Assembly (NCBI RefSeq): GCF_030845995.1
Contig: NZ_CP132719.1
Span: forward strand, 124,001-188,000
Length of the DNA: 64,000 nucleotides
Reading direction: 5' to 3'
From: Geothrix sp. 21YS21S-4
GTDB taxonomy: Bacteria > Acidobacteriota > Holophagae > Holophagales > Holophagaceae
Below are positions 1 to 64,000 of this stretch, one piece after another (within the stretch, counting starts at the first letter, position 1; each line of letters begins with the position of its first letter). The notes beneath the pieces were generated by a model, which saw only the letters and a list, made by a program, of their open reading frames with translations, did not search any database and was not told where the DNA came from. A program made the translations under genes and the position numbers.

Positions 1-1
1 G

Positions 2-523
2 GCCAGTGGTCCGGAGCTGTGGATCGTGGACCAGCACGTGGCCCACGAGCGCGTGCTGTACGAGCGTCTCTTCCTCCGCCGCCACGCTCCCGCGATCCAG
101 CCGCTGATGCCGCCCCGCGTCGTGCAGGTGGGACCGGAAGCGCTCGCCCGGCTCGCGCCCTTCCTCGCGGAGCTGGAGGCGGCCGGTGTGGAGGCCGACC
201 CCTTCGGCGGGGACGCCCTGGTGGTGCGGGGCCTCCCCGATTTCCTGGCCGATCGCGATCCCCAGGCCCTGCTGGAGGACCTCCTCGCCCGCCTGGAGCG
301 GGAGGGGCGCGTGGATCTCGACGCCTTCCGCCGGGACCTGAACGCGGAGCTGGCCTGCCGCGCCGCGATCAAGAAGCATCACGCCCTGCCGCCGGAGCTG
401 GCCCTGGGACTCATCCGGGACCTCCTCGCCTGCGAGGTCCCCAACACCTGCCCCCACGGCCGGCCCATCCTGAAAAAACTCACCCTGGAGGACCTGGAGC
501 GGAGCTTCGGGCGGCGGCTGTAG
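2..523 (+). CDS. mutL: DNA mismatch repair protein MutL, C-terminal part (5' end outside window)
   Basis: Partial gene whose reading frame is open from base 2, so the start lies before the window. The visible 173 residues are the C-terminal dimerisation domain of MutL, the ATP-driven matchmaker that links MutS mismatch recognition to downstream nicking and excision. Diagnostic stretches are LWIVDQHVAHERVLYE (family DQHAAHER), ACRAAIKKHHAL and NTCPHGRPILKKL near the end. The CPHGRP motif is typical of MutL proteins. The ORF stops at TAG (521-523) and is followed by a palindromic repeat, then by the convergent sigma-54 activator gene. Whether an endonuclease motif (DQHAxxExxE-like) is functional cannot be judged from this fragment. 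Identity is firm from motif order. Confidence 0.93.
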   Translation, partial: ASGPELWIVDQHVAHERVLYERLFLRRHAPAIQPLMPPRVVQVGPEALARLAPFLAELEAAGVEADPFGGDALVVRGLPDFLADRDPQALLEDLLARLEREGRVDLDAFRRDLNAELACRAAIKKHHALPPELALGLIRDLLACEVPNTCPHGRPILKKLTLEDLERSFGRRL

Positions 524-548
524 CGACTCATACAAGAGGCGAGCACGA

Positions 549-696
549 CCCAAGTATTTTCTTTTCATCACCAAGAAAAGCTCTACCCACTGGGGATGTG
601 GTTTCTTGGTGGCCTTCTCGACATCCGCTTTGCGGATGCGCGAGACGAAGGCGCATTTCGCGTCTTGGTGGTGATCCTTATCTTTTGAATGCAAAG
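549..696 (-). repeat. Palindromic intergenic repeat, CCACCAAG family, copy 1
   Basis: Fills the gap between convergent mutL and the sigma-54 activator gene. Read on the minus strand it begins CTTTGCATTCAAAAGATAAG, continues with ATCACCACCAAG, and ends with CTTTTCTTGGTGATGAAAAG followed by AAAATACTTGGG. The copy at 61879-61992 has the same ends in the same order, and the copy at 50592-50678 shares the core. The interior (about 575-660) differs between copies but keeps short inverted repeats, for example CATCCGCTTTGCGGATG. No ORF or transposase is present. Being at a convergent junction, it may act as a transcript end or as a REP-like element; that is inference. Confidence 0.7.
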
Positions 697-701
697 GGGT
701 A

Positions 702-3700
702 TCAGACGCCGGTGTCTTCGCCCCCCGCCGCCCGCTCGGCCACCAGATCCACCCCCAGCCGCTTGGCGGCGGCGTAGAGGGCGGGGCGGGCGAAGCCCAG
801 GGTTTCGGCGGCCTCGGCCACGCGGAAGCGGGTGGCGCGGAGGGTGTCCAGGAGCAGGCGGCGCTGGAAGGCGCGGGTGGCGTCGTCCCAGGTGCGGGCC
901 TGGAGAACGGGCATCTCCAATTCGGGAAAGTGGCGGGGCTTCAGCGTGTCGCCCTCGCAGCGCAGGACTGCGCGCTCCAGGGCGTGGAGCAGCTCCCGCA
1001 CGTTGCCCGGCCACGGGCGGCGGGCCAGGGCCTCCGGCAGTCCCGGCGCCAGCAGCGGGATGGGGCGGCGGGCGGATTGGGCGGCGCGGGGCAGGAGCCG
1101 CGGGACGAGGAAGGGGAATTCGTGGCGCCGAAGCGAAAGGGGCGGCAGGTCGAGCACCGCGCCCTGGAGGCGGAACAGCAGGTCCCGGCGGAACGCGCCC
1201 GCGGCGGCCAGGTCGTCCATGGGGCGGTGCGTGGCCGCGGCAAATCTCACGTCCACCTTCACGGCGTGATCGGAGCCCACCCGGCGGATCTCGCGCTCCT
1301 GCAGGACGCGGAGCAGCAGCGACTGGAGCCGTGGCGACAGGTCCGCCACTTCGTCCAGGAACAGGGTCCCGCCTCGGGCGGCCTCGATGGCCCCGCGCCG
1401 GTCCCGGTCGGCTCCGGTGAACGCGCCCTTCACGTGGCCGAACAGCTCGGATTCCAGCAGGCCCTCGGCGAAGGCGGAGCAGTTCACGGCCACCAGCGGA
1501 CCGGGGCGCCCCGAGCGGTGGTGGAGTTCGCGGACCGCCAGCTCCTTCCCGCTGCCCGTGGGGCCCAGGATCAGGACGGGCAGGTCCGACCCCGCGACGC
1601 GATCCAGCTCGCGCAGCACGCCGGCCATGGGCTCGCTGCCGTCCGTCAGGAGAAGTTCGCCTGCCACGGGGGGCTCCGGAGTCCGAGCGCCCCGCAGCCG
1701 CGCCACCCACGGGGCCAGCAGGAACGCCTCCGCGGGCGGTTCAGGCGGTGCGTCCGGTGGGTGCGCGAGGAGGATCGCGCCCACGGCCGCGCCTTCCCAC
1801 AGGAGGGGATGGCCCCGCCAGATCCAGCGCCCGTTGGCGAACGCGGCGAGGAAGCCCTCCTGGGCGAGGCGGCCGAGGGCGCCCTCCGGTGGCGCTTCCC
1901 CGCGCCCCAGGCTGCGGACGCGGCCTTCCTCCTCCCAGGCGATCCACGCCGGGGCGGCGCGCTGGGCCAGCCACGCGTCCAGCAGCGCCCGGGGCGCGGG
2001 TTCCGCGGGGGCCTCCGCTTCGGGCCACAGGGCGGCCAGGCGCCGCTGATGCCGGGAAGACGTGGCCCGCTCGGCGATGGCCTGGAGGGCCAGGAGCGCG
2101 TCGGCGCGCCGGAGGTCGGGCCGGCGCTCAAGGATCCGCAGGCCCAGTTCCAGCCGCATCACCTGCGTGGGGCACGCCTCCCAGGCGGCCCAGAAGGCCT
2201 CCGGCGATCCGGTTCCTCGCAGCAGACGGTGGGCCTCCCAGCTCAGCCGCGTCTCGGGATCCGCCGTGGGGGGCGGCGGTTCCGCCATGGGTCCCAGGGC
2301 GGCCTCCAGGAAGCGGGCATAGGGGTGGTCGGGAGCGTGGAGAAGGGCGTCGCGCACCACGTCCCACTGCTCGCGATCCGCCGCGTGGCCGGCCAGGAGT
2401 CCCCAGGCCGGCGGGAAATCCGGATGGGCCGCCACCAGCCGCCGGATGCGGGCGAGGGCGGCGTCGGGCTCCAGCAGGACTTCCGCCACCTGGGCTTCCT
2501 CCAGGTCGCGCCAGGGCTGGGGCAGCGGACCGCGCAGGGCGACCCAGCGCCGATGGGCCGGCAGGTCCCCCCACTTGAGGGCGAGATGGGCGGCGTTGGA
2601 GGCGGCGCGCTCGGCCCAGTCCGCCGCCCCCAGGCGCAGGAAATGGGCGTGGGCGAGGGTGAAGGCCCGGAGGCTCCCCTCGGGATCGCAGCCCTCGTCC
2701 GCCCGCCGTCCCCGGGCCATCCAGTGGAAGGGATCGGCACAGGGATGGACGGGCTCATCCCAGCCCGGATAGCCCGGTACGGATTCCGGTGCCTCCCCGC
2801 CCCACCGCATCCGCAGGCGGTCCCAGGTGGGATGGCCCGAGGGCGGAGGAAGCGTGGGACGGCGGAGGTCCTCCCTCAGATCCGCCTCCACGGCGGCGGC
2901 CCACCCCGGGGGCGGTTCCACAGAGGCCTTCATCTGAAGCAGGTCTTCCAGCGACTTTTCCGGAGATGCGCCGCCCGCCAGCCCCGGCGCCGCGAGAGGG
3001 GCGAGCCCCGCGGGGGAGGCGCCGAACCCGCGGCCCCAGGCCCGAAGGCGCGGATCCACCATCCAGCCGCCACCGGGAAGCGCCGTGAGCCACGGTTCAC
3101 CGCGGTGGGAAGCCAGATCGGCGGGCAGCGCCGCCAGAATCAGCGGACCCGCCTGGGCCTGGAGCGCCGGCCAGGGCAGGACGGGATCGAGCGCGCCTTC
3201 CGGAAGCAGCCGTCCCTCGGCGTCCTGGGCGCGGAGCAGAATCTCCCACCAGCCGGGCGGGAGCGTCCGCAGCGAATCGGGAACCAGGATCTCCAGGAAA
3301 GGGGGGAGGTGGAGCGTGCCTTCGGCATCCACCGCTCCCAGGGGCGCGATCCACCGCAGGCGCTGGGCGCGGTCCAGAAGGACGGATCCGGCCGCCATCC
3401 ACGGGGTGCCGTCGCCGTCCAGAAGCGCTTCCCAGGCCCAGGCCCGGAGTTCGTCCTCCTTCGATCCGCGCTGGGCAGGGGGAACGCCTGGGCTCCCATG
3501 CCGGAGCAGGGCCACCCACGCGGGATCGGGACGCGGCTCGAAGATCTCGGACAGGCTTGCGACCTGGGGGCCGGCGGGGCGGCGGGCCACCTGGTTCAGC
3601 CGCGGCCACCGGCCTTCCCGGCCTCCGAGCATCCAGGCCTGGCTGAGGGCGGCCAGCGCCCAGGCGGGATCGCCCCACCGCCGCCCTCGGTCGAGCCCCC

Positions 3701-3740
3701 AGGGGGCCTTCCAGTGGCCCAGCCAGGCGGCCTTCAGCAT
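702..3740 (-). CDS. sigma-54-dependent transcriptional activator with a long unassigned N-terminal region
   Basis: About 1012 residues. The last third is a classic bacterial enhancer-binding protein. It has an AAA+ domain with Walker A GPTGSGKE (about residue 715), the sigma-54 contact motif GAFTGA (about 760), Walker B GGTLFLDEV (about 783) and WPGNVREL (about 905), then a Fis-type helix-turn-helix (about 955-990, RVAEAAETLGFARPALYAAA). It would open sigma-54 promoters by ATP hydrolysis. The first roughly 680 residues are Trp/Pro/Ala-rich, with helical pairs that could be TPR-like, and I see no receiver, PAS or GAF signature. I chose ATG 3740 because it overlaps the aroA stop (ATGCTGA); an upstream in-frame ATG at 3767 lies inside aroA. 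Last gene of the minus-strand operon. The stimulus is unknown. Confidence 0.85.
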   Translation of the reverse strand: MLKAAWLGHWKAPWGLDRGRRWGDPAWALAALSQAWMLGGREGRWPRLNQVARRPAGPQVASLSEIFEPRPDPAWVALLRHGSPGVPPAQRGSKEDELRAWAWEALLDGDGTPWMAAGSVLLDRAQRLRWIAPLGAVDAEGTLHLPPFLEILVPDSLRTLPPGWWEILLRAQDAEGRLLPEGALDPVLPWPALQAQAGPLILAALPADLASHRGEPWLTALPGGGWMVDPRLRAWGRGFGASPAGLAPLAAPGLAGGASPEKSLEDLLQMKASVEPPPGWAAAVEADLREDLRRPTLPPPSGHPTWDRLRMRWGGEAPESVPGYPGWDEPVHPCADPFHWMARGRRADEGCDPEGSLRAFTLAHAHFLRLGAADWAERAASNAAHLALKWGDLPAHRRWVALRGPLPQPWRDLEEAQVAEVLLEPDAALARIRRLVAAHPDFPPAWGLLAGHAADREQWDVVRDALLHAPDHPYARFLEAALGPMAEPPPPTADPETRLSWEAHRLLRGTGSPEAFWAAWEACPTQVMRLELGLRILERRPDLRRADALLALQAIAERATSSRHQRRLAALWPEAEAPAEPAPRALLDAWLAQRAAPAWIAWEEEGRVRSLGRGEAPPEGALGRLAQEGFLAAFANGRWIWRGHPLLWEGAAVGAILLAHPPDAPPEPPAEAFLLAPWVARLRGARTPEPPVAGELLLTDGSEPMAGVLRELDRVAGSDLPVLILGPTGSGKELAVRELHHRSGRPGPLVAVNCSAFAEGLLESELFGHVKGAFTGADRDRRGAIEAARGGTLFLDEVADLSPRLQSLLLRVLQEREIRRVGSDHAVKVDVRFAAATHRPMDDLAAAGAFRRDLLFRLQGAVLDLPPLSLRRHEFPFLVPRLLPRAAQSARRPIPLLAPGLPEALARRPWPGNVRELLHALERAVLRCEGDTLKPRHFPELEMPVLQARTWDDATRAFQRRLLLDTLRATRFRVAEAAETLGFARPALYAAAKRLGVDLVAERAAGGEDTGV

Positions 3741-5005
3741 CCCAGCATCCGGGTCCAGACCTCCCAAAAGCCGGGGAAGGTCTTCGCGACACAGCCGGGA
3801 TCGAGCAGCTCTCCGCCGCGGCGGAGACCGCCCACGGCCGCCGCGAAGGCCATGCGGTGGTCGTTACGGGGATTGAAGAGCGGGCGGTCCCCTAGCGGGG
3901 CGCCGGGCGCGATCCGCAGGGTGTGGTCCCCGACGACTTCCGCGGTGCCGCCCAGCCAGCGCACCAGCTCCGCCGAAGCTTCCAGCCGGTCGCATTCCTT
4001 GAGAGGGAGGGTGTGGAGCCCGCGCAGTTCGGAGGAGCCGGGCGCCAGGGCCGCGAGGCCCGCCAGGACGGGGCCCAGGTCCGGGCAATCCGTCAGGTCC
4101 GCGTCGAAGCCCCGGAGGAGGGGACCGGTCACTTCCAGGTCCTGAGTTCCTTTCCAAACGACGACGCAGCCCGCGGTCCGCAGGATGTCCACCAGGGCGC
4201 GGTCCCCCTGGGCGTCCTCGGGATCCAGCGGCGCCACGCGCAGGGACCGGCCCGTGGCGGCGGCCGCGGCGAGGAAGGCCGCCGCCCCGCTCCAGTCGCC
4301 GGGCAGATCCAGATCCCGGGGCGCGAGGGCCCCGCCCGGGATGGTCCAGGCGCGCGGTTCCAGGTGGGCGCCGCAGCCGAAGCGATGGAGCCACTGGGTG
4401 GTGAGGGCCAGGTAGCTGGGGCTGGCGGCCTCGGTCCACCGCAGGACGCCCCCCTCCGGGAGCGCCGCGGCGGCCAGGGCCAGCCCCGTCAGGAACTGGC
4501 TGCTGAGCCGGGCGTCCACCGTGAGCTCCAGCCTCCGGGGAGGGGAATCCGCGGGGTGGAGCCGGGCGCCGTTGGAGCCGGGTTCCCACCGTGCGCCGAG
4601 GGCTTCCAGGGGCGCCAGCAGGGGGCCGAGGGGCCGCTCAAAGAGGCGGGGATCGCCTTCGAGCTGGATGGCCCCTTCGCCCCGCAGGGCCAGCCAGGGC
4701 AGGAGGAAGCGCAGGGTCGTGCCCGACGCGCCGAGCCACAGGGGCGCGGCGGCCTTGGGCCGGGCGCCGCCCGCGACGGTCCACGTTCCCTCCGCCTCGG
4801 TGACGGGGCATCCCAGCGCCCCGAGGGCCTGGCGCATCCACCGCGTGTCCTCGGCTTCGAGCCCCCCCCGCAGGCGGGTCGTTCCGGGCGCCAGGGCGGC
4901 GAGGATGAGGGCGCGGTTGGTGGCGGATTTCGAGCCCGGGATGGACGCGGGGCGAAGCGCCTCCGCCGGCGCGAGGTGGCGGTCATCGGGAAGACGCAGG
5001 GACAT
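3734..5005 (-). CDS. aroA: 3-phosphoshikimate 1-carboxyvinyltransferase (EPSP synthase)
   Basis: 423 residues, the usual length. Transfers the enolpyruvyl group of PEP to shikimate-3-phosphate, the sixth step of the shikimate pathway, in the cytoplasm. Visible signatures are PGSKSATNRALILAALAPG near residue 24 (S3P-binding Lys and Ser), LGASGTTLRFLLPWLA (here GASGTT rather than the common GNAGTA), LPLKECDRLEA (family KESDR) and NDHRMAFAAAV near the C-terminus. The gene follows a small membrane protein gene by 54 bases, and its stop overlaps the start of the sigma-54 activator, so the two are probably translationally coupled. The GASGTT variant of the PEP loop might alter glyphosate sensitivity, but that is only an inference. 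Confidence 0.95.
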   Translation of the reverse strand: MSLRLPDDRHLAPAEALRPASIPGSKSATNRALILAALAPGTTRLRGGLEAEDTRWMRQALGALGCPVTEAEGTWTVAGGARPKAAAPLWLGASGTTLRFLLPWLALRGEGAIQLEGDPRLFERPLGPLLAPLEALGARWEPGSNGARLHPADSPPRRLELTVDARLSSQFLTGLALAAAALPEGGVLRWTEAASPSYLALTTQWLHRFGCGAHLEPRAWTIPGGALAPRDLDLPGDWSGAAAFLAAAAATGRSLRVAPLDPEDAQGDRALVDILRTAGCVVVWKGTQDLEVTGPLLRGFDADLTDCPDLGPVLAGLAALAPGSSELRGLHTLPLKECDRLEASAELVRWLGGTAEVVGDHTLRIAPGAPLGDRPLFNPRNDHRMAFAAAVGGLRRGGELLDPGCVAKTFPGFWEVWTRMLGC

Positions 5006-5059
5006 CCAGCGAGCGTGCCCGGTCGGCGGACGGGGCGCAAGCGCCCGATCCGGCGGGAT

Positions 5060-5449
5060 TCAGCCCACGTTCTCGAACACGGGCTTGGAGATGCGCTTGT
5101 CCGTCGCCAGGGTCCACTGGTAGGCGCCGTAGAAGTCGATCACCCGCTTGTAGCGGAGGGTGATGGTGCAGGTCCCGCTCTCCCCGCTGGTGGTCTTGGT
5201 CACGCGCACGGCGTTCTTGTCCGCCAGGACTTCGGCGATCCCCAGTTCGCGGGCCTTGTCCTTGACCTCGCGCTCCACGGCTTCCGGGGATTTGCGGGAC
5301 GCGCCGCTGGCGATGAAGTCGCAGGCGTCGGCCAGTTCGCTGTTGCTGTAGTACACCGGCCCCGCCTTGTAGGCGATGCCGCCGAGCAGGCCGAGGACGA
5401 GCAGGGAGAGGATGCAGCCGATCTTGCCTTCGCCGCGCTGGTGCCGCAT
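5060..5449 (-). CDS. small single-pass membrane protein of unknown function
   Basis: 129 residues. The N-terminus is MRHQRGEGKIG, then a hydrophobic helix (about 12-30, CILSLLVLGLLGGIAYKAGP), then a soluble domain of about 95 residues. The pattern (short basic cytoplasmic tail, one transmembrane helix, then YYSNSELADACDF) resembles DUF4845-type proteins, but I cannot confirm that. The start has a good ribosome site (GGAGG, 4 bases upstream). It sits 10 bases after the PEGA/PDZ gene and 54 before aroA in a run of same-strand genes, so it is probably co-transcribed. Function unknown; an envelope role is inferred from the membrane anchor and the neighbours. Confidence 0.75.
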   Translation of the reverse strand: MRHQRGEGKIGCILSLLVLGLLGGIAYKAGPVYYSNSELADACDFIASGASRKSPEAVEREVKDKARELGIAEVLADKNAVRVTKTTSGESGTCTITLRYKRVIDFYGAYQWTLATDKRISKPVFENVG

Positions 5450-5459
5450 GGTGCCTCCG

Positions 5460-7493
5460 CTACTTCAGGTCGTCGAGGGCCTGCCGCGCCAGGGGGGCGA
5501 TCAGGGGACCGTCGGGGCCGAGAAGGGTTGCCTGAGGATACTTCAGGGCCTGCCGGAACGCCTGCGCCGCTTCGGCCTGATACGCGGGCCCGAGGTGGAG
5601 GAAGCAGACCCCCGTGTGGTAGTCGATCGTCCCCTGGCTCACCCCGGCGACGGTGCTCAGGCGGGCGTCCCGCAGCAGCTCGATGGCCCGGTCGAACTCG
5701 CGGAAGTGCATGTAAGCCAGCGCCAGGTTCAGGCGGACGAGGTTCGCCTCGTCGCCCTTCGCGCCGGCGTAATGAAGGCGCAGGCGGGCCAGGACGGCGG
5801 GATAGCACAGCTCCGGGGCGCGGATGGGAATCTCCAGGGCCTCCGCCTGGATCGGGAGAACCACCGGCGCGCCGTCCTGCACGAGGCTGAGGGTGGGTTT
5901 CCCGCCCGCCAGGAGCTGGCGCAGAGCCGCGGTGGAGGGGAGGGGCCGGCCTTCGGCCTGGACGATGGGCTTTCCGGGCCGGATCCCCGCCTTCTGCGCC
6001 GCGTCGGAGGCGGCCAGGACCCACGGTCCCGGTTCGCCGGGAACGTCCAGCAGCGTCAGGCCCAGGCCCGGCTCCCGGAGGGGCGGTTGGGCGTCGAGGC
6101 TGGCGGCGAGGGCGGCGAGCGGATCCTGCTCCAGGGGCTTCACCACGGCCTTCATGGACTCGCCCTCCGGCGTGGCCACGCGCAGCTCCAGCCGATGGAC
6201 CACCGGATCGGCCACCGGCACCGCCGTCAGGAAGAGTTCCGCCTCCCGGGTCTCCTTCAGGCGCGCCAGGGCCTGGGCGGGCGTCTCGCCGGTGCGCACG
6301 GGCACGTAGGCCACCTCGCGGAGGCGCTCTCCGAAAGCCTCCAATTGGGCGAGGATGCGGGCCCGGCCCGTGAAGTCGGTCTCCCCTTCCAGCCCCAGGA
6401 AGGCCAGGCGGGGCTTGGGCCGGGCTTCCACGGCCAGGGATTTCCCGTCCTCCACGGTGACGCGCTGGGAGAACCCGCCGGCGGGGAAGCGCACCAGCAG
6501 GTCGTAGGCGCCGGAGCAGACGGGCAGTTGGGCGATGGGAAGCGGGCCCTGGCTCTGGCCCGACAGGAACAGCTCGCCGCCGTCCCAGGCGGAGCTCACG
6601 GACAGCGTGCCCTTGGAGGCCTCCAGGCGGATGGGTTCCAGGGTGTGGTCCGCCCAGGGCGTGGACAGGCCCTCGTCCATCTCCAGGACCCGGGTCCGGT
6701 AGCAGGGGGCTTTGACTTCCAGCCGGTGCTTGCCGGCGGCCAGCTCCGCGATCACGAAGGGCTCGGACAGGTCTTCGGGGCGCAGGCCGAGGGGCAGCGC
6801 CAGGGGCGCGGCCTCAGGACCGGCGTGGCCCTTGGTCCGCCCCAGGCTGCGCCCGTCCAGCAGGATCTCGGCGCCGCTGGGCTGGGTGTGGAGGGTGACG
6901 GCGGAGGAGACGCGCGTCAGCTTGAACTCCGCGTTGCGGGATTCCTTTCCGGCGAGATCCAGGGCGACCTCCGCCGGGGCGTAGCCGGGCCGGGCGTAGG
7001 CGAGCTTGTGGGGGCCGAAGGGGAGGAACTTGCGGGAGAGGGGCGCTCCGGGCCGGCCGTCCACGGTGAGCACCCCGCCCTCCGGCGCGTAGCTGAGCTT
7101 CACCACGGCGTACTTCTCGGCCTTCAGCTTGTCGAACAGGGCCGCCAGGCGCTGGGAGGTGATGGCGCGGTCCACCTCGAAATCGGGATTGAGGTCGATC
7201 AGCGCCTGGAGCCGGACCTGGGCCCGGGGCTTGTTCTGGGCGCTGCGGTCGTCCAGGACCGCCAGCCAGTTGTAGGCCTCGCCCAGCACCTGGAGCCACT
7301 CGGGATCGAGAGACGCGGCCCGGGGAGCCAGGACCTCGACCACCTTCTCGAAGCGGGCCGACGCCCCTTCGCGGTCGCCCTGGGTGGCCCACAGGGCCTT
7401 GGCCTGGAGGAAGGCGTCCTTGAGGGCGGGGTCCTGGGCCGCGAGGGCGGATCCCAGGAGAAGCGCGAGGGGAAGGAGGTTGCGAAGGCGCAT
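5460..7493 (-). CDS. secreted PEGA-domain protein with PDZ-like and TPR-like segments
   Basis: 677 residues with a signal peptide (MRLRNLLPLALLLGSALAAQ, cleavage after AAQ likely). The N-terminal quarter looks like a TPR helical region (KALWATQGDREGASARFEKV). PEGA-type beta repeats follow around residues 170-330 (LHTQPSGAEILLDGRSLG). A PDZ-like segment lies near 500-560 (AAQKAGIRPGKPIVQAEGRP), and there is another TPR stretch at the C-terminus (LNLALAYMHFREFDRAIELL). PEGA domains are usually found in extracytoplasmic or surface-associated proteins. It starts one base after the stop of the TPR/propeller gene, so the two are translationally coupled. The partner and exact job are unknown; an envelope scaffold or protein-assembly role is plausible. 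Confidence 0.78.
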   Translation of the reverse strand: MRLRNLLPLALLLGSALAAQDPALKDAFLQAKALWATQGDREGASARFEKVVEVLAPRAASLDPEWLQVLGEAYNWLAVLDDRSAQNKPRAQVRLQALIDLNPDFEVDRAITSQRLAALFDKLKAEKYAVVKLSYAPEGGVLTVDGRPGAPLSRKFLPFGPHKLAYARPGYAPAEVALDLAGKESRNAEFKLTRVSSAVTLHTQPSGAEILLDGRSLGRTKGHAGPEAAPLALPLGLRPEDLSEPFVIAELAAGKHRLEVKAPCYRTRVLEMDEGLSTPWADHTLEPIRLEASKGTLSVSSAWDGGELFLSGQSQGPLPIAQLPVCSGAYDLLVRFPAGGFSQRVTVEDGKSLAVEARPKPRLAFLGLEGETDFTGRARILAQLEAFGERLREVAYVPVRTGETPAQALARLKETREAELFLTAVPVADPVVHRLELRVATPEGESMKAVVKPLEQDPLAALAASLDAQPPLREPGLGLTLLDVPGEPGPWVLAASDAAQKAGIRPGKPIVQAEGRPLPSTAALRQLLAGGKPTLSLVQDGAPVVLPIQAEALEIPIRAPELCYPAVLARLRLHYAGAKGDEANLVRLNLALAYMHFREFDRAIELLRDARLSTVAGVSQGTIDYHTGVCFLHLGPAYQAEAAQAFRQALKYPQATLLGPDGPLIAPLARQALDDLK

Positions 7494-7494
7494 G

Positions 7495-8964
7495 TCAGTT
7501 CAACCGGAGGAGGAGGTCGTTGCGGCGGTCGCAGAGGATGACGCCGCCCGTGCGGTCCAGGGCGAGGGAGGTGATCCGCCCCGTCACGCCCAGGGCCTTG
7601 AAGGTCGCCTGCCGCAGGACCGCCCCGTCGGGACCGAAGATCACGACGCCCTCGCCGAAATCTCCGCCGTCCACCAGCGCCGCCACTTGGCCCGCGCCGT
7701 CCGAGGCCAGCGCCGCGACGGTGCGGAAGGCGGCGGGAAGATCCTTGCCGTAGGGCACGACCACCGCCGGCTGGCCCTCGGCGTCCAGGAAGAGCAGCTT
7801 GCGGTCGGCGTCGGATGCCACGGCCATCCCGCCCGAGGGCAGGGGCGCCAGGGCATTGAGCGTGGGGGAAGCGACCGTCCGCGACGTGCCGTCCGCCGCG
7901 AACAGGCTCAGGGCCGAGGTCTTGGCGTCGGCCACCCACAGCGTGCCCCAGCAGTCCACGGCCGCGCCCGAGATGGCCGACAGCGTCCCCAACGCTTGGG
8001 GAGCGGGCGAATCCTCCCGCACGACGCCCCCCTTGGAGAGGAGCCACACGGCGTCTGAGGGAGAGGCCACCAGGGCGCGGGCCCCGGCAGCGGTGGGACC
8101 GGCGGGGACGAGCTCCCCGTTCCGGAGGCGGGAGGCGCGGTCCAGTTCGTTCTGGTACACGAGCAGGTCCCCGCCGGGCGTGGTGGCGAGGAGGGTGGGC
8201 GTCTTGAGCCACTTCGCCCGCCCACTGGGCCAGGGTCCTTCGTTCCGCAGCGGAGGCCGCTGAAGGCGGTGCTTCACCCGGAGCGCCAGCCGCCAGCCGG
8301 CCTCTTCGGCCTCGGGGCTCTGGGGCGCGTGCGTCCGCAGCCGCTGGAGCATCCGCAGGCAGCCGGGCAGGTCGTTCATCAGATCGAGGACTTCGGCGGC
8401 CTGGAGCATGGCCTGGGGCGCGATGGGCGCGTCGGGGCGCAGGCGGAAGGCCTCCACGAACTGCTGGAGGGCCCGGCCCCACTGGCCCTGGTCGCGCCAG
8501 GCCCGCCCGAGCTGGAACCGCGCGTCGGGGATCACGGCGGCATCGGGAAACAGGTCGAGGACGCGGTTGAACTCGGCCATGGCGTCCTTGAGGTCCGCAG
8601 GGCGGCGGGCTTCCCGGGCCAAGAGGATTCCCCGGAGCAGCAGGCCATCGGCGGCCTCGGGAGCCTGGATGTACTCGGCCTTCAGGCGATCCAGGTAGGG
8701 CAGGGCGGCTTCGGGCTTCTTCGCCACCTCCACCTGGTGCCGGGCCAGCCGCAGCAGGGCCTGGGGGGCCTCCGCGCTCCGGGGGGCGGTCTGCAGGAGC
8801 TGCGTCCAGGTCTCCAGCGCCTCCTTGTGGGAGCCCGCGGCGTAGGCCCGCTCGCCGCTCCGGTAGAGGCGCTCCGCGAGGGCCGCGTCGGGGGCCTGCG
8901 CGGCGAGGGGCAGGGCGCACAGCAGGGCGGCCGGGGCGGAGGGCCAGCGGAAGGAGGACGGCAT
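7495..8964 (-). CDS. secreted TPR and beta-propeller (NHL-like) protein
   Basis: About 489 residues from the ATG at 8964, which has GAGG six bases upstream; an in-frame ATG at 8991 has no ribosome site. The N-terminus is a signal peptide (MPSSFRWPSAPAALLCALPL, cleaved near AAQA). Residues 25-230 carry tetratricopeptide helices of the YbgF/BamD type (SGERAYAAGSHKEALETW, FQLGRAWRDQGQWGRALQQF). The second half (250-489) has repeated four-strand blades such as DGTSRTVASPTLNALAPLPS and GRITSLALDRTGGVILCDRR, as in NHL or SMP-30-like propellers. It starts 42 bases after the HEAT-repeat gene stop and abuts the PEGA gene. Probably an envelope protein-protein interaction scaffold; specific function unknown. 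Confidence 0.78.
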   Translation of the reverse strand: MPSSFRWPSAPAALLCALPLAAQAPDAALAERLYRSGERAYAAGSHKEALETWTQLLQTAPRSAEAPQALLRLARHQVEVAKKPEAALPYLDRLKAEYIQAPEAADGLLLRGILLAREARRPADLKDAMAEFNRVLDLFPDAAVIPDARFQLGRAWRDQGQWGRALQQFVEAFRLRPDAPIAPQAMLQAAEVLDLMNDLPGCLRMLQRLRTHAPQSPEAEEAGWRLALRVKHRLQRPPLRNEGPWPSGRAKWLKTPTLLATTPGGDLLVYQNELDRASRLRNGELVPAGPTAAGARALVASPSDAVWLLSKGGVVREDSPAPQALGTLSAISGAAVDCWGTLWVADAKTSALSLFAADGTSRTVASPTLNALAPLPSGGMAVASDADRKLLFLDAEGQPAVVVPYGKDLPAAFRTVAALASDGAGQVAALVDGGDFGEGVVIFGPDGAVLRQATFKALGVTGRITSLALDRTGGVILCDRRNDLLLRLN

Positions 8965-9006
8965 GAAGGCCTCGAGTCGAAGGATGATCATAGCGGTCCG
9001 GTCCGC

Positions 9007-11694
9007 TCAGGCCTCCAGGGCCTTGAGGAGCTGTTCGGGCGGATAGGGCTTGTACAGGACGTCGAGGATCCAGGGCTCGCCGGGCGCCGTGTCCCGCGCC
9101 GCGGTGGACAGCAGGACGTGCCGGCAGTGGTGGGCTTCCCACTGCGCCTTCAGCCAGGGGCGGAGGTCGCCCGCGGGATCGGTCTGCTCGGAGATCAGCA
9201 GGTCCACCGGCTGCGCCTCCAGCAGGGGCGCGGCTTCGGTCCGGCTCCCCGCTTCCCGGATCTCCCAGGGGCGGTTCGGCTGGGGTCCCGCGCCGAGGGC
9301 CGCCAGGAGGCGCTTGCGGAAGAAGGCGCTGGGCTCCAGCAGGAGGATGGTGTGGATGGGCGCCCGGCGGGAGATGTCGGCCTCTTCCAGTCCCAGGGCG
9401 AGGAGGGCCAGCCGCGCGGCGCTCCGCAGGCCCAGGCCCGTGGCGCGTTGGAACAGCTCCTTGAGGGGCTCGATCAGGCTGGGCCAGCGGATGAGCCCCG
9501 CGAGCTCGCACACCCGGGCCAGTTCCCGCCAGTCCTGCTCCCGGCGCCCCAGCTCCGTCAGGACGAACGCCGCGAGTTCCTCGGCCAGCTCGGGACGGAG
9601 AATGAATTCCGGGTCCTGGAGGGCGTCGCGGAGCCCCAGCAGGGCGGGCGCCCGGGTGGGACCGCCCGCGGGTACGTTCTGGACCAGGGTCCGGATCCGC
9701 TCCTCCTTGCCCGCGATGTGGCCCAGGCTGGCGCTGCGCCGCCCCAGTTCCTTGACCACCGCCGCCACGCGGTCGTTGGTCTCGCGGTCCCACTCCGCCT
9801 TCGTGCGGAGCTCGAACAGGAAGTCGGAGAAGGCGTCCTTCAGGCGCAGGTAGATGGCCTGGTCGAAACAGTACAGGTTCTGCGTGGACAGGATGGCCTG
9901 GAGGCGGCGCCCTTCGCCCTCGCGGTCGTCGCAGCAGCGGGTGATGAGCTGCTCCAGGGCGGGCAGGTCGGCCGGCGGGAACGGGCGGCCGAAGCTGGGG
10001 AAGGCGGCCAGGGCCCCTTCCAGAGCCAGGAGCAGCACCTGAGGCAGCTTCAGGTGGACGGACTTGGCCAGCAGGCCCAGGCCCGCTTCCGGCGTGGCGA
10101 GGGCGGCCAGGGCCTCGGCGAGGGCCTCCTGGAGACGGGCCGGCTTGCCGTCGTGGAGCAGGTCCAGAAGGACCGGCGCGGCGGCGGTACTGCGGATGGC
10201 GCCGAGGGCCTCGACCCCTTCGATCAGCAGGTCGTCCCGCACGTCCGGCTTGACCAGGAACTCCATCAGGGGCTCGGCGGCGGCTTTGGTTCCGTTCTCC
10301 GCGAAGATCCGCAGGGCGGTCCGGATGTGGTCCATCTGCCCGGACCGGAACAGGTCCATCACGGCGGGGAAGCTGGAGGGCAGCTTGCCGAAATGGTGGA
10401 TGGCCCGGTGGCCCACCTCCACGATCTCGTCGCCCATGGCCTGGAGGAAGAAGGGCACCAGGGCGTCCTCCTCCCTCGCGCCCAGGACGTCTAGGCAGAA
10501 GACGCGGCGCTTGGGATCGGGCACCTTCAGGATGGCGGCCAGCCCCGGCGCCCCGGCGGGCACCAGGCGGCAGAAGGCGTAGTCCAGGCAGCGGCTGTCC
10601 GGGAAGTGGCTGAAGGCCTCCTCCAGGACGGGCAAAACTTCCGCGAGCGGAAGGTGGCCGAGCCCCACCTGGCGGAGCAGGGCCTCGCAGATCTGGTTGA
10701 GGGTGGCGGAGCGGCTTTCCCACTGCTTCGCCGCGGTGTCCTGGGTCTCGGCCACCAGCGCGGTGAACCGGGCGACCTTGCCCTCCACAAGGATCGCGAG
10801 GGCCTCCACCAGGAACGTCTCGTAGGGACCGCGGGCCGCGTCGCGCAGCCGGTCCAGGGGCGGGCCGGGCTGGCCGGTCTCGCCCGCGGCGAGGGCGACT
10901 TGCAGGGCCTGGACCTCTTCGGGGGCGGCGCCTTCCATCCGGGCCGCCAGGGCCTGCATCAGTTCGGTGCGGGCGGCGGTCCGGGCGCCGCCCTGGATCC
11001 GCTGGGTGAGGGTCTCCAGGGCGCCCAGGTCCTCCAGCGTCCGCAGGGTCTCGCCGAACAGGTGGAGCAGGGCGGACCCGGGCGCGCCGCCCGGAAGTTC
11101 CGCGACGGCCCGCAGGAGCAGGCGGAAAGCCAGGGCATCCGCGCCGTCCACGGCCTCCCACAGTTCGGGGAAGTCCTCGGGCTCGGCGGCAGCCAGGCCC
11201 CGCGCGCCCTGGTGGGCGAGGCGGGGATTGCCCTCGCCTTCCAGCAGGCGGCCCAGGTAGAAGGTCACCGCCTGATGGGACTCGAAGGCGCCGAGTTCGC
11301 GGCGGAGGATGAGTTGGCGGTCGGGGTCCGTACGCTGAGCCGCGAGCTTCTCCAGGGCTTCGCGGGCGGGGCGGAGCTCCAGCCGGCCCAGGGCGGCGCA
11401 GCCCTCGTCGAAGACGCCGAGATCGGGCTCCTGCTGGAGGGCCTGCTGGATCCACGGGGTCCATTCCGGCCAGTCGAACCGGGCGGTGAGACCCAGGATG
11501 AGGCGCTTCAGGGGAATGCTGGAGGTGGGCTTGACCAGCCGCCCGCCCAGTTCAGGAAGGGCCAGTTGCCGGAGCTGCTGGAGGAGCTGGTGCAGACGCG
11601 CCTGGGACGTGGCGTCGCTTTCCGCCGAATTCGCGAGCCACCCGCGGAGTTCGTCCAGCGGCGTGACGGGCATGTGTCGAAGGGGGACGGCCAT
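9007..11694 (-). CDS. HEAT-repeat protein with a degenerate response-regulator receiver domain
   Basis: About 895 residues, cytoplasmic (no signal peptide). Residues 30-770 are alpha-solenoid repeats, for example GARGLAAAEPEDFPELWEAV and VGHRAIHHFGKLPSSFPAVM. The last 120 residues have the layout of a CheY-like receiver: TILLLEPSAFFRKRLLAAL, then VDLLISEQTDP, then VLYKPYPPEQLLKALEA. The acidic pair is replaced by EP and the phosphoacceptor Asp position by Ser/Glu, while the Lys-Pro is kept, so phosphorylation is unlikely. Start is uncertain: in-frame ATGs at 11721, 11706, 11694 and 11673, none with a strong ribosome site. First gene of the minus-strand operon that runs to the sigma-54 activator. 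Confidence 0.75.
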   Translation of the reverse strand: MAVPLRHMPVTPLDELRGWLANSAESDATSQARLHQLLQQLRQLALPELGGRLVKPTSSIPLKRLILGLTARFDWPEWTPWIQQALQQEPDLGVFDEGCAALGRLELRPAREALEKLAAQRTDPDRQLILRRELGAFESHQAVTFYLGRLLEGEGNPRLAHQGARGLAAAEPEDFPELWEAVDGADALAFRLLLRAVAELPGGAPGSALLHLFGETLRTLEDLGALETLTQRIQGGARTAARTELMQALAARMEGAAPEEVQALQVALAAGETGQPGPPLDRLRDAARGPYETFLVEALAILVEGKVARFTALVAETQDTAAKQWESRSATLNQICEALLRQVGLGHLPLAEVLPVLEEAFSHFPDSRCLDYAFCRLVPAGAPGLAAILKVPDPKRRVFCLDVLGAREEDALVPFFLQAMGDEIVEVGHRAIHHFGKLPSSFPAVMDLFRSGQMDHIRTALRIFAENGTKAAAEPLMEFLVKPDVRDDLLIEGVEALGAIRSTAAAPVLLDLLHDGKPARLQEALAEALAALATPEAGLGLLAKSVHLKLPQVLLLALEGALAAFPSFGRPFPPADLPALEQLITRCCDDREGEGRRLQAILSTQNLYCFDQAIYLRLKDAFSDFLFELRTKAEWDRETNDRVAAVVKELGRRSASLGHIAGKEERIRTLVQNVPAGGPTRAPALLGLRDALQDPEFILRPELAEELAAFVLTELGRREQDWRELARVCELAGLIRWPSLIEPLKELFQRATGLGLRSAARLALLALGLEEADISRRAPIHTILLLEPSAFFRKRLLAALGAGPQPNRPWEIREAGSRTEAAPLLEAQPVDLLISEQTDPAGDLRPWLKAQWEAHHCRHVLLSTAARDTAPGEPWILDVLYKPYPPEQLLKALEA

Positions 11695-11768
11695 TGAAGA
11701 GCTCATCGGCCCAAAGGGCATGGGAGTGAAGAACCACCATACCCCGGACGGAGGTGCTAGCGTGTCGC

Positions 11769-12449
11769 ATGCGCGCCGTGATCTTCGCCTCCCTGGCCGT
11801 TGTGGCCTCGGCTCAGCCGCCCGCTTTCCTGGCCCAGTTGCCGCCCGCCGCCCGGGCGGAAGCGCAGGACATCGTCGATCGCGCGGACTTCATTTTCGAG
11901 ACGCGCACGGAACCCAAGCGCGTGCGCTTGACCACCATGGAAAAACTCTTCGACCACCCCCGGGTGAGTTCGGCGATGTGGCGGTCCTGCCAGTTCGTCC
12001 CCGGCTTCTACGCCTTCATCCATCCCGACGGCGCCTGGAGCATCGACGACGCCCGGGGCCTGAAGGGCACCCTCCGCCTCGTGTACCAGCGGCCGGGGCA
12101 GCGGGTGTACCTGGTGGAGGGGCTGGCGGAGGCCGGCCGGCTGCGGACGCCCTTCCCCGTGGGCGCGCGGATGCTGACCTCGTACCGCTACTGGGAGGGC
12201 AAGAACGGGTTCGAGACCCAGCTCCAGACCTGGACGGCCCTCAACTCCGCCGTCCTGGGCGTGATGGCCCGGCCCTTCCGCAGCTACATCCGCCACCGCC
12301 AGGACGAGTTCATCGCCTATATCAACGGCAACGTGGCCACCTTCGGGGAATTCGCCGACCGGAATCCCGCGGAGTTCCGCCCCGCCCTTCAGCGCGACGG
12401 CGATCCCATCGCCCTTCGCGAGTTCGACGCCCTCTTCCCGAAGAAGTGA
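11769..12449 (+). CDS. predicted secreted protein of unknown function
   Basis: 226 residues with a short signal peptide (MRAVIFASLAVVASAQPPAF, cleavage after ASAQ likely). The mature part is alpha/beta with many aromatic residues, for example SSAMWRSCQFVPGFYAFIHP and TSYRYWEGKNGFETQLQTW, and ends ALFPKK. No family recognised. The ATG at 11769 is preferred over an in-frame GTG at 11754 because it gives a compact signal sequence; GGAGG at 11750-11754 is a rather distant ribosome site for it. Divergent from the HEAT-repeat gene and overlapped by the next gene at TGATG. The neighbours suggest a small membrane/envelope gene set. Confidence 0.7.
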   Translation: MRAVIFASLAVVASAQPPAFLAQLPPAARAEAQDIVDRADFIFETRTEPKRVRLTTMEKLFDHPRVSSAMWRSCQFVPGFYAFIHPDGAWSIDDARGLKGTLRLVYQRPGQRVYLVEGLAEAGRLRTPFPVGARMLTSYRYWEGKNGFETQLQTWTALNSAVLGVMARPFRSYIRHRQDEFIAYINGNVATFGEFADRNPAEFRPALQRDGDPIALREFDALFPKK

Positions 12450-13132
12450 TGCGCGTCCCCTACGTGGCGTCGGTGCGGGCCCTTCTGGAACCGGGCCATG
12501 CCTTCGCGGGCGCTCCGCCGCGTCTCGGCCCTGCGGTGGGCTCGATGCTGGCGGCCTGGTTTCCTCCGGCCCTGCTGGATGCGGGCCTCACGCTGGCGGG
12601 AGGCCTCCGGATGTACGGCGCTCTGCGGAAGGAGGGGCCGCCCGAGTGGATGGCCGCCGCCCTGGGTACGGACCCCGCCGAGGTGAAGGCCCTGCTGGCC
12701 TCCCTTCCAGGGGCTCCGCCCTTCGCCCGGCTGGCGCCCTGGCTCCTGCTGGCGGTTCCGCTGCTCTTGTTGGGCACGTGGCTGCACCACGCGGCGTGGG
12801 ATCACCTCGGACTGTGGATTCTTCGCGGGACGAAAGGCGGCCGGGGATTCCGCGTCACCCTGGGCGCCGAGGCCGAGGCGCTCCGGATCGGGGCCGTGGG
12901 CAGCGTGGCGGGGCTGCTGGCCTTCCTGCCCGGCGCCGGGCTTCTGTTGGGCCTCCCGCTGATGGTGCTGACGGGCTACCTGTGGATCTTCCGGGGCTGG
13001 GCCCTGGCCGCGCGCCACGGCTGCGAGCCCTGGCGGGGAATCGGGGCCACCGTCGTCCATGCGGTGCTGCTGGGCCTGTTCGGAGGCGCCTTCGCGCTCT
13101 TCGTCCTGGTTTTGCTGCGGGCGGGCGCATGA
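12449..13132 (+). CDS. Yip1-like multipass membrane protein
   Basis: 227 residues. The start ATG overlaps the preceding stop (TGATG) and the stop overlaps the next start (ATGA), so three genes are translationally linked. The layout fits Yip1-domain bacterial proteins: a soluble N-terminal part (VRALLEPGHAFAGAP), then about five hydrophobic segments (SMLAAWFPPALLDAGLTLAG, WLLLAVPLLLLGTWLHHAAW, VGSVAGLLAFLPGAGLLLGL, GYLWIFRGWALAARHG and a C-terminal helix). The LEPGHAF motif near the start and the central HHAAWDHLGLWILRG stretch resemble that family. No catalytic residues seen. Function unknown, location inner membrane. Confidence 0.72.
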   Translation: MRVPYVASVRALLEPGHAFAGAPPRLGPAVGSMLAAWFPPALLDAGLTLAGGLRMYGALRKEGPPEWMAAALGTDPAEVKALLASLPGAPPFARLAPWLLLAVPLLLLGTWLHHAAWDHLGLWILRGTKGGRGFRVTLGAEAEALRIGAVGSVAGLLAFLPGAGLLLGLPLMVLTGYLWIFRGWALAARHGCEPWRGIGATVVHAVLLGLFGGAFALFVLVLLRAGA

Positions 13133-13500
13133 GGCGGGTGCCCTGGATGGCCGTGGCGACCTTGGCCCTCGCTTTGGGCCTGTGGGGCGCAACCTTCCTC
13201 GCCCCGTGGGCGGACCTCCTCCCGGCGTGTCCGTTCAAGCGGTTCACCGGCCTGCCCTGCGTCACGTGCGGGCTCACCCGGTGCGTCCTCGCCGCCGGCC
13301 AGGGGCGATGGGGCGAGGCGCTCCATTGGTATCCCGCGGCGGCGCTTCTGATCGCGCTCCCCGTGGCGGCCCTGTGGGACCTCCGCCGCGCCTGGCGGAA
13401 CGACCCCTATCCGCCCCTTCCGAGGTCCCGGGGGACCCGCGCCGCCGCATGGGCCGCCCTTCTGACGGTGTGGGCCGTGCAGGTGGCGCGGAACATCTAG
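13129..13500 (+). CDS. DUF2752 family membrane protein
   Basis: 123 residues. The Cys-rich signature of the DUF2752 family is plain: CPFKRFTGLPCVTCGLTR (about residues 34-51), followed by a helix (WYPAAALLIALPVAALWDL) and a C-terminal helix (AAWAALLTVWAVQVA). The N-terminus is also hydrophobic. The family consists of small inner-membrane proteins of unknown function with conserved Cys, which may bind metal or be redox active. The start overlaps the previous stop by ATGA at 13129-13132, so it belongs to the same transcript as the Yip1-like gene. Confidence 0.82.
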   Translation: MRRVPWMAVATLALALGLWGATFLAPWADLLPACPFKRFTGLPCVTCGLTRCVLAAGQGRWGEALHWYPAAALLIALPVAALWDLRRAWRNDPYPPLPRSRGTRAAAWAALLTVWAVQVARNI

Positions 13501-13539
13501 TCCGGTCATGCTTTGGAGCACGCATCACCGGAGTCCCCC

Positions 13540-13896
13540 ATGTTCCAGCAAATCCTGGATCAGCTGATCGAGCGGGTGCCCGAATCCCTGGCGGCGACGT
13601 TCAACGACCGGGACGGGGAACCGGTGTGCTCGCGCACCCTCGAGGTCCCGAACGAGGGGCTGCAGCTCCTGGGGGCCTACCAGCACATCGTCAAGCGGCA
13701 CCTCCAGCAGGCGGTGGAGGAGTTCGACCGGGGCGAAGTCCGGCAGGTGGCCTTCGCCACGGACCGGCACTGGATCCTGATGGTGGGCGCCGCGGAGCAG
13801 TGCACCCTCGTCCTCGTGATGCAGCGGGAGGGCCTGTTGGGCCGCGCGAGATTCCACATGGAGCAGGCCGTCGAGGCCCTGAATCGGGAACTTTAG
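13540..13896 (+). CDS. small Roadblock/LC7-like protein
   Basis: 118 residues, soluble. The sequence MFQQILDQLIERVPESLAAT, then NDRDGEPVCSRTLEVP, then GAYQHIVKRHLQQA, then ATDRHWILMVGAAEQCTLVL, has the helix-strand-strand-helix-strand rhythm of Roadblock/LC7 proteins. In bacteria these pair with MglA-like small GTPases or act in polarity and gliding complexes. No GTPase gene is visible nearby, so the partner is unknown. The ATG at 13540 has GGAG seven bases upstream; a TTG nine codons earlier lacks one. It is followed after 10 bases by the nucleoside transporter gene. Family assignment is by pattern only. Confidence 0.6.
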   Translation: MFQQILDQLIERVPESLAATFNDRDGEPVCSRTLEVPNEGLQLLGAYQHIVKRHLQQAVEEFDRGEVRQVAFATDRHWILMVGAAEQCTLVLVMQREGLLGRARFHMEQAVEALNREL

Positions 13897-13906
13897 GAGC
13901 TTCGCA

Positions 13907-15280
13907 ATGGATCGCTTCATGGGTCTGGCTGGAATCGCGGCCTTCATCGCCGTCGCGTACGCGCTGTCGCATCGCCGCAGCGCCATTCATTGGCGGACGG
14001 TGGCCTGGGGGCTGGGCCTCCAGTGGATCTTCGCCGTCATCGTGCTCAAGGGCCCCGCCCTCTCCCGCCTGCTGTCCTTCCTGCCGTTCCCGGCGGGAAC
14101 CGGCTGGGTGATCCTCGTCCTGATGTTCGCGCCCATGGCGCTGCGCCGGTTCGCGGGGGTGGAGAACAAGGGCCTGAACTGGACCCTCTTCGGGGTGATC
14201 GTCCTGGGGCTCCTTCGCGGGAACCTGGTGGGCTCGACCTTCGACAAGATGCGGATCGTCGTGGAGCACCTGATGGCCTACGCCCACGAGGGGGCCAGCT
14301 TCGTGTTCGGGTCCCTTTCGGACGGCCCCGGCGGGAAGGTGGGGATGGTCTTCGCCTTCGCGGTGCTGCCCACCATCATCTTCGTGGCCTCGATCTTCGC
14401 GGTGCTCTACTACATCGGCGTCATGCAGTGGGTGGTGGGCGCGTCGGCCCGGGCCATGGGCCGCTTCCTCAAGGTGTCCGGCGCGGAGAGCGTCAGCGTC
14501 GCCGCCAGCATCCTGATGGGCCAGACCGAGGCGCCCCTCACCATCCGGCCCTTCCTGGCGCGGATGACCCGCAGCGAGCTGATGGTGATCATGACCGCGG
14601 GGATGGCCCACGTGTCCGGCAGCATCATGGTGGCCTACGTCCAGGTGGCGCATGTGGACATCGTCCACCTGCTCACGGCGGTGATCATGACGGCCCCCGG
14701 CGCGGTGATGATGGCCAAGCTGCTGGAGCCCGAGACGGAGACGCCCGAGACCAGCGGGGAAGTGAAGGTGGACATCCCCAACCACGACGCCAACGTCCTG
14801 GACGCCGCGGCCCGCGGCGCCTTCGAGGGGGGCCAGCTGGCCTTCAACGTGGCCGTGATGCTGATCGCGTTCATCGCCCTCATCTACCTGGTCAACGGCC
14901 TGATGAAGGCCATCCATCCGGCGTTCAGCCTGGAGCTGGTTCTGGGCGCGGTCTTCAAGCCCTTCGCTTTCCTCATGGGCGTGCCCTGGGGCGAGGCGGG
15001 GCTGGTGGGATCCCTGCTGGGCAAGCGGATGGTGGTGAACGAGTTCGTGGCCTTCCTGGACCTGGGCGCCATGACGGGCCTGTCCGCCAAGGCCCGGCTG
15101 ATCTCCACCTTCGCCCTGTGCGGCTTCGCCAACTTCAGCAGCATCGCCATCCAGGTGGGGGGCATCGGCGCCCTGGTGCCCGAGCGGCGGGGGGACCTGG
15201 CCCGCCTGGGCATCCGCGCCATGCTGGCCGGGACGCTGGCCAATTTCCTCAGCGCGTGCATCGCGGGGATCCTCAGTTAG
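13907..15280 (+). CDS. nupC: concentrative nucleoside transporter (NupC/CNT family)
   Basis: 457 residues, somewhat longer than E. coli NupC (400). Inner-membrane symporter that imports nucleosides with H+ or Na+. About ten hydrophobic segments are visible. Family signatures are GQTEAPLTIRPFLARMTRSE in the middle (the conserved GQTEAP...P loop of the substrate site), MTAGMAHVSGSIMVAYV, and VVNEFVAFLDLGAMTGLS near residue 375 (family NEFVAY.L), then LCGFANFSSIAIQVGGIG. A soluble insertion between about 275 and 305 (PETETPETSGEVKVDIPNHD) is also seen in many bacterial CNT proteins. Start ATG has AGGAG nine bases upstream. Substrate specificity cannot be read from sequence alone. Confidence 0.93.
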   Translation: MDRFMGLAGIAAFIAVAYALSHRRSAIHWRTVAWGLGLQWIFAVIVLKGPALSRLLSFLPFPAGTGWVILVLMFAPMALRRFAGVENKGLNWTLFGVIVLGLLRGNLVGSTFDKMRIVVEHLMAYAHEGASFVFGSLSDGPGGKVGMVFAFAVLPTIIFVASIFAVLYYIGVMQWVVGASARAMGRFLKVSGAESVSVAASILMGQTEAPLTIRPFLARMTRSELMVIMTAGMAHVSGSIMVAYVQVAHVDIVHLLTAVIMTAPGAVMMAKLLEPETETPETSGEVKVDIPNHDANVLDAAARGAFEGGQLAFNVAVMLIAFIALIYLVNGLMKAIHPAFSLELVLGAVFKPFAFLMGVPWGEAGLVGSLLGKRMVVNEFVAFLDLGAMTGLSAKARLISTFALCGFANFSSIAIQVGGIGALVPERRGDLARLGIRAMLAGTLANFLSACIAGILS

Positions 15281-15357
15281 AAAAAAGATTCAGGGGTCCC
15301 CATCCTCCAGCCCCGCCGGGATTCTGCCGATGGGGAGGGATGGTGGGAGGTCTTGTC

Positions 15358-15858
15358 ATGGTTCGTTCGCGCTCACTCCTCGTGGTTCCCTTTCTCGCGG
15401 CGCTTCCCCTTTTCGCGGGGGACTATGACGCCCTGCTGGGAGCGATGAAGAAGGCCTGGCCGCAGGTGGAGACCGTCGCGGTGGTCTGCGACTCGAATTC
15501 CAGCAAGGGCGCGCTCTCCTCCCTGACCTCGGCGGCCGGCGGCTTCAAGGTGCTGGTGATCGACGTGAAGGGCCCCCAGGACATGGGCAAGGCCATCGGC
15601 GCCCTGTCGGGCCGCAAGCCGGACGCGGTGATCCTCCTGGCGGGCGACAAGGTGGCCGGGGACGGCTCCTCCGCCGCGAGCTTCCTGATCCAGCGGATGG
15701 CGGCTCTCAAGGTGCCCACGGCGGCCACCACCGAGGCCGGCGTCAAGCAGGGCGCGGCCCTCGGCATCGGGCCCGGGACCGGCGGCAAGCTGCTGGCCAA
15801 CGCCAAGGTGGCGGGCGTGGCCGGCGTCGCGGTTCCCGCGGGCGCCACCGCGCTGTAA
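15358..15858 (+). CDS. small secreted protein, ABC-substrate-binding-like fold
   Basis: 166 residues. The ATG at 15358 is set by GGGAGG seven bases upstream. A signal peptide follows (VRSRSLLVVPFLAALPLFAG). The mature part reads like one lobe of a Rossmann-type periplasmic binding protein: ETVAVVCDSNSSKGALSSL, then FKVLVIDVKGPQDMGKAIG, then KPDAVILLAGDKVAGDG, then ALKVPTAATTEAGVKQGAAL. This resembles the small YrhI/ABC-type substrate-binding relatives (PF04392-like), but at half the usual size. No permease or ATPase genes are adjacent. The upstream gap (15281-15357) can fold into a stem from TCCCCATC and GATGGGGA. Function unknown. Confidence 0.72.
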   Translation: MVRSRSLLVVPFLAALPLFAGDYDALLGAMKKAWPQVETVAVVCDSNSSKGALSSLTSAAGGFKVLVIDVKGPQDMGKAIGALSGRKPDAVILLAGDKVAGDGSSAASFLIQRMAALKVPTAATTEAGVKQGAALGIGPGTGGKLLANAKVAGVAGVAVPAGATAL

Positions 15859-15877
15859 GGCTGGAGCGCGTCGGGAT

Positions 15878-16717
15878 CTAGTGGACGGTGTCCGGCGCAT
15901 CGGGCCGGTCGTGGGGCGGTTCCATGCCCCGCCAGCCCGCCTTCCACGCGATGTTGAGGATCAACGTGAAGGCGATGTAGGCGGAAAAGAAGCCCACGAA
16001 GAACCGCTGTTGGAAGAGGCTGAGCAGGGCGAACAGGATCACGATCCCGAAGCTGGTCAGCATCGCCGCTTTGGGGCTGCCCGCCCGCTTCTTGAAGCTG
16101 GGGAACCGGACGGTGGACACCATCAGGAAGCCCACCAGGAACAGCACGGCCGCGAACGCGTAGGCCTGGAAAGCCGCGGCGGGCGGCGTGGGGCGCCACA
16201 GGATGATGGACGCGACGCAAGCCGCGCCCGCCGGGATGGGCATCCCCACGAAGTAGCGGGGATCCACTTCGCCCACCTGGACGTTGAACCGCGCGAGCCG
16301 GAGGGCCCCGCAGGCGGTGAACACGAAGCAGGCGGCCCAGCCCGCGGCCCGCAGGTGGGAATCGTGGATCCCCAACTGGAAGAACCCGTAGCGGTAGGCG
16401 AGGATGGCCGGCGCCATTCCGAAGCTGACCACGTCGGCGAGACTGTCCAGCTGGACGCCGAATTCCGTGGCCGTATTCGTGGCGCGGGCGACCCGGCCGT
16501 CCAGTCCGTCGAACACCCCTGCGAGGACCAGCAGGCCGGCGGCCCACAGGAAGTAGCGCTCCGGGGTGGCGCCCGCGGCGTTGATGGACATCACCACGCT
16601 GGAGAACCCGCAGAAGATCGACGCCATGGTGATGCTCGAAGGCAGCACGAACATCGACCGCCGCATGGCGCGCTGGCGGCGGACTCGGCGTTCCTCGGGG
16701 CTCAGACGGGGTCGCAT
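15878..16717 (-). CDS. pssA: CDP-diacylglycerol--serine O-phosphatidyltransferase
   Basis: 279 residues. Makes phosphatidylserine, precursor of phosphatidylethanolamine, from CDP-diacylglycerol and serine at the inner membrane. The CDP-alcohol phosphotransferase motif D-G-x2-A-R-x8-G-x3-D-x3-D is visible as DGLDGRVARATNTATEFGVQ followed by LDSLADVVSFG (about residues 70-100). It carries about seven hydrophobic segments and a basic N-terminus (RPRLSPEERRVRRQRAMRR). The length fits the type II PssA of Gram-positive bacteria and many Gram-negatives. The stop lies 20 bases from the convergent small secreted protein gene. Related enzymes of the same superfamily (PgsA) are less likely because of the VVSFGMAPA stretch typical of PssA. 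Confidence 0.92.
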   Translation of the reverse strand: MRPRLSPEERRVRRQRAMRRSMFVLPSSITMASIFCGFSSVVMSINAAGATPERYFLWAAGLLVLAGVFDGLDGRVARATNTATEFGVQLDSLADVVSFGMAPAILAYRYGFFQLGIHDSHLRAAGWAACFVFTACGALRLARFNVQVGEVDPRYFVGMPIPAGAACVASIILWRPTPPAAAFQAYAFAAVLFLVGFLMVSTVRFPSFKKRAGSPKAAMLTSFGIVILFALLSLFQQRFFVGFFSAYIAFTLILNIAWKAGWRGMEPPHDRPDAPDTVH

Positions 16718-16812
16718 GGGCCCAGTCTCTCACAATCCCGCGGCACCGAAGATGACGGGACGGTTGCTTTGCCAACAACGAAATCCCGCACAATGGACCT
16801 GGGAGGAACGGC

Positions 16813-16968
16813 TTGAAGCACGCGGTGATCGGCGGAGGACATGTCGGGATCGTCCCGGCTCCGCGGCTCCGCAGAGCGGAACGCGGAAGCAGGCGACGGG
16901 ATGTCGCCTGCGATAGGAGGGAGGCCTCGATCCCCGGAGGGGGACAGGAACCAAGGGTGATGCGATGA
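16813..16968 (+). CDS. possible 51-codon leader ORF resembling the start of mnmG
   Basis: Candidate only. A TTG at 16813 has GGGAGG upstream and opens a frame of 51 codons that closes with TGA at 16966-16968, overlapping the mnmG ATG (ATGA at 16965). The first residues KHAVIGGGHVGIV resemble the MnmG start MKQVVVIGGGHAGIE, and the DNA is similar too; after that the similarity disappears. Inside it lies a 9-base-pair stem with a five-base loop (16889-16911). It could be a decayed partial duplication, a translated upstream ORF that controls mnmG, or neither. No protein evidence is available. Confidence 0.25.
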   Translation: MKHAVIGGGHVGIVPAPRLRRAERGSRRRDVACDRREASIPGGGQEPRVMR

Positions 16969-18848
16969 AACAGGTGGTGGTGATCGGCGGCGGGCACGCC
17001 GGGATCGAGGCTGCGCACATCGCGGCCCGCACGGGCCTGTCCACGACCCTACTCACCATGAACCTGGACCAGATCGGCCAGATGAGCTGCAACCCCAGCA
17101 TCGGCGGGGTGGGCAAGGGCCACATGGTGCGGGAGCTGGATGCCCTGGGTGGCGCCATGGGCCGCCTGATCGACGCCACGGGGATCCACTTCCGGATTCT
17201 CAACGAGAGCCGTGGCGTGGCCGTGCGTGGCCCCCGCGCCCAGGCGGACAAGGTGAAGTACCGGATCGCCGCCCGCCGCCTGTTGGAGCGGACGCCGAAC
17301 CTGCGCCTCCGCCAGGGGACGGCCGCGGCTCTCGTTTGGGAAGCGGGCACCAGCCGCTTGCGGGGCGTCGAGCTGCTGGACGGCTCCGTCCTTCCCTGCG
17401 ACGCGGTGGTGGTCACCAGCGGAACGTTCCTCAACGGCCGGATCCTGATCGGGGAGCGCCGCCTGGAGGCGGGCCGCGCGGGCGAGCCCGCCAGCACCCA
17501 CCTCGCGGACCAGCTCCGGGCCCTGGGTCTGCGCCATCGGCGCCTCAAGACCGGTACCAGCCCCCGGCTGGCGAAGGCCTCCATCGACTTCGGACGGCTG
17601 GAGGTGCAGCCCGGCGACGATCCGCCGCGCCCCTTCAGCTTCTTCAGCGCGGGCATTCCCCAGCCCCAGGTGCCCTGCCACATCGTCCACACCACGCCGG
17701 AGACGGAGGCCGTCGTTCGGGAGAACCTGCCGAAATCGAGCCTCTACGGCGGCCACATCGAGGGCGTGGGGCCCCGCTACTGCCCCTCCATCGAGGACAA
17801 GTTCGTGAAGTTCCCCGACAAGGGGCGGCACCAGATCTTCGTCGAACCCGAGAGCCTGGAGACCGAGGAGATCTACCTGGCGGGCCTGTCCACGTCGATG
17901 CCCCCGGACGTGCAGCTCCGCATGGTGCGGAGCCTCCCCGGTTTCGAGGCGGCGGAGATCCTGCGGCCCGGCTACGCCATCGAGTACGACAGCTTCGACC
18001 CCCTTCAGTTGCGGCGGGACCTGTCCGTGGACGGGCTGGAGGGCGTGTGGTTCGCCGGCCAGATCAATGGGACCACCGGCTACGAGGAGGCTGCGGGCCA
18101 GGGCCTTTTGGCGGGCCTCAACGCCGCGCGCTGGCTGGAGGAGAGAGAGCCCGTCATCCTGGGCCGCGACCAGGCCTACCTGGGCGTGATGGTCGACGAT
18201 CTGGTGACCAAGGGCACCGATGAGCCCTACCGGATGCTCACGGCCCGCGCCGAACACCGCCTCGGCTTGGCCTGCGACGTGGCCGACGCCCGCCTCCTGG
18301 AGGTGGCCCGCGAGGTTGGGGCCCTCACAACGGAGGAATTGGATTTGGTTGAAGCCAAAGTGGCGCGGCGGGAGCGGCTGCGCGGCCAGTGCGACGCCGC
18401 GTGGGTCACGCAGACGAGCCCCTTCGGCCCCGTCGCGGCCGAGGTCGGGCTCCGGTTGGACGCGGGCCTGAGCCTCTCCGACTTCCTGCGGCGCCAGCAC
18501 CTGGGCCCAGCGGAGGCGGACGCCTGCCTCGCCCATCTGGAGGGGTGGGGCGTGCCCCAGCCCGGCTGGGACACCGCCCGGGAGCGCGACCTGCTGCTGT
18601 TCGACCTGCGCTACGCCCCCTACCGGGAGCGGGAGGCGCGGCTGCTGGATGGTCACCGCGCCTGGGACCACGTCCGGATCCCCGCGGATTTTCGCCTGGA
18701 GCACGTCCACGGTCTTTCCAAGGAAGTGCTGGAGAAGCTGAGGCTGCACCGTCCGGAGACTCTCGGCCAGGCCAGCCGGATCCCGGGGATCACGCCGGCC
18801 GCCGTCACCCTCCTCCACCTGGTGATGCGCCGGGCTCCGCACGGCTGA
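16965..18848 (+). CDS. mnmG: tRNA uridine-5-carboxymethylaminomethyl modification enzyme MnmG (GidA)
   Basis: 627 residues, full length. FAD enzyme that, with MnmE, installs the cmnm5 group on wobble uridine 34 of certain tRNAs. The Rossmann FAD site is VVVIGGGHAGIEAA at the N-terminus. Family signatures are MNLDQIGQMSCNPSIGGVGK (about 34-53), LKTGTSPRLAKASIDF (about 198), EIYLAGLSTSMPPDVQLRMV (about 302) and GQINGTTGYEEAAGQGLLAG (about 365). The C-terminal helical MnmE-binding domain ends with SRIPGITPAAVTLLHLVM. Preceded by AAGGGTG as ribosome site. MnmE is not in the window. Followed directly by the metal-resistance operon promoter, with no obvious terminator. Confidence 0.97.
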   Translation: MKQVVVIGGGHAGIEAAHIAARTGLSTTLLTMNLDQIGQMSCNPSIGGVGKGHMVRELDALGGAMGRLIDATGIHFRILNESRGVAVRGPRAQADKVKYRIAARRLLERTPNLRLRQGTAAALVWEAGTSRLRGVELLDGSVLPCDAVVVTSGTFLNGRILIGERRLEAGRAGEPASTHLADQLRALGLRHRRLKTGTSPRLAKASIDFGRLEVQPGDDPPRPFSFFSAGIPQPQVPCHIVHTTPETEAVVRENLPKSSLYGGHIEGVGPRYCPSIEDKFVKFPDKGRHQIFVEPESLETEEIYLAGLSTSMPPDVQLRMVRSLPGFEAAEILRPGYAIEYDSFDPLQLRRDLSVDGLEGVWFAGQINGTTGYEEAAGQGLLAGLNAARWLEEREPVILGRDQAYLGVMVDDLVTKGTDEPYRMLTARAEHRLGLACDVADARLLEVAREVGALTTEELDLVEAKVARRERLRGQCDAAWVTQTSPFGPVAAEVGLRLDAGLSLSDFLRRQHLGPAEADACLAHLEGWGVPQPGWDTARERDLLLFDLRYAPYREREARLLDGHRAWDHVRIPADFRLEHVHGLSKEVLEKLRLHRPETLGQASRIPGITPAAVTLLHLVMRRAPHG

Positions 18849-18858
18849 ATATTTGGCC

Positions 18859-18889
18859 TTGAGCTTCCAGTCGGCTGGAACCCTACCCT
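18859..18889 (+). promoter_or_regulatory. MerR-type promoter and operator of the merR-copZ-copA operon
   Basis: A -35 box TTGAGC (18859-18864) and a -10 box TACCCT (18884-18889) are separated by 19 bases rather than the usual 17. The spacer carries the dyad TTCCAGTCGGCTGGAA (18865-18880). An over-long 19-20-base spacer holding a dyad is the hallmark of promoters activated by MerR-family metal sensors, which untwist the DNA to align the two boxes. It lies 26 bases upstream of the merR start, so the operon is very likely autoregulated. Confidence 0.8.
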
Positions 18890-18915
18890 GGAGGGGTCCC
18901 CTTGCGGGAGGTTCC

Positions 18916-19383
18916 ATGCAGACCCTCGATAACCCCGTTTCCGCCGCTCGTCCGCGGCTGCTCAAGATCGGCGAACTGGCCGCCCGGTCGGGGCTGACCC
19001 CGCGGAACCTGCGCTTCTACGCCGATGCCGGCGTCTTCGGCGAGCTGCCCCGCTCCGCCAAGGGCTACCGGCTTTTCCCGGCGGAGGCTTTGCAGTGGGT
19101 GCGCCTCCTCCAGGCTTCCCAGGCCGCCGGATTCTCCCTGGAGGAGATCGGGGAGCTGCTGCGGACCCTCCGCCAGGACGCGCCGCCCTGCGGCCAGGTG
19201 CGGGAGGCCCTGGGCGGCCGGCTCGCGGGCCTGGAGGCGAAATTGGCGGAGATCCACGCGCTGGTGGACATCCTGCGCGCGGCTTTGGGTACCCCCGACG
19301 GCCGCAGGGGCGCCGTCGGCTGCAGCCTGCTGGAGACCCTGCTGGCCGAAACCCAGCGTCTGCCCCTGCGGACCCACCCCTGA
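18916..19383 (+). CDS. MerR-family metal-responsive transcriptional regulator
   Basis: 155 residues. Winged helix-turn-helix at 15-60 (LLKIGELAARSGLTPRNLRFYADAG followed by RSAKGYRLF), then a long dimerisation helix (about 93-125) and a short C-terminal metal loop. Two Cys occur in sensor positions: Cys92 in PPCGQV, equivalent to Cys79 of ZntR/PbrR-type sensors, and Cys136 in VGCSLL. The second Cys of the CueR loop is not evident, so the metal specificity is unclear even though the operon encodes a copper chaperone and pump. The ATG at 18916 has GGGAGG four to five bases upstream. The last 49 bases of the gene are part of the tandem duplication that runs into copZ. Confidence 0.88.
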   Translation: MQTLDNPVSAARPRLLKIGELAARSGLTPRNLRFYADAGVFGELPRSAKGYRLFPAEALQWVRLLQASQAAGFSLEEIGELLRTLRQDAPPCGQVREALGGRLAGLEAKLAEIHALVDILRAALGTPDGRRGAVGCSLLETLLAETQRLPLRTHP

Positions 19384-19568
19384 AGGAGATCGCGATGTCC
19401 ACCCAGACCTATCGAGTCCACGGCATGACCTGCGGCGGCTGCGTCCGCCATGACCCTGCTGGCCGAAACCCAGCGCCTGCCCCTGCGGACCCACCCCTGA
19501 AGGAGATCGCGATGTCCACCCAGACCTATCGAGTCCACGGCATGACCTGCGGCGGCTGCGTCCGCCAT
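19335..19568 (+). repeat. 117-bp direct tandem duplication across the merR 3' end and copZ 5' end
   Basis: Two adjacent 117-base units, 19335-19451 and 19452-19568. Each runs from GACCCTGCTGGCC to GCGTCCGCCAT. I see a single difference between them (GCGTCTGCC versus GCGCCTGCC). Each unit contains the last 49 bases of merR including its stop, a copy of the ribosome site AAGGAGAT and the first 19 codons of copZ. Because 117 is divisible by three, the reading frame from the first copZ start stays open into the second. The near-identity suggests a recent event. Confidence 0.95.
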
Positions 19569-19718
19569 GTCGAAAAGGCCCTGCGCGGCGCGCCGGGAGT
19601 GGAGACGGCCGCCGTGGATCTGGCCGCGGGCATCGCCACCGTGACGGGAACGGCGGCGTTCGAAGGGCTTGCCGCCCGGGTGGCCCACGCGGGCTACCGG
19701 CTGGAGCGGACGGCCTAG
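19395..19718 (+). CDS. copZ: HMA-domain copper chaperone (CopZ-like), duplicated 5' end
   Basis: Two usable starts. The ATG at 19512 gives a standard 68-residue CopZ-type chaperone: MSTQTYRVHGMTCGGCVRH, then the ferredoxin-like fold ending AGYRLERTA. The Cys pair in MTCGGC binds Cu(I) and hands it to the ATPase. The ATG at 19395, created by the tandem duplication and with an identical ribosome site (AAGGAGATCGCG), reads in frame through it and would give 107 residues. That form has a second MTCGGC motif 39 residues earlier, joined by a Pro/Ala-rich linker decoded from merR DNA in another frame. Either or both proteins may be made. Lies between merR and copA in one operon; copA follows after 12 bases. 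Confidence 0.88.
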   Translation: MSTQTYRVHGMTCGGCVRHDPAGRNPAPAPADPPLKEIAMSTQTYRVHGMTCGGCVRHVEKALRGAPGVETAAVDLAAGIATVTGTAAFEGLAARVAHAGYRLERTA

Positions 19719-19730
19719 GCCGGCGGACCC

Positions 19731-21830
19731 ATGGCCACCCGCACCTATGCCGTCACGGGGATGACCTGCGCCTCCTGCGTCCGCCACGTGGAGCGGGCGC
19801 TCGCGGGCACGCCGGGCGTCCGGAGCGCGTCCGTCAACCTGGCCACCGCGTCCGCCACCGTGGAGGGCGAAGCGCCCTTCGAGGCGCTGGCGGCGGAGGT
19901 CGAGGAGGCGGGCTACGGCCTGAAGGAGGCTGCCGCCTCCTCAGCGGAAGAGGATCCGGGCCCTGCCCGGCGGCTGGCGGTGGCCTGGGTGCTGACGGCG
20001 CCGCTGCTGCTGTCCATGGTCCCCGGCGCGGGATTGCATCTTCCGGGCTGGCTCCAGGCCGCGCTGTCGGCGCCGGTGGTCTTCGGCGCGGGGTGGGGCT
20101 TCTTCCGCCGCGCCGCCCGGCAGGCCCGGCACGGTCAGGCATCCATGGATTCCCTGATCGCCCTGGGCGCGGGCGTGGCCTGGGGGTTCGCGGTGGTGGA
20201 GTGGCTGAACGGCGCCCACCACCTCAGCTTCGAGACCGCCGCGGCCCTGGTGGCCTTCCTGCTCACCGGGAAGTATCTCGAGGCCCGGGCCAAGTCCAAG
20301 GCTACGGACGCCCTTAAGGAACTGCTGGCCCTGGCGCCTCCCACGGCGCTGCGCTTGGCGGCGGACGGATCCGCGGAGGAGGTGCCCGTGGCCGCCCTCC
20401 GGCCTGGGGATCGCGTGCGGATCCTGCCCGGCCACGCCGTTCCCGCCGACGGGCGGATCCTGGCGGGCCGGGCCGAAGTGGACGAATCCATGCTCACCGG
20501 CGAGCCCCTGCCCGTGCCGAAAGGTGTCGGCGAGGCGCTGGTGGCGGGCACGGTCGTCCATGGTTCCGCCCTCGAACAGGAGGTCCTGGCTGTGGGTGCG
20601 GAGACCCAGCTGGCCCGCATGGCCGCGCTGGTGGCCGAAGCCCAGGGGTCGAAGGCGCCAGCCCAGGATCTGGCGGACCGGATCAGCGCCGTCTTCGTGC
20701 CGGCCATCCTCCTGCTCGCGCTCCTGACCCTGACGGGATGGTGGATCGCCACGGGCAGCCTGACCCAAGCCTGGCGCCCCCCCGTGACCCTGCTCGTGAT
20801 CGCGTGCCCCTGCGCTCTGGGCCTCGCCACGCCCGTGGCAGTGATGGTGGGGATCGGCGCGGCGGCCCGCCGGGGCGTGCTCGTGCGGGACGCCGCGGCG
20901 TTGGAAGCCCTGGGTCAGGCCACGGATCTCGCCTTCGACAAGACGGGCACCCTCACGGAGGGGCGGCCCCGCTTGCGGCGGATCCTTGCTCTGTCGGATC
21001 GATCGGAGGCCAGTCTGCTGGAAGTGGCCGCCCGCCTGGAGCGGGATTCGGAGCATCCTATCGCCCGCGGGCTGGTGGCGGCGCACGGCGGAACTTTGAA
21101 GCCGGTGGCGGACTTCCGCGTGCACCCCAGCGGCGGCGTCAGCGGCGTCGTGGATGGTACCGCCTGGCAGCTGGGCAGCGCGGCGTTCCTGGAGACGGAC
21201 TTCCCCCAGGTGGATGCGGACGGCATCGCCGTGGGGCTGGCGGAGGCCTCCGGCTTGAAGGGCGTGCTCGTCCTCGGCGACCGACTGCGCCCCGAGACCC
21301 CGGCGGTGGTGGCGGAACTCGCGCGGCAGGGGCTGAAGCTGCATCTCCTCACGGGAGACCGGCCCCAGGGCGCCCAGGCCATGGCCGATGCGGCCGGGAT
21401 CGGCTCCGTGGCCGCTGGCCTGCGGCCCGAGGACAAGCTGGCGCGCATCCGCGATCTTCAGGCGAAGGGTGCCGTCGTGGGCTTCGTAGGTGATGGCGTG
21501 AACGACGCGCCGGCGTTGGCCCAGGCGGACTGCGGGATCGCGATGGGCTCCGGCGCGGGCGAACAGGGTACGGGCGCCGCCATGGCCGCCGCCGCGCTGG
21601 TCCTGCTGCGGCCGGGGCTGGAGCCTGTTCTGGCCTCCCGGCGGCTGGCGCTCCGCACCCATCGGGTGATCCGCCAGAACCTGGGCTGGGCCTTTGGCTA
21701 CAACCTCGTTCTGGTTCCCCTGGCTGCCTTCGGCTGGCTGGAGCGCTTCGGCGGACCGATGCTCGCGGGCGTGGCCATGGGGCTCAGCTCGCTCACGGTC
21801 GTTTTGAACGCCCTACGGCTGCGGCGCTAG
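19731..21830 (+). CDS. copA: copper-translocating P1B-type ATPase
   Basis: 699 residues. Exports Cu(I) across the inner membrane using ATP. One N-terminal HMA domain (GMTCASCVRHVERAL, about 8-22), then eight membrane segments. The actuator loop has LTGEPLPVPKG (about 255), the intramembrane metal site is CPCALGLATP (about 362), the phosphorylation site is DKTGTLTEG (about 404), and GDGVNDAPALAQADCGIAMG (about 585) is the hinge. In the last two helices GYNLVLVP and MGLSSLTVVLNALRLRR match the YN and M-S motifs of Cu(I)-selective IB-1 ATPases. The 3' end overlaps convergent galU by four bases. Third gene of the MerR-controlled operon. Confidence 0.95.
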   Translation: MATRTYAVTGMTCASCVRHVERALAGTPGVRSASVNLATASATVEGEAPFEALAAEVEEAGYGLKEAAASSAEEDPGPARRLAVAWVLTAPLLLSMVPGAGLHLPGWLQAALSAPVVFGAGWGFFRRAARQARHGQASMDSLIALGAGVAWGFAVVEWLNGAHHLSFETAAALVAFLLTGKYLEARAKSKATDALKELLALAPPTALRLAADGSAEEVPVAALRPGDRVRILPGHAVPADGRILAGRAEVDESMLTGEPLPVPKGVGEALVAGTVVHGSALEQEVLAVGAETQLARMAALVAEAQGSKAPAQDLADRISAVFVPAILLLALLTLTGWWIATGSLTQAWRPPVTLLVIACPCALGLATPVAVMVGIGAAARRGVLVRDAAALEALGQATDLAFDKTGTLTEGRPRLRRILALSDRSEASLLEVAARLERDSEHPIARGLVAAHGGTLKPVADFRVHPSGGVSGVVDGTAWQLGSAAFLETDFPQVDADGIAVGLAEASGLKGVLVLGDRLRPETPAVVAELARQGLKLHLLTGDRPQGAQAMADAAGIGSVAAGLRPEDKLARIRDLQAKGAVVGFVGDGVNDAPALAQADCGIAMGSGAGEQGTGAAMAAAALVLLRPGLEPVLASRRLALRTHRVIRQNLGWAFGYNLVLVPLAAFGWLERFGGPMLAGVAMGLSSLTVVLNALRLRR

Positions 21831-22699
21831 AGATCCTGGGCCAGCGCCTTGAGGTAGGCGCCGAAGTCCGCGCGCAGGTCGTCGCGCTTGAGGGCGAATT
21901 CCACGTTGGCCTTGAGGTAGTCCAGCTTGTTGCCAGTGTCGAAGCGCTTGGCGGGGATGGGCGCGGCCACCAGCCGGCCTTCGCGGGCGAGGATCGCCAG
22001 GGCATCCGTCAGCTGGTACTCGCCGCCCACGCCGGGTTCCAGCGCGGCGAGATGCTCGAAGATCCGCGGTTCCAAAACGTAGCGGCCCACCACCGCCCAG
22101 CGGCTGGGCGCATCTGCGGGCTTGGGCTTTTCGACAATGGCTGTCACATCCCAGGCGTCGCTCCCATCTTGGGGAGCGCTGACGATCCCATACCGGGAGA
22201 CGTGCTCCAGCGGGACTTCCTGGACTCCCACCACGGACTTCCCGGTGGCGTGATAGGCGGCGATGAGGGCGTCCAGCGCCGAGTCGCGCTCGTCGAACAC
22301 GTCGTCCCCCAGCAGCAGGGCGAAGGGCTCGTTACCCACGGCGTGGCGGGCGCAGAGGACGGCGTGGCCCAGTCCCAGGGGTTCGCCCTGGCGGACGTAG
22401 GCGAACTGGGCCAGGTGCGTGATGTCGCGGACCAGGTTCAGGTCCTCCTGCTTGCCCCGACGGCGGAGGGTGTCCTCCAGTTCATAGGCCACGTCGAAGT
22501 GGTTCTCGATGGCGCCCTTCCCCCGGCCGGTGACGAGGACGATGCTGTCGATCCCGGCGCGGATGGCCTCTTCCACCACGTACTGGATCACCGGCGTGTC
22601 CACGAGGGGCAGCATTTCCTTGGGCTGGGCCTTGGTCGCGGGAAGGAAGCGGGTTCCCAGCCCCGCGACGGGAACGACGGCCTTGCGAAGGGGGTTCAT
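21827..22699 (-). CDS. galU: UTP--glucose-1-phosphate uridylyltransferase
   Basis: 290 residues. Makes UDP-glucose for polysaccharide and envelope synthesis. The nucleotide-binding signature is at the N-terminus: VVPVAGLGTRFLPATKAQPK then EMLPLVDTPVIQYVVEEA. Further motifs are PLGLGHAVLCARHAVGNEPF, ALLLGDDVFD, and VIEKPKP-like VTAIVEKPKPADAPS. I start at ATG 22699 (GGAG seven bases upstream); an in-frame extension to 22792 would add 31 unrelated residues that run into the pgi gene. Divergent from pgi with 54 bases between them; its stop overlaps the copA stop. Confidence 0.95.
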   Translation of the reverse strand: MNPLRKAVVPVAGLGTRFLPATKAQPKEMLPLVDTPVIQYVVEEAIRAGIDSIVLVTGRGKGAIENHFDVAYELEDTLRRRGKQEDLNLVRDITHLAQFAYVRQGEPLGLGHAVLCARHAVGNEPFALLLGDDVFDERDSALDALIAAYHATGKSVVGVQEVPLEHVSRYGIVSAPQDGSDAWDVTAIVEKPKPADAPSRWAVVGRYVLEPRIFEHLAALEPGVGGEYQLTDALAILAREGRLVAAPIPAKRFDTGNKLDYLKANVEFALKRDDLRADFGAYLKALAQDL

Positions 22700-22753
22700 G
22701 GCAGCTCCGAAGGCCCATGATGGCCTAAGATGGCTGGAAATGCAGGAGTGCGG

Positions 22754-23890
22754 ATGGAACCGAAGGAGATGTGGTCGAGGATGGTCAGCCATCCGATGTC
22801 GGGATGGCGGGCCGTGCAGGATATGGACCTCCCTCCTTCATTGGGGCCGGGCCGCCTGCTGTGGTGCGGCATCGGCGGCTCCCTCCTCCCCGCGGACGCT
22901 CTGATCCAGGCCCTGGCTGGCGCGTCGCTCCGCCACCGTTGGCAGCCGCTGGCCTCGCCGGAGCCGAATGGCCTGCGTTTGGAGCCCGAGGATCAATTGG
23001 TGTTCGCCTCCAAGAGCGGACGCACCCTGGAGTTGTGGACGTGGATCGGTCGCCTGCGGGCCCAGGCCGCCTGGGGCAAGGGCCGCCACGCGCCCATCGC
23101 CATCACCCAGGACGACGCGAATCCCCTGGCCCAGCTGGCGCGCGCGGAGGGCTGGCGGATCCTCCCCATTCTGGAGCAGGTGGGAGGGCGCTACTCGGCC
23201 TTCACCGCCATCGGCACGCTGCCCCTCCACTGGGCGGGGCTCGACGCCTCGCGCTTCCTGGCGGGTGCCCGGGAGGTGGTGGCCCAGACCGAGGCGCAGC
23301 GCGGTCCTTGGGGGGCGCGCGTATGGGAGATGGTCCGCGCCTTTCGGGCGGGCTTCCTCCGCGGAACGGATCAGTGGGTGCTGCTGCCCTACGCCACGCG
23401 GCTGGAGACGGTGGGCGCCTGGTGGGTGCAATTGGTGGCTGAAAGCCTTGGGAAGCAGGCACAGGACGGCAGCCGTCGCGGCCTGACGCCCATCCGCGCC
23501 ATCGGCCCCCAGGATCAGCACGCTCAGCTGCAGCGCTGGCTGGATGGTCCTCGCAACGTGGGTGTGGTGCTGGTGACCACCGGCCACGACCACACGGCGG
23601 AGCCTTCGGATCCCCCATCCCAGTGCCCCTTTCCGGGACTGGGGCGCTGGGGCGGGCCGGACATTCTGAGGGCCCAGGCCGAAGGCACGCGGGAAGCCTT
23701 GGAAGGCGCGGGGATCTCCGTGGTTCATTGGCACCTGGACGCTTTGGACGAGGGGTCCCTTGGGGCCTTCCTCATGGCCTGGCAATTGGTGGTGGGCCTC
23801 AGCGGCGCGGCGCTGGAAGTGGATCCCTTCGATCAGCCGGCGGTGGAATCGGGCAAACGGCGCACCCTGCAGAAATTGGGTATCTCCTAG
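22754..23890 (+). CDS. pgi: glucose-6-phosphate isomerase, short form
   Basis: 378 residues, shorter than E. coli Pgi (549) and below the roughly 450 of many bacterial short forms. Interconverts glucose-6-phosphate and fructose-6-phosphate. SIS-fold motifs include LLWCGIGGSLLPADALIQAL (phosphate loop), FASKSGRTLELWTW, GGRYSAFTAIGTLPL (family GGRYS.wSaiG), GPQDQHAQLQRWLDGP (family QDQHS) and VDPFDQPAVESGKRRTLQKL at the end (family PFDQPGVE.GK). The ATG at 22754 has AGGAG five bases upstream. Divergent from galU, which draws on the same hexose-phosphate pool. The C-terminal extension of large Pgi proteins is absent. Confidence 0.9.
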   Translation: MEPKEMWSRMVSHPMSGWRAVQDMDLPPSLGPGRLLWCGIGGSLLPADALIQALAGASLRHRWQPLASPEPNGLRLEPEDQLVFASKSGRTLELWTWIGRLRAQAAWGKGRHAPIAITQDDANPLAQLARAEGWRILPILEQVGGRYSAFTAIGTLPLHWAGLDASRFLAGAREVVAQTEAQRGPWGARVWEMVRAFRAGFLRGTDQWVLLPYATRLETVGAWWVQLVAESLGKQAQDGSRRGLTPIRAIGPQDQHAQLQRWLDGPRNVGVVLVTTGHDHTAEPSDPPSQCPFPGLGRWGGPDILRAQAEGTREALEGAGISVVHWHLDALDEGSLGAFLMAWQLVVGLSGAALEVDPFDQPAVESGKRRTLQKLGIS

Positions 23891-23951
23891 GTGCGGGAAG
23901 GGAATTCCGCCGGAGATGCAACGCCGGTGGAACCTTCCTGAAAAATTCCGC

Positions 23952-23979
23952 TTGCGTCTTCGCGCCTCGGTGTTAGTCT
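23952..23979 (+). promoter_or_regulatory. candidate rRNA operon promoter
   Basis: TTGCGT (23952-23957), a 16-base spacer and TAGTCT (23974-23979), in the gap 23891-24227 between pgi and the 16S gene. The sequence after it holds no gene: it is a leader with GAGG repeats and one arm of the 16S processing stem. Chosen because -10 boxes of the form TAGxxT recur in this window (31549, 32446). Confidence 0.45.
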
Positions 23980-24084
23980 AAATCTCCTGGGCAGTTGAGG
24001 CTGCGAGGAGCTGAGGGAAGAGCCGAGGGGGCGGAAGCCGCTGAGGAGCTTTCAGGGCGCGGAAGCACGAGGGTGTGGAAGCGT

Positions 24085-24109
24085 GGGCGTCTTTGAAAAC
24101 CGGATAGAA
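24085..24109 (+). promoter_or_regulatory. 5' arm of the pre-16S RNase III processing stem
   Basis: These 25 bases are complementary to 25817-25841 just after the 16S gene (GGCGTCTTTGAAAACCGGAT against ATCCGGTTTTTAAAGACGCT). Two of the 25 pairs are G-U; all others are Watson-Crick. Such long stems flanking rRNA are the usual RNase III cleavage sites in the primary rrn transcript. Confidence 0.8.
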
Positions 24110-24227
24110 GATAGGAAGCCTTTGAGGGTTTCGTGGGACGTTCTAGGACGGGCTGCGAAATTCAGAGAAATACGACCAGAACATTGGCCTGAGGACGAGA
24201 GTTCTTGGGTTTGAGGGTTCAGGAATG

Positions 24228-25769
<1,542 letters not shown>

Positions 25770-25886
25770 GGAGAGCCGTTCGAACGAATGGCATAGGTCA
25801 ACGCTTCCGATCGAAATTCTATCCGGTTTTTAAAGACGCTCGAGCAGATCAGCGAGTCTTTGACGAGCGTGCTTGGGCGTGAGTAA

Positions 25887-25962
25887 GGGCCCGTAGCTCA
25901 GCTGGGAGAGCGCCTGGTTTGCATCCAGGAGGTCGTCGGTTCGATCCCGGTCGGGTCCACCA
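25887..25962 (+). tRNA. tRNA-Ala (anticodon TGC)
   Basis: 76 bases including encoded CCA. Acceptor stem GGGCCCG pairs with CGGGTCC; D arm GCTCAGCTGGGAGAGC; anticodon stem CCTGG/CCAGG with loop TTTGCAT; T arm GGTTCGATCC. Sits in the 16S-23S spacer, the commonest place for this tRNA. Confidence 0.97.
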
Positions 25963-26030
25963 ACGCCTGCTGGGGCACGAGTAGGAGGCCAAGCAGGAGC
26001 CTCGGGGCCCTCCCGTGTGTGAACGCACGA

Positions 26031-26108
<78 letters not shown>

Positions 26109-26347
26109 CCACGAGCCAGGAATGGCGAAGAGGGAATTGAGTTGAGTTGAGACCCTGCGGGGTTTGAATCCAGCTCAAGACCGGCTTGAGGGCCGGTGGT
26201 CGCAAGGCAGAGCTGTTTGACAATCAAATAGAAGGAATAGAGAAGGGTGATCCATGGCGTTGAAGTGACGCTGTGGGCTTAAGGCGAGGCAAGTTTAGCG
26301 AATCAACACTCTCGTGGGTCTGAAGTCAATGTGATTCATTGATGGAA

Positions 26348-29285
<2,938 letters not shown>

Positions 29286-29400
29286 TCATCAATCAATCAC
29301 ACCCCTGCAGTTTTGAGCTCCGCTCAACCTGCAACGACGTCATACCCACGAACGCTCGACAGAGCCTTCGCCTTAAACCCTTCTCAACCCTTCTACCCTT

Positions 29401-29515
29401 CGTCGTGGCTTTTCCCCAGGGGTCACACCCGTTCCCATCCCGAACACGGCCGTTAAGACCTGGAGGGCCGATGATACTGCTCCCCACAGGAGTGGAAAAG
29501 TAGGTCGCTGCGACG
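29401..29515 (+). rRNA. rrf: 5S ribosomal RNA
   Basis: About 115 bases. Helix I CGTCG pairs with CGACG. The conserved loop CACACCCGTTCCCATCCCGA followed by ACACGG and GTTAAG is present, as is the 3' part GGAGTGGAAAAGTAGGTCGCTGC. The spacer 29286-29400 after 23S has no other gene. Confidence 0.93.
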
Positions 29516-29524
29516 TTAAATCCC

Positions 29525-29563
29525 CTCCGGGCCATCATCATTGATGGCCCGGAGTTGTTTTTA
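29525..29563 (+). terminator. intrinsic terminator of the rrn operon
   Basis: Perfect 13-base-pair stem (29525-29537 with 29542-29554, CTCCGGGCCATCA/TGATGGCCCGGAG), loop TCAT, followed by TTGTTTTTA. Lies 10 bases after 5S and 34 before the thrS start, so thrS must be served from a very short promoter region (GATAAAAT at 29566-29573 may be its -10). Confidence 0.93.
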
Positions 29564-29596
29564 TCGATAAAATTCTCTTTCTATTTCGAGGAATCC

Positions 29597-31510
29597 ATGT
29601 CCATCGAGATCCGCCTTCCAGACGACTCCCTCCGGCAGCTCGCCGAGGGCGCCACTGGAGCCGATCTGGCGGGTGGCATCGGAGCCCGACTGCTGGACGC
29701 GGCCTTGGCCGTGAAAATCGACGGCCGCCTGGCGGATCTGAAGGCGCCTCTGATCAACGGCGCCAAAGTCGAGATCGTCACCAGCAAAAACCCCGAGAGC
29801 GTGGAGCTGATCCGGCACTCCACCGCGCACCTGCTGGCGCACGCCGTGAAGCGCCTTCATCCGGAGGCGCGCGTCGGCATCGGGCCCGTCATCGAGGACG
29901 GCTTCTACTACGACTTCTGGGTGGAGAAGCCCTTCACGCCCGAGGATCTGCCGGTCATCGAGGCCGAGATGCGGAAGATCGTCGCCGAAGGCATCGAGGT
30001 GGAGCGCGAGGATCTGGAGCGGGACGCCGCCGTGGCGCGGTTCGAGGCCATGGGCGAGCCCCTCAAAGTCGAAGTCGTCTCCAGCATCCCCTCGGGAGAG
30101 ATCATCAGCGGGTATAAGCAGGGCGACTTCTACGACCTGTGTCGCGGACCCCACGTGCCGAGCACCGCCAAGTTGAAGGCCTTCAAGCTGCTGAGCATCG
30201 CCGGCGCCTACTGGAAGGGCGACGAGAAGAATCCCATGCTCAGCCGCATCTACGGCACGGCCTTCCACACCCAGAAGGAGCTGGACGAGCACCTCAAGCG
30301 GCTGGAGGAGGCCAAGGCCCGCGACCACCGCAAGCTGGGCAAGGAGCTGGAGCTCTACTCCTTCCATCCCGAAGCTCCGGCTTCGCCGTTCTTCCATCCC
30401 AAGGGAACGGTGGTCTACAACGAGCTGGTGGCCTACATCCGCGAGCTGTACTTCAAGTACGGCTACAGCGAAGTCATCACGCCGCAGATCATGGACGTGG
30501 CCCTGTGGAAGACCAGCGGCCACTACGACAATTACGCCGAGAACATGTACTTCACCACCGCCGAGGAGCGGGAGTACGCGGTGAAGCCCATGAACTGCCC
30601 GGGCCACTGCATCCTGTTCGGCAGCCAGAAGCACAGCTACCGCGACCTGCCGATCCGCTACGCGGACTTCGGCCGGCTGCACCGCTACGAGCGCAGCGGC
30701 GTGACGCACGGCCTGACCCGTGTGCGGACCTTCTGCCAGGACGACGCCCACATCTACTGCACCACCGACCAGATCAAGGCCGAGATGGCGGATTTCCTCG
30801 CGCTTCTGACGGAGGTCTACGACACCTTCGGTTTCGAGGGGATGCGGGTGGCCCTTTCCACCCGGCCCGAAAAGCGGCTCGGGTCGGACGAGACCTGGGA
30901 CGCCGCGGAGCGGGCGCTGAGTGAGGCCCTGGACGAGGCGGGCACGCCCTACACCCTGAATCCCGGAGAGGGCGCGTTCTACGGGCCTAAGATTGAGTTC
31001 CAGATCCTCGACGCCCTCAAGCGGCCCTGGCAGCTCGGGACCTTGCAGGTGGACTACATGCTCCCCGAGCGGTTCGACCTGACCTACACCCGCGCCGACG
31101 GCGGCGAGGGCCGCCCGGTCATGCTGCACCGGGCCATCCTGGGCAGCCTCGAGCGGTTCATGGGGATTCTGGTCGAGCACACCGCGGGCGCCTTCCCGGC
31201 GTGGGTGGCGCCGGTGCAGGTGGCGGTGCTTCCCATCACGGACCGCGCCCACGCCTTCGCCACCGACGCTGCGGCCCGGGCCAAGGCGCTGGGGTTCCGG
31301 AGCGAACTGGACCTGCGGAACGAGAGCCTCAAGGCCAAGATCCGCGGGGCGCAGCTAGCCAAGGTTCCCTACATGCTCGTGATCGGCGATCGCGAAGCGG
31401 AGGCGGGCACGGTGTCGGTGCGCCACCGCCATCGCGGCGATCTCGGCGTTCAGCCCCTCGACGGCTTCCTGGAATCCCTGGGCGCCGAAGTGCGGGGCCG
31501 ACAGCGCTGA
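29597..31510 (+). CDS. thrS: threonine--tRNA ligase
   Basis: 637 residues, full length. Charges tRNA-Thr and edits Ser-tRNA-Thr. Domain order: TGS (1-62, EIRLPDDSLRQLAEGATGAD), second editing domain with HSTAHLLAHAVKRL (family HxxxH; partner motif YDLCRGPHVPSTAKLKAF), catalytic class II core with motif 2 RYERSGVTHGLTRVRTFCQDD and motif 3 HRAILGSLERFMGIL, then the anticodon-binding domain (VAPVQVAVLPITDRAHAFA). The zinc ligands fit MNCPGHC, the DDAH His and HRAILGS. ATG at 29597 has GAGG six bases upstream. First gene of the thrS-infC-rpmI-rplT-pheST cluster, a common bacterial arrangement. Confidence 0.98.
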   Translation: MSIEIRLPDDSLRQLAEGATGADLAGGIGARLLDAALAVKIDGRLADLKAPLINGAKVEIVTSKNPESVELIRHSTAHLLAHAVKRLHPEARVGIGPVIEDGFYYDFWVEKPFTPEDLPVIEAEMRKIVAEGIEVEREDLERDAAVARFEAMGEPLKVEVVSSIPSGEIISGYKQGDFYDLCRGPHVPSTAKLKAFKLLSIAGAYWKGDEKNPMLSRIYGTAFHTQKELDEHLKRLEEAKARDHRKLGKELELYSFHPEAPASPFFHPKGTVVYNELVAYIRELYFKYGYSEVITPQIMDVALWKTSGHYDNYAENMYFTTAEEREYAVKPMNCPGHCILFGSQKHSYRDLPIRYADFGRLHRYERSGVTHGLTRVRTFCQDDAHIYCTTDQIKAEMADFLALLTEVYDTFGFEGMRVALSTRPEKRLGSDETWDAAERALSEALDEAGTPYTLNPGEGAFYGPKIEFQILDALKRPWQLGTLQVDYMLPERFDLTYTRADGGEGRPVMLHRAILGSLERFMGILVEHTAGAFPAWVAPVQVAVLPITDRAHAFATDAAARAKALGFRSELDLRNESLKAKIRGAQLAKVPYMLVIGDREAEAGTVSVRHRHRGDLGVQPLDGFLESLGAEVRGRQR

Positions 31511-31525
31511 TCCTGTTTTCCGTGC

Positions 31526-31554
31526 TTGGCGCGCTCCGGGTGGAGTGGTAGACT
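31526..31554 (+). promoter_or_regulatory. candidate sigma-70 promoter of infC
   Basis: TTGGCG (31526-31531), exactly 17 bases, TAGACT (31549-31554). Starts 15 bases after the thrS stop and would give a leader of about 24 bases before the infC ribosome site and ATT start. Confidence 0.55.
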
Positions 31555-31584
31555 TTTTGTCCTTGTGCAACTAGGGGAGGAACC

Positions 31585-32166
31585 ATTCGTCCGAACGAGA
31601 CCCGCATCAATGACGGCATCCGGGCCCAAGAGGTCCGCGTCATCTCCGAAGATGGCGAACAGCTCGGCTTGATGCCCCCCCACCAGGCCATCCGGATCGC
31701 GGAAGAGCGCGGTCTCGATTTGGTGGAAGTGGCCGGGAACGCCAATCCGCCCGTCTGCCGGATCATGGACTACGGCAAGTACAAGTTCATGGAAGCGAAG
31801 CGGGAGCACGCGGCCCGAGCGAAGCAGAAGAACATCGTGGTCAAGGAAGTGAAGTTTCGCCCCAAGACCGACGATCACGATTTCGATTTCAAGGTGAAGC
31901 ACATCCTGCGGTTCCTGGAGGACGAGGACAAAGTCAAAGTGGTGGTCATGTTCCGCGGACGCGAAGTGGTCCACCGCGACATCGGCTACCGGATCATCGA
32001 GGAAGTCATCCAGCGGGTCGGCGAGAAGGCCATCGTCGAGAAGCCCGCCGGTATTGATGGGCGCGACATGCACGCCATCCTCGCCCCTCGGATCATCGAG
32101 GTCCCCAAGGCCCCGAAGAAGCCGAAATCGGCCGATACCCCTGCAACCGAAGCCCAGCTCCCGTGA
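31585..32166 (+). CDS. infC: translation initiation factor IF-3 (ATT start codon)
   Basis: 193 residues when started at ATT 31585, which follows GGGGAGG by four bases. The first residues then read [20 protein letters not shown], the expected IF-3 N-terminus. The first ATG of the frame (31669) would remove 28 conserved residues. IF-3 binds the 30S subunit, blocks 50S joining and checks start codons. It inhibits translation from its own non-standard start, so the ATT is an autoregulatory device known from many bacteria. N domain 1-75 with [20 protein letters not shown] linker, C domain [20 protein letters not shown]. The C-terminal tail ([19 protein letters not shown]) is an extension. Confidence 0.96.
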
Positions 32167-32173
32167 GGAACCC

Positions 32174-32374
32174 ATGAGCTACAAGATCAAGACCCACAAG
32201 GGCGCCGCCAAGCGGTTCAAGAAGACTGCCGGCGGGAAGTTCAAGCGCGGGTGCTCGCACCAGCGCCACATCCTGACCAAGAAGACCGCGAAGCGGAAGC
32301 GCCAGCTGGACATGGGTGGGATGGTCGCGAAGGCCGACCAGAAGGCCGTTGCCGCGATGCTGCCCTACGCCTGA
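32174..32374 (+). CDS. rpmI: 50S ribosomal protein L35
   Basis: 66 residues, standard size. Sequence [20 protein letters not shown] and [20 protein letters not shown] match bL35. Starts 7 bases after the infC stop with GAGGAA as ribosome site. Small basic protein of the large subunit; co-transcribed with infC. Confidence 0.97.
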
Positions 32375-32422
32375 TGTTCTTTGGAGGTTCCGCGCGCCGC
32401 GCAGGCCCAGCCCGCACGACGC

Positions 32423-32451
32423 TTGGATTGCTCCCCTGGCGGTTCTAGAAT
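32423..32451 (+). promoter_or_regulatory. candidate sigma-70 promoter of rplT
   Basis: TTGGAT (32423-32428), 17-base spacer, TAGAAT (32446-32451), in the 161-base gap between rpmI and rplT. The downstream leader (about 32458-32535) includes a compact stem GGCGGCC/GGCCGCC (32466-32481). It could supply extra L20 or host L20 feedback control, as known for rpmI-rplT mRNAs; that control is inference. Confidence 0.55.
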
Positions 32452-32535
32452 CGTCAGTTCAACCCGGCGGCCCTGGCCGCCCCCGATGAGGCTTTCAAAC
32501 GCTCTTTCGAGCTGCCTCGAGGAAAGGAAAACGAC

Positions 32536-32883
32536 ATGACTCGTGTAAAGCGCGGTTTTAAGCGGGCCCAGCGCCGCAAGCGGATGATGAAGTTCGCGAA
32601 GGGCTTCTACGGCGCCAAGTCCCGGCTGTACCGTTCCGCGAAGGAAGCCGTCGAGAAGGCCCTCGGCTACGGCTACCGCGACCGCAAGGTCAAGAAGCGC
32701 GACTTCCGCCGCCTGTGGGTCGTGCGCATCAGCGCCGCCTGCTCCCAGAACGGCACCAGCTACTCCAAGTTTATGGGCGGCCTGAAGAAGGCTTCCGTGG
32801 ATCTGGACCGCAAGGTCCTGGCGGATCTCGCCGTCCGCAATCCCGAGGCGTTTACCAAGCTCGTGGCCGTGGCCAAGGGCTGA
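32536..32883 (+). CDS. rplT: 50S ribosomal protein L20
   Basis: 115 residues, standard size for bL20. The sequence [20 protein letters not shown] is the characteristic basic N-terminal arm, and [20 protein letters not shown] is the conserved globular segment. L20 nucleates 23S assembly and in several bacteria represses its own mRNA. Preceded by AGGAAAGGAAAA and by a separate promoter candidate, and followed by a strong terminator. Confidence 0.97.
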
Positions 32884-32909
32884 TCGCGACGCACCCATCG
32901 CAGACACCC

Positions 32910-32943
32910 GAAAGGCCGCGCGAGCGGCCTTTCCCTGTTTTTA
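32910..32943 (+). terminator. intrinsic terminator between rplT and pheS
   Basis: Stem AAAGGCCGC (32911-32919) pairs with GCGGCCTTT (32924-32932) around loop GCGA, then CCCTGTTTTTA. Separates the infC-rpmI-rplT unit from pheST, whose start is only about 25 bases later. It may be partial (an attenuator), because no pheST promoter is obvious after it. Confidence 0.85.
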
Positions 32944-32967
32944 GAGACGCCTGTGTCGAGGGAACCC

Positions 32968-34038
32968 ATGGACCACCTGCTTCCAGCGGAGATCGTCGAG
33001 GCCGGCCGGGCCTTTCCCGGGGCCCTCGCCGCCTGCGGCGACCTCGACGCGCTCCTGCGCCTGAAGGGCGCCTATGTGGGCCGTGAAGGCAGCCACGCCG
33101 CGCGGCTGATGGAGCTGCTCAAGGCCGCGCCCAAGGAACAGAAGCGCGAGCTGGGCGCCGCCATCAACGGCCTCAAGCAGCAGTGGGAAGAAGGCCTCAA
33201 GGCCCGCCAGGCTGACCTGGAGGCCGCGAAGGCGCGCCTCGGCGTCCTGGCCGACCAGTGGGATCCGGCTCTTCCGCCACCGGTTCCGCCCCGCGGCGCG
33301 CTGCATCCCCTCAATCGGCTGATGGACCGCCTGGTGGAGGTGTTCCGGCCCCTGGGCTTCCACGTCGAAGAAGGGCCTGAGGTCGAGACCGAGGCCCACA
33401 ACTTCGACGGGCTGAACATTCCCGAGGATCATCCCGCCAAGGCCAGCTCGGACACCTTCTACCTCGCGGCTCATCCCGAACTGCTGCTCCGCACCCACAC
33501 GAGCCCCGTTCAGGTGCGCACGCTCCTGCGCGTGGCGCCGGACCTGGCGAAGCTCGGCGGCGTCCGCTTTCTGGCGCCGGGCCGGGTCTACCGCAAGGAC
33601 GAGATCGATCCCACCCACAGTCCCATGTTCCACCAGGTGGAGGGCATGCTGGTGGGCCACGGAATCGGAATGCAGCACCTCAAGGGCACGCTGGAATACG
33701 CGCTCCGCGCGCTGTTCGGGCCCGACACGGAGATTCGCCTGCGGCCCTCGTACTTCCCGTTCGTGGAGCCGGGCTGCGAAGTGGACGTGAGCTGTCCCCT
33801 CTGCGGCGCCAAGGGCTGCCGCGTGTGCAAGGGCTCGGGTTGGGTGGAGATCTTGGGCGCGGGCCTGATCCATCCGAACGTCCTGGCCTACGCGGGTATC
33901 GATCCCACGGAATGGTCCGGCTGGGCCTTCGGGATGGGCGTGGAGCGGATGGCCATGATGCTGAGCCAGACACCCGATCTGCGGCTGTTCTTCGAGAACG
34001 ACCAGCGCTTCCTCGCGGCCATGGGAGGGCTCGACTGA
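32968..34038 (+). CDS. pheS: phenylalanine--tRNA ligase alpha subunit
   Basis: 356 residues. Catalytic subunit of the alpha2-beta2 enzyme. N-terminal coiled-coil arm (about 70-100, KEQKRELGAAINGLKQQWEE) that contacts tRNA, then the class II core: LHPLNRLMDRLVEVFRPLGF, HTSPVQVRTLL (motif 2 region), MFHQVEGMLVG, and motif 3 GMGVERMAMML near residue 310. A CxxCxxxxCxxCKGSGW loop (about 273-287) is typical of many PheS proteins. The ATG at 32968 has GAGGG six bases upstream; an in-frame start five codons earlier lacks one. The stop overlaps pheT (TGATG). Confidence 0.97.
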   Translation: MDHLLPAEIVEAGRAFPGALAACGDLDALLRLKGAYVGREGSHAARLMELLKAAPKEQKRELGAAINGLKQQWEEGLKARQADLEAAKARLGVLADQWDPALPPPVPPRGALHPLNRLMDRLVEVFRPLGFHVEEGPEVETEAHNFDGLNIPEDHPAKASSDTFYLAAHPELLLRTHTSPVQVRTLLRVAPDLAKLGGVRFLAPGRVYRKDEIDPTHSPMFHQVEGMLVGHGIGMQHLKGTLEYALRALFGPDTEIRLRPSYFPFVEPGCEVDVSCPLCGAKGCRVCKGSGWVEILGAGLIHPNVLAYAGIDPTEWSGWAFGMGVERMAMMLSQTPDLRLFFENDQRFLAAMGGLD

Positions 34039-35960
34039 TGTGGATCGAACGCAACGCCCTCGCCGCGGAAGTGCCCGCCGCCGCGACGCTGGAAACTCGC
34101 CAGCTCTGCGAACTCCTCGCCTCGCTCGGCTTTCCCGTGGACGGCGTGGCCGCGCGGGAGGGCGTCGACGTGCTGGACGTCGACATCACCGCCAACCGCG
34201 GCGACGCCATGTCCCATCGCGGTTTGGCGCGGGAGGTGGCCGCCAAGCTCCGCCAGCCCCTCGTTCCCGTGGCTCCTCCAGGAGTGGCCGAAGGCGCGCC
34301 CAAGGTCGAGGTGCGCCTGGAGAGCCCGGCCTGTCCCATCTATGCCACGGCGCTGTTGACGCTGGGCGAGGGGGGCACTCCGCCAGAGGCGCAGGCCTTT
34401 CTCCGCGCACTGGAGGCCTCTCCCAAGGGCCTGTCCGCCGTGGACGCGTCCAATGAGCTGCTCCATCGCTACGGCCACCCCACCCACGCCTTCGACGCCG
34501 ACCGCATCCGGGGCGCCGTGACCGTGCGTTGGGCCCGCCCGGGGGAGACCCTGGTGACCTTGGACGGGGTCACCCGCACGCTGGTGGCGGCGGACCTGGT
34601 CATCGCCGACGAGGACGGTCCCATCGCCCTGGCGGGGGTCATGGGCGGCGACGGCACCAAGGTGACCGGAACCACCCGCCGGGTGCTTCTCGAAAGCGCC
34701 TGGTTCGATCCCAAGACCGTGCGCGCCACGGCCCGCCGCCACAGCCTGCACACGGATGCCTCCCATCGCTTCGGGCGGGGCGCCGATCCGGCCATGGCCC
34801 CCGTTGCGCGGGATCTCCTGGTGGACCGCCTCCGGACCTGGGCGGGCGCCGTTTTGGAAGGCGCTTGGACAGCCGGAACGCTTCCGGCGTCTGCCGCGCC
34901 TGTGGCACTGCCCGAAGCTCTGCTGACGCGGGTGGCCGGAGAAGGCCTGCCCCTCACGGAAGCGGCCGAGGTGCTGCGCTCCTTGGGATGCGGGGTGGAG
35001 ATCGGGGCCGACGGCCTCTCGGTCCGTCCCCCTTCTTGGCGCCACGATCTGGCCCTTCCGGAGGATCTGACCGAAGAAGTGCTGCGCCTCCGCGGGTACG
35101 AGCGCATTCCCTCGGTGCTGCCTCCGCTGGAGGGACCGCCGGTCCCGCTCCACGAGGGCTACCGTCAGCGGCAGGCCCTGGCCCGGCGGCTGGCCCACCT
35201 GGGCTTCCATCAGACCGTCACCTACGGGTTCATCAGCCCCGACGCGGACGCCGCGTTCGCCGGACCGGACAACCTCGCGGAGGGCCGGACCCTGTCCAAT
35301 CCCCTGGGCCAGGAATACTCGGTCCTGCGGGGCACCCTTCTCTCCAGCCTCCGGGCCGCCGCCCTCCAGAACCTGCGGCAGGGCGCCCGGGAGGTCCGGC
35401 TGTTCGAAGTCGCGCCGACCTACGTCACGGGTCCGCAGGGCCCGTCCGAGCGCTTCACCCTGGGGTTGGCCTGGGGGGGGATCCAGGGCGGGGAGGACCA
35501 CCTGACGCCCGCCCGGCCGGTGAAGGAAGCCGATCTGAGGGGGATCGCGGCCGGCCTGGGCCTGGATCGCCTGCCCGTCATCCGAACCCTGGGTGAAGGC
35601 CTGTTCGGCTTCGAGATTCCCGTGGCCGACCTCCCCCGGCCCGGCGCGCGGATCATTCCCGGCTTCCAGCCCTTCAGCCGGTTCCCCTCCGTGGAGCGGG
35701 ACCTGTCCCTCCTGGTGGATCTGGGCCAGTCCTATGAGGCCCTGGTCGGCGCCATGCGGAAGATCCTTCCGGCGGAAGCCCTGCAGGATCTGCGCTGCGT
35801 GGACGTGTTCCGTCACCGAAGCCTTCCCGAGGGTCGCCAGGCGTGGCTGATGCGCCTGCGCTTCCAGGCGGACCGGACCCTCGTGGGCGAGGACGTGGAC
35901 GGCTGGATGGCCGCCGCCCTGGCCGCGGCCGAGTCGCTCGGGGCGAAGCTCCGGGCGTAA
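34038..35960 (+). CDS. pheT: phenylalanine--tRNA ligase beta subunit, short form lacking the EMAP-like domain
   Basis: 640 residues against about 790 in E. coli. The start (MWIERNALAAEV then CELLASLGFPVDGV) matches the usual N-terminus, but it then passes straight to DVDITANRGDAMSHRGLARE. In standard PheT an OB-fold EMAP-II-like tRNA-binding domain of about 110 residues comes between these segments. The B3/B4 editing region (SPKGLSAVDASNELLHRYGH, GVMGGDGTKVTGTTRRVLLE), the B5 domain (VRPPSWRHDLALPEDLTEEV), the catalytic-like core (NPLGQEYSVLRGTLL) and the C-terminal anticodon-binding FDX-ACB domain (FPSVERDLSLLVD) all remain. The start cannot be mis-set, because it overlaps the pheS stop and the sequence is continuous. 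Confidence 0.95.
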   Translation: MWIERNALAAEVPAAATLETRQLCELLASLGFPVDGVAAREGVDVLDVDITANRGDAMSHRGLAREVAAKLRQPLVPVAPPGVAEGAPKVEVRLESPACPIYATALLTLGEGGTPPEAQAFLRALEASPKGLSAVDASNELLHRYGHPTHAFDADRIRGAVTVRWARPGETLVTLDGVTRTLVAADLVIADEDGPIALAGVMGGDGTKVTGTTRRVLLESAWFDPKTVRATARRHSLHTDASHRFGRGADPAMAPVARDLLVDRLRTWAGAVLEGAWTAGTLPASAAPVALPEALLTRVAGEGLPLTEAAEVLRSLGCGVEIGADGLSVRPPSWRHDLALPEDLTEEVLRLRGYERIPSVLPPLEGPPVPLHEGYRQRQALARRLAHLGFHQTVTYGFISPDADAAFAGPDNLAEGRTLSNPLGQEYSVLRGTLLSSLRAAALQNLRQGAREVRLFEVAPTYVTGPQGPSERFTLGLAWGGIQGGEDHLTPARPVKEADLRGIAAGLGLDRLPVIRTLGEGLFGFEIPVADLPRPGARIIPGFQPFSRFPSVERDLSLLVDLGQSYEALVGAMRKILPAEALQDLRCVDVFRHRSLPEGRQAWLMRLRFQADRTLVGEDVDGWMAAALAAAESLGAKLRA

Positions 35961-35980
35961 ACTACCCTTTCGAGGCACCC

Positions 35981-36217
35981 ATGGACCTTCTCAAACAGCT
36001 CGAATCGAAGATGCAGGCCCTGGTCCAGCAGCGCAACCAGTTGAAGGATGAACTGGATGCGCTCAAGGCGGCCGGTGCGGTGGGCGACCGGGAACTCCAG
36101 TCCCTCCGGACCCGGCTGGAGGATGCCCTGGCCGAGAAGAGCATCCTGGAGAAGGATCGGGAGGCCGTGAAGGAGCAGGTCGCCTCGATCCTCCGTGCCC
36201 TGGAGGCGCTGGGATGA
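35981..36217 (+). CDS. ZapB-like short coiled-coil protein
   Basis: 78 residues, almost entirely heptad coiled coil (LLKQLESKMQALVQQRNQLK through LRTRLEDALAEKSILEKDRE). Size, composition and position directly before zapA match the ZapB-like cell-division proteins that bridge ZapA and the chromosome terminus. ATG at 35981 with GAGGCACCC upstream, 20 bases after pheT; the 3' end overlaps zapA by four bases (ATGA). Coiled coils are low in sequence information, so the assignment rests largely on context. Confidence 0.72.
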   Translation: MDLLKQLESKMQALVQQRNQLKDELDALKAAGAVGDRELQSLRTRLEDALAEKSILEKDREAVKEQVASILRALEALG

Positions 36218-36570
36218 CGGGGCGCCCCCTGCCGGGCGTCCGGGCCGTCCCCGTGTCGGTCCTGGGGCGGGAGCTCCAGGTCCAGACGGAGCGGCCGGAG
36301 AGCCTGGCGGCGGCCGTGCGAATCCTCGAAGACACCTTTCGCGACATGGATTCCCAATGCCAGGTAAGATGGGGCAGCGTTCCGAAGGGCCTGGACACCC
36401 CGTCCTGGTACCTCCTGGGCGCCCTGAACCTGGCGCACCGAGTGGCGCGTCTGGAGCAGGAAGCCAACCAGCACACCCAGAACCTGGAACTGACTCTTTC
36501 CAAGCTACTGAACGATGTTCCGGACGAACCTTCCGCTCCCGTGCCCCTGCTGGACGAGGACGGAGACTGA
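36214..36570 (+). CDS. zapA: cell division protein ZapA
   Basis: 118 residues. FtsZ-ring cross-linking protein. N-terminal beta strand pair AVPVSVLGRELQVQTERPES, the helix LAAAVRILEDTFRDM, and the long C-terminal coiled coil ALNLAHRVARLEQEANQHTQ are the ZapA pattern. An acidic, Pro-rich tail (VPDEPSAPVPLLDEDGD) follows. Overlaps the zapB-like gene and is followed by the likely 6S RNA, a neighbourhood (zapA-ssrS) found in many Gram-negative bacteria. Confidence 0.88.
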   Translation: MTGRPLPGVRAVPVSVLGRELQVQTERPESLAAAVRILEDTFRDMDSQCQVRWGSVPKGLDTPSWYLLGALNLAHRVARLEQEANQHTQNLELTLSKLLNDVPDEPSAPVPLLDEDGD

Positions 36571-36571
36571 T

Positions 36572-36740
36572 ATTCCCTGCGAGGCCCGTGATCATGGCCA
36601 AGCGCTTGTTCCGTAAGTCGACCTGGGAGACCTTCCCCCTGTCCTGTGCGTTCCGCGCGTCGGCGCGCCTTAGCCAGGGTTTCTGGTTTCCCCCCTACCA
36701 GCTAGGGAACTCGGCAAGCCTCCACGACTGAGCGGGGATT
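36572..36740 (+). ncRNA. ssrS: probable 6S RNA
   Basis: The 217-base gap between zapA and rny has no ORF but strong pairing. The terminal stem ATTCCCTGC (36572-36580) pairs with GCGGGGATT (36732-36740) with one mismatch. GAGGC (36581-36585) then pairs with GCCTC (36718-36722). The interior is largely unpaired, and CCCTG pairs with CAGGG around a GC-rich apical stem (CGCGC/GCGCG). A long rod with a central open bubble is the 6S plan, which mimics an open promoter and sequesters sigma-70 RNA polymerase. Location after zapA supports it. Coordinates approximate; no covariance search was possible. Confidence 0.65.
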
Positions 36741-36787
36741 CTCAATTTGGTGCTGGTGGCCCCTGGACCTTTTTCCCGGAGTCGCCA

Positions 36788-38407
36788 ATGACCTTGATCG
36801 CTTGGATTTTTCTCTGTCTTGCCATCGCTTCGGGGGGCGTCGCCCTCCTGATGGCCATGAAGGCCCAGAAGGCCACGCAGGAGGGCTCCCAGGCCCTCGC
36901 CAAGGCCGAGGCCGACACCAAGGCCCAGCGCCAGAAGCTGCTGGAGGAGGCCAAGTCCGACGCCCAGCGCCTGCGCGAGCGGGGGGAGCAGGAGGCGGAA
37001 GCCCTCCGTAAGGAAGCCGAGCTGAAGGTCAAGGAGCAGGCGCTCCAGGCCCGGCAGGAAGCCGAGAAGCTGATGGCGGAGCGCCACAAGAACCTGGAGA
37101 AACAGGAGCAGCGCCTCCAGTCCAAGGAGGAGGGGCTGGACAAGAAGCTCCAGCAGGTGGACCTGAAGACCAAGGATCTCGACGGCCTGCAGGAGAAGCG
37201 CAAGGCCGAGCTGGAAAAGCTGGAGACCAAGCAGGCCGAAGCCCGGCAGCTGGTGGAAGCCCAGGCCCAGCGGCTGGAGGAGATCGCCGGCCTCACCCGG
37301 GACGACGCCAAGAAGGAGCTGACCGCCCAATTGGAGTACTCCGCCAAGATGGATGCCGCCAAGCTGGTGCGCCGCATCGAGGAGGAGGCCCAGGAAGAGG
37401 CCGCCAAGAAGGCCCGGTGGACCATCGGCGCGGCCATCCAGCGGGTGGCCTCGGATGTGGTGGCCGAGCAGGCCGTGAGTTCCGTCCAGCTTCCCAGCGA
37501 TGACCTGAAGGGCCGGATCATCGGCCGCGAAGGCCGCAACATCCGCGCCCTCGAGAAGGCCACCGGCTGCGACCTGATCGTGGACGACACGCCGGAGAGC
37601 ATCGTCGTCTCCAGCTTCGACCCCATCCGCCGCGAAGTCGCGCGGCAGGCCATCCTCAAGCTGCTGGCCGACGGCCGGATCCATCCCGCCCGCATCGAGG
37701 AGGTGGTGGAGAAGGTCAAGGTCGACATGGACCAGCACCTCAAGGAGATCGGCGAGGCCGCCTGCATCGAACTGGGCTTCCCGGACGTCCATCCCAAGCT
37801 GCACAAGCTGGTGGGCCGCCTGAACTACCGCACCTCCTACGGCCAGAACGTCCTGGAGCACACCAAGGAAGTGGCCCGCATCGCCGAGTACATGGCCGGC
37901 GAGATGGGGGCGGACGCCCGGCTGGCGCGGCGCGCGGGGCTGTTCCACGACATCGGCAAGGCCATCGATCGCGAGGTGGAGGGCACCCACATCGAGATCG
38001 GGATGCAGCTGATGCAGCGCTACGGCGAGAAGGAAGAGGTCGTCCACGCCATGAGCTGCCACCACGGGGACTTCGAGCCCCGCACGGTGGAGGCCATGCT
38101 GATCACCGCCGCGGACGCCCTCAGCGCCGCCCGCCCCGGGGCCCGCCGCGAGATGCTGGAGACCTACGTCAAGCGCCTGGAGAAGCTGGAGGAGATCGCC
38201 GGCAGCTACAAGGGCGTGCAGAAGAGCTACGCCATGCAGGCGGGCCGCGAGATCCGCATCCTGGTGGACGCCGGCTCCGTGAACGACGATCAGGCCTACT
38301 GGATCGCCAAGGACGTCAGCCGCCGGATCGAATCCGAGATGCAGTACCCGGGTCAGATCAAGGTCACGGTCATGCGCGAGCTGCGGGCGGTGGAAATCGC
38401 CCGCTAG
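36788..38407 (+). CDS. rny: ribonuclease Y
   Basis: 539 residues. Membrane-anchored endoribonuclease that starts mRNA decay. N-terminal helix (MTLIAWIFLCLAIASGGVAL), long charged coiled coil (about 30-200, rich in Lys/Glu/Gln), KH domain with IGREGRNIRALEKATGCDLI (about 240), and HD domain with HTKEVARIAEYMAGEMGADA and LFHDIGKAIDREVEGTH (about 355-400) holding the catalytic His-Asp. Length is close to B. subtilis RNase Y (520). ATG has GGAG eight bases upstream. Stands downstream of the 6S RNA; no clear terminator follows. Confidence 0.96.
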   Translation: MTLIAWIFLCLAIASGGVALLMAMKAQKATQEGSQALAKAEADTKAQRQKLLEEAKSDAQRLRERGEQEAEALRKEAELKVKEQALQARQEAEKLMAERHKNLEKQEQRLQSKEEGLDKKLQQVDLKTKDLDGLQEKRKAELEKLETKQAEARQLVEAQAQRLEEIAGLTRDDAKKELTAQLEYSAKMDAAKLVRRIEEEAQEEAAKKARWTIGAAIQRVASDVVAEQAVSSVQLPSDDLKGRIIGREGRNIRALEKATGCDLIVDDTPESIVVSSFDPIRREVARQAILKLLADGRIHPARIEEVVEKVKVDMDQHLKEIGEAACIELGFPDVHPKLHKLVGRLNYRTSYGQNVLEHTKEVARIAEYMAGEMGADARLARRAGLFHDIGKAIDREVEGTHIEIGMQLMQRYGEKEEVVHAMSCHHGDFEPRTVEAMLITAADALSAARPGARREMLETYVKRLEKLEEIAGSYKGVQKSYAMQAGREIRILVDAGSVNDDQAYWIAKDVSRRIESEMQYPGQIKVTVMRELRAVEIAR

Positions 38408-38483
38408 GTTCCGCTTTCAAAATGAAGCGCCACGGGACCCCGGCGGCTCGCATCCGCTCTAAAAACAGGCCCTAGTCCCCGCC

Positions 38484-41400
38484 GTGTCTGCTGATACAGT
38501 CCAGACAGCCTCTCTTCTCCGGTCGGTATCAGCTTTGGACGCGTCACCCATCCCTCCTCCCCCGGCCGGCCGTCTCGGCTCGCTCGCGGAAAGGGCCCTC
38601 CGGGGCCTCTTTCAACGGGCCTCGATGGCCTTTCTGATCCTGGATCGGGAAGGGCGGATCCTGCACGCCAATCCCCGCGCATTGCTGATGCTCGGCGCCG
38701 GAGAGGACGATCTCCCCCGCCTCGGATTCGAGCAGCTCCGCCACGACCTGCCGCCGGCGCAGGCCCGGGCGTGGTTCGAGGGGATCTCCCGCGCGGGAAC
38801 GGATCGGCCCGACGTGGCGAGCTGGCTGCGTCTCGACGGAGAGGCCCTGCCCGTGCGGCTCACCGCCCTGGGGCTCGGCGCCGAGGGGGACGAGCACGTC
38901 TTCGTGTGGGGGCGCGACCAGTCCGAGGAACAGTTGGCCAACGGGAGGCTCGCGGAGAGCGCCGGGCTCCAGCGCCATCTGGCGGAGGGCATCTACGCCC
39001 TGAGCCTCGCGCGCAGCCAGGAGGAGGTTCACCGGGTGCTCCTGGCCCGCGCCGCGGCCATCCTGACGGGTCCTCACTGGTTCCTGGGGCGGTACGAACT
39101 TGCGGGGGACCGGCGCCGGCTCCAGGTGGTGGCTTCCGCGCCCTCGCTCGCCTCCCGGATGGGGGCCCTGGTGGAGGGCCTCGCGTTCCCGCTCCAGGAC
39201 ACGGGCTTCGCCCGGGAAGTCTACGAGCACCGGCGGATGTGCTTCGTGGAGGACGCCGCGGCCTCGCCGTCCATGATCCAGCCCGACCTGGTGGAAACCT
39301 CGGGCCTGCGCAGCCTCCTGGGCGTGCCCCTGGTCTTCGAGGGGCGTCTGACGGGCGTCCTGTTCGCCGCCACGTTCCAGGACGAGTCGCCCACGCCCCT
39401 GCGGGAGAGCCTGTTCCCCGTCCTCCAGAGCCTGGCGCGGATCGCGGCCCTCGCGCTGGAGCGGCTGGGAGGCGAGGATCGGCTGGAGGAGGCCGCCAGC
39501 CTGTCGCGGGAACTGGCGCAGGGCGTGCGGGAACTCTCCGAGGCCGGCGACGAGGACACGCTGATCGCGGGACTGTTCCGGTGGGCGGCGCGGCTGGCGC
39601 CCCTGCCCGAGTGGTGGTTCAACCGCTACGACGCGGCCGTGGACGGGAGCGTCACCACCCATTGGACCCCGGGACTCGATGCCTTCGGCTCCCCCGAGGA
39701 GATCCGCGAGCCCGTGCGCGTCGCGGGCAATGCGTTTCTGGAGGAGATCCACCTCCGCCAGCGGGCGGTGTTCATCCCGCACTGCGAAGACGTGCCGGAG
39801 CTGTTCGATCTGGCGACGTGGCCTTTCCGATCGGTGGTGGGCCTGCCCCTGGCCCACGAGGGCAGCGTCGTCGGCATCCTTCACGGCGGCGCGTTCGGGC
39901 CGCAGGGGCCGGTGGCGCTGTCCCAGGAGCGCTTCGAGGCCCTCAAGAGCCTGACGGAGGCCGCGGGCCTGGTGATGAAGCGGGTCCACGCCCGGCAGGC
40001 GCTGGAGGCGCAGGAAGCCCGCTTCCGGATGCTGTTCGAGCAGACGCCGGATCCCATCGTGCTGCTGTCGGGCGCCGCCATCGCCGACGCCAACCCGGCC
40101 GCCTGGCGGCTGTTCGGTCTCGGCGCGGACGAATTGCTGGGCCGGCCCATTCTCGACCTCTGCCCCGAGCACCAGCCGGACGGATCGCCCAGCAGCGACC
40201 TGGGGCGGTGCCACATGGAAGCCGCCCGGCGGGGTACCTCCGGCCAATTCGAGTGGACCTTCCTCTGCGAGGGCGGTCGGGAGGCGATCTGCCAGGTGAA
40301 CCTCACCCGGCTGGATTACGGGGACCGGCCCATCTTCCACGCCATCGTCCGGGACCTGACGGCCCAGAAGCGGGCGGAATCCGAGCGCGCGGCCCTGGAG
40401 CGCCAGCTGTTCCAGGCCCAGAAGATGGAGAGCCTGGGCGTCCTCGCGGGCGGCATCGCCCACGACTTCAACAATCTGCTGATGGGCGTCCTCGGCCATG
40501 CCGGACTGGCGCTGGAGCAGCTGAATCCGCTCCATCCCGTGCGGCGCAATCTGGAGGCCATCCAGAAGGCGGGCCACCGGGCCGCGGACCTCACGCGCCA
40601 GATGCTGGCCTATTCGGGGCGCGGGCAGTTCGTGGTGCGCCACCTGGATCTCACCGCCCAGGTGGAGGAGATGCTCCACCTCCTGGAGGTGAGCCTGCCC
40701 AAGACCGTGGTCCTCAACCTGGGCCTGAAGCGCGGCCTGCCGGCCGTTTCCGCGGACGCGTCGCAGATCCAGCAGGTGATCATGAACCTGGTGATCAACG
40801 CGGCGGAGGCCATCGGAGAAGTCTCCGGCGCCATCACCCTCGCCACCGGCGTCCAGCGGCTGGAGGAGACCGCCATCCGCACCATGCTCGTGGGGCAGGA
40901 CGCGGCGCCGGGAACCTACGTCTACCTGGAAGTGACGGACACCGGCTGCGGCATGGACGCCGACACCATGGCGCGGATCTTCGAGCCCTTCTTCACCACC
41001 AAGTTCACGGGCCGGGGTCTCGGCCTCTCCGCCATCATGGGCATCGTCCGCGGGCACAAGGGCGCGCTGCGGGTCTATTCGGAAGTGGGGCGCGGAACCA
41101 CGTTCAAGGTCCTGTTTCCCGCCCAGGAGGAAGCGCTGGCGCCCGCGGCCCAGGCGAGCCGCGAAGCCCCCTGGCAGGGAAGCGGGCTGATCCTGGTGGT
41201 GGACGACGACGAGACCGTCCGCGCCGTCGCCCGGCAGGCCCTGGAGCTGCGGGGATTCCAGGTCATCGAGGCCCCCGACGGGCGGGCGGCGGTGGATCTG
41301 GTGCAGGAGCAGGGCGCCACCGTGGGCCTCGTCCTCCTGGACATGACCATGCCCCACATGGGCGGGGAGGAGGCCTACCGCGAGATGCGGCGCCTCCAGC

Positions 41401-41546
41401 CCGACCTGCGCGTGATCCTCAGCTCCGGCTACAGCGAGGCCGAGGCCATGAGCCGCTTCCTGGGCAAGGGCCTGAAGGGGTTCCTCCAGAAACCCTATGG
41501 ACCGAAGGACCTGCTGGCCAAGGTCCAAGCGGTGCTGGAGCCCTGA
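38484..41546 (+). CDS. hybrid sensor histidine kinase with PAS and GAF domains and a C-terminal receiver
   Basis: 1020 residues, no membrane helix, so probably cytoplasmic. Order: PAS (about 45-150, MAFLILDREGRILHANPRAL), GAF (about 170-330), GAF (about 345-500), PAS (about 515-640, PDPIVLLSGAAIADANPAAW), HisKA with phospho-His in LAGGIAHDFNNLLMG, HATPase (VIMNLVINAAEAIG, DTGCGMD, GRGLGLSAIMGIVRGH), and a receiver at 890-1020 (LVVDDDETVRAVA, LVLLDMTMPHMG, QKPYGPKDLLAKV). This is the PAS/GAF-HK-REC architecture common in Acidobacteriota and Deltaproteobacteria. Start GTG 38484 lacks a clear ribosome site and is uncertain by a few codons. Signal unknown; nearest response regulators are at 41883. 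Confidence 0.9.
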   Translation: MSADTVQTASLLRSVSALDASPIPPPPAGRLGSLAERALRGLFQRASMAFLILDREGRILHANPRALLMLGAGEDDLPRLGFEQLRHDLPPAQARAWFEGISRAGTDRPDVASWLRLDGEALPVRLTALGLGAEGDEHVFVWGRDQSEEQLANGRLAESAGLQRHLAEGIYALSLARSQEEVHRVLLARAAAILTGPHWFLGRYELAGDRRRLQVVASAPSLASRMGALVEGLAFPLQDTGFAREVYEHRRMCFVEDAAASPSMIQPDLVETSGLRSLLGVPLVFEGRLTGVLFAATFQDESPTPLRESLFPVLQSLARIAALALERLGGEDRLEEAASLSRELAQGVRELSEAGDEDTLIAGLFRWAARLAPLPEWWFNRYDAAVDGSVTTHWTPGLDAFGSPEEIREPVRVAGNAFLEEIHLRQRAVFIPHCEDVPELFDLATWPFRSVVGLPLAHEGSVVGILHGGAFGPQGPVALSQERFEALKSLTEAAGLVMKRVHARQALEAQEARFRMLFEQTPDPIVLLSGAAIADANPAAWRLFGLGADELLGRPILDLCPEHQPDGSPSSDLGRCHMEAARRGTSGQFEWTFLCEGGREAICQVNLTRLDYGDRPIFHAIVRDLTAQKRAESERAALERQLFQAQKMESLGVLAGGIAHDFNNLLMGVLGHAGLALEQLNPLHPVRRNLEAIQKAGHRAADLTRQMLAYSGRGQFVVRHLDLTAQVEEMLHLLEVSLPKTVVLNLGLKRGLPAVSADASQIQQVIMNLVINAAEAIGEVSGAITLATGVQRLEETAIRTMLVGQDAAPGTYVYLEVTDTGCGMDADTMARIFEPFFTTKFTGRGLGLSAIMGIVRGHKGALRVYSEVGRGTTFKVLFPAQEEALAPAAQASREAPWQGSGLILVVDDDETVRAVARQALELRGFQVIEAPDGRAAVDLVQEQGATVGLVLLDMTMPHMGGEEAYREMRRLQPDLRVILSSGYSEAEAMSRFLGKGLKGFLQKPYGPKDLLAKVQAVLEP

Positions 41547-41549
41547 TCG

Positions 41550-41879
41550 ATGCGGACGGTGCTGCTGCTCATCCTCAGCAACATATTCATGACCTTCGCG
41601 TGGTACGGCCACCTGAAGCACCACCGCGACAGCCCGCTGTGGCTCGCGATCCTGGCCAGTTGGGGCATCGCCTTTTTCGAGTACTGCCTGATGGTCCCCG
41701 CGAACCGGGCCGGCTACGGCCGGTTCTCCCTGCCCCAGCTCAAGGTGATCCAGGAAGTGGTCACGCTTCTCGTGTTCGCGGTCTTCACCGCGACGTGGAT
41801 GCGGGAGCGCCTGCACCTCAACCACCTGTGGGCGGGGCTCTGCCTCGTGGGCGCGGTGTTCTTCACGTTCCGGCGCTGA
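41550..41879 (+). CDS. DUF486 (DMT-like) small membrane protein
   Basis: 109 residues, four hydrophobic helices. Signature RTVLLLILSNIFMTFAWYGH then HLKHHRDSPLWLAILASWGI and FFEYCLMVPANRAGYGRFSL, ending LWAGLCLVGAVFFTFRR, matches the DUF486 family of small drug/metabolite-transporter relatives of unknown function. Starts three bases after the kinase stop, so it is probably co-transcribed. Convergent with the response regulator gene. Confidence 0.88.
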   Translation: MRTVLLLILSNIFMTFAWYGHLKHHRDSPLWLAILASWGIAFFEYCLMVPANRAGYGRFSLPQLKVIQEVVTLLVFAVFTATWMRERLHLNHLWAGLCLVGAVFFTFRR

Positions 41880-41882
41880 CGC

Positions 41883-42521
41883 TCAGGACTTGAGGTGGAC
41901 CAGCCCGCGGCGGAGGGCCACCACGGCGGCTTCCGTCCGGTCCTTCACCTGGAGCTTGCGCAGCAGGTTGTTCACGTGGATCTTCACCGTGGGTTCGGCC
42001 AGCCCCAGCGTCTCGGCGATCTCGCGGTTGCGCTGGCCCTCGGCCACGAGCCGGAGGACGTCCAGTTCCCGGGCGGTCAGCTTCTCGGCCTCCATCGCCT
42101 CCACCAGCCGGGCGGCGGTGGCGGGCGGAAGGTAGCGCTGCCCCGAGGCCACCGCGCGCACCGCCTCGATCAGGATGGCCCGGCGGACGCTCTTCAGGAG
42201 GTAGCCTCGCGCGCCCGCCTCCAGGGCCCGCTGGATGTCGGCGTCCCCGTCGAAGGTGGTGAGCACCAGGATGGAAGCCGTGGGATCCTCCCGCCGGATG
42301 GCGGTGATGGCCTCCACCCCGGACTGGCCCGGGAGCTGGAGATCCATGATCGTCACCGTGGGCCGGAGGGTGCGCCAGGCGTTGACCGCTTCGCGGCCGT
42401 CGCCGGCCTCGCCGACCACTTCCAGGTCGGGCTCGCCCTGGTGGAGGATGGCCACGAGACCGTCCCGCACCACGGGATGGTCGTCCACGATCAGCAGGCG
42501 GATGGGGGAAGGCTGGGTCAT
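41883..42521 (-). CDS. NarL/FixJ-type response regulator
   Basis: 212 residues. Receiver at 8-122 (IRLLIVDDHPVVRDGLVAIL, phosphoacceptor in TVTIMDLQLPGQSGVEAI, conserved Thr in ILVLTTFDGD, Lys in GYLLKSVRR), then a LuxR-type helix-turn-helix (LTARELDVLRLVAEGQRNRE then IAETLGLAEPTVKIHVNNLL). The ATG at 42521 overlaps the stop of the upstream sensor kinase (ATGA) and has GAGGTGG upstream, so the pair is translationally coupled and surely forms a two-component system. Targets are not identifiable from the window. Confidence 0.94.
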   Translation of the reverse strand: MTQPSPIRLLIVDDHPVVRDGLVAILHQGEPDLEVVGEAGDGREAVNAWRTLRPTVTIMDLQLPGQSGVEAITAIRREDPTASILVLTTFDGDADIQRALEAGARGYLLKSVRRAILIEAVRAVASGQRYLPPATAARLVEAMEAEKLTARELDVLRLVAEGQRNREIAETLGLAEPTVKIHVNNLLRKLQVKDRTEAAVVALRRGLVHLKS

Positions 42522-45469
42522 GATCGCCACCTCGGGATGGGAAGGGTGATGGTGATGCGGGTGCCGAGGCCGGGGCCGCTGTCCACGTCGATGCGCCCCC
42601 GCCACTGGCGGACGCTCTCCCGGATGCTCCGCATCCCGTAGCCGGCGGCGTTCGCGGAAGGGTCGAAGCCCTGGCCGTCGTCCTCCATGTGGAGGCGGAC
42701 CTGGCGCCCCTCATACTGGAGGACCACGCGGACCCAGCGGGCATGGCCGTGGCGGAGTGCGTTGGTCAGAGCCTCCTGGGCCATGCGGAGCAGTTCCTCC
42801 TCCAGGCGCGGGCCCAGAGGGCGCGGCTCGCCGGTCTGGGCCAGTTCCACCTGGATCTCCGTTCCCGCGAGCAGCCGGTCCGACAGGGACCGCAGCGCCC
42901 CCAGCAGGTCCATGCCCTCGGGCCGCCGCGGCTGGAGCGTCATCACCGAGCGGCGGGCCTCCTGGAGGCTGGCGACGGCCAGTTGTCGCGCGTGGTCCAG
43001 GCGGGTGAGGACGGGTTCGGGATCGCCGGCCAGCCGGCCCAGCTTGGCCTCCGCGGCCTCCAACTGAAGGAGGACGCCGGTGAAACCTTGGGCCAGGTGA
43101 TCGTGGATCTCCCGGGCCATCCGGTTGCGCTCCGCCAGGACCGCCGTGCGCGCCTCCGCCTGCTGGATCCGCAGCCGCACCAGCCACGCGGCGAAGGCCG
43201 CCAGCAGCAGCGCGCACAGGCCCCAGAAGGCGGCGCGCTGGTAGAAGAGGGGCAGCACCACCACATCCACAGACTGCTCCGCAGGCTCGCCCCGTTCGTC
43301 CCCGCGCCAGCCTTGGAGCACGAACCGGTAGGAGCCCGCCGGCAGGTTGGAATAGGTCGCGAAGCGGCGGTCGCCGACCTCGTTCCACGCCCGCTCCCAG
43401 CCCTCCAGGCGATAGCGGAACCGCACCTTGTCCGCGCGGAGGAGCGAGGGCGCCGTGTAGTGCAGCTCGAACCGGTGGGTGCCCGCCGGGACGCGGAGCA
43501 AGGGACCGGCGGGCAGGAGGGCGTCGTCGCCTTCGGCCTTCAGGAGCTGGATCCTCAATGCGGGTTCCGGGGAGAGGTCCGTCTTCGGCGCCAGGCGGGC
43601 CAGCCCCCGGCTGGTGGAGAGATACAGCTCGCCCTCGCGGGTGATCCAGCTGGTGGGCTGCGGCTCCGGTTGGGCTTCCCGCGAAGGCAGCCCGTCGTGG
43701 TGGTCGTAGAGTGCCGCCGCCAAGGGGCCTTCGCCTTCCGGCGGGAGGATGCGGAAGACGCCGCGGGGCGTGCCCGCCCACAGCCGGTGTTCCGCGTCCT
43801 CCCCGAGCGCGTGGATGGGCAGGGCCGCGGGACCGCCTTGGCCTTCGAAGGCCTGGAAGGCGCCATTCCGATAGCGGCGGAGGCCGTCCGCCGTGCCGAC
43901 CCACAGCGTCCCGTCACCGTCCAGGTGGAGGCAGCGGACCCCGCTGGAGCCCAGGCCCTCCGCCCGCCCCAGCCACCGCGTCCGTCCGGATTCCAGGATG
44001 CCCAGCCCCCGGTTGGGATCGGCCAGGAACAGGGGACCGGGGCCCCCTCCTGCGAAGGCCTGGACCCCCTGGATGGCGGGATGGATCACCGGGGAGCCGT
44101 CGGGTGGGAGCCGCACCAGCCCCTGCCGGGCGCTCGCCACCCACAGGACGCGGTTGGGATCCTCGTACAGCGCCACGATGGCGTCCGGCTGGGTGCCGTC
44201 GGGCCAGTGGAAGGGCCGGGTGCGGCCTTCCTCCAGGATGTTCAGCCCGCCAAGGGACGTCCCCACCCACACGCCACCGGCCGCGCGGGGCCACAGGGCG
44301 CTGGGGACACCGCCAAGAGACGGAGCCGGGCGGAGGCGCTCCACCCGGCCGCCCCGGATCTGGGCGAGGGCATGGTCCCGCGTGAGTCCCCACACGTCTC
44401 CGCGCACGTCCTGGCAGACCATCAGGACCGTCTCTTCCGCCTCGCTCCCCGCCACGGGGAGGCTGTGGAAAGGAACGGGGTAGAGGGCGCTCAGGCCGCG
44501 GGTTTCGCTGCCCGTCCACAGCGCGCCGGCGCGGTCTTCGAGAAGGCACAGGGGCGTGGCCCGGGAGCCGCCCGCTGCCGGAACCGCCTCCAGCCGGCCT
44601 TCCACGGTCCGCCGGAACAGGCCGCCCTGCTCGAATCCCACCCACAGGCTGCCCCGGCGATCCACCCGCAGGAGGCTGACGGCTTTCGATGGCAGGCCCC
44701 GGGCCCAGGGAACGGGCTCCAGCCGGCCCGCCTCCAGCTTGAAGATGCCTCCCGAGGTGGTGCCGGCCCACACTTCGCCCTGCCCGCCCGCGCTCACGGC
44801 GGTGAGTTCCGCGGAACCTACCGCGGCCATGAGGAGCCGGTCCTGCTGCAGGCGCCACAGGCCCGTTCCGGCGACCGCCCATATCGCGCCCGTCTCGTCC
44901 TCGGCCAGGGCGCGGATCCGCAGCTGGGCGGCGTCGCAGGGGACGGGCCGGAAGGCGGTCCCGTCGAACCGCAGGAGGGGGCCTTCCGTCGGCGCGGCCC
45001 ACAGCGTTCCGGCGCGGTCCTTCAGCAGGCGCCGGATGGGGCGGTCGGGCAGTCCCTCGGCGGCGCCAAATGCGCGGAGCGCGCCCCGGTCCAGCAGGTA
45101 GAGTCCGGGCTCGGAGGTTCCGATCCACACCGCGTCGCCGGGGCCCTCGGCGAGGCACTTGACGGCGTTGGAGGAAAAGCCGGGGACATTGAGGCGCGAA
45201 TAGGGCTCGAAGGCGGCCCCGTCGAACCGCACCAGGCCCGCTCCCGTGCCGATCCACAGGAAGCCGTCCTCGGTTTCGGCGAGGGCTTCCACCGTGTCCT
45301 GGAGCAGGCCGTCCTCGCTGCGCCAGGCGCGCTGAGCGCAGGTGGCGAGGGGACGCGCGGGATCCAGCGCCAGGGCTGCCCCGCCGATCCACAGCCACGG
45401 CAGCAGCCACACCAGCCAGCGCGCGGCGCGCCGGAGCGAGAGGCGAGTTCCTGCGGTGCGCGGGCCCAT
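42518..45469 (-). CDS. sensor histidine kinase with periplasmic two-propeller domain and Y_Y_Y domain
   Basis: 983 residues. N-terminal signal anchor (about 12-35, AARWLVWLLPWLWIGGAALA), then Reg_prop-type propeller blades to about residue 620, recognisable by repeats such as DGFLWIGTGAGLVRFDGAAF and DGTLWVGTADGLRRYRNGAF. A Y_Y_Y domain follows (RFELHYTAPSLL through YSNLPAGSYRFVLQGWRGD), then one helix (FWGLCALLLAAFAAWLVRLR), a HisKA_3 dimerisation domain with NRMAREIHDHLAQGFTGVLL, and HATPase (LLRMAQEALTNALRHGHA, DDGQGFD). This is the architecture used by Bacteroidetes and Acidobacteria to sense extracellular, often carbohydrate, ligands, here with a separate NarL regulator. Start ATG 45469 is upstream of the anchor. 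Confidence 0.93.
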   Translation of the reverse strand: MGPRTAGTRLSLRRAARWLVWLLPWLWIGGAALALDPARPLATCAQRAWRSEDGLLQDTVEALAETEDGFLWIGTGAGLVRFDGAAFEPYSRLNVPGFSSNAVKCLAEGPGDAVWIGTSEPGLYLLDRGALRAFGAAEGLPDRPIRRLLKDRAGTLWAAPTEGPLLRFDGTAFRPVPCDAAQLRIRALAEDETGAIWAVAGTGLWRLQQDRLLMAAVGSAELTAVSAGGQGEVWAGTTSGGIFKLEAGRLEPVPWARGLPSKAVSLLRVDRRGSLWVGFEQGGLFRRTVEGRLEAVPAAGGSRATPLCLLEDRAGALWTGSETRGLSALYPVPFHSLPVAGSEAEETVLMVCQDVRGDVWGLTRDHALAQIRGGRVERLRPAPSLGGVPSALWPRAAGGVWVGTSLGGLNILEEGRTRPFHWPDGTQPDAIVALYEDPNRVLWVASARQGLVRLPPDGSPVIHPAIQGVQAFAGGGPGPLFLADPNRGLGILESGRTRWLGRAEGLGSSGVRCLHLDGDGTLWVGTADGLRRYRNGAFQAFEGQGGPAALPIHALGEDAEHRLWAGTPRGVFRILPPEGEGPLAAALYDHHDGLPSREAQPEPQPTSWITREGELYLSTSRGLARLAPKTDLSPEPALRIQLLKAEGDDALLPAGPLLRVPAGTHRFELHYTAPSLLRADKVRFRYRLEGWERAWNEVGDRRFATYSNLPAGSYRFVLQGWRGDERGEPAEQSVDVVVLPLFYQRAAFWGLCALLLAAFAAWLVRLRIQQAEARTAVLAERNRMAREIHDHLAQGFTGVLLQLEAAEAKLGRLAGDPEPVLTRLDHARQLAVASLQEARRSVMTLQPRRPEGMDLLGALRSLSDRLLAGTEIQVELAQTGEPRPLGPRLEEELLRMAQEALTNALRHGHARWVRVVLQYEGRQVRLHMEDDGQGFDPSANAAGYGMRSIRESVRQWRGRIDVDSGPGLGTRITITLPIPRWRS

Positions 45470-45575
45470 GGAAGCTGCAGGTTAGGGCATGGAGAGAAGG
45501 CGGGCAACGGAAAAACGTCTAGATCGAAGGGTCTAACGCTAAGAATATATTCAAGATAACGACGACCTCCTTCCG

Positions 45576-47888
45576 CTATTCGAGCGCGTGGCCCGCCAGC
45601 AGTTCGTCCATCAGCGCCAGCAGGCGGGGCATTTCGAAGGGCTTGGGAAGCAGGCGGACGCGGGGATCCTGGGCCAGCGTTGCTTCCATTCCTTCGAGGC
45701 CCTGGCCGCTGATCAGGATGAACGGCGTGTCCGAGCCTGCGGCGCGGATCCGCTCCAGCAGCTCGAGCCCCGTGCAGTCCGGCATCCGGTGGTCGCTGAG
45801 GACCAAGTCGAAGGAGGCCGCCTGCCAGGCCTGCCACGCCACCGCGCCGTCGGGGGCAGCGGCCACCTGGGCCCGGGCGAGGGTGAGGGCGTCCGCCAGC
45901 ATGTCGCGGAGCAGCGCCTCGTCCTCCACCACCAGGATCTTCACGCCGGCGAGGCGGGTCTCGGCCCGGAGCGGTTCCTTGGGATGGGGCTGCGGATCGT
46001 CCTCTCCGTCCGCCGCGGGAAAGGTGATCCGGAAGCGGGCGCCTCCTTCGGGGCGGTTGCTCGCCTGGATGGTGCCCTGGTGGGCCTTGACGATCCCGAA
46101 GGCCATGGCGAGGCCCAGGCCGGTGCCCTTCCCCAGCTCCTTGGTGGTGTAGAACGGCTCGAAGATGTGCGACAGGGCCGCGGGGGCGATGCCCTGGCCG
46201 GAATCGAGCACCTCCACGGAGGCGAGGCCCGGCGGAGCCGCCGCCGTGCGAAGTTCCAGGGTGCCGCCGTTGGGCATGGCGTCCCGCGCGTTCACCGCGA
46301 GGTTCATCAGGACCTGCTCCAGCTGGACCGCGTCGCCCCGGACCCGCGGCAGGGCGGGATCCAGGTCGAGCACCAGGCGGATCCGGCCCCCCAGCAGGCG
46401 GTCCAGGATGGTGGCGGTCTCGCCCACCAGGAGGTTCAGGTCCAGGCGCTTCAGCTCCGGGCGCGACTGGTGGCTGAAGGACAGCAGGGCCTTGGTGGTC
46501 TGGGCGCAGCGCCGGGTGGCTTCCTCGGCGCGGAGGATCCGGTTGAGGACGGGATGGCCCTCCGGCAGCAGTTCCCGGCTGAGGTGGAGCTGGCCCAGGA
46601 TCGCCGCCAGCTGATTGTTCACGTCGTGGGCGATGCCTCCGGCCAGAGTTCCCACGGTCTCCATGCGCTGGCTGTGCTCCAACTGGCGCTGGAGCCGGGC
46701 GCGGTCCGCCAGGGTCTCGCCCGCCTTGCGAAGGGCGTGGTCCAGGCTGCGGATTTCCTGGATCTCCGACGTGGTGGCTGGCGGCGGCTCGCCCTGGCCC
46801 AGGGCCTCCGCGAGGGCGCTCAGTTCCGCGATGGGCTCCGCCACGTACCGGGCGATCCGCCGGATCCGCCAGGCCGCGAGCCCCAGGGCGAGCACCGCCA
46901 GGCCCAGCATGCTCCCCACCCGGAAGTGGGCGGGGCCGAGAAGATCCTCCTCGGGGACCACCAGCAGAAGCCGCCAGTGGAGGCCCGCCAGCCCCTCGAA
47001 GGGAAGGGCCAAGCCGAAGGCCGGCGCCGTTCCCAGGGTGATGTGCTGGGCGTCCTTCGCGGAGCCCCTCGGTCCCGTCCAGCCGCCCAGGATCTCCCGC
47101 GGCAGGGGCTTGAGAAAGGCCCGCCGCCGGCTCCCCACGGTTTCGAAGGCGGCATCGCGGGGGAGGATCAGGGCGCGGCCTTCCAGATCCGTCACCAGGC
47201 AGCGGCTCCGCGGCGAGGGCTGCGCGGCCCACACGGCCTCGGTGAGGTCGTCCAGCAGGAAGTCCAGGGCCGCGACGCCCTGCAGGCCCGCCCCGTCCCG
47301 GATGGGCAGGGTGAAGGTGACCCCCGGATCCTGGGTGGTGTAGAACACGTAGGGATCGGTCCAGACGGGCGTGGCGGCCAGCGCGCCGGTCTGGTACCAG
47401 GGCCGGGTGCGGGGATCGTAGTCCATGGGCGTCCAGGGGCCGCTGGACAGGATCCGGCCCGTGGGATCCAGGCGGTGCCAGCGCACCCGCGCCCGAGGGC
47501 CGGCGTCTTGCAGTTCCCGGTAGGACCACGCGCCGCCGATGCGCAGGAAGAGCAGGGAGGCGCCGTCGGTCCGCGCGAGGTTGAGGCTGGTGATGCTGTG
47601 CTGGGCGCTGAGCACGGGCATGACGATCCGGGCCGTCTGATCGGGCCGGGCGAGGTCGAGGATGCCCTCCACCCACCAGTCGCGGATCACGCCGCCGATG
47701 GATTCCGAGGCCTCCAGGTCCCGCCGCAGGCTCGTGTCCAGATGCTCCAGGGCCGTCCGCGCCCGGGCGCTGGCCTGGTGTTCCAGGGCCTGCTGCTGGC
47801 TCCACCACGCCAGCCCCAGCAGGAGCGCGGACACGCCGGCCATGAGGACCAGCAGGTCCCGCAGCAGCAGGCGGCGGATCGGGAGCAT
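45576..47888 (-). CDS. membrane hybrid histidine kinase with Cache-type sensor and C-terminal receiver
   Basis: About 770 residues from ATG 47888 (an ATG ten codons upstream lacks a ribosome site). N-terminal helix RDLLVLMAGVSALLLGLAWW, a periplasmic dCache-like region to about residue 325 (DYDPRTRPWYQTGALAATPV is the typical Cache RxWY segment; WTDPYVFYTTQDPGVTFTLP), and a second helix (RVGSMLGLAVLALGLAAWRI). Next come a linker helix, HisKA with LAGGIAHDVNNQLAAILGQL, HATPase (GKGTGLGLAMAFGIVKAHQG), and a receiver (VKILVVEDEALLRDMLADAL, DLVLSDHRMPDCTGLELLER, LLPKPFEMPRLLALM). Likely senses small extracellular molecules. Same strand as the downstream propeller kinase gene, 106 bases away; the gap is AT-rich and may hold that gene's promoter. 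Confidence 0.92.
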   Translation of the reverse strand: MLPIRRLLLRDLLVLMAGVSALLLGLAWWSQQQALEHQASARARTALEHLDTSLRRDLEASESIGGVIRDWWVEGILDLARPDQTARIVMPVLSAQHSITSLNLARTDGASLLFLRIGGAWSYRELQDAGPRARVRWHRLDPTGRILSSGPWTPMDYDPRTRPWYQTGALAATPVWTDPYVFYTTQDPGVTFTLPIRDGAGLQGVAALDFLLDDLTEAVWAAQPSPRSRCLVTDLEGRALILPRDAAFETVGSRRRAFLKPLPREILGGWTGPRGSAKDAQHITLGTAPAFGLALPFEGLAGLHWRLLLVVPEEDLLGPAHFRVGSMLGLAVLALGLAAWRIRRIARYVAEPIAELSALAEALGQGEPPPATTSEIQEIRSLDHALRKAGETLADRARLQRQLEHSQRMETVGTLAGGIAHDVNNQLAAILGQLHLSRELLPEGHPVLNRILRAEEATRRCAQTTKALLSFSHQSRPELKRLDLNLLVGETATILDRLLGGRIRLVLDLDPALPRVRGDAVQLEQVLMNLAVNARDAMPNGGTLELRTAAAPPGLASVEVLDSGQGIAPAALSHIFEPFYTTKELGKGTGLGLAMAFGIVKAHQGTIQASNRPEGGARFRITFPAADGEDDPQPHPKEPLRAETRLAGVKILVVEDEALLRDMLADALTLARAQVAAAPDGAVAWQAWQAASFDLVLSDHRMPDCTGLELLERIRAAGSDTPFILISGQGLEGMEATLAQDPRVRLLPKPFEMPRLLALMDELLAGHALE

Positions 47889-47960
47889 GGGCAGACCTTT
47901 GGGGAAGGTTCTCCCCATTTTGTCGGCCGCCTTTCGCGGAAATCTGATCCTGGTGCGGTT

Positions 47961-50582
47961 CTACAGCGCCGCGCGCAACGCCGCGAAGGCTTCGGGCAGG
48001 CCGGCGGGACGGGTGCCGCCCCCCTGGGCGAGATCCTTTTTCCCACCGCCCCGTCCGTTCAGCGCGGGCAGCATGGCCTTGAAGAGGGCGCCCGCATCGT
48101 AGGGCAGGTCGGAAGAGACCGACACGAGCGCGGCGACCTTGTCCTCGGCGGCCTTGGAGGCCAGGACGATGACGGCGCTGCGGTGGCGGGTCCGGACTTG
48201 GTCCATGAATTCGCGCAGGGCGTTGCCTTCAAGGCCCTCAACGGAGGCGGTGACGAGGGTCACGCCCTGGATCTGTTCCACCTGCTCGGCGCTGCCGCCG
48301 CCGCTGGCGGCCCTCAGCTTGGCCTCCTTCAGATCGCGCTCCAGCTGGAGGATGCGCTGCTCGCGAGCGGTCAGCAGGTCGGGTAGGGCCTCGCGGGCGG
48401 CGTTGGCCTGTCGCGACAGCCCCAGGATCATGGTCTCGTCCGCCTGGAGCAGCTCCAGGGCGGTCTCCCCGGCCACGGCTTCGATCCGGCGGACGCCCGC
48501 CGCCACCGCGCTTTCCGACACGATCTTCACGACGCCGATCTCGCCGGTGTTCGCCACGTGGGTTCCGCCGCAGAGTTCCGTGGAGAAGCCGGGGACCTGC
48601 ACGACGCGCACGACATCGCCGTACTTCTCGCCGAACAGCGCCATGGCGCCCGAGGCCAGGGCCTCGTCGATCTCCATCTCCCGCACCTTCGTGGGCAGCG
48701 CCTTCAGCGCTTCCCGGGAGGCCAGGCGCTCGATCTCGGCGATCTGCTCCGGCTCCAGGGGCGCGAAATGGGTGAAGTCGAAGCGGAGCCGGCTGGCGTC
48801 CACGACGCTGCCCGCCTGCTTGACGTGGGTGCCCAGGACTTCTCGCAGGGCGGCGTGGAGCAGGTGGGTGGCCGTGTGGTGCGCGCGGACGCGGCGTCGG
48901 CGGATGTTGTGGACCATCGCGTTGACCGGCATGTTCTCCCCGAGGGAGCCGGTCACCACCACCTTGTGGAGGTGGCGCTTGGGCGCGGGGGCCGTGCAGT
49001 CCACCACTTCCGCGTGGCCGCCCTCGAAGCGCAGCTGGCCGGTGTCGCCCACCTGGCCGCCGGACTGGGCGTAGAAGGGCGTGCGGTCGAGGAGCGCGTA
49101 GCCCTCGCCCGTGAGCTGCTTCACGCGGCGGTTCTCCGCGTCGAACAGGGCCACCACGTGGGCCTGGCTCTCGAGGTGGTCGTAGCCCGTGAAGCGGGTG
49201 GGGGGCAGTTCCGCCAGGATCGCGAGATCGCCCGCCAGCCGGAGGTCGTGGGCCTTCATGGCGGCGCGGGCGCGGGCGCGCTGCGTGGCCAGTTCCTGCT
49301 GGAAGCCGGGGAGGTCGGCGGTCACGCCGCGTTCCCGGCACCAGTCCTCCACCAGGTCCACGGGAAACCCGTAGGTGTCGTAGAGGCGGAAGATGTCGGC
49401 GCCGCCGAGGGTGCCCGTGGAAACGTCGCTGGCCTCCAGGAGCTTCAGGCCCGTGGAGAGGGTCTGGCTGAACTGGCGCTCCTCGTGCCGCAGGGACTTC
49501 TGGATGCGGGCCATCTCGCTCAGCAGCTCGGGATACTGATCCCCCATGGCCTCGAACACCGCCGGGGCCAGCTCCGCGAAGAAGAGCCCCTCGATCCCCA
49601 GCTTCCGCCCGAAGCGCAGGGCCCGGCGCACGATCTTGCGGAGGACGTAGCCGCGGCCCTCGTTGCTGGGCACCACCCCGTCGAAGCACATGAACGTGGC
49701 GGCGCGGATGTGGTCCGCGATCACCTGGGAGGCCGTACGGTAGGGATGCTCGCCGCGCTCCTCGGGCTTGACCTTCGCCGCCTTCCAGATGGCCCGGAAG
49801 ATGGGGGCGAACAGGTCGATCTCGTAGTTGGTGTCCACGCCCTGGAGGATGCTGGCCGTCCGCTCCAGGCCCATGCCCGTGTCGATGCTCGGCTTGGGCA
49901 GGGGCGACAGGACGCCCTGGGCGTCCCGCTCGTACTGCATGAAGACCAGGTTCCAGATCTCCATCACGCGGTCGCCGTCGCCGTTGGGCGTGGCATCGCC
50001 GGGGATGTGGGCGCCGCGGTCGAAGTGCATCTCCGAGCAGGGGCCGCAGGGGCCGGTGTCGCCCATCTGCCAGAAATTGTCCTTCTTGCCGAAGCGCATG
50101 ATGCGGTCCGGCAGGACGCCGGCGGCCCGCCACAGGTCCTCGGCCTCGGTGTCGGCCGGGACGCCGTCCGCGCCCTCGAACACCGTGATCCACAGGCGCG
50201 TCGGATCCAACCCCAGGCAGCCCTGGTCCACGGGCCCCGTGAGGAACTCCCAGGCGAAGCGGATGGCGTCGGCCTTGAAGTAGTCGCCGAAGCTGAAGTT
50301 CCCGAGCATCTCGAAGAACGTGTGGTGGCGGGCCGTGAACCCCACCTGGTCCAGGTCGTTGTGCTTCCCGCCCGCGCGCAGGCACTTCTGGCTGGTGGTG
50401 GCCCGGCTGTAGTCGCGCCGCTCCTTGCCCAGGAACACGTCCTTGAACTGGATCATCCCCGAGTTGGTCCACATCACCGTCGGATCGTCCGCCGGTCCGA
50501 TCACCGCGCTGGACGCCACCCGGCGGTGGCCCTGGCGTTCGAAGTACTGGAGGAATCGCTGGCGGAGTTCGGAGGTCTTCAT
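47961..50582 (-). CDS. alaS: alanine--tRNA ligase
   Basis: 873 residues, full length. Charges tRNA-Ala and clears Ser and Gly mischarges. Class II core at the N-terminus (KTSELRQRFLQYFERQGHRR, motif 2 RATTSQKCLRAGGKHNDLDQ), tRNA-recognition domain, editing domain with HTATHLLHAAL and CGGTHVANTGEIGVVKIVSE (zinc ligands HxxxH and CxxxH), and C-terminal oligomerisation/C-Ala domain (RHRSAVIVLASKAAEDKVAA, RGGGKKDLAQGGG at the end). The start at 50582 follows AGGTACCCC. Transcribed after purH; a long hairpin (50607-50671) lies in the 98-base gap between them. Confidence 0.97.
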   Translation of the reverse strand: MKTSELRQRFLQYFERQGHRRVASSAVIGPADDPTVMWTNSGMIQFKDVFLGKERRDYSRATTSQKCLRAGGKHNDLDQVGFTARHHTFFEMLGNFSFGDYFKADAIRFAWEFLTGPVDQGCLGLDPTRLWITVFEGADGVPADTEAEDLWRAAGVLPDRIMRFGKKDNFWQMGDTGPCGPCSEMHFDRGAHIPGDATPNGDGDRVMEIWNLVFMQYERDAQGVLSPLPKPSIDTGMGLERTASILQGVDTNYEIDLFAPIFRAIWKAAKVKPEERGEHPYRTASQVIADHIRAATFMCFDGVVPSNEGRGYVLRKIVRRALRFGRKLGIEGLFFAELAPAVFEAMGDQYPELLSEMARIQKSLRHEERQFSQTLSTGLKLLEASDVSTGTLGGADIFRLYDTYGFPVDLVEDWCRERGVTADLPGFQQELATQRARARAAMKAHDLRLAGDLAILAELPPTRFTGYDHLESQAHVVALFDAENRRVKQLTGEGYALLDRTPFYAQSGGQVGDTGQLRFEGGHAEVVDCTAPAPKRHLHKVVVTGSLGENMPVNAMVHNIRRRRVRAHHTATHLLHAALREVLGTHVKQAGSVVDASRLRFDFTHFAPLEPEQIAEIERLASREALKALPTKVREMEIDEALASGAMALFGEKYGDVVRVVQVPGFSTELCGGTHVANTGEIGVVKIVSESAVAAGVRRIEAVAGETALELLQADETMILGLSRQANAAREALPDLLTAREQRILQLERDLKEAKLRAASGGGSAEQVEQIQGVTLVTASVEGLEGNALREFMDQVRTRHRSAVIVLASKAAEDKVAALVSVSSDLPYDAGALFKAMLPALNGRGGGKKDLAQGGGTRPAGLPEAFAALRAAL

Positions 50583-50591
50583 GGGGTACCT

Positions 50592-50678
50592 GAAAAGATA
50601 AAGCCAACCACCAAGGCACCAAGACACCAAGAAAAACCAAGCAGTCCTTGGTGTCTTGGTGCCTTGGTGGTGAATCGG
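50592..50678 (-). repeat. Palindromic intergenic repeat, CCACCAAG family, copy 2 (perfect 25-bp stem)
   Basis: The arms 50607-50631 and 50647-50671 are exact reverse complements over 25 bases. They are built from repeats of CACCAAG (left arm ACCACCAAGGCACCAAGACA followed by CCAAG) around a 15-base loop. Flanks AAAAGAT(A)AAG and TTGGTGGTGAA match the copies at 549-696 and 61879-61992. It sits 24 bases upstream of the alaS start on the purH-alaS transcript, with no T-run after it on that strand. Confidence 0.85.
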
Positions 50679-50680
50679 TT

Positions 50681-52225
50681 TTAGTGCCTGAAGTGTCTCA
50701 TGCCGGTGAAGAACAGCCAGACGCCCAGCTTCTGGGCGGCGGCGATGACTTCGCTGTCGCGGAGGCTGCCGCCGGGCTCGACGAAGGCGCAGACGCCCTG
50801 ACGGGCGGCCACTTCGAGGCCGTCGGCGAAGGGGAAGAACGCGTCGCTGCCTAGGACGGCGCCGCGGGCGCGCTCTCCCGCCTTGCGGCAGGCGATCTCC
50901 ACGGAGTCCACCCGGCTCATCTGGCCCGCGCCGATGCCCACGGTGGCGCCGTCCTTCACCAGAACGATGGCGTTGGATTTCACGGCCTTGGCCACCCGCT
51001 GGGCCAGCACGAGATCCTCGGTCCGCGGCTTGGGGCCGGAGCCGCTGGCCTTCACCTCCCAGGTCTCGTAGGGCGCGAAGGCGTCGTCGGCCCGCTGCAC
51101 CAGGTAGCCGCCCCCGATGGAGCGGGCGTCCAGCCCTTCGGCGCTCAGGGGCCAGTGGTCGGGCGTCTGGAGGATGCGGAGCTGCTTCTTGGCGGCGAAG
51201 ACCTCCAGGGCCTCGCCGGTGAAGGCGGGCGCCAGGATCACTTCCCAGAAGTTCTGGGCCATGACGTGGGCCACTTCGACGCCCACGGGGCGGTTGAAGG
51301 CCACGATCCCGCCGAAGGCGCTGACGGGATCGCCGGCCTGGGCGCGCATGAAGGCTTCCAGCGCATGCGGCCCCTGGCCCACGCCGCAGGGGTTGTTGTG
51401 CTTCACGATCACGCAGGCGGGAGCGGGGAACTGCCACACCAGCCGGGCGCAGGCGTCGGCGTCCAGCAGGTTGTTGAAGCTCAGCTCCTTGCCCTGGTGC
51501 TGCTGGCAGGCCGCCATCCCCTCGGCCTTCCGGCCCGGCTCCACGTAGAAGGCCGCGGGCTGGTGGGGATTCTCTCCGTAGCGGAGGCCCTGCTTCTGGA
51601 CGAGGTTCAGCGCCAGATTGTGGGGCAGGTCCGCGACCTTGCGGGGGGCCAGGTCGCGCGCCATCCAGCCCGCGATGGCGGCGTCGTAGGCGGCGGTCCG
51701 GCGGAAGGCCTCCAGGGCGCAGCGGCGGCGGTCCTCCAGGCTCCAGGAGCCGGCATGCAGCTTCTCGAGGAAAGGGGCGTACTGGTCGGGATCCGTGAGC
51801 ACCGTGACGGAGGCGTGGTTCTTGGAGGCGCTGCGGATCATGCTGGGGCCGCCGATGTCGATCTGCTCGATGGCCTCGGCGGCGGTCACGCCCTCCCGGG
51901 CGATGGTGGCCTCGAAGGGGTAGAGGTTGATCACCACCAGATCGATGGGATCGATGCCCTGGGCCTTGGCGTCGGCCACGTGGGCGGGCAGGTCCCGCCG
52001 GTAGAGCAGGCCGCCGTGGATCCGGGGATGCAGGGTCTTCACCCGGCCGTCGAAGCATTCCGGCGCGCCGGTGTAGGCCGCCACTTCCTGGGCCTCGAGC
52101 TTCGATTCCTGGAGGGTGCGGAGGGTTCCCCCCGTCGCCAGCAGGCGCCAGCCCTGGGCCAGCAGCCCTTCCGCCAGGGGGATGAGCCCCGTCTTGTCGT
52201 ACACCGAGATCAATGCCGTCGGCAT
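50681..52225 (-). CDS. purH: bifunctional AICAR transformylase/IMP cyclohydrolase
   Basis: 514 residues. Last two steps of IMP synthesis. N-terminal MGS-like cyclohydrolase (ALISVYDKTGLIPLAEGLLA, LLATGGTLRTLQ, HPRIHGGLLYRRDLPAHVAD), then the transformylase with NLALNLVQKQGLRYGENPHQ, ELSFNNLLDADACARLVWQF (catalytic KxxxxNN region), VIVKHNNPCGVGQG and SDAFFPFADGLEVAARQGVC near the end. The ATG at 52225 follows CAGGGGGC; the in-frame ATG at 52255 has no ribosome site. Ends FTGMRHFRH. The region upstream is the inverted-repeat element at 52260. Confidence 0.97.
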   Translation of the reverse strand: MPTALISVYDKTGLIPLAEGLLAQGWRLLATGGTLRTLQESKLEAQEVAAYTGAPECFDGRVKTLHPRIHGGLLYRRDLPAHVADAKAQGIDPIDLVVINLYPFEATIAREGVTAAEAIEQIDIGGPSMIRSASKNHASVTVLTDPDQYAPFLEKLHAGSWSLEDRRRCALEAFRRTAAYDAAIAGWMARDLAPRKVADLPHNLALNLVQKQGLRYGENPHQPAAFYVEPGRKAEGMAACQQHQGKELSFNNLLDADACARLVWQFPAPACVIVKHNNPCGVGQGPHALEAFMRAQAGDPVSAFGGIVAFNRPVGVEVAHVMAQNFWEVILAPAFTGEALEVFAAKKQLRILQTPDHWPLSAEGLDARSIGGGYLVQRADDAFAPYETWEVKASGSGPKPRTEDLVLAQRVAKAVKSNAIVLVKDGATVGIGAGQMSRVDSVEIACRKAGERARGAVLGSDAFFPFADGLEVAARQGVCAFVEPGGSLRDSEVIAAAQKLGVWLFFTGMRHFRH

Positions 52226-52259
52226 GCCCGCCCCCTGAACCCTCGATTTTCCCATGGTT

Positions 52260-52531
52260 AGGGCGGGTTTTCAAAGTGGAGTGCGGCCGCGCAAGGGGCG
52301 CCACCCAAGCGAGGCAAGGAAAGCGACGAAGGCGATAGGGGCACTATCGCCGAGGGGCTTGACGCAGGATCGCGCCGGGTGTCGCCCCTTGCCCGACGGG
52401 ACGTCGCCCAGCCGCACCCCTGACTGCGTTAGGGGCCTCGAACGATGTCCCGCATCGCCTTTCGGCCCCTGCCTTGCCATGGGCGCGGCTGGGCGACGTC
52501 GCGGCTCACATCCACTTTGAAAACCCGCCCT
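52260..52531. mobile_element. MITE-like non-coding element with terminal and internal inverted repeats
   Basis: 272 bases between purH and a small unknown gene. The ends (52260-52280 and 52511-52531) are perfect 21-base inverted repeats starting AGGGCGGGTTTTCAAAGTGG. Inside are two further hairpin units. One has arms 52291-52306 and 52377-52392 (15 of 16 paired), enclosing a small stem GGCGATA/TATCGCC. The other has arms 52400-52415 and 52485-52500 (16 of 16 paired). No coding potential beyond shadows and no clear target duplication. Structure resembles a miniature inverted-repeat element or a large REP/BIME-type unit. The gap 52226-52610 otherwise holds nothing recognisable. Confidence 0.65.
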
Positions 52532-52610
52532 GAGGCCCATTCGGAAGGGTTCCGAACCCAGGCTTGGGTTCCCGGGACGGGGGCCGAAAAGGAGGCGAAA
52601 GGAGGACCCC

Positions 52611-52949
52611 ATGGAAACCCAGGTCGAAGTTCAGTTCACCGTCCAGCACACCGTGGAGCAGCTGAAGGAAGCCTTCGTCAAACGGGGGCACATTCCCGAC
52701 TGGCACACGGTGGAGGGCGGAGGGGCGCCGGACCTGTTCTTCGAGACCAAGGTGGTGAGCCTGGGATTGTCCTCGGAGAAGGATCGCCAGGCCTGGTTCG
52801 TGTTCTCGCTGGAGGCCACGGGCGAGCTGCGGAAGCGGGTGGTCATCCCGAATGTGATCCCCGCCACAGTGAACCTCGACATCCCGGATCTGGAGGATTT
52901 CCTGGATTTCTGCCGCCGCTGCATGGTCGGCGCGGTCGGGGTGCGCTGA
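52611..52949 (+). CDS. small protein of unknown function
   Basis: 112 residues, soluble and acidic. METQVEVQFTVQHTVEQLKE, then DWHTVEGGGAPDLFFETKVV, LVLSSEKDRQAWFVFSLEA-like strands and LDIPDLEDFLDFCRRCMVGA. No family recognised. A good ribosome site GGAGG precedes the ATG by six bases, and codon use is like the neighbours, so it is likely real. It sits between the inverted-repeat element and the NuoG-like gene (61 bases apart) on the same strand. Confidence 0.72.
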   Translation: METQVEVQFTVQHTVEQLKEAFVKRGHIPDWHTVEGGGAPDLFFETKVVSLGLSSEKDRQAWFVFSLEATGELRKRVVIPNVIPATVNLDIPDLEDFLDFCRRCMVGAVGVR

Positions 52950-53009
52950 GCCCCGCCTCCTTTACCTGCCGGTCGTCAAGCCCCATCCTGGAAGCCCTGG
53001 AGTGGGCCC

Positions 53010-54458
53010 ATGCCGACGATCAAGATCAACGATGTTGAACTGAGCGTGGCTCCCGGCACCTTGGTGCTGGACGCCTGTCGCACCGTCGGCATCGACATTC
53101 CGCACTACTGCTACCACCCGGCGCTGACGCCCGTGGCGACCTGCCGCATGTGCCTCGTGGAGATCAAGGGCCAGCCCAAGCTCGCCACCAGCTGCACCAC
53201 GCCGGTTCCGCCCGCGCCCAAGGACAACCCCGACGCGGTCGTGATGGAGGTCCTCACCAACTCGCCGGCGGTGGCCGACGCGCGGGCCGGGGTGATGGAG
53301 TTCCTGCTCATCAACCACCCGCTGGACTGCCCCATCTGCGACCAGGCGGGCGAGTGCAAGCTCCAGGACTACTCCTACGACTACGGCAGCGGCGACTCGC
53401 GCATGGCCGAGGTGAAGCGCCGCTACCGCTACGAGGACCTGGGCGCCAAGATCGTCATCGACAAGAACCGCTGCATCCACTGCACCCGCTGCGTCCGCTT
53501 CACCCGCGAGATCAGCGGCGGCGGCGAGCTGATCGTCGCCCAGCGCGGCGCCGGGCTGGAAGTCACCACCTACACCGGGAAGACCCTGGACCAGAACCCC
53601 TACGCGGGGAACGTGGTGGACCTGTGCCCCGTGGGCGCCCTCACCAGCCGCGACTTCCGCTTCCGCAAGCGGGTCTGGTACCTCAAGAGCACGCCGTCCA
53701 TCAGCCGCCATTCGGCCCTGGGCAGCCCCATCTGGATCGACCACGAGGGCAACCGGGTCTACCGCCTCCGTCCGCGGCCCCTGGAAGGCAAGGAGACCAC
53801 GCACTTCATCAGCGACGAGGAGCGCTACGCCTACGGCCACTACAACCGCGCCGACGCCGCGCCCCTGCCGATGCTGAAGGGCGCGCCGACCTCCTTCGAC
53901 GACGTGCGGGCCGCGCTGCAGGCCGCCGGTTCCGTCGCCGTCATCGGGCAGGGAACGTTCGGATGCGACGCCGCCCAGCGCCTGGGCGACGTCGCCGCCT
54001 CCCCCGAGCTCCGCTACGGCAGCGGGGACCGCACCATTCCCGTGGTCCTGCCGAAGTACCAGACCAGCGCCGACGGCATCCTGAACCGCCGCGGCTTCAC
54101 CGAGCGCGGATTCCGCTTCGGGGCGCTGGAGGAGCTGCTGGGCAAGGTCCAGGCCGGCGAGGTCAAAGCCGTGGTCCTGCTGCACGACGCGGCCTTCACC
54201 AGCGCGAAGGAGACGGAGCTGCTCGGCCGCATCCTCCAGGCGGCCTCCTTCAGCCTGGCGCTCGAAGTGACGCCCTCGGACCTGGGCCGATCGGCCACGG
54301 CCTGGCTGCCGATCGCGAGCTACGTGGAGGAGAGCGACTTTATCGTCAACCACGACGGCGAGCTGCGGCGCTACCAGAAGGCGATCCAGCCGCCGCAGGG
54401 CGTCCGCCCCGTGGCCGCCCTGGCGCGGGACCTGGCCGCCGTCCCCGCGGCGGTCTGA
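53010..54458 (+). CDS. NuoG-like iron-sulfur protein, short form
   Basis: 482 residues. The first 220 match the N-terminal part of complex I subunit NuoG: a [2Fe-2S] site with Cys34, Cys45, Cys48 and Cys62 (HYCYHPALTPVATCRMCLVE), the His-Cys cluster LLINHPLDCPICDQAGECKL, and a ferredoxin-like [4Fe-4S] pair (NRCIHCTRCVRFTREISGGG, VVDLCPVGALTSRDFRFRKR). The rest corresponds to a molybdopterin-oxidoreductase-like domain but is cut to about 250 residues (NuoG is usually 700-900). No other nuo gene is nearby. It may be the genuine NuoG of a dispersed complex I, or serve a different NADH- or ferredoxin-linked dehydrogenase. GGAG precedes the ATG. Confidence 0.85.
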   Translation: MPTIKINDVELSVAPGTLVLDACRTVGIDIPHYCYHPALTPVATCRMCLVEIKGQPKLATSCTTPVPPAPKDNPDAVVMEVLTNSPAVADARAGVMEFLLINHPLDCPICDQAGECKLQDYSYDYGSGDSRMAEVKRRYRYEDLGAKIVIDKNRCIHCTRCVRFTREISGGGELIVAQRGAGLEVTTYTGKTLDQNPYAGNVVDLCPVGALTSRDFRFRKRVWYLKSTPSISRHSALGSPIWIDHEGNRVYRLRPRPLEGKETTHFISDEERYAYGHYNRADAAPLPMLKGAPTSFDDVRAALQAAGSVAVIGQGTFGCDAAQRLGDVAASPELRYGSGDRTIPVVLPKYQTSADGILNRRGFTERGFRFGALEELLGKVQAGEVKAVVLLHDAAFTSAKETELLGRILQAASFSLALEVTPSDLGRSATAWLPIASYVEESDFIVNHDGELRRYQKAIQPPQGVRPVAALARDLAAVPAAV

Positions 54459-54473
54459 GGCACGGGAGGGACC

Positions 54474-55250
54474 ATGTTCCTCCACGACGCCCTCACCCGC
54501 GCCCTGGTGCGCTACCTCACCGCCGAGCTCCCCACCTACCAGCGGCGGGTGCCCAACGACCTGGACCACCTGCGGGCCGAGCTGCGGCCCGGCGACGTGG
54601 TGCTGGTGGAGGGCATGTCCCGCATCAGCCGGATGATCATGATGCTCACCCAGAGCTCGTGGAGCCACGCCGGGATGTACATCGGCGACGCCCTGCTCCG
54701 CTGGGGCGGCCCCCACGCCGACGAGGCGCTGGAGCGGTTCGGGCCGGAAGCCTTCCACCTCCTGCTGGAGAGCGACATGGCGGATGGCGTCCAGGCCAAG
54801 CCCGTGGCGTGGTACGGGGACTACAACCTCCGCGTCTGCCGGCCCACGGGGCTGGCCACGGAGGACCTGGAACAGGTGGTGGCGGAGATGCTGCGCCACC
54901 TGGGGCTGCGCTACGACCAGCGCAACATCTTCGACCTGGGGCGCTACCTCACGCCCTTCAACCTGCTGCCGGCCCGGTGGCGGCGGCGGCCTCTGTACCT
55001 GGGCAGCTCCACCAGCCGCGAGGTCATCTGCTCGGCCCTCATCGCCCGGGCCTTCTACCAGGTGGGCTTCCCCGTCCATCCGTTGGTGAGCCAGGGAGAA
55101 GGGGAGCGCGCCCGGTCCGTGATCGCGCGCCATCCGAGCTACATCATGCCGAGGGATTTCGACCTGAGCGCCAACTTCGAGGTGCTCAAGATCAATCTGG
55201 CCCCTACGCGAGGACGGGCGTCCGAAGACGCCCGTCCGCTGAAAGCCTGA
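54474..55250 (+). CDS. YiiX-like permuted papain-fold (NlpC/P60 superfamily) protein
   Basis: 258 residues, no signal peptide. The two halves of the family's active site are visible: ELRPGDVVLVEGMSRISRMI with QSSWSHAGMYIGD (catalytic His after the strand), and later STSREVICSALIARAFYQVG, whose Cys-Ser is the expected nucleophile. Permuted papain folds of the YiiX/BtrL type act as peptidases, amidases, acyltransferases or lipases. Starts 16 bases after the NuoG-like gene, so probably the same transcript. Near the end the DNA forms an 11-base-pair GC stem (55212-55222 with 55227-55237, loop CGAA) inside the coding sequence. Substrate unknown. Confidence 0.8.
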   Translation: MFLHDALTRALVRYLTAELPTYQRRVPNDLDHLRAELRPGDVVLVEGMSRISRMIMMLTQSSWSHAGMYIGDALLRWGGPHADEALERFGPEAFHLLLESDMADGVQAKPVAWYGDYNLRVCRPTGLATEDLEQVVAEMLRHLGLRYDQRNIFDLGRYLTPFNLLPARWRRRPLYLGSSTSREVICSALIARAFYQVGFPVHPLVSQGEGERARSVIARHPSYIMPRDFDLSANFEVLKINLAPTRGRASEDARPLKA

Positions 55251-55260
55251 GGAAGAAGAA

Positions 55261-56043
55261 CTACTTCTTCACCACCTTCGCGTCCTCGACGATGGCCGCG
55301 TAGGTGTAGCCCGCGCCGAAATCCTTGTCCAGGCGGAGGGTGCCGCGGAGGGTGACGGTGTCGCCCTTGGCCACCTGGTCGGCGGAGGTGAAGGTGATGT
55401 CGTGGGTGCCCTTGGCGGCGTCGCCGGTGCCGTCCTGGAGGTGGATCCAGTTGCGGCCCATCACACCGGCGTTGTACTTCACGACCTTGCCGCGCACGGT
55501 GACGGTCTTCTCCTTGAGGCCCGTCTTCTGGGCCCACAGCTCGGCCACGGTGCGCGCGTCGGCGCCGGCGGCCTTCTCCACCTTGCCCACTTCCACGGGC
55601 GCGGTCTGGCCCGCCTGGCCGTGGGGGTTGGCGTTGCCCATGCCCGCGGGGGCGGCGTCCATCCCACCGGCCATGGGGGCGGGCGCGGCCGCCGGGGCTC
55701 CGCCCGCGGGGGCGAGGGTGCCGAAGTAGATCTCGGCGAAGGTCCGCTTCATGGTCTTGGACTCGAAGTCCCGCATCAGCATGGGATTCGCGATGGTGAC
55801 GTCGGCGCCCTTCTCGAGCTTGGTCTCGGGAACGGCCGCCCAGATCTCGCCCTGGGGCGTCTGGAGCTTCAGGTAGCTGTACGGCGAGGCCTCGATGCGC
55901 TCCAGCAGCTTGCCGGCGATCACCGGGCCCGCCGCCGGGGCGCTCTGGCCCTGGGTGGGGGCGGCCACCACGGGCGCGCCGCTCTTGTTGTTGCAAGCCA
56001 GCGTGGCCGCGGCCACGAGAGACATGGTGAGAATGGCACGCAT
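55261..56043 (-). CDS. lipoprotein with two OB-fold-like domains
   Basis: 260 residues. Lipoprotein signal MRAILTMSLVAAATLACNNK with lipobox ending at Cys17. Two similar segments, about 40-90 (GKLLERIEASPYSYLKLQTP then WAAVPETKLEKGADVTI) and about 170-260 (VRGKVVKYNAGVMGRNWIHL then GDTVTLRGTLRLDKDFGAGY), each read as a five-stranded OB fold of the NrfJ/nucleic-acid-binding-like type. Between them is a Gly/Ala/Pro/Met-rich linker (about 108-150) that might bind metal through Met and His. Exported to the periplasm or outer membrane. The role is unknown; NrfJ-like proteins are often near respiratory genes. Convergent with the YiiX-like gene, 10 bases apart. Confidence 0.78.
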   Translation of the reverse strand: MRAILTMSLVAAATLACNNKSGAPVVAAPTQGQSAPAAGPVIAGKLLERIEASPYSYLKLQTPQGEIWAAVPETKLEKGADVTIANPMLMRDFESKTMKRTFAEIYFGTLAPAGGAPAAAPAPMAGGMDAAPAGMGNANPHGQAGQTAPVEVGKVEKAAGADARTVAELWAQKTGLKEKTVTVRGKVVKYNAGVMGRNWIHLQDGTGDAAKGTHDITFTSADQVAKGDTVTLRGTLRLDKDFGAGYTYAAIVEDAKVVKK

Positions 56044-56127
56044 GGGAAAGACTCCTGTGGGGACCGGGGAATCCCGGCTGCCGAAAAGCTTAAGTCTAAA
56101 CCCCTATGACGGGCGACACGGCCCGGG

Positions 56128-57069
56128 TCAGGCCTCCAGCGGGTCGTCCCAGAAGGGGTAGAAGCAGTACCACTGGCTCGGATGCCGCCGGATCAGGGCC
56201 TCCAGGTCGGCCACGTAGGCGCGCATTCCGGCTTCGATCTCGGCCATCCGTTCTCCGCGTCCCCCGCGGATGTGGATGGGCTCGCCGAACCGCGCGTGGA
56301 AGCGCCCCCGCTCGTCCGCGAAGAAGAAGGTGGTGACGATGGGCGCGCCGGTCATGGCCGCCAGTTCCCAGGGACCCCGGGGAAAGCGGGCCTCCCGCCC
56401 GAAGAAGGGGATGGGAAGGCCGTTCCGGCTGAAGTCGCGGTCCCCCTGCATCCCCACCAGCGCGCCTTCGCGGAGCAGCTTGATGAGGGGAAGGGTGGAG
56501 AATCCCACGCCGTCCACCGGGACGCCCGCCACGCCGCCCTGGGCGCGCATCCGCTCGCGCAGGCGCTCCACGGCCTCGAAGCGATCGGGCTTGTAGACCG
56601 CGTGGATCTTCTGGTTCCGGCTGCGGAGCAGCGTGCCGCCCAACTCGAAATTGCCCGCATGGGCCGTGAGCAGGATGACGCCCTTCCCTTGGGCGACGGC
56701 TCCGTCCAGGCGAGCTAGGCCCTCCAGCTCCGCGAACTGGGCGAGGGCCTCTTCGGGCGGGCGCTGCCCGTAGAAGAAGAAATCCACCCAGGCCCGGGCG
56801 TGCTGGCGCACCATGTCGCGGGCCGTGCGCTCTACCGCCGGATGGGTGGGACGAAGCCCCAGCACCCGGGCGGTGTTCCCGAGGATCGCGTCGAGGTACT
56901 TGGGCCGCAGGGCGAGGAAGGCGCCCGCCACCAGGTCGGCGATCTCGTGGCCCTGCTCCCGGCGGCTGAAGGTGCGGGCCAGGACGTGGAACAGGGGAAA
57001 GAGCGTGCCGAAGACGGCGCCGTAGGCCAGCCCCAGGATCCGCGAATCGCTCTGCATCCGGTCCTGCAT
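56128..57069 (-). CDS. LpxL/HtrB-type lipid A acyltransferase
   Basis: 313 residues. Adds a secondary acyl chain to lipid A or a related lipid on the inner membrane. The catalytic HX4(D/E) motif is LLTAHAGNFELGG (about 125-135). Further family landmarks are VYKPDRFEAVERLRERM, LVGMQGDRDFSRNGLPIPFF then GREARFPRGPWELAAMTGAP, and PSQWYCFYPFWDDPLEA at the C-terminus (family P.QW.W...RW). An N-terminal hydrophobic helix (ILGLAYGAVFGTLFPLFHVL) anchors it. The ATG at 57069 is two bases after the histidine kinase stop. Indicates a Gram-negative envelope. Confidence 0.9.
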   Translation of the reverse strand: MQDRMQSDSRILGLAYGAVFGTLFPLFHVLARTFSRREQGHEIADLVAGAFLALRPKYLDAILGNTARVLGLRPTHPAVERTARDMVRQHARAWVDFFFYGQRPPEEALAQFAELEGLARLDGAVAQGKGVILLTAHAGNFELGGTLLRSRNQKIHAVYKPDRFEAVERLRERMRAQGGVAGVPVDGVGFSTLPLIKLLREGALVGMQGDRDFSRNGLPIPFFGREARFPRGPWELAAMTGAPIVTTFFFADERGRFHARFGEPIHIRGGRGERMAEIEAGMRAYVADLEALIRRHPSQWYCFYPFWDDPLEA

Positions 57070-57071
57070 GA

Positions 57072-58781
57072 TCAGGCCAGCAGCCGTTCCGGAGCCGGAA
57101 GCTCGATGTGGAACGCAGTGCCCTGGCCCGATTGGCTCTCGATCCGGATGGTGCCGCGGTTCTGGATCACGAGGTTGCGGACGGTGGCGAGGCCGAGGCC
57201 GGTGCCGTTGGGCTTGGTGGTGAAGAACGGCTCGAACATCCGCGTCTTGTGCTCGGCGGGGATGCCGGGGCCGTCGTCCCGGATCTCCAGCCTCACCGTT
57301 CCCGATCCGGGCTGGGCGCGGATGGTGAGGGTGCCCTCGGGGCCCATGGCATCGCGGGCGTTGGTCACCAGGTTCTGGAAGACCTGCTCCAGGGACTGGG
57401 GATCGGCGAACAGGTGCAGGTCCGGCGCCACCTCCACCGTCTGGCGCTGGCCGGGGCGGAGGAGCGCCTGGAACAGGGCGTTGTGGGCTTCGATCCAGGC
57501 CGTGAAGTCGAAGGGCGTGGGCGCCAGTTCCTGTACCCGGCTGGAGGCGAGGATCCGCCGTGTCATGACCGACGCCCGGTCGGTGACTTCGCACAGGACC
57601 TTCAGGTCCCCCTGTTGGGAGGGAACGGCCTTGTCCGCCAGCAGGTTCACCCGCAGGCGCACGATGCCCAGGATGTTGTTCAGGTCGTGGGCGAGTCCCG
57701 CCGCCAGGCCCGCCATCATCCGCATCCGGAGATCGCTCATGGCTTCGTTGTGGTGGGCCTCCAGCTTGCGCGTGCGCGCCTGGACCCGGGCCTCCAGTTC
57801 CGCGGACAGCCGCTCCAGGTCGAGGATCAGCAGCCCGTGCCGGAGCACCATGATGCCCACCAGTCCGACGCTGAGGGCCATCAGGGTGCGCTCGGGCTCG
57901 ACGTGGGGCTGGAACAGCTGGAACGCGGCGAGGAACAGCACGCCCAGCGAAATGCCGGAAGGAATGAGCGCCCGCAGGGGCGAGGAAAGGGCGGGCGCCG
58001 GGTCGGACGGCGGGGCCGCGGCGGGACTGAGGGCCGCCAGGGCCAGCAGGACCGTCGCCACCTGGTGGAGCACTTCCGCCGCATGGCCCAGGTAGCCGGG
58101 GGCGTAGAGGCCCGTGGTACGGAGGACGACCGCCAGGATGCTGTGGGCCAGGAGGGTGAGGAGGGCGAGCCGCACGAACCGCTTGGCGTGGATCTGCTTG
58201 GGCAGCCCCAGGCGCGTCTCCTGAAGGAGCCACAGCGCCAGCACGCCCAGGCAGGCGCTGACCTGGAGCGTGTAGACCAGCATCATGCCCCGCGGCACGC
58301 GGCCCACGTCGTTCATGGAACCCATGCCCACCCACGCGGCCAGGAAGAGCGACAGGCCCAGGGCCACCCCGTCGAGGATGGTGCGCGTCCGGTCCCGGGG
58401 CATCCGGGTCCGCTGCGGCCACAGCAGGAAGCCGAGGCCCAGGGTGAGCAGCCCCAGGATGGAGATGGCGGGACCCAGGAAGCCGGCGTAGGGAAGGTGC
58501 AGAAGGGTCGGCGCGTAGTGGAGGCCGCCCAGGGCGACGCCCAGGCCCAGCAGCCGGAAGGAGGAGGGCCCTTCCCGGTGGGCGCGGCGCCACGCCAGGA
58601 CCGCGGTCCACAGGGACAGGACGAAGACCCCGACGTAGTCCAGGATCCAGGCCCAGCGCTGCCCCTCCATCAGCGGCAGCAGGATGTTCCCCCCCAGGAG
58701 GAGCGCCATTCCCGTCAGAACGCCCGCGTGCGCCCGCACGAAGGCGAACGGAGGCTCGGGGGCGAGATCCGAAGCGGGCAT
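57072..58781 (-). CDS. multipass membrane sensor histidine kinase
   Basis: 569 residues. Seven to eight N-terminal hydrophobic helices (about 20-290, for example VLTGMALLLGGNILLPLM, IAILGLLTLGLGFLLWP-type segments and LTLLAHSILAVVLRTTGLYA), then the kinase core. The phospho-His is in AGLAAGLAHDLNNILGIVRL (about 375) and the HATPase has VFQNLVTNARDAMGPEG, DDGPGIPAEHKTRMFEPFFT and NGTGLGLATVRNLVIQNRG. There is no receiver domain and no response regulator adjacent. The membrane part looks like an uncharacterised 7TM sensor. Start at ATG 58781 has AGGG directly before it; a slightly different start is possible. Two bases upstream of the acyltransferase gene. Confidence 0.88.
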   Translation of the reverse strand: MPASDLAPEPPFAFVRAHAGVLTGMALLLGGNILLPLMEGQRWAWILDYVGVFVLSLWTAVLAWRRAHREGPSSFRLLGLGVALGGLHYAPTLLHLPYAGFLGPAISILGLLTLGLGFLLWPQRTRMPRDRTRTILDGVALGLSLFLAAWVGMGSMNDVGRVPRGMMLVYTLQVSACLGVLALWLLQETRLGLPKQIHAKRFVRLALLTLLAHSILAVVLRTTGLYAPGYLGHAAEVLHQVATVLLALAALSPAAAPPSDPAPALSSPLRALIPSGISLGVLFLAAFQLFQPHVEPERTLMALSVGLVGIMVLRHGLLILDLERLSAELEARVQARTRKLEAHHNEAMSDLRMRMMAGLAAGLAHDLNNILGIVRLRVNLLADKAVPSQQGDLKVLCEVTDRASVMTRRILASSRVQELAPTPFDFTAWIEAHNALFQALLRPGQRQTVEVAPDLHLFADPQSLEQVFQNLVTNARDAMGPEGTLTIRAQPGSGTVRLEIRDDGPGIPAEHKTRMFEPFFTTKPNGTGLGLATVRNLVIQNRGTIRIESQSGQGTAFHIELPAPERLLA

Positions 58782-58867
58782 CCCTACGAGTGTCCCTGGG
58801 CCGCCGGATGGTGGCAATCCGCGCCGCGCTTGGGTTCTGGGGATGTAATGGGGGTCACAGCCGCCGC

Positions 58868-59971
58868 CTAGCGCCAGACGTTCTGGTTGGGGTTGCGGTC
58901 TTCCATCTCCTGCCACAGCCGCTGGAGGCTCTGGAGGCGCTCGGGATAATCCAGATCCAGTTCCTCCAGCACCGCCTCGTCCTCGGGGTTGAAGGCGAGG
59001 GGATCCTCCAGGACTTTGGATGAAAATTCGGGAAACACCCGCTCCAAAAGGCCGCGATCGAAGCCCCGGACGCTGAGGGTGCGGATCCCGGGCGTGTCCA
59101 CCAGCGTTCCGCCGGAGGCAAGGGGGAACCAGCGGGCCGCGGTGGTGGTCTGCTTGCCGGTGCCGAACCGGGTCAGCCCGCCGGTGCGGAGATCCACGTC
59201 GGGATGGAGGGCGTTCACGAGGGTGCTCTTTCCTACGCCGCTGTGGCCCACGAGGACCACCACCCGGTCCTGCAGCAGCACCCGCAGCGCGTCCACGCCC
59301 TCCCCCTTCAGGGCCGAGGTCTCGTGGATGGGGGTGTCCTGGCCTCGGAGCGCGTCGAGTTCCGGCAGCGTGTCCTGCTTGGAGGCGCGGTCCCGCTTGG
59401 TGACGATCACCCGGAAGCCCAGGCCCGCGGCCAGGGCGAGCACCTGGGCCCGCTCCAGCAGGCCGGGCCGGAGGGGCGGATCCACCACCGCCGCGCAGAT
59501 CCACAGCTCGTGGGCGTTGGCGCAGATGAGCTGCCAGGGCTCCCGGTCATCGCTCCCGCCCCGCTTGAGCAGGGTCCGGCGGGGCATGACGGCCACCACC
59601 TGGGCCTGGGGAAGCCGGGGATCCGCGGCCTCCACGGGCGTCGGGGAGTAACGAACCCGGTCGCCGCAGACCAGGCGGACACCCTTGAGCTTGCCCCCGA
59701 GGGTGGCGCGGAGCAGGGCGCCGCTTCCCACTTCCAGGTCCACCCACTGGCTGTACCGCTGGACCAGCGTGGCCTCGGGCAGGTGCATCCAGGGCCCGGG
59801 GTCGGGCAGGCGCAGCAGCGCCTCGGCGTCGTGGGATTCGATCCCCGTCTCCAGGCGCTCGGCCTGCCGCTGGCGCCGCTTGCTGTCCGCCGCCCGCTCG
59901 CCGGAATAGGATTCGCGGTGGTCCAGATCCTGGGCCTCCCGGCTCTGGCCGAGGCGGAACTTGCGGCTCAC
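58868..59971 (-). CDS. rsgA: ribosome small-subunit GTPase RsgA, without the zinc domain
   Basis: 367 residues. Circularly permuted GTPase that checks late 30S assembly. Order of motifs is that of RsgA: an OB-like N-terminal half (SGALLRATLGGKLKGVRLVC), G4 VTKRD, G5 SALKGEG, G1 GHSGVGKSTLVNAL, then GGLTRFGTGKQTTTAARWFP and G3 VDTPGIRTLSV. The expected C-terminal zinc-binding segment (CxxxxxCxHxxEPxCxV) is missing: this region reads VFPEFSSKVLEDPLAFNPED and contains no Cys. The N-terminus has an unusual basic arm (about 50 residues). GTG start 10 bases after the efpL-like stop, no clear ribosome site. Same operon as the elongation factor. Confidence 0.9.
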   Translation of the reverse strand: MSRKFRLGQSREAQDLDHRESYSGERAADSKRRQRQAERLETGIESHDAEALLRLPDPGPWMHLPEATLVQRYSQWVDLEVGSGALLRATLGGKLKGVRLVCGDRVRYSPTPVEAADPRLPQAQVVAVMPRRTLLKRGGSDDREPWQLICANAHELWICAAVVDPPLRPGLLERAQVLALAAGLGFRVIVTKRDRASKQDTLPELDALRGQDTPIHETSALKGEGVDALRVLLQDRVVVLVGHSGVGKSTLVNALHPDVDLRTGGLTRFGTGKQTTTAARWFPLASGGTLVDTPGIRTLSVRGFDRGLLERVFPEFSSKVLEDPLAFNPEDEAVLEELDLDYPERLQSLQRLWQEMEDRNPNQNVWR

Positions 59972-59981
59972 GCGGCGGCCG

Positions 59982-60557
59982 TCATGCCCGGCCCGCGAAC
60001 TCGCCGGTCTCGGTACTGATCTTCACCTTCTCGCCCTCTTTGATGAAGAGGGGGACCTTGATCTCGATGCCGGTCTCCAGGCGCGCGGGCTTGGTGACGT
60101 TGCCGCTGGCCGTGTCCCCGCGGGCGCCGGGCTCCGTGTAGGTGACCGCCAGTTCCACGTGGCCGGGGAGCTGGAGGCCGATGGGGTTCCCGTTGAACTT
60201 CTGGATCTGGACGATCAGCCCTTCGGTCAGGTAGTCCAGGGCGTCGCCCAGGAGGTCCGGCCCCAGTGCGTGGGTCTCGTAGGTCTCCTGGTCCATGAAG
60301 TGGGAGCCTTCCCCGTCGCTGTAGAGGTAGCTGGCGGGGCTGAGGACGAGGTCTGGCTCCTTGAACTTGTCGCCGGCCTTGAAGGTCTTGTCGAAGACGG
60401 CGCGGGTGAGCAGGTTCCGCATCTTGATGCGCACCAGCGTCTGGCCGCCGCGGGCGGTGGGGGTGGAGATGTCCACGTCCAGGCAGTGGAAGGGCGTGTC
60501 CTCGTGCTCGAAGAACATCTTCCGCTTGATGGCAATGGCTTCGAGAAGGGCGGCCAT
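59982..60557 (-). CDS. yeiP: elongation factor P-like protein, EfpL/YeiP type
   Basis: 191 residues, three beta-barrel domains. Binds between the ribosomal P and E sites to rescue stalling at proline-type motifs. In canonical EF-P the domain I loop is PGKGQA with a modified Lys; here the loop is DISTPTARGGQTLVRIKMR, two residues longer with Arg at the tip. This matches E. coli YeiP (DIQSPTARGAATLYKMR). Other matches are YVDGNEY-like YLYSDGEGSHFMDQETYETH, LPGHVELAVTYTEPGARGDT and KPARLETGIEIKVPLFIKEG. The ATG at 60557 has GGAG six bases upstream. Divergent from the Ser/Thr kinase gene; rsgA follows after 10 bases. Confidence 0.88.
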   Translation of the reverse strand: MAALLEAIAIKRKMFFEHEDTPFHCLDVDISTPTARGGQTLVRIKMRNLLTRAVFDKTFKAGDKFKEPDLVLSPASYLYSDGEGSHFMDQETYETHALGPDLLGDALDYLTEGLIVQIQKFNGNPIGLQLPGHVELAVTYTEPGARGDTASGNVTKPARLETGIEIKVPLFIKEGEKVKISTETGEFAGRA

Positions 60558-60631
60558 GGGAACTCCAGGGGTCCAAACCTCCATTCTACCCCGCCTTGGA
60601 GAAGAGATCCCGCGGTTAGAATGGCCGTTCC

Positions 60632-61873
60632 ATGGCGGATCCACGAACCATCGGTCGGTACCAGATCCTCCGGCCCATTGGCCAGGGGGGGATGGGGACC
60701 GTCTACCTGGCGGAGGATCCTCTCCTCAAGCGGCGGGTCGCCATCAAGGTGGTGCGGGTCGGCGGGACCGCCCGGCAGCAGGCCATGCTCCGGTTCCGGC
60801 GGGAAGCGGAGATCAGCGCCCAGCTGAATCACCCCAACCTGGTGACCGTGTTCGACGTGGGCGTGGAGGAGGATCTCGGCCCCTTCCTGGCCATGGAATA
60901 CGTCGAAGGCAAGAGCCTGGGGCGGCACATCAAGGACCGGGACCTGGATTCCGAGGCCAGCGCCCGCGTCCTGATCCAGGCCATGCGCGCCCTCCGCGCC
61001 GCCCATCGCCGGGCCATCGTCCACCGGGACGTCAAGCCCGACAACATCCTGCTCAGCGAGGAGGGCCGGGCCAAGCTGATGGACTTCGGAATCGCGCGGT
61101 CCCTGGGCCACATGAGCGTGCTGCCGGAGACGCCTTTGGACGAGCCGCTCCTGCTGACGGAAGGCCCCACGACCCAGGCCCAGACCCTGGCCCTGCGGCT
61201 CACCGCCAGCGGGGATTTCCTGGGGTCGCCGGCCTACGCGCCTCCCGAAGTGCTGAAGGGCGGCGAAGGCACCCCCGCCTCCGACCGCTACAGCTTCGCC
61301 GCCACCGCCTTCGAGCTGCTCACCGGCCAACTGCCCCATCCCGGCGAGGGCCTGACGGCCATCATCCTGCACATCCTGCAGGAGCCCCCGGCCCTTCCGC
61401 CGGACATGCCGCCGCGCTTGGGCGCCGCGTTCCAGCGCGCGCTCGCGTCGGATCCCGACGACCGCCACACCAGCCTTCCGGAGTTCATGGAGGAGCTGAT
61501 CGACGCCCTGCCGGGGCCCGCCAGCATGCGGGCGCGGCTGTTCGCCCTCCTGGCCCACGAGGAGGACGGCAATCCCGGCCTGTCCACGGCCCGGTTCCGC
61601 ATTCCCGAGGCCGACCGCGCCGAGGAGGCCGTTGCCGGAACCCAGACCACCCAGGGCTTTTCGCGGCAGACCCAGGCCCAACCCGCGCGGATCACCCTCG
61701 CGGAGGATCCGGTCGAGACCTACCTCGCCGCCCGCCCGCCGGTTCAGGCGACCCCTCCGCCGCCCCGCACCGACTGGTTCCGCATCCTGAAGTGGGTCGC
61801 CCTGGTCTTCATCCTGCTCCAGCTCTTCTGGTGGCTTGCGCCGGCCTTGGCGCGGCTGAACCTCAAGGGCTGA
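60632..61873 (+). CDS. PknB-type serine/threonine protein kinase with C-terminal membrane anchor
   Basis: 413 residues. Hanks-type kinase: glycine loop IGQGGMGTVY (17-26), VAIKVV Lys, Glu in REAEISAQLNH, catalytic loop IVHRDVKPDNILL, DFG in KLMDFGIARSL, and SPAYAPPE (P+1/APE region). Between DFG and APE lie about 55 residues (LPETPLDEPLLLTEGPTTQA region), twice the usual activation segment. A Thr/Gln-rich juxtamembrane linker and one helix at the C-terminus (WVALVFILLQLFWWLAPALA) follow, with almost nothing outside. No ribosome site is seen; TAGAAT at 60617-60622 lies ten bases before the ATG, suggesting a leaderless mRNA. Substrates unknown. Confidence 0.92.
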   Translation: MADPRTIGRYQILRPIGQGGMGTVYLAEDPLLKRRVAIKVVRVGGTARQQAMLRFRREAEISAQLNHPNLVTVFDVGVEEDLGPFLAMEYVEGKSLGRHIKDRDLDSEASARVLIQAMRALRAAHRRAIVHRDVKPDNILLSEEGRAKLMDFGIARSLGHMSVLPETPLDEPLLLTEGPTTQAQTLALRLTASGDFLGSPAYAPPEVLKGGEGTPASDRYSFAATAFELLTGQLPHPGEGLTAIILHILQEPPALPPDMPPRLGAAFQRALASDPDDRHTSLPEFMEELIDALPGPASMRARLFALLAHEEDGNPGLSTARFRIPEADRAEEAVAGTQTTQGFSRQTQAQPARITLAEDPVETYLAARPPVQATPPPPRTDWFRILKWVALVFILLQLFWWLAPALARLNLKG

Positions 61874-61878
61874 GGCCA

Positions 61879-61992
61879 CTTTGCATTCAAAAGATTTAAG
61901 GATCACCACCAAGGCACCAAGGGCGCTGAGAACCGCATCCGCAGTGGATAGCGCTTTTCTTGGCGCCTTGGTGGTGAAAAGAAAATCTTGGG
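61879..61992 (+). repeat. Palindromic intergenic repeat, CCACCAAG family, copy 3
   Basis: Between the convergent Ser/Thr kinase and CPBP protease genes. Begins CTTTGCATTCAAAAGATTTA then AGGATCACCACCAAGGCACC, and ends CTTTTCTTGGCGCCTTGGTG then GTGAAAAGAAAATCTTGGG. The outer parts match copy 1 (549-696, opposite orientation) nearly base for base; the CACCAAG arms pair imperfectly with each other. No ORF. Confidence 0.75.
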
Positions 61993-62019
61993 CCTTGATC
62001 ACCTAATTGGTATGAGTTC

Positions 62020-63342
62020 TCAGGCCAGCGCCCGCATCACGCAAAAGAGGGTCCCGTTCCAGCAGGCGTGGATCAGGATCGCGGGCCACAGGCTGCCCGT
62101 GCGCCAGAAGGCGAGGCCGAGGACGAAGCCCAGGGTCCCCAGCGCGGGCAGGCCCGCGGGCTGGAGGTGGATGGCGGCGAAGAGGAGGGCCGATCCGACC
62201 AGCGCGAGCCCCAGGCCGCCCCGCCGCGCCACCACGGGCAGGATGAACCCCCGGAAGAAGAACTCCTCGAAGACCGGCGCCAGCCCCGCCACCACCGCGA
62301 ACATGGCGAGCGTCGGCGCCCAGCCCGACAGCCCCCGCAGCAGTTCCTGCAACTCCCGCTGGGGGTTCTGCTCGGGCGGGAGGATCAGCGACGCGAGGAG
62401 GGCCGCCGCCGTCACCAGGGCCACCGCCAGGGCGAGCCCGGCCGCGCCCCAGCTAAGATCCTTGGCCGTGGGCGCGGGCGCCACCCGGCGCCACAGCTCG
62501 CCGAAGGACGCGCCTTCGGCCCGCGCCAGCAGGGCGATCCCGACCACGGCATGGGCGAGGGAGGCCAGGGGCAGGACCACCCAGCGGAGGGAGGGCCACG
62601 GCGCCAGAAGGAGGACCGCCAGGTTTCCCGAGGCGAAGAAGGCGAGGAACCAGAGGAGGAAGATCAGGGCCGCGGCCCGCTCCGACAGGTGCCAGGCGGG
62701 CAGGGGGCGGAGAGGCGGCCGCTTGCGGGTGACCCACAGGTGGATGCCGGCGGCGACGCCTCCCAGCGTGAGGACCGTCAGCAACGACCCCAGCGCCGCG
62801 AATCCCGCGAACCGAGCGCGCAGGGCCTTCCGGGCTGCCGTGCGCCGCGCCTCGCCGGAGCCCTCCCGATCCTCCAGGCGGGCCTCCAGCAGGTTCGCGG
62901 CATAGCCGTTCCCCAGGCGCCGCTGGACCTCCTGCCGGACCCCGCGCCCCGGCAGCGGCGCGCCGTCGTAGGCCGCGGCGAAGGCCCTCCGGTACCAATC
63001 CCCGATCGCTCCTTTCGGCACCTGGGCCAGCCTCCGGGCGCTTTCCCGGTCGCCGCCTTCGGCCATCAGGACCGCCAGCACCGCCTGATCCCAGGGTTCG
63101 GTGGCCTGGGTTTCCGCGGTCCGCCAGGGAACCGGCGTCTTTCCCAGCGCCTGGGCGCCTCCCACGGCCATTTCTACCAGCCGCCCCTGGAGGCTCGCAT
63201 GGTCCAGGGGCGCGGCCTGGACCTGGTGGCGTCCCCGCAGGACCAGCAGGGACGCGAGCAGGGCCGCGAGGCCGAGGAACGTGATGAGCGGATCCGCCCA
63301 GCGGCGGTCGGGATCCCAGGGGCCGGGTCGGACGGACGTCAT
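62020..63342 (-). CDS. CPBP-family intramembrane metalloprotease
   Basis: 440 residues. About eight hydrophobic helices. The N-terminal 190 residues are a soluble, Arg-rich helical domain after the first helix (LITFLGLAALLASLLVL), and the Abi/CAAX-like protease domain occupies the C-terminal half. The three family motifs are present: FEEFFFRGFILP (EExxxR), LLFAAIHLQPAGL (FxxxH) and LIHACWNGTLF (HxxxN). Substrates of bacterial CPBP proteases are mostly unknown; roles in bacteriocin immunity, protein maturation or lipid chemistry have been described. Start ATG 63342 has no strong ribosome site. Convergent with the kinase gene through repeat copy 3. Confidence 0.87.
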   Translation of the reverse strand: MTSVRPGPWDPDRRWADPLITFLGLAALLASLLVLRGRHQVQAAPLDHASLQGRLVEMAVGGAQALGKTPVPWRTAETQATEPWDQAVLAVLMAEGGDRESARRLAQVPKGAIGDWYRRAFAAAYDGAPLPGRGVRQEVQRRLGNGYAANLLEARLEDREGSGEARRTAARKALRARFAGFAALGSLLTVLTLGGVAAGIHLWVTRKRPPLRPLPAWHLSERAAALIFLLWFLAFFASGNLAVLLLAPWPSLRWVVLPLASLAHAVVGIALLARAEGASFGELWRRVAPAPTAKDLSWGAAGLALAVALVTAAALLASLILPPEQNPQRELQELLRGLSGWAPTLAMFAVVAGLAPVFEEFFFRGFILPVVARRGGLGLALVGSALLFAAIHLQPAGLPALGTLGFVLGLAFWRTGSLWPAILIHACWNGTLFCVMRALA

Positions 63343-63407
63343 GGGGACAGGCTACGCGAAGGAGGGACGCCCCGATCGGGGTATGGTGGGGAGATCGGAG
63401 GCCCGGC

Positions 63408-63803
63408 ATGCCCTTCTCCCATCCCATCGAAGTGCGATTCAGCGACCTGGATGCCATGGGTCACGTGAACAACGCCGTGGTGGTGAGCTTCATGGAGCAG
63501 GCGCGGTTCCAGTGGTGGCGCGCCTTCCTCGGCGGGCGGAAGTTCCAGGAGGAGGGCTTTCTCATCGCGCGGGCCGAAGTGGACTACCGGATGCCCATCC
63601 TCCTCGGCGACGACGTGCGGGTGGAGCTGCACTGCACGAAGGTGGGGAACAGCTCCTTCGAACTGACCTACCGCCTGACCAAGGGCCTGGGCGGCGACCT
63701 GTTCGCCGAGGGGAAGACCGTCCAGGTGATGCTGGACTTCGCCACCCAGCGGCCCAAGCCCCTCGCGCCCACGACCCGGGCCTGGCTGGAAGCCCAGGAC
63801 TGA
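63408..63803 (+). CDS. 4-hydroxybenzoyl-CoA thioesterase-family acyl-CoA thioesterase
   Basis: 131 residues, the standard hot-dog fold size. Signature HPIEVRFSDLDAMGHVNNAV near the N-terminus has the catalytic Asp of the 4HBT/YbgC class (family RFxDxDxxGHVNN), followed by the long helix with FMEQARFQWWRAFL and strands AEVDYRMPILLGDDVRVELH, SSFELTYRL and EGKTVQVMLD. Hydrolyses acyl-CoA esters; chain-length preference not readable. Stop overlaps the next start (TGATG at 63801-63805). Confidence 0.9.
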   Translation: MPFSHPIEVRFSDLDAMGHVNNAVVVSFMEQARFQWWRAFLGGRKFQEEGFLIARAEVDYRMPILLGDDVRVELHCTKVGNSSFELTYRLTKGLGGDLFAEGKTVQVMLDFATQRPKPLAPTTRAWLEAQD

Positions 63804-64000
63804 TGCTCCTCGGCACCGCCGTCTGGCCCGAAGGGCCCGGGGAGCGCCGCGCCCTCGTGGCGCGCCTGGCCTCCGGCCGCGTGGCCGACCTCAACCGGAT
63901 CGAAGCCATCCGTCTGCGAAAGCTGGGCGAGGGCGACCCCGACCGCCTGGCCGAGGCCCTCGTGCCCCCCAGCCTGCGCCGCGTCCTGGAAAGGGGACCC
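63803..64000 (+). CDS. start of an unidentified gene (runs off the window)
   Basis: 66 codons visible. ATG overlaps the thioesterase stop. The sequence begins MLLGTAVWPEGPGERRALVA and continues with GRVADLNRIEAIRLRKLGEG and ALVPPSLRRVLERG. The GRVADLN...LGEGDP pattern is reminiscent of the N-terminus of fumarylacetoacetate-hydrolase-family enzymes (family VVDLN...), but the catalytic part is outside the window, so this is only a suggestion. Coupled to the thioesterase, so a role in acyl or aromatic metabolism would fit. Confidence 0.6.
   Translation, partial: MLLGTAVWPEGPGERRALVARLASGRVADLNRIEAIRLRKLGEGDPDRLAEALVPPSLRRVLERGP

Follow-up and report, generated by a model that had tools for sequence, protein, structure and literature searches.

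The locus between merR and copZ of Geothrix sp. 21YS21S-4 raises a simple question. The end of the regulator gene and the beginning of the copper chaperone gene stand there twice, head to tail, so how did this repeat arise, and has the extended CopZ that it could encode been gained under selection or by chance? We analysed a stretch of 64,000 nucleotides (hereafter the window; NCBI RefSeq assembly GCF_030845995.1, contig NZ_CP132719.1, positions 124,001 to 188,000), to which all coordinates refer unless stated otherwise. The features around the repeat are as follows.

18859..18889, + strand: MerR-type promoter-like element read in the sequence (TTGAGC, a 19-nt spacer with the dyad TTCCAG..CTGGAA, and TACCCT)
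18916..19383, + strand: intact merR-family regulator gene, 155 aa (Pfam MerR_1 and MerR-DNA-bind)
19335..19451, + strand: copy 1 of the duplication unit, comprising the merR end, an 11-nt spacer with ribosome site and copZ codons 1-19 (sequence, tandem-repeat search)
19452..19568, + strand: copy 2 of the unit, one base different, continuing into intact copZ (sequence, tandem-repeat search)
19395..19718, + strand: long copZ frame, 107 aa, with two MTCGGC motifs (stop-free translation)
19512..19718, + strand: normal copZ frame, 68 aa, with the HMA domain (Pfam PF00403; 51-71% identical to CopZ of relatives)
19731..21830, + strand: copA, Cu+-type P1B ATPase, 699 aa (TIGR01511, 500.8 bits against a cut-off of 397)

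The gene order on the + strand is a MerR-family regulator, copZ (HMA domain) and copA (copper-type P1B ATPase), and copA starts 12 nt past the copZ stop. The 31-nt promoter-like layout was also found upstream of merR in the four relatives examined (L004, L006, L009 and L012). A sigma-70 scan found no promoter, as expected from the 19-nt spacer of the MerR type. The operon thus resembles a typical copper operon of the MerR type that regulates itself, with the 31-nt element as its putative promoter. For the regulator at 18916-19383, which heads the copZ-copA operon, ZntR, MerR and CueR were the best NCBIfam matches, about equal and all below cut-off. The start of copZ (19512-19567) and the start of the copA HMA region (19731-19786) share 77% of their bases over 56 nt, and their products are 60% identical over 68 aa. 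This similarity suggests an older duplication between the chaperone and the ATPase domain. Further downstream, minus-strand open reading frames at positions 24050-25100 of the window look like ribosomal RNA read on the opposite strand, and an rRNA operon presumably begins near 24 kb.

The repeat itself is clear. The two copies, 117 bp each, are arranged head to tail and are identical at 116 of 117 positions, in agreement with the original prediction of such a duplication with one base difference. Both TRF and a repeat finder reported 19335-19569 with a period of 117 bp, 2.0 copies and a 99% match; its score is by far the highest of any tandem repeat in the window (463 against 71 for the next). 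A match of this quality is not due to chance. Each unit begins with the final 49 nt of merR, stop included, passes through the 11-nt spacer that carries the ribosome site, and ends after 57 nt (19 codons) of copZ. The sole mismatch, T19359 against C19476, is synonymous in merR; most relatives have CGC or CGG as the homologous Arg codon, and two have CGT, one of them the near relative L004. Since the breakpoint bases G19335 and G19569 share only one base (G), the repeat points to an illegitimate duplication, not to recombination between long repeats.

The unit length of 117 bp is divisible by three, and the end of merR contains no stop codon when read in the copZ frame, so that the frame from ATG 19395 runs on into the intact copZ. 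From this ATG to the TAG at 19716-19718 there is a single open frame of 107 residues, in which MTCGGC occurs at residues 11-16 and 50-55. The two motifs are joined by the Pro/Ala-rich linker DPAGRNPAPAPADPPLKEIA, which is the merR tail and the spacer translated in the copZ frame. The read-through frame with two motifs and such a linker was thus foreseen correctly, and so was the intact start of the 68-residue form: ATG 19512 is preceded by the AAGGAGA ribosome site just as ATG 19395 is, and retains the identical upstream 77 nt. It sits within the translated long copZ frame. The merR stop (TGA, 19381-19383) lies 11 nt ahead of ATG 19395, and merR-copZ gaps are also short in some relatives (13-35 nt), which makes coupling between the translation of merR and that of the upstream copZ start plausible. 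Since ATG 19395 follows the merR stop so closely and has a strong ribosome site, a coupled restart would probably favour the long form.

The age of the duplication was estimated by comparison with relatives. In a DNA search of 60 genomes the operon proved widespread in the genus, the closest being about 78% identical over the operon. At all 29 inspected loci of relatives, copZ has 67-68 codons, adjoins copA and carries one MTCGGC, and none of the 29 has a tandem repeat at the merR/copZ border; merR was recognised directly upstream of copZ in 27 of them. We also scanned 47 genomes of the genus for pairs of MTCGGC codings at a distance of 102-132 nt. The double motif was found in one, the window's own, and in none of the 46 others. 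Since the relatives at all 29 loci have a single unit and the 46 other genomes lack the double motif, the duplication is, as far as the compared genomes show, recent and restricted to this lineage, in which the species is represented by one genome. The comparison with close relatives that had been proposed at the outset therefore gave the single unit and a CopZ of 67-68 aa throughout, and the proposed recency stood: the copies differ at 1/117 positions (95% CI 0.02-4.8%), against an operon DNA divergence of 22-32% from other species of the genus, in all of which the duplication is absent. Gene conversion could be an alternative way of keeping the copies alike.

How surprising is an open fusion of this kind? 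We simulated 35,490 breakpoint pairs on the single-copy sequence, each joining the last part of merR to copZ, and 33% of them gave an in-frame, open fusion. The in-frame reading is therefore little evidence of selection. It is even less telling because frameshifted versions, in which junk translated from the upstream start competes with CopZ, might be removed. As for the repeat background of the genome, 20 stretches together with the window (464 kb) contained one other array with a match of at least 95% and a period above 100, an RHS-like repeat. Long near-perfect tandem repeats are uncommon in this genome, and not unique. The other array (L112:439-1739 within C1:1550001-1570000 of the same genome) is a 453-bp repeat in 2.9 copies with a 96% match; it lies within a long open reading frame whose sequence resembles RHS/YD repeats.

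Parallel cases were sought in 84,980 species' genomes, the window's own genome being excluded, by a scan for pairs of MTCxxC motifs at a spacing of 102-132 nt in the exact coding ATG-ACN-TGY; the scan is blind to other codings or spacings. It gave 88 matches at 69 loci, of which 33 were in frame and open. On inspection by eye, these 33 were rejected as CopZ or HMA parallels, since they were low-complexity arrays, multihaem-like or zinc-ribbon-like proteins, or antisense reading. Within the limits of this pattern, the 84,980 genomes contained no CopZ with a comparable in-frame double MTCxxC. A plasmid search returned only short matches to copZ/copA HMA coding in other bacteria and no duplication, and literature searches for N-terminally extended or partly duplicated CopZ proteins brought up nothing similar.

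The long CopZ was then considered as a protein. Pfam recognises a sole HMA stretch (PF00403) at residues 44-101, with 76.2 bits against a gathering score of 24.8. The MTCGGC at residues 50-55, the MxCxxC metal loop, is invariant in 27 aligned sequences. The best curated CopZ model, NF047957 (CopZ_AFE_1862), gave 74.4 bits against a cut-off of 85. A CopZ-type chaperone is indicated by the Pfam HMA domain, the MxCxxC loop and the neighbouring copper-type P1B ATPase. In the AlphaFold2 model, residues 41-105 show the usual strand-helix order of an HMA domain (pLDDT about 84-90), whereas residues 1-39 are without secondary structure at a pLDDT of about 50, a low value that is partly inevitable as no homologue covers the extension. 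Residues 1-39 are predicted to be disordered. Of the domain, copy 1 contributes only strand 1, the metal loop and the opening turn of helix 1, and the Pro/Ala-rich linker follows. The 107-aa CopZ does not contain two complete HMA domains, and the idea of a functional second metal-binding domain was not borne out, with one Pfam HMA stretch and no predicted structure in residues 1-39. From the chemistry, a flexible CxxC in the tail could bind Cu(I).

The explanation that we consider probable is a single, recent and nearly neutral illegitimate tandem duplication, which mainly gives a long CopZ with a working C-terminal domain. One such event in this lineage would have doubled the end of merR together with the ribosome site and 19 codons of copZ, leaving merR and the full-length copZ intact. 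By a one-in-three chance, the start created upstream would have come to lie in frame with the original one. Having finished merR, ribosomes would most likely begin again at the first ATG, and CopZ would be produced mainly in the 107-residue form; we infer this choice of start, as we do the stability of the protein and its neutrality. The product would be the usual HMA domain preceded by a disordered tail of 39 residues with a spare CxxC, some 68-residue protein might be made from the second start, and the effect on copper handling is probably close to neutral.

A selected gain of function under copper stress, through a second Cu(I) site in the tail or through an extra ribosome site raising CopZ output, seems unlikely to us. 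The frame is open and in phase and both MTCGGC loops are intact, but an in-frame outcome is expected by chance once in three times, and copy 1 lacks most of the HMA domain. In Haemophilus influenzae, the copy number of copZ is variable and its deletion lowers copper tolerance (PMC10187127), which would be in keeping with selection, but the duplication studied here is absent from all relatives and bears no mark of having been maintained for long. Within the copZ part of copy 1, all 57 bases are unchanged; this would fit selection to keep copy 1, and recency alone explains it as well. The reading of the locus as an innovation or as a product of metal selection, part of the original prediction, is thus not supported, and the data speak neither for nor against metal selection. 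In its strongest form, in which the long CopZ is expressed, takes up a second Cu(I) via the duplicated loop and has been selected, with a linker borrowed from the neighbouring regulator gene as an incipient second site, this reading is very unlikely.

As unlikely as a selected gain of function is a regulatory side effect of the duplication, in which the nearly self-complementary ribosome-site segment GGAGAUCGCGAUGUCC, now doubled, pairs with its copy and damps both copZ starts. The two sites are paired in the MFE structure. In predicted ensembles about 13.9 of 17 bases are paired between the two ribosome sites, and the probability that a ribosome site is unpaired is predicted at 0.25, against 0.50-0.55 in the single-copy version. 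The start codon itself, however, is not less accessible, and the whole-region z is only -2.1. Since 8.3% of random 23-mers from the window self-pair as strongly, and ribosomes on merR and on the long copZ would open the helix, the pairing is an incidental possibility and not a finding.

An assembly artefact, with a single unit in the true genome, is less likely and we regard it as doubtful even though the species has only one genome, because the assembly is one 3.08-Mb contig that is 100% complete, the copies differ by one base so that neither is verbatim, and short tandem repeats are more often collapsed than created during assembly.

If the near-neutral duplication is the right explanation, as is likelier, the locus is a routine recent duplication. 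If the extension is real and expressed, it would be a clean young case of a one-step N-terminal extension by a boundary-spanning tandem duplication, with the old start as a fallback, and a handy way to see whether copper handling is altered by a surplus CxxC in a disordered tail. Annotation pipelines may pick the 107-aa start, resulting in an apparently new CopZ architecture.

The locus can finally be set beside known systems. The N-terminus of a bacterial CopA (PDB IDs: 1p6t and 2rml), matched here by sequence, is an example of a protein with two HMA domains and has more than one MTCxxC per chain. The long CopZ resembles it in having more than one MTCxxC in one chain; the CopA N-terminus, however, consists of two complete folded domains, whereas the long CopZ has one domain and a fragment. 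Compared with bacterial CopZ/Atx1-like chaperones (HMA domain, GMTCxxC), residues 40-107 are an ordinary 68-aa CopZ, and the difference lies in the 39 further N-terminal residues that may precede it and carry a second MTCGGC. The closest known parallel is the whole-gene tandem copZ of H. influenzae, in which 3-7 whole tandem copZ copies lie between cueR and copA, their number varying among strains (PMC10187127); the authors of that study were not aware of a comparable copZ duplication in any other bacterial system (PMC10187127). Both loci have a MerR-type regulator, copZ and copA side by side and a near-identical tandem duplication at copZ. In H. influenzae the repeat comprises entire copZ genes, whereas the unit here is no whole-gene copy: it takes 19 of the 68 codons together with the upstream merR tail, and gives an N-terminal extension instead of an extra chaperone.
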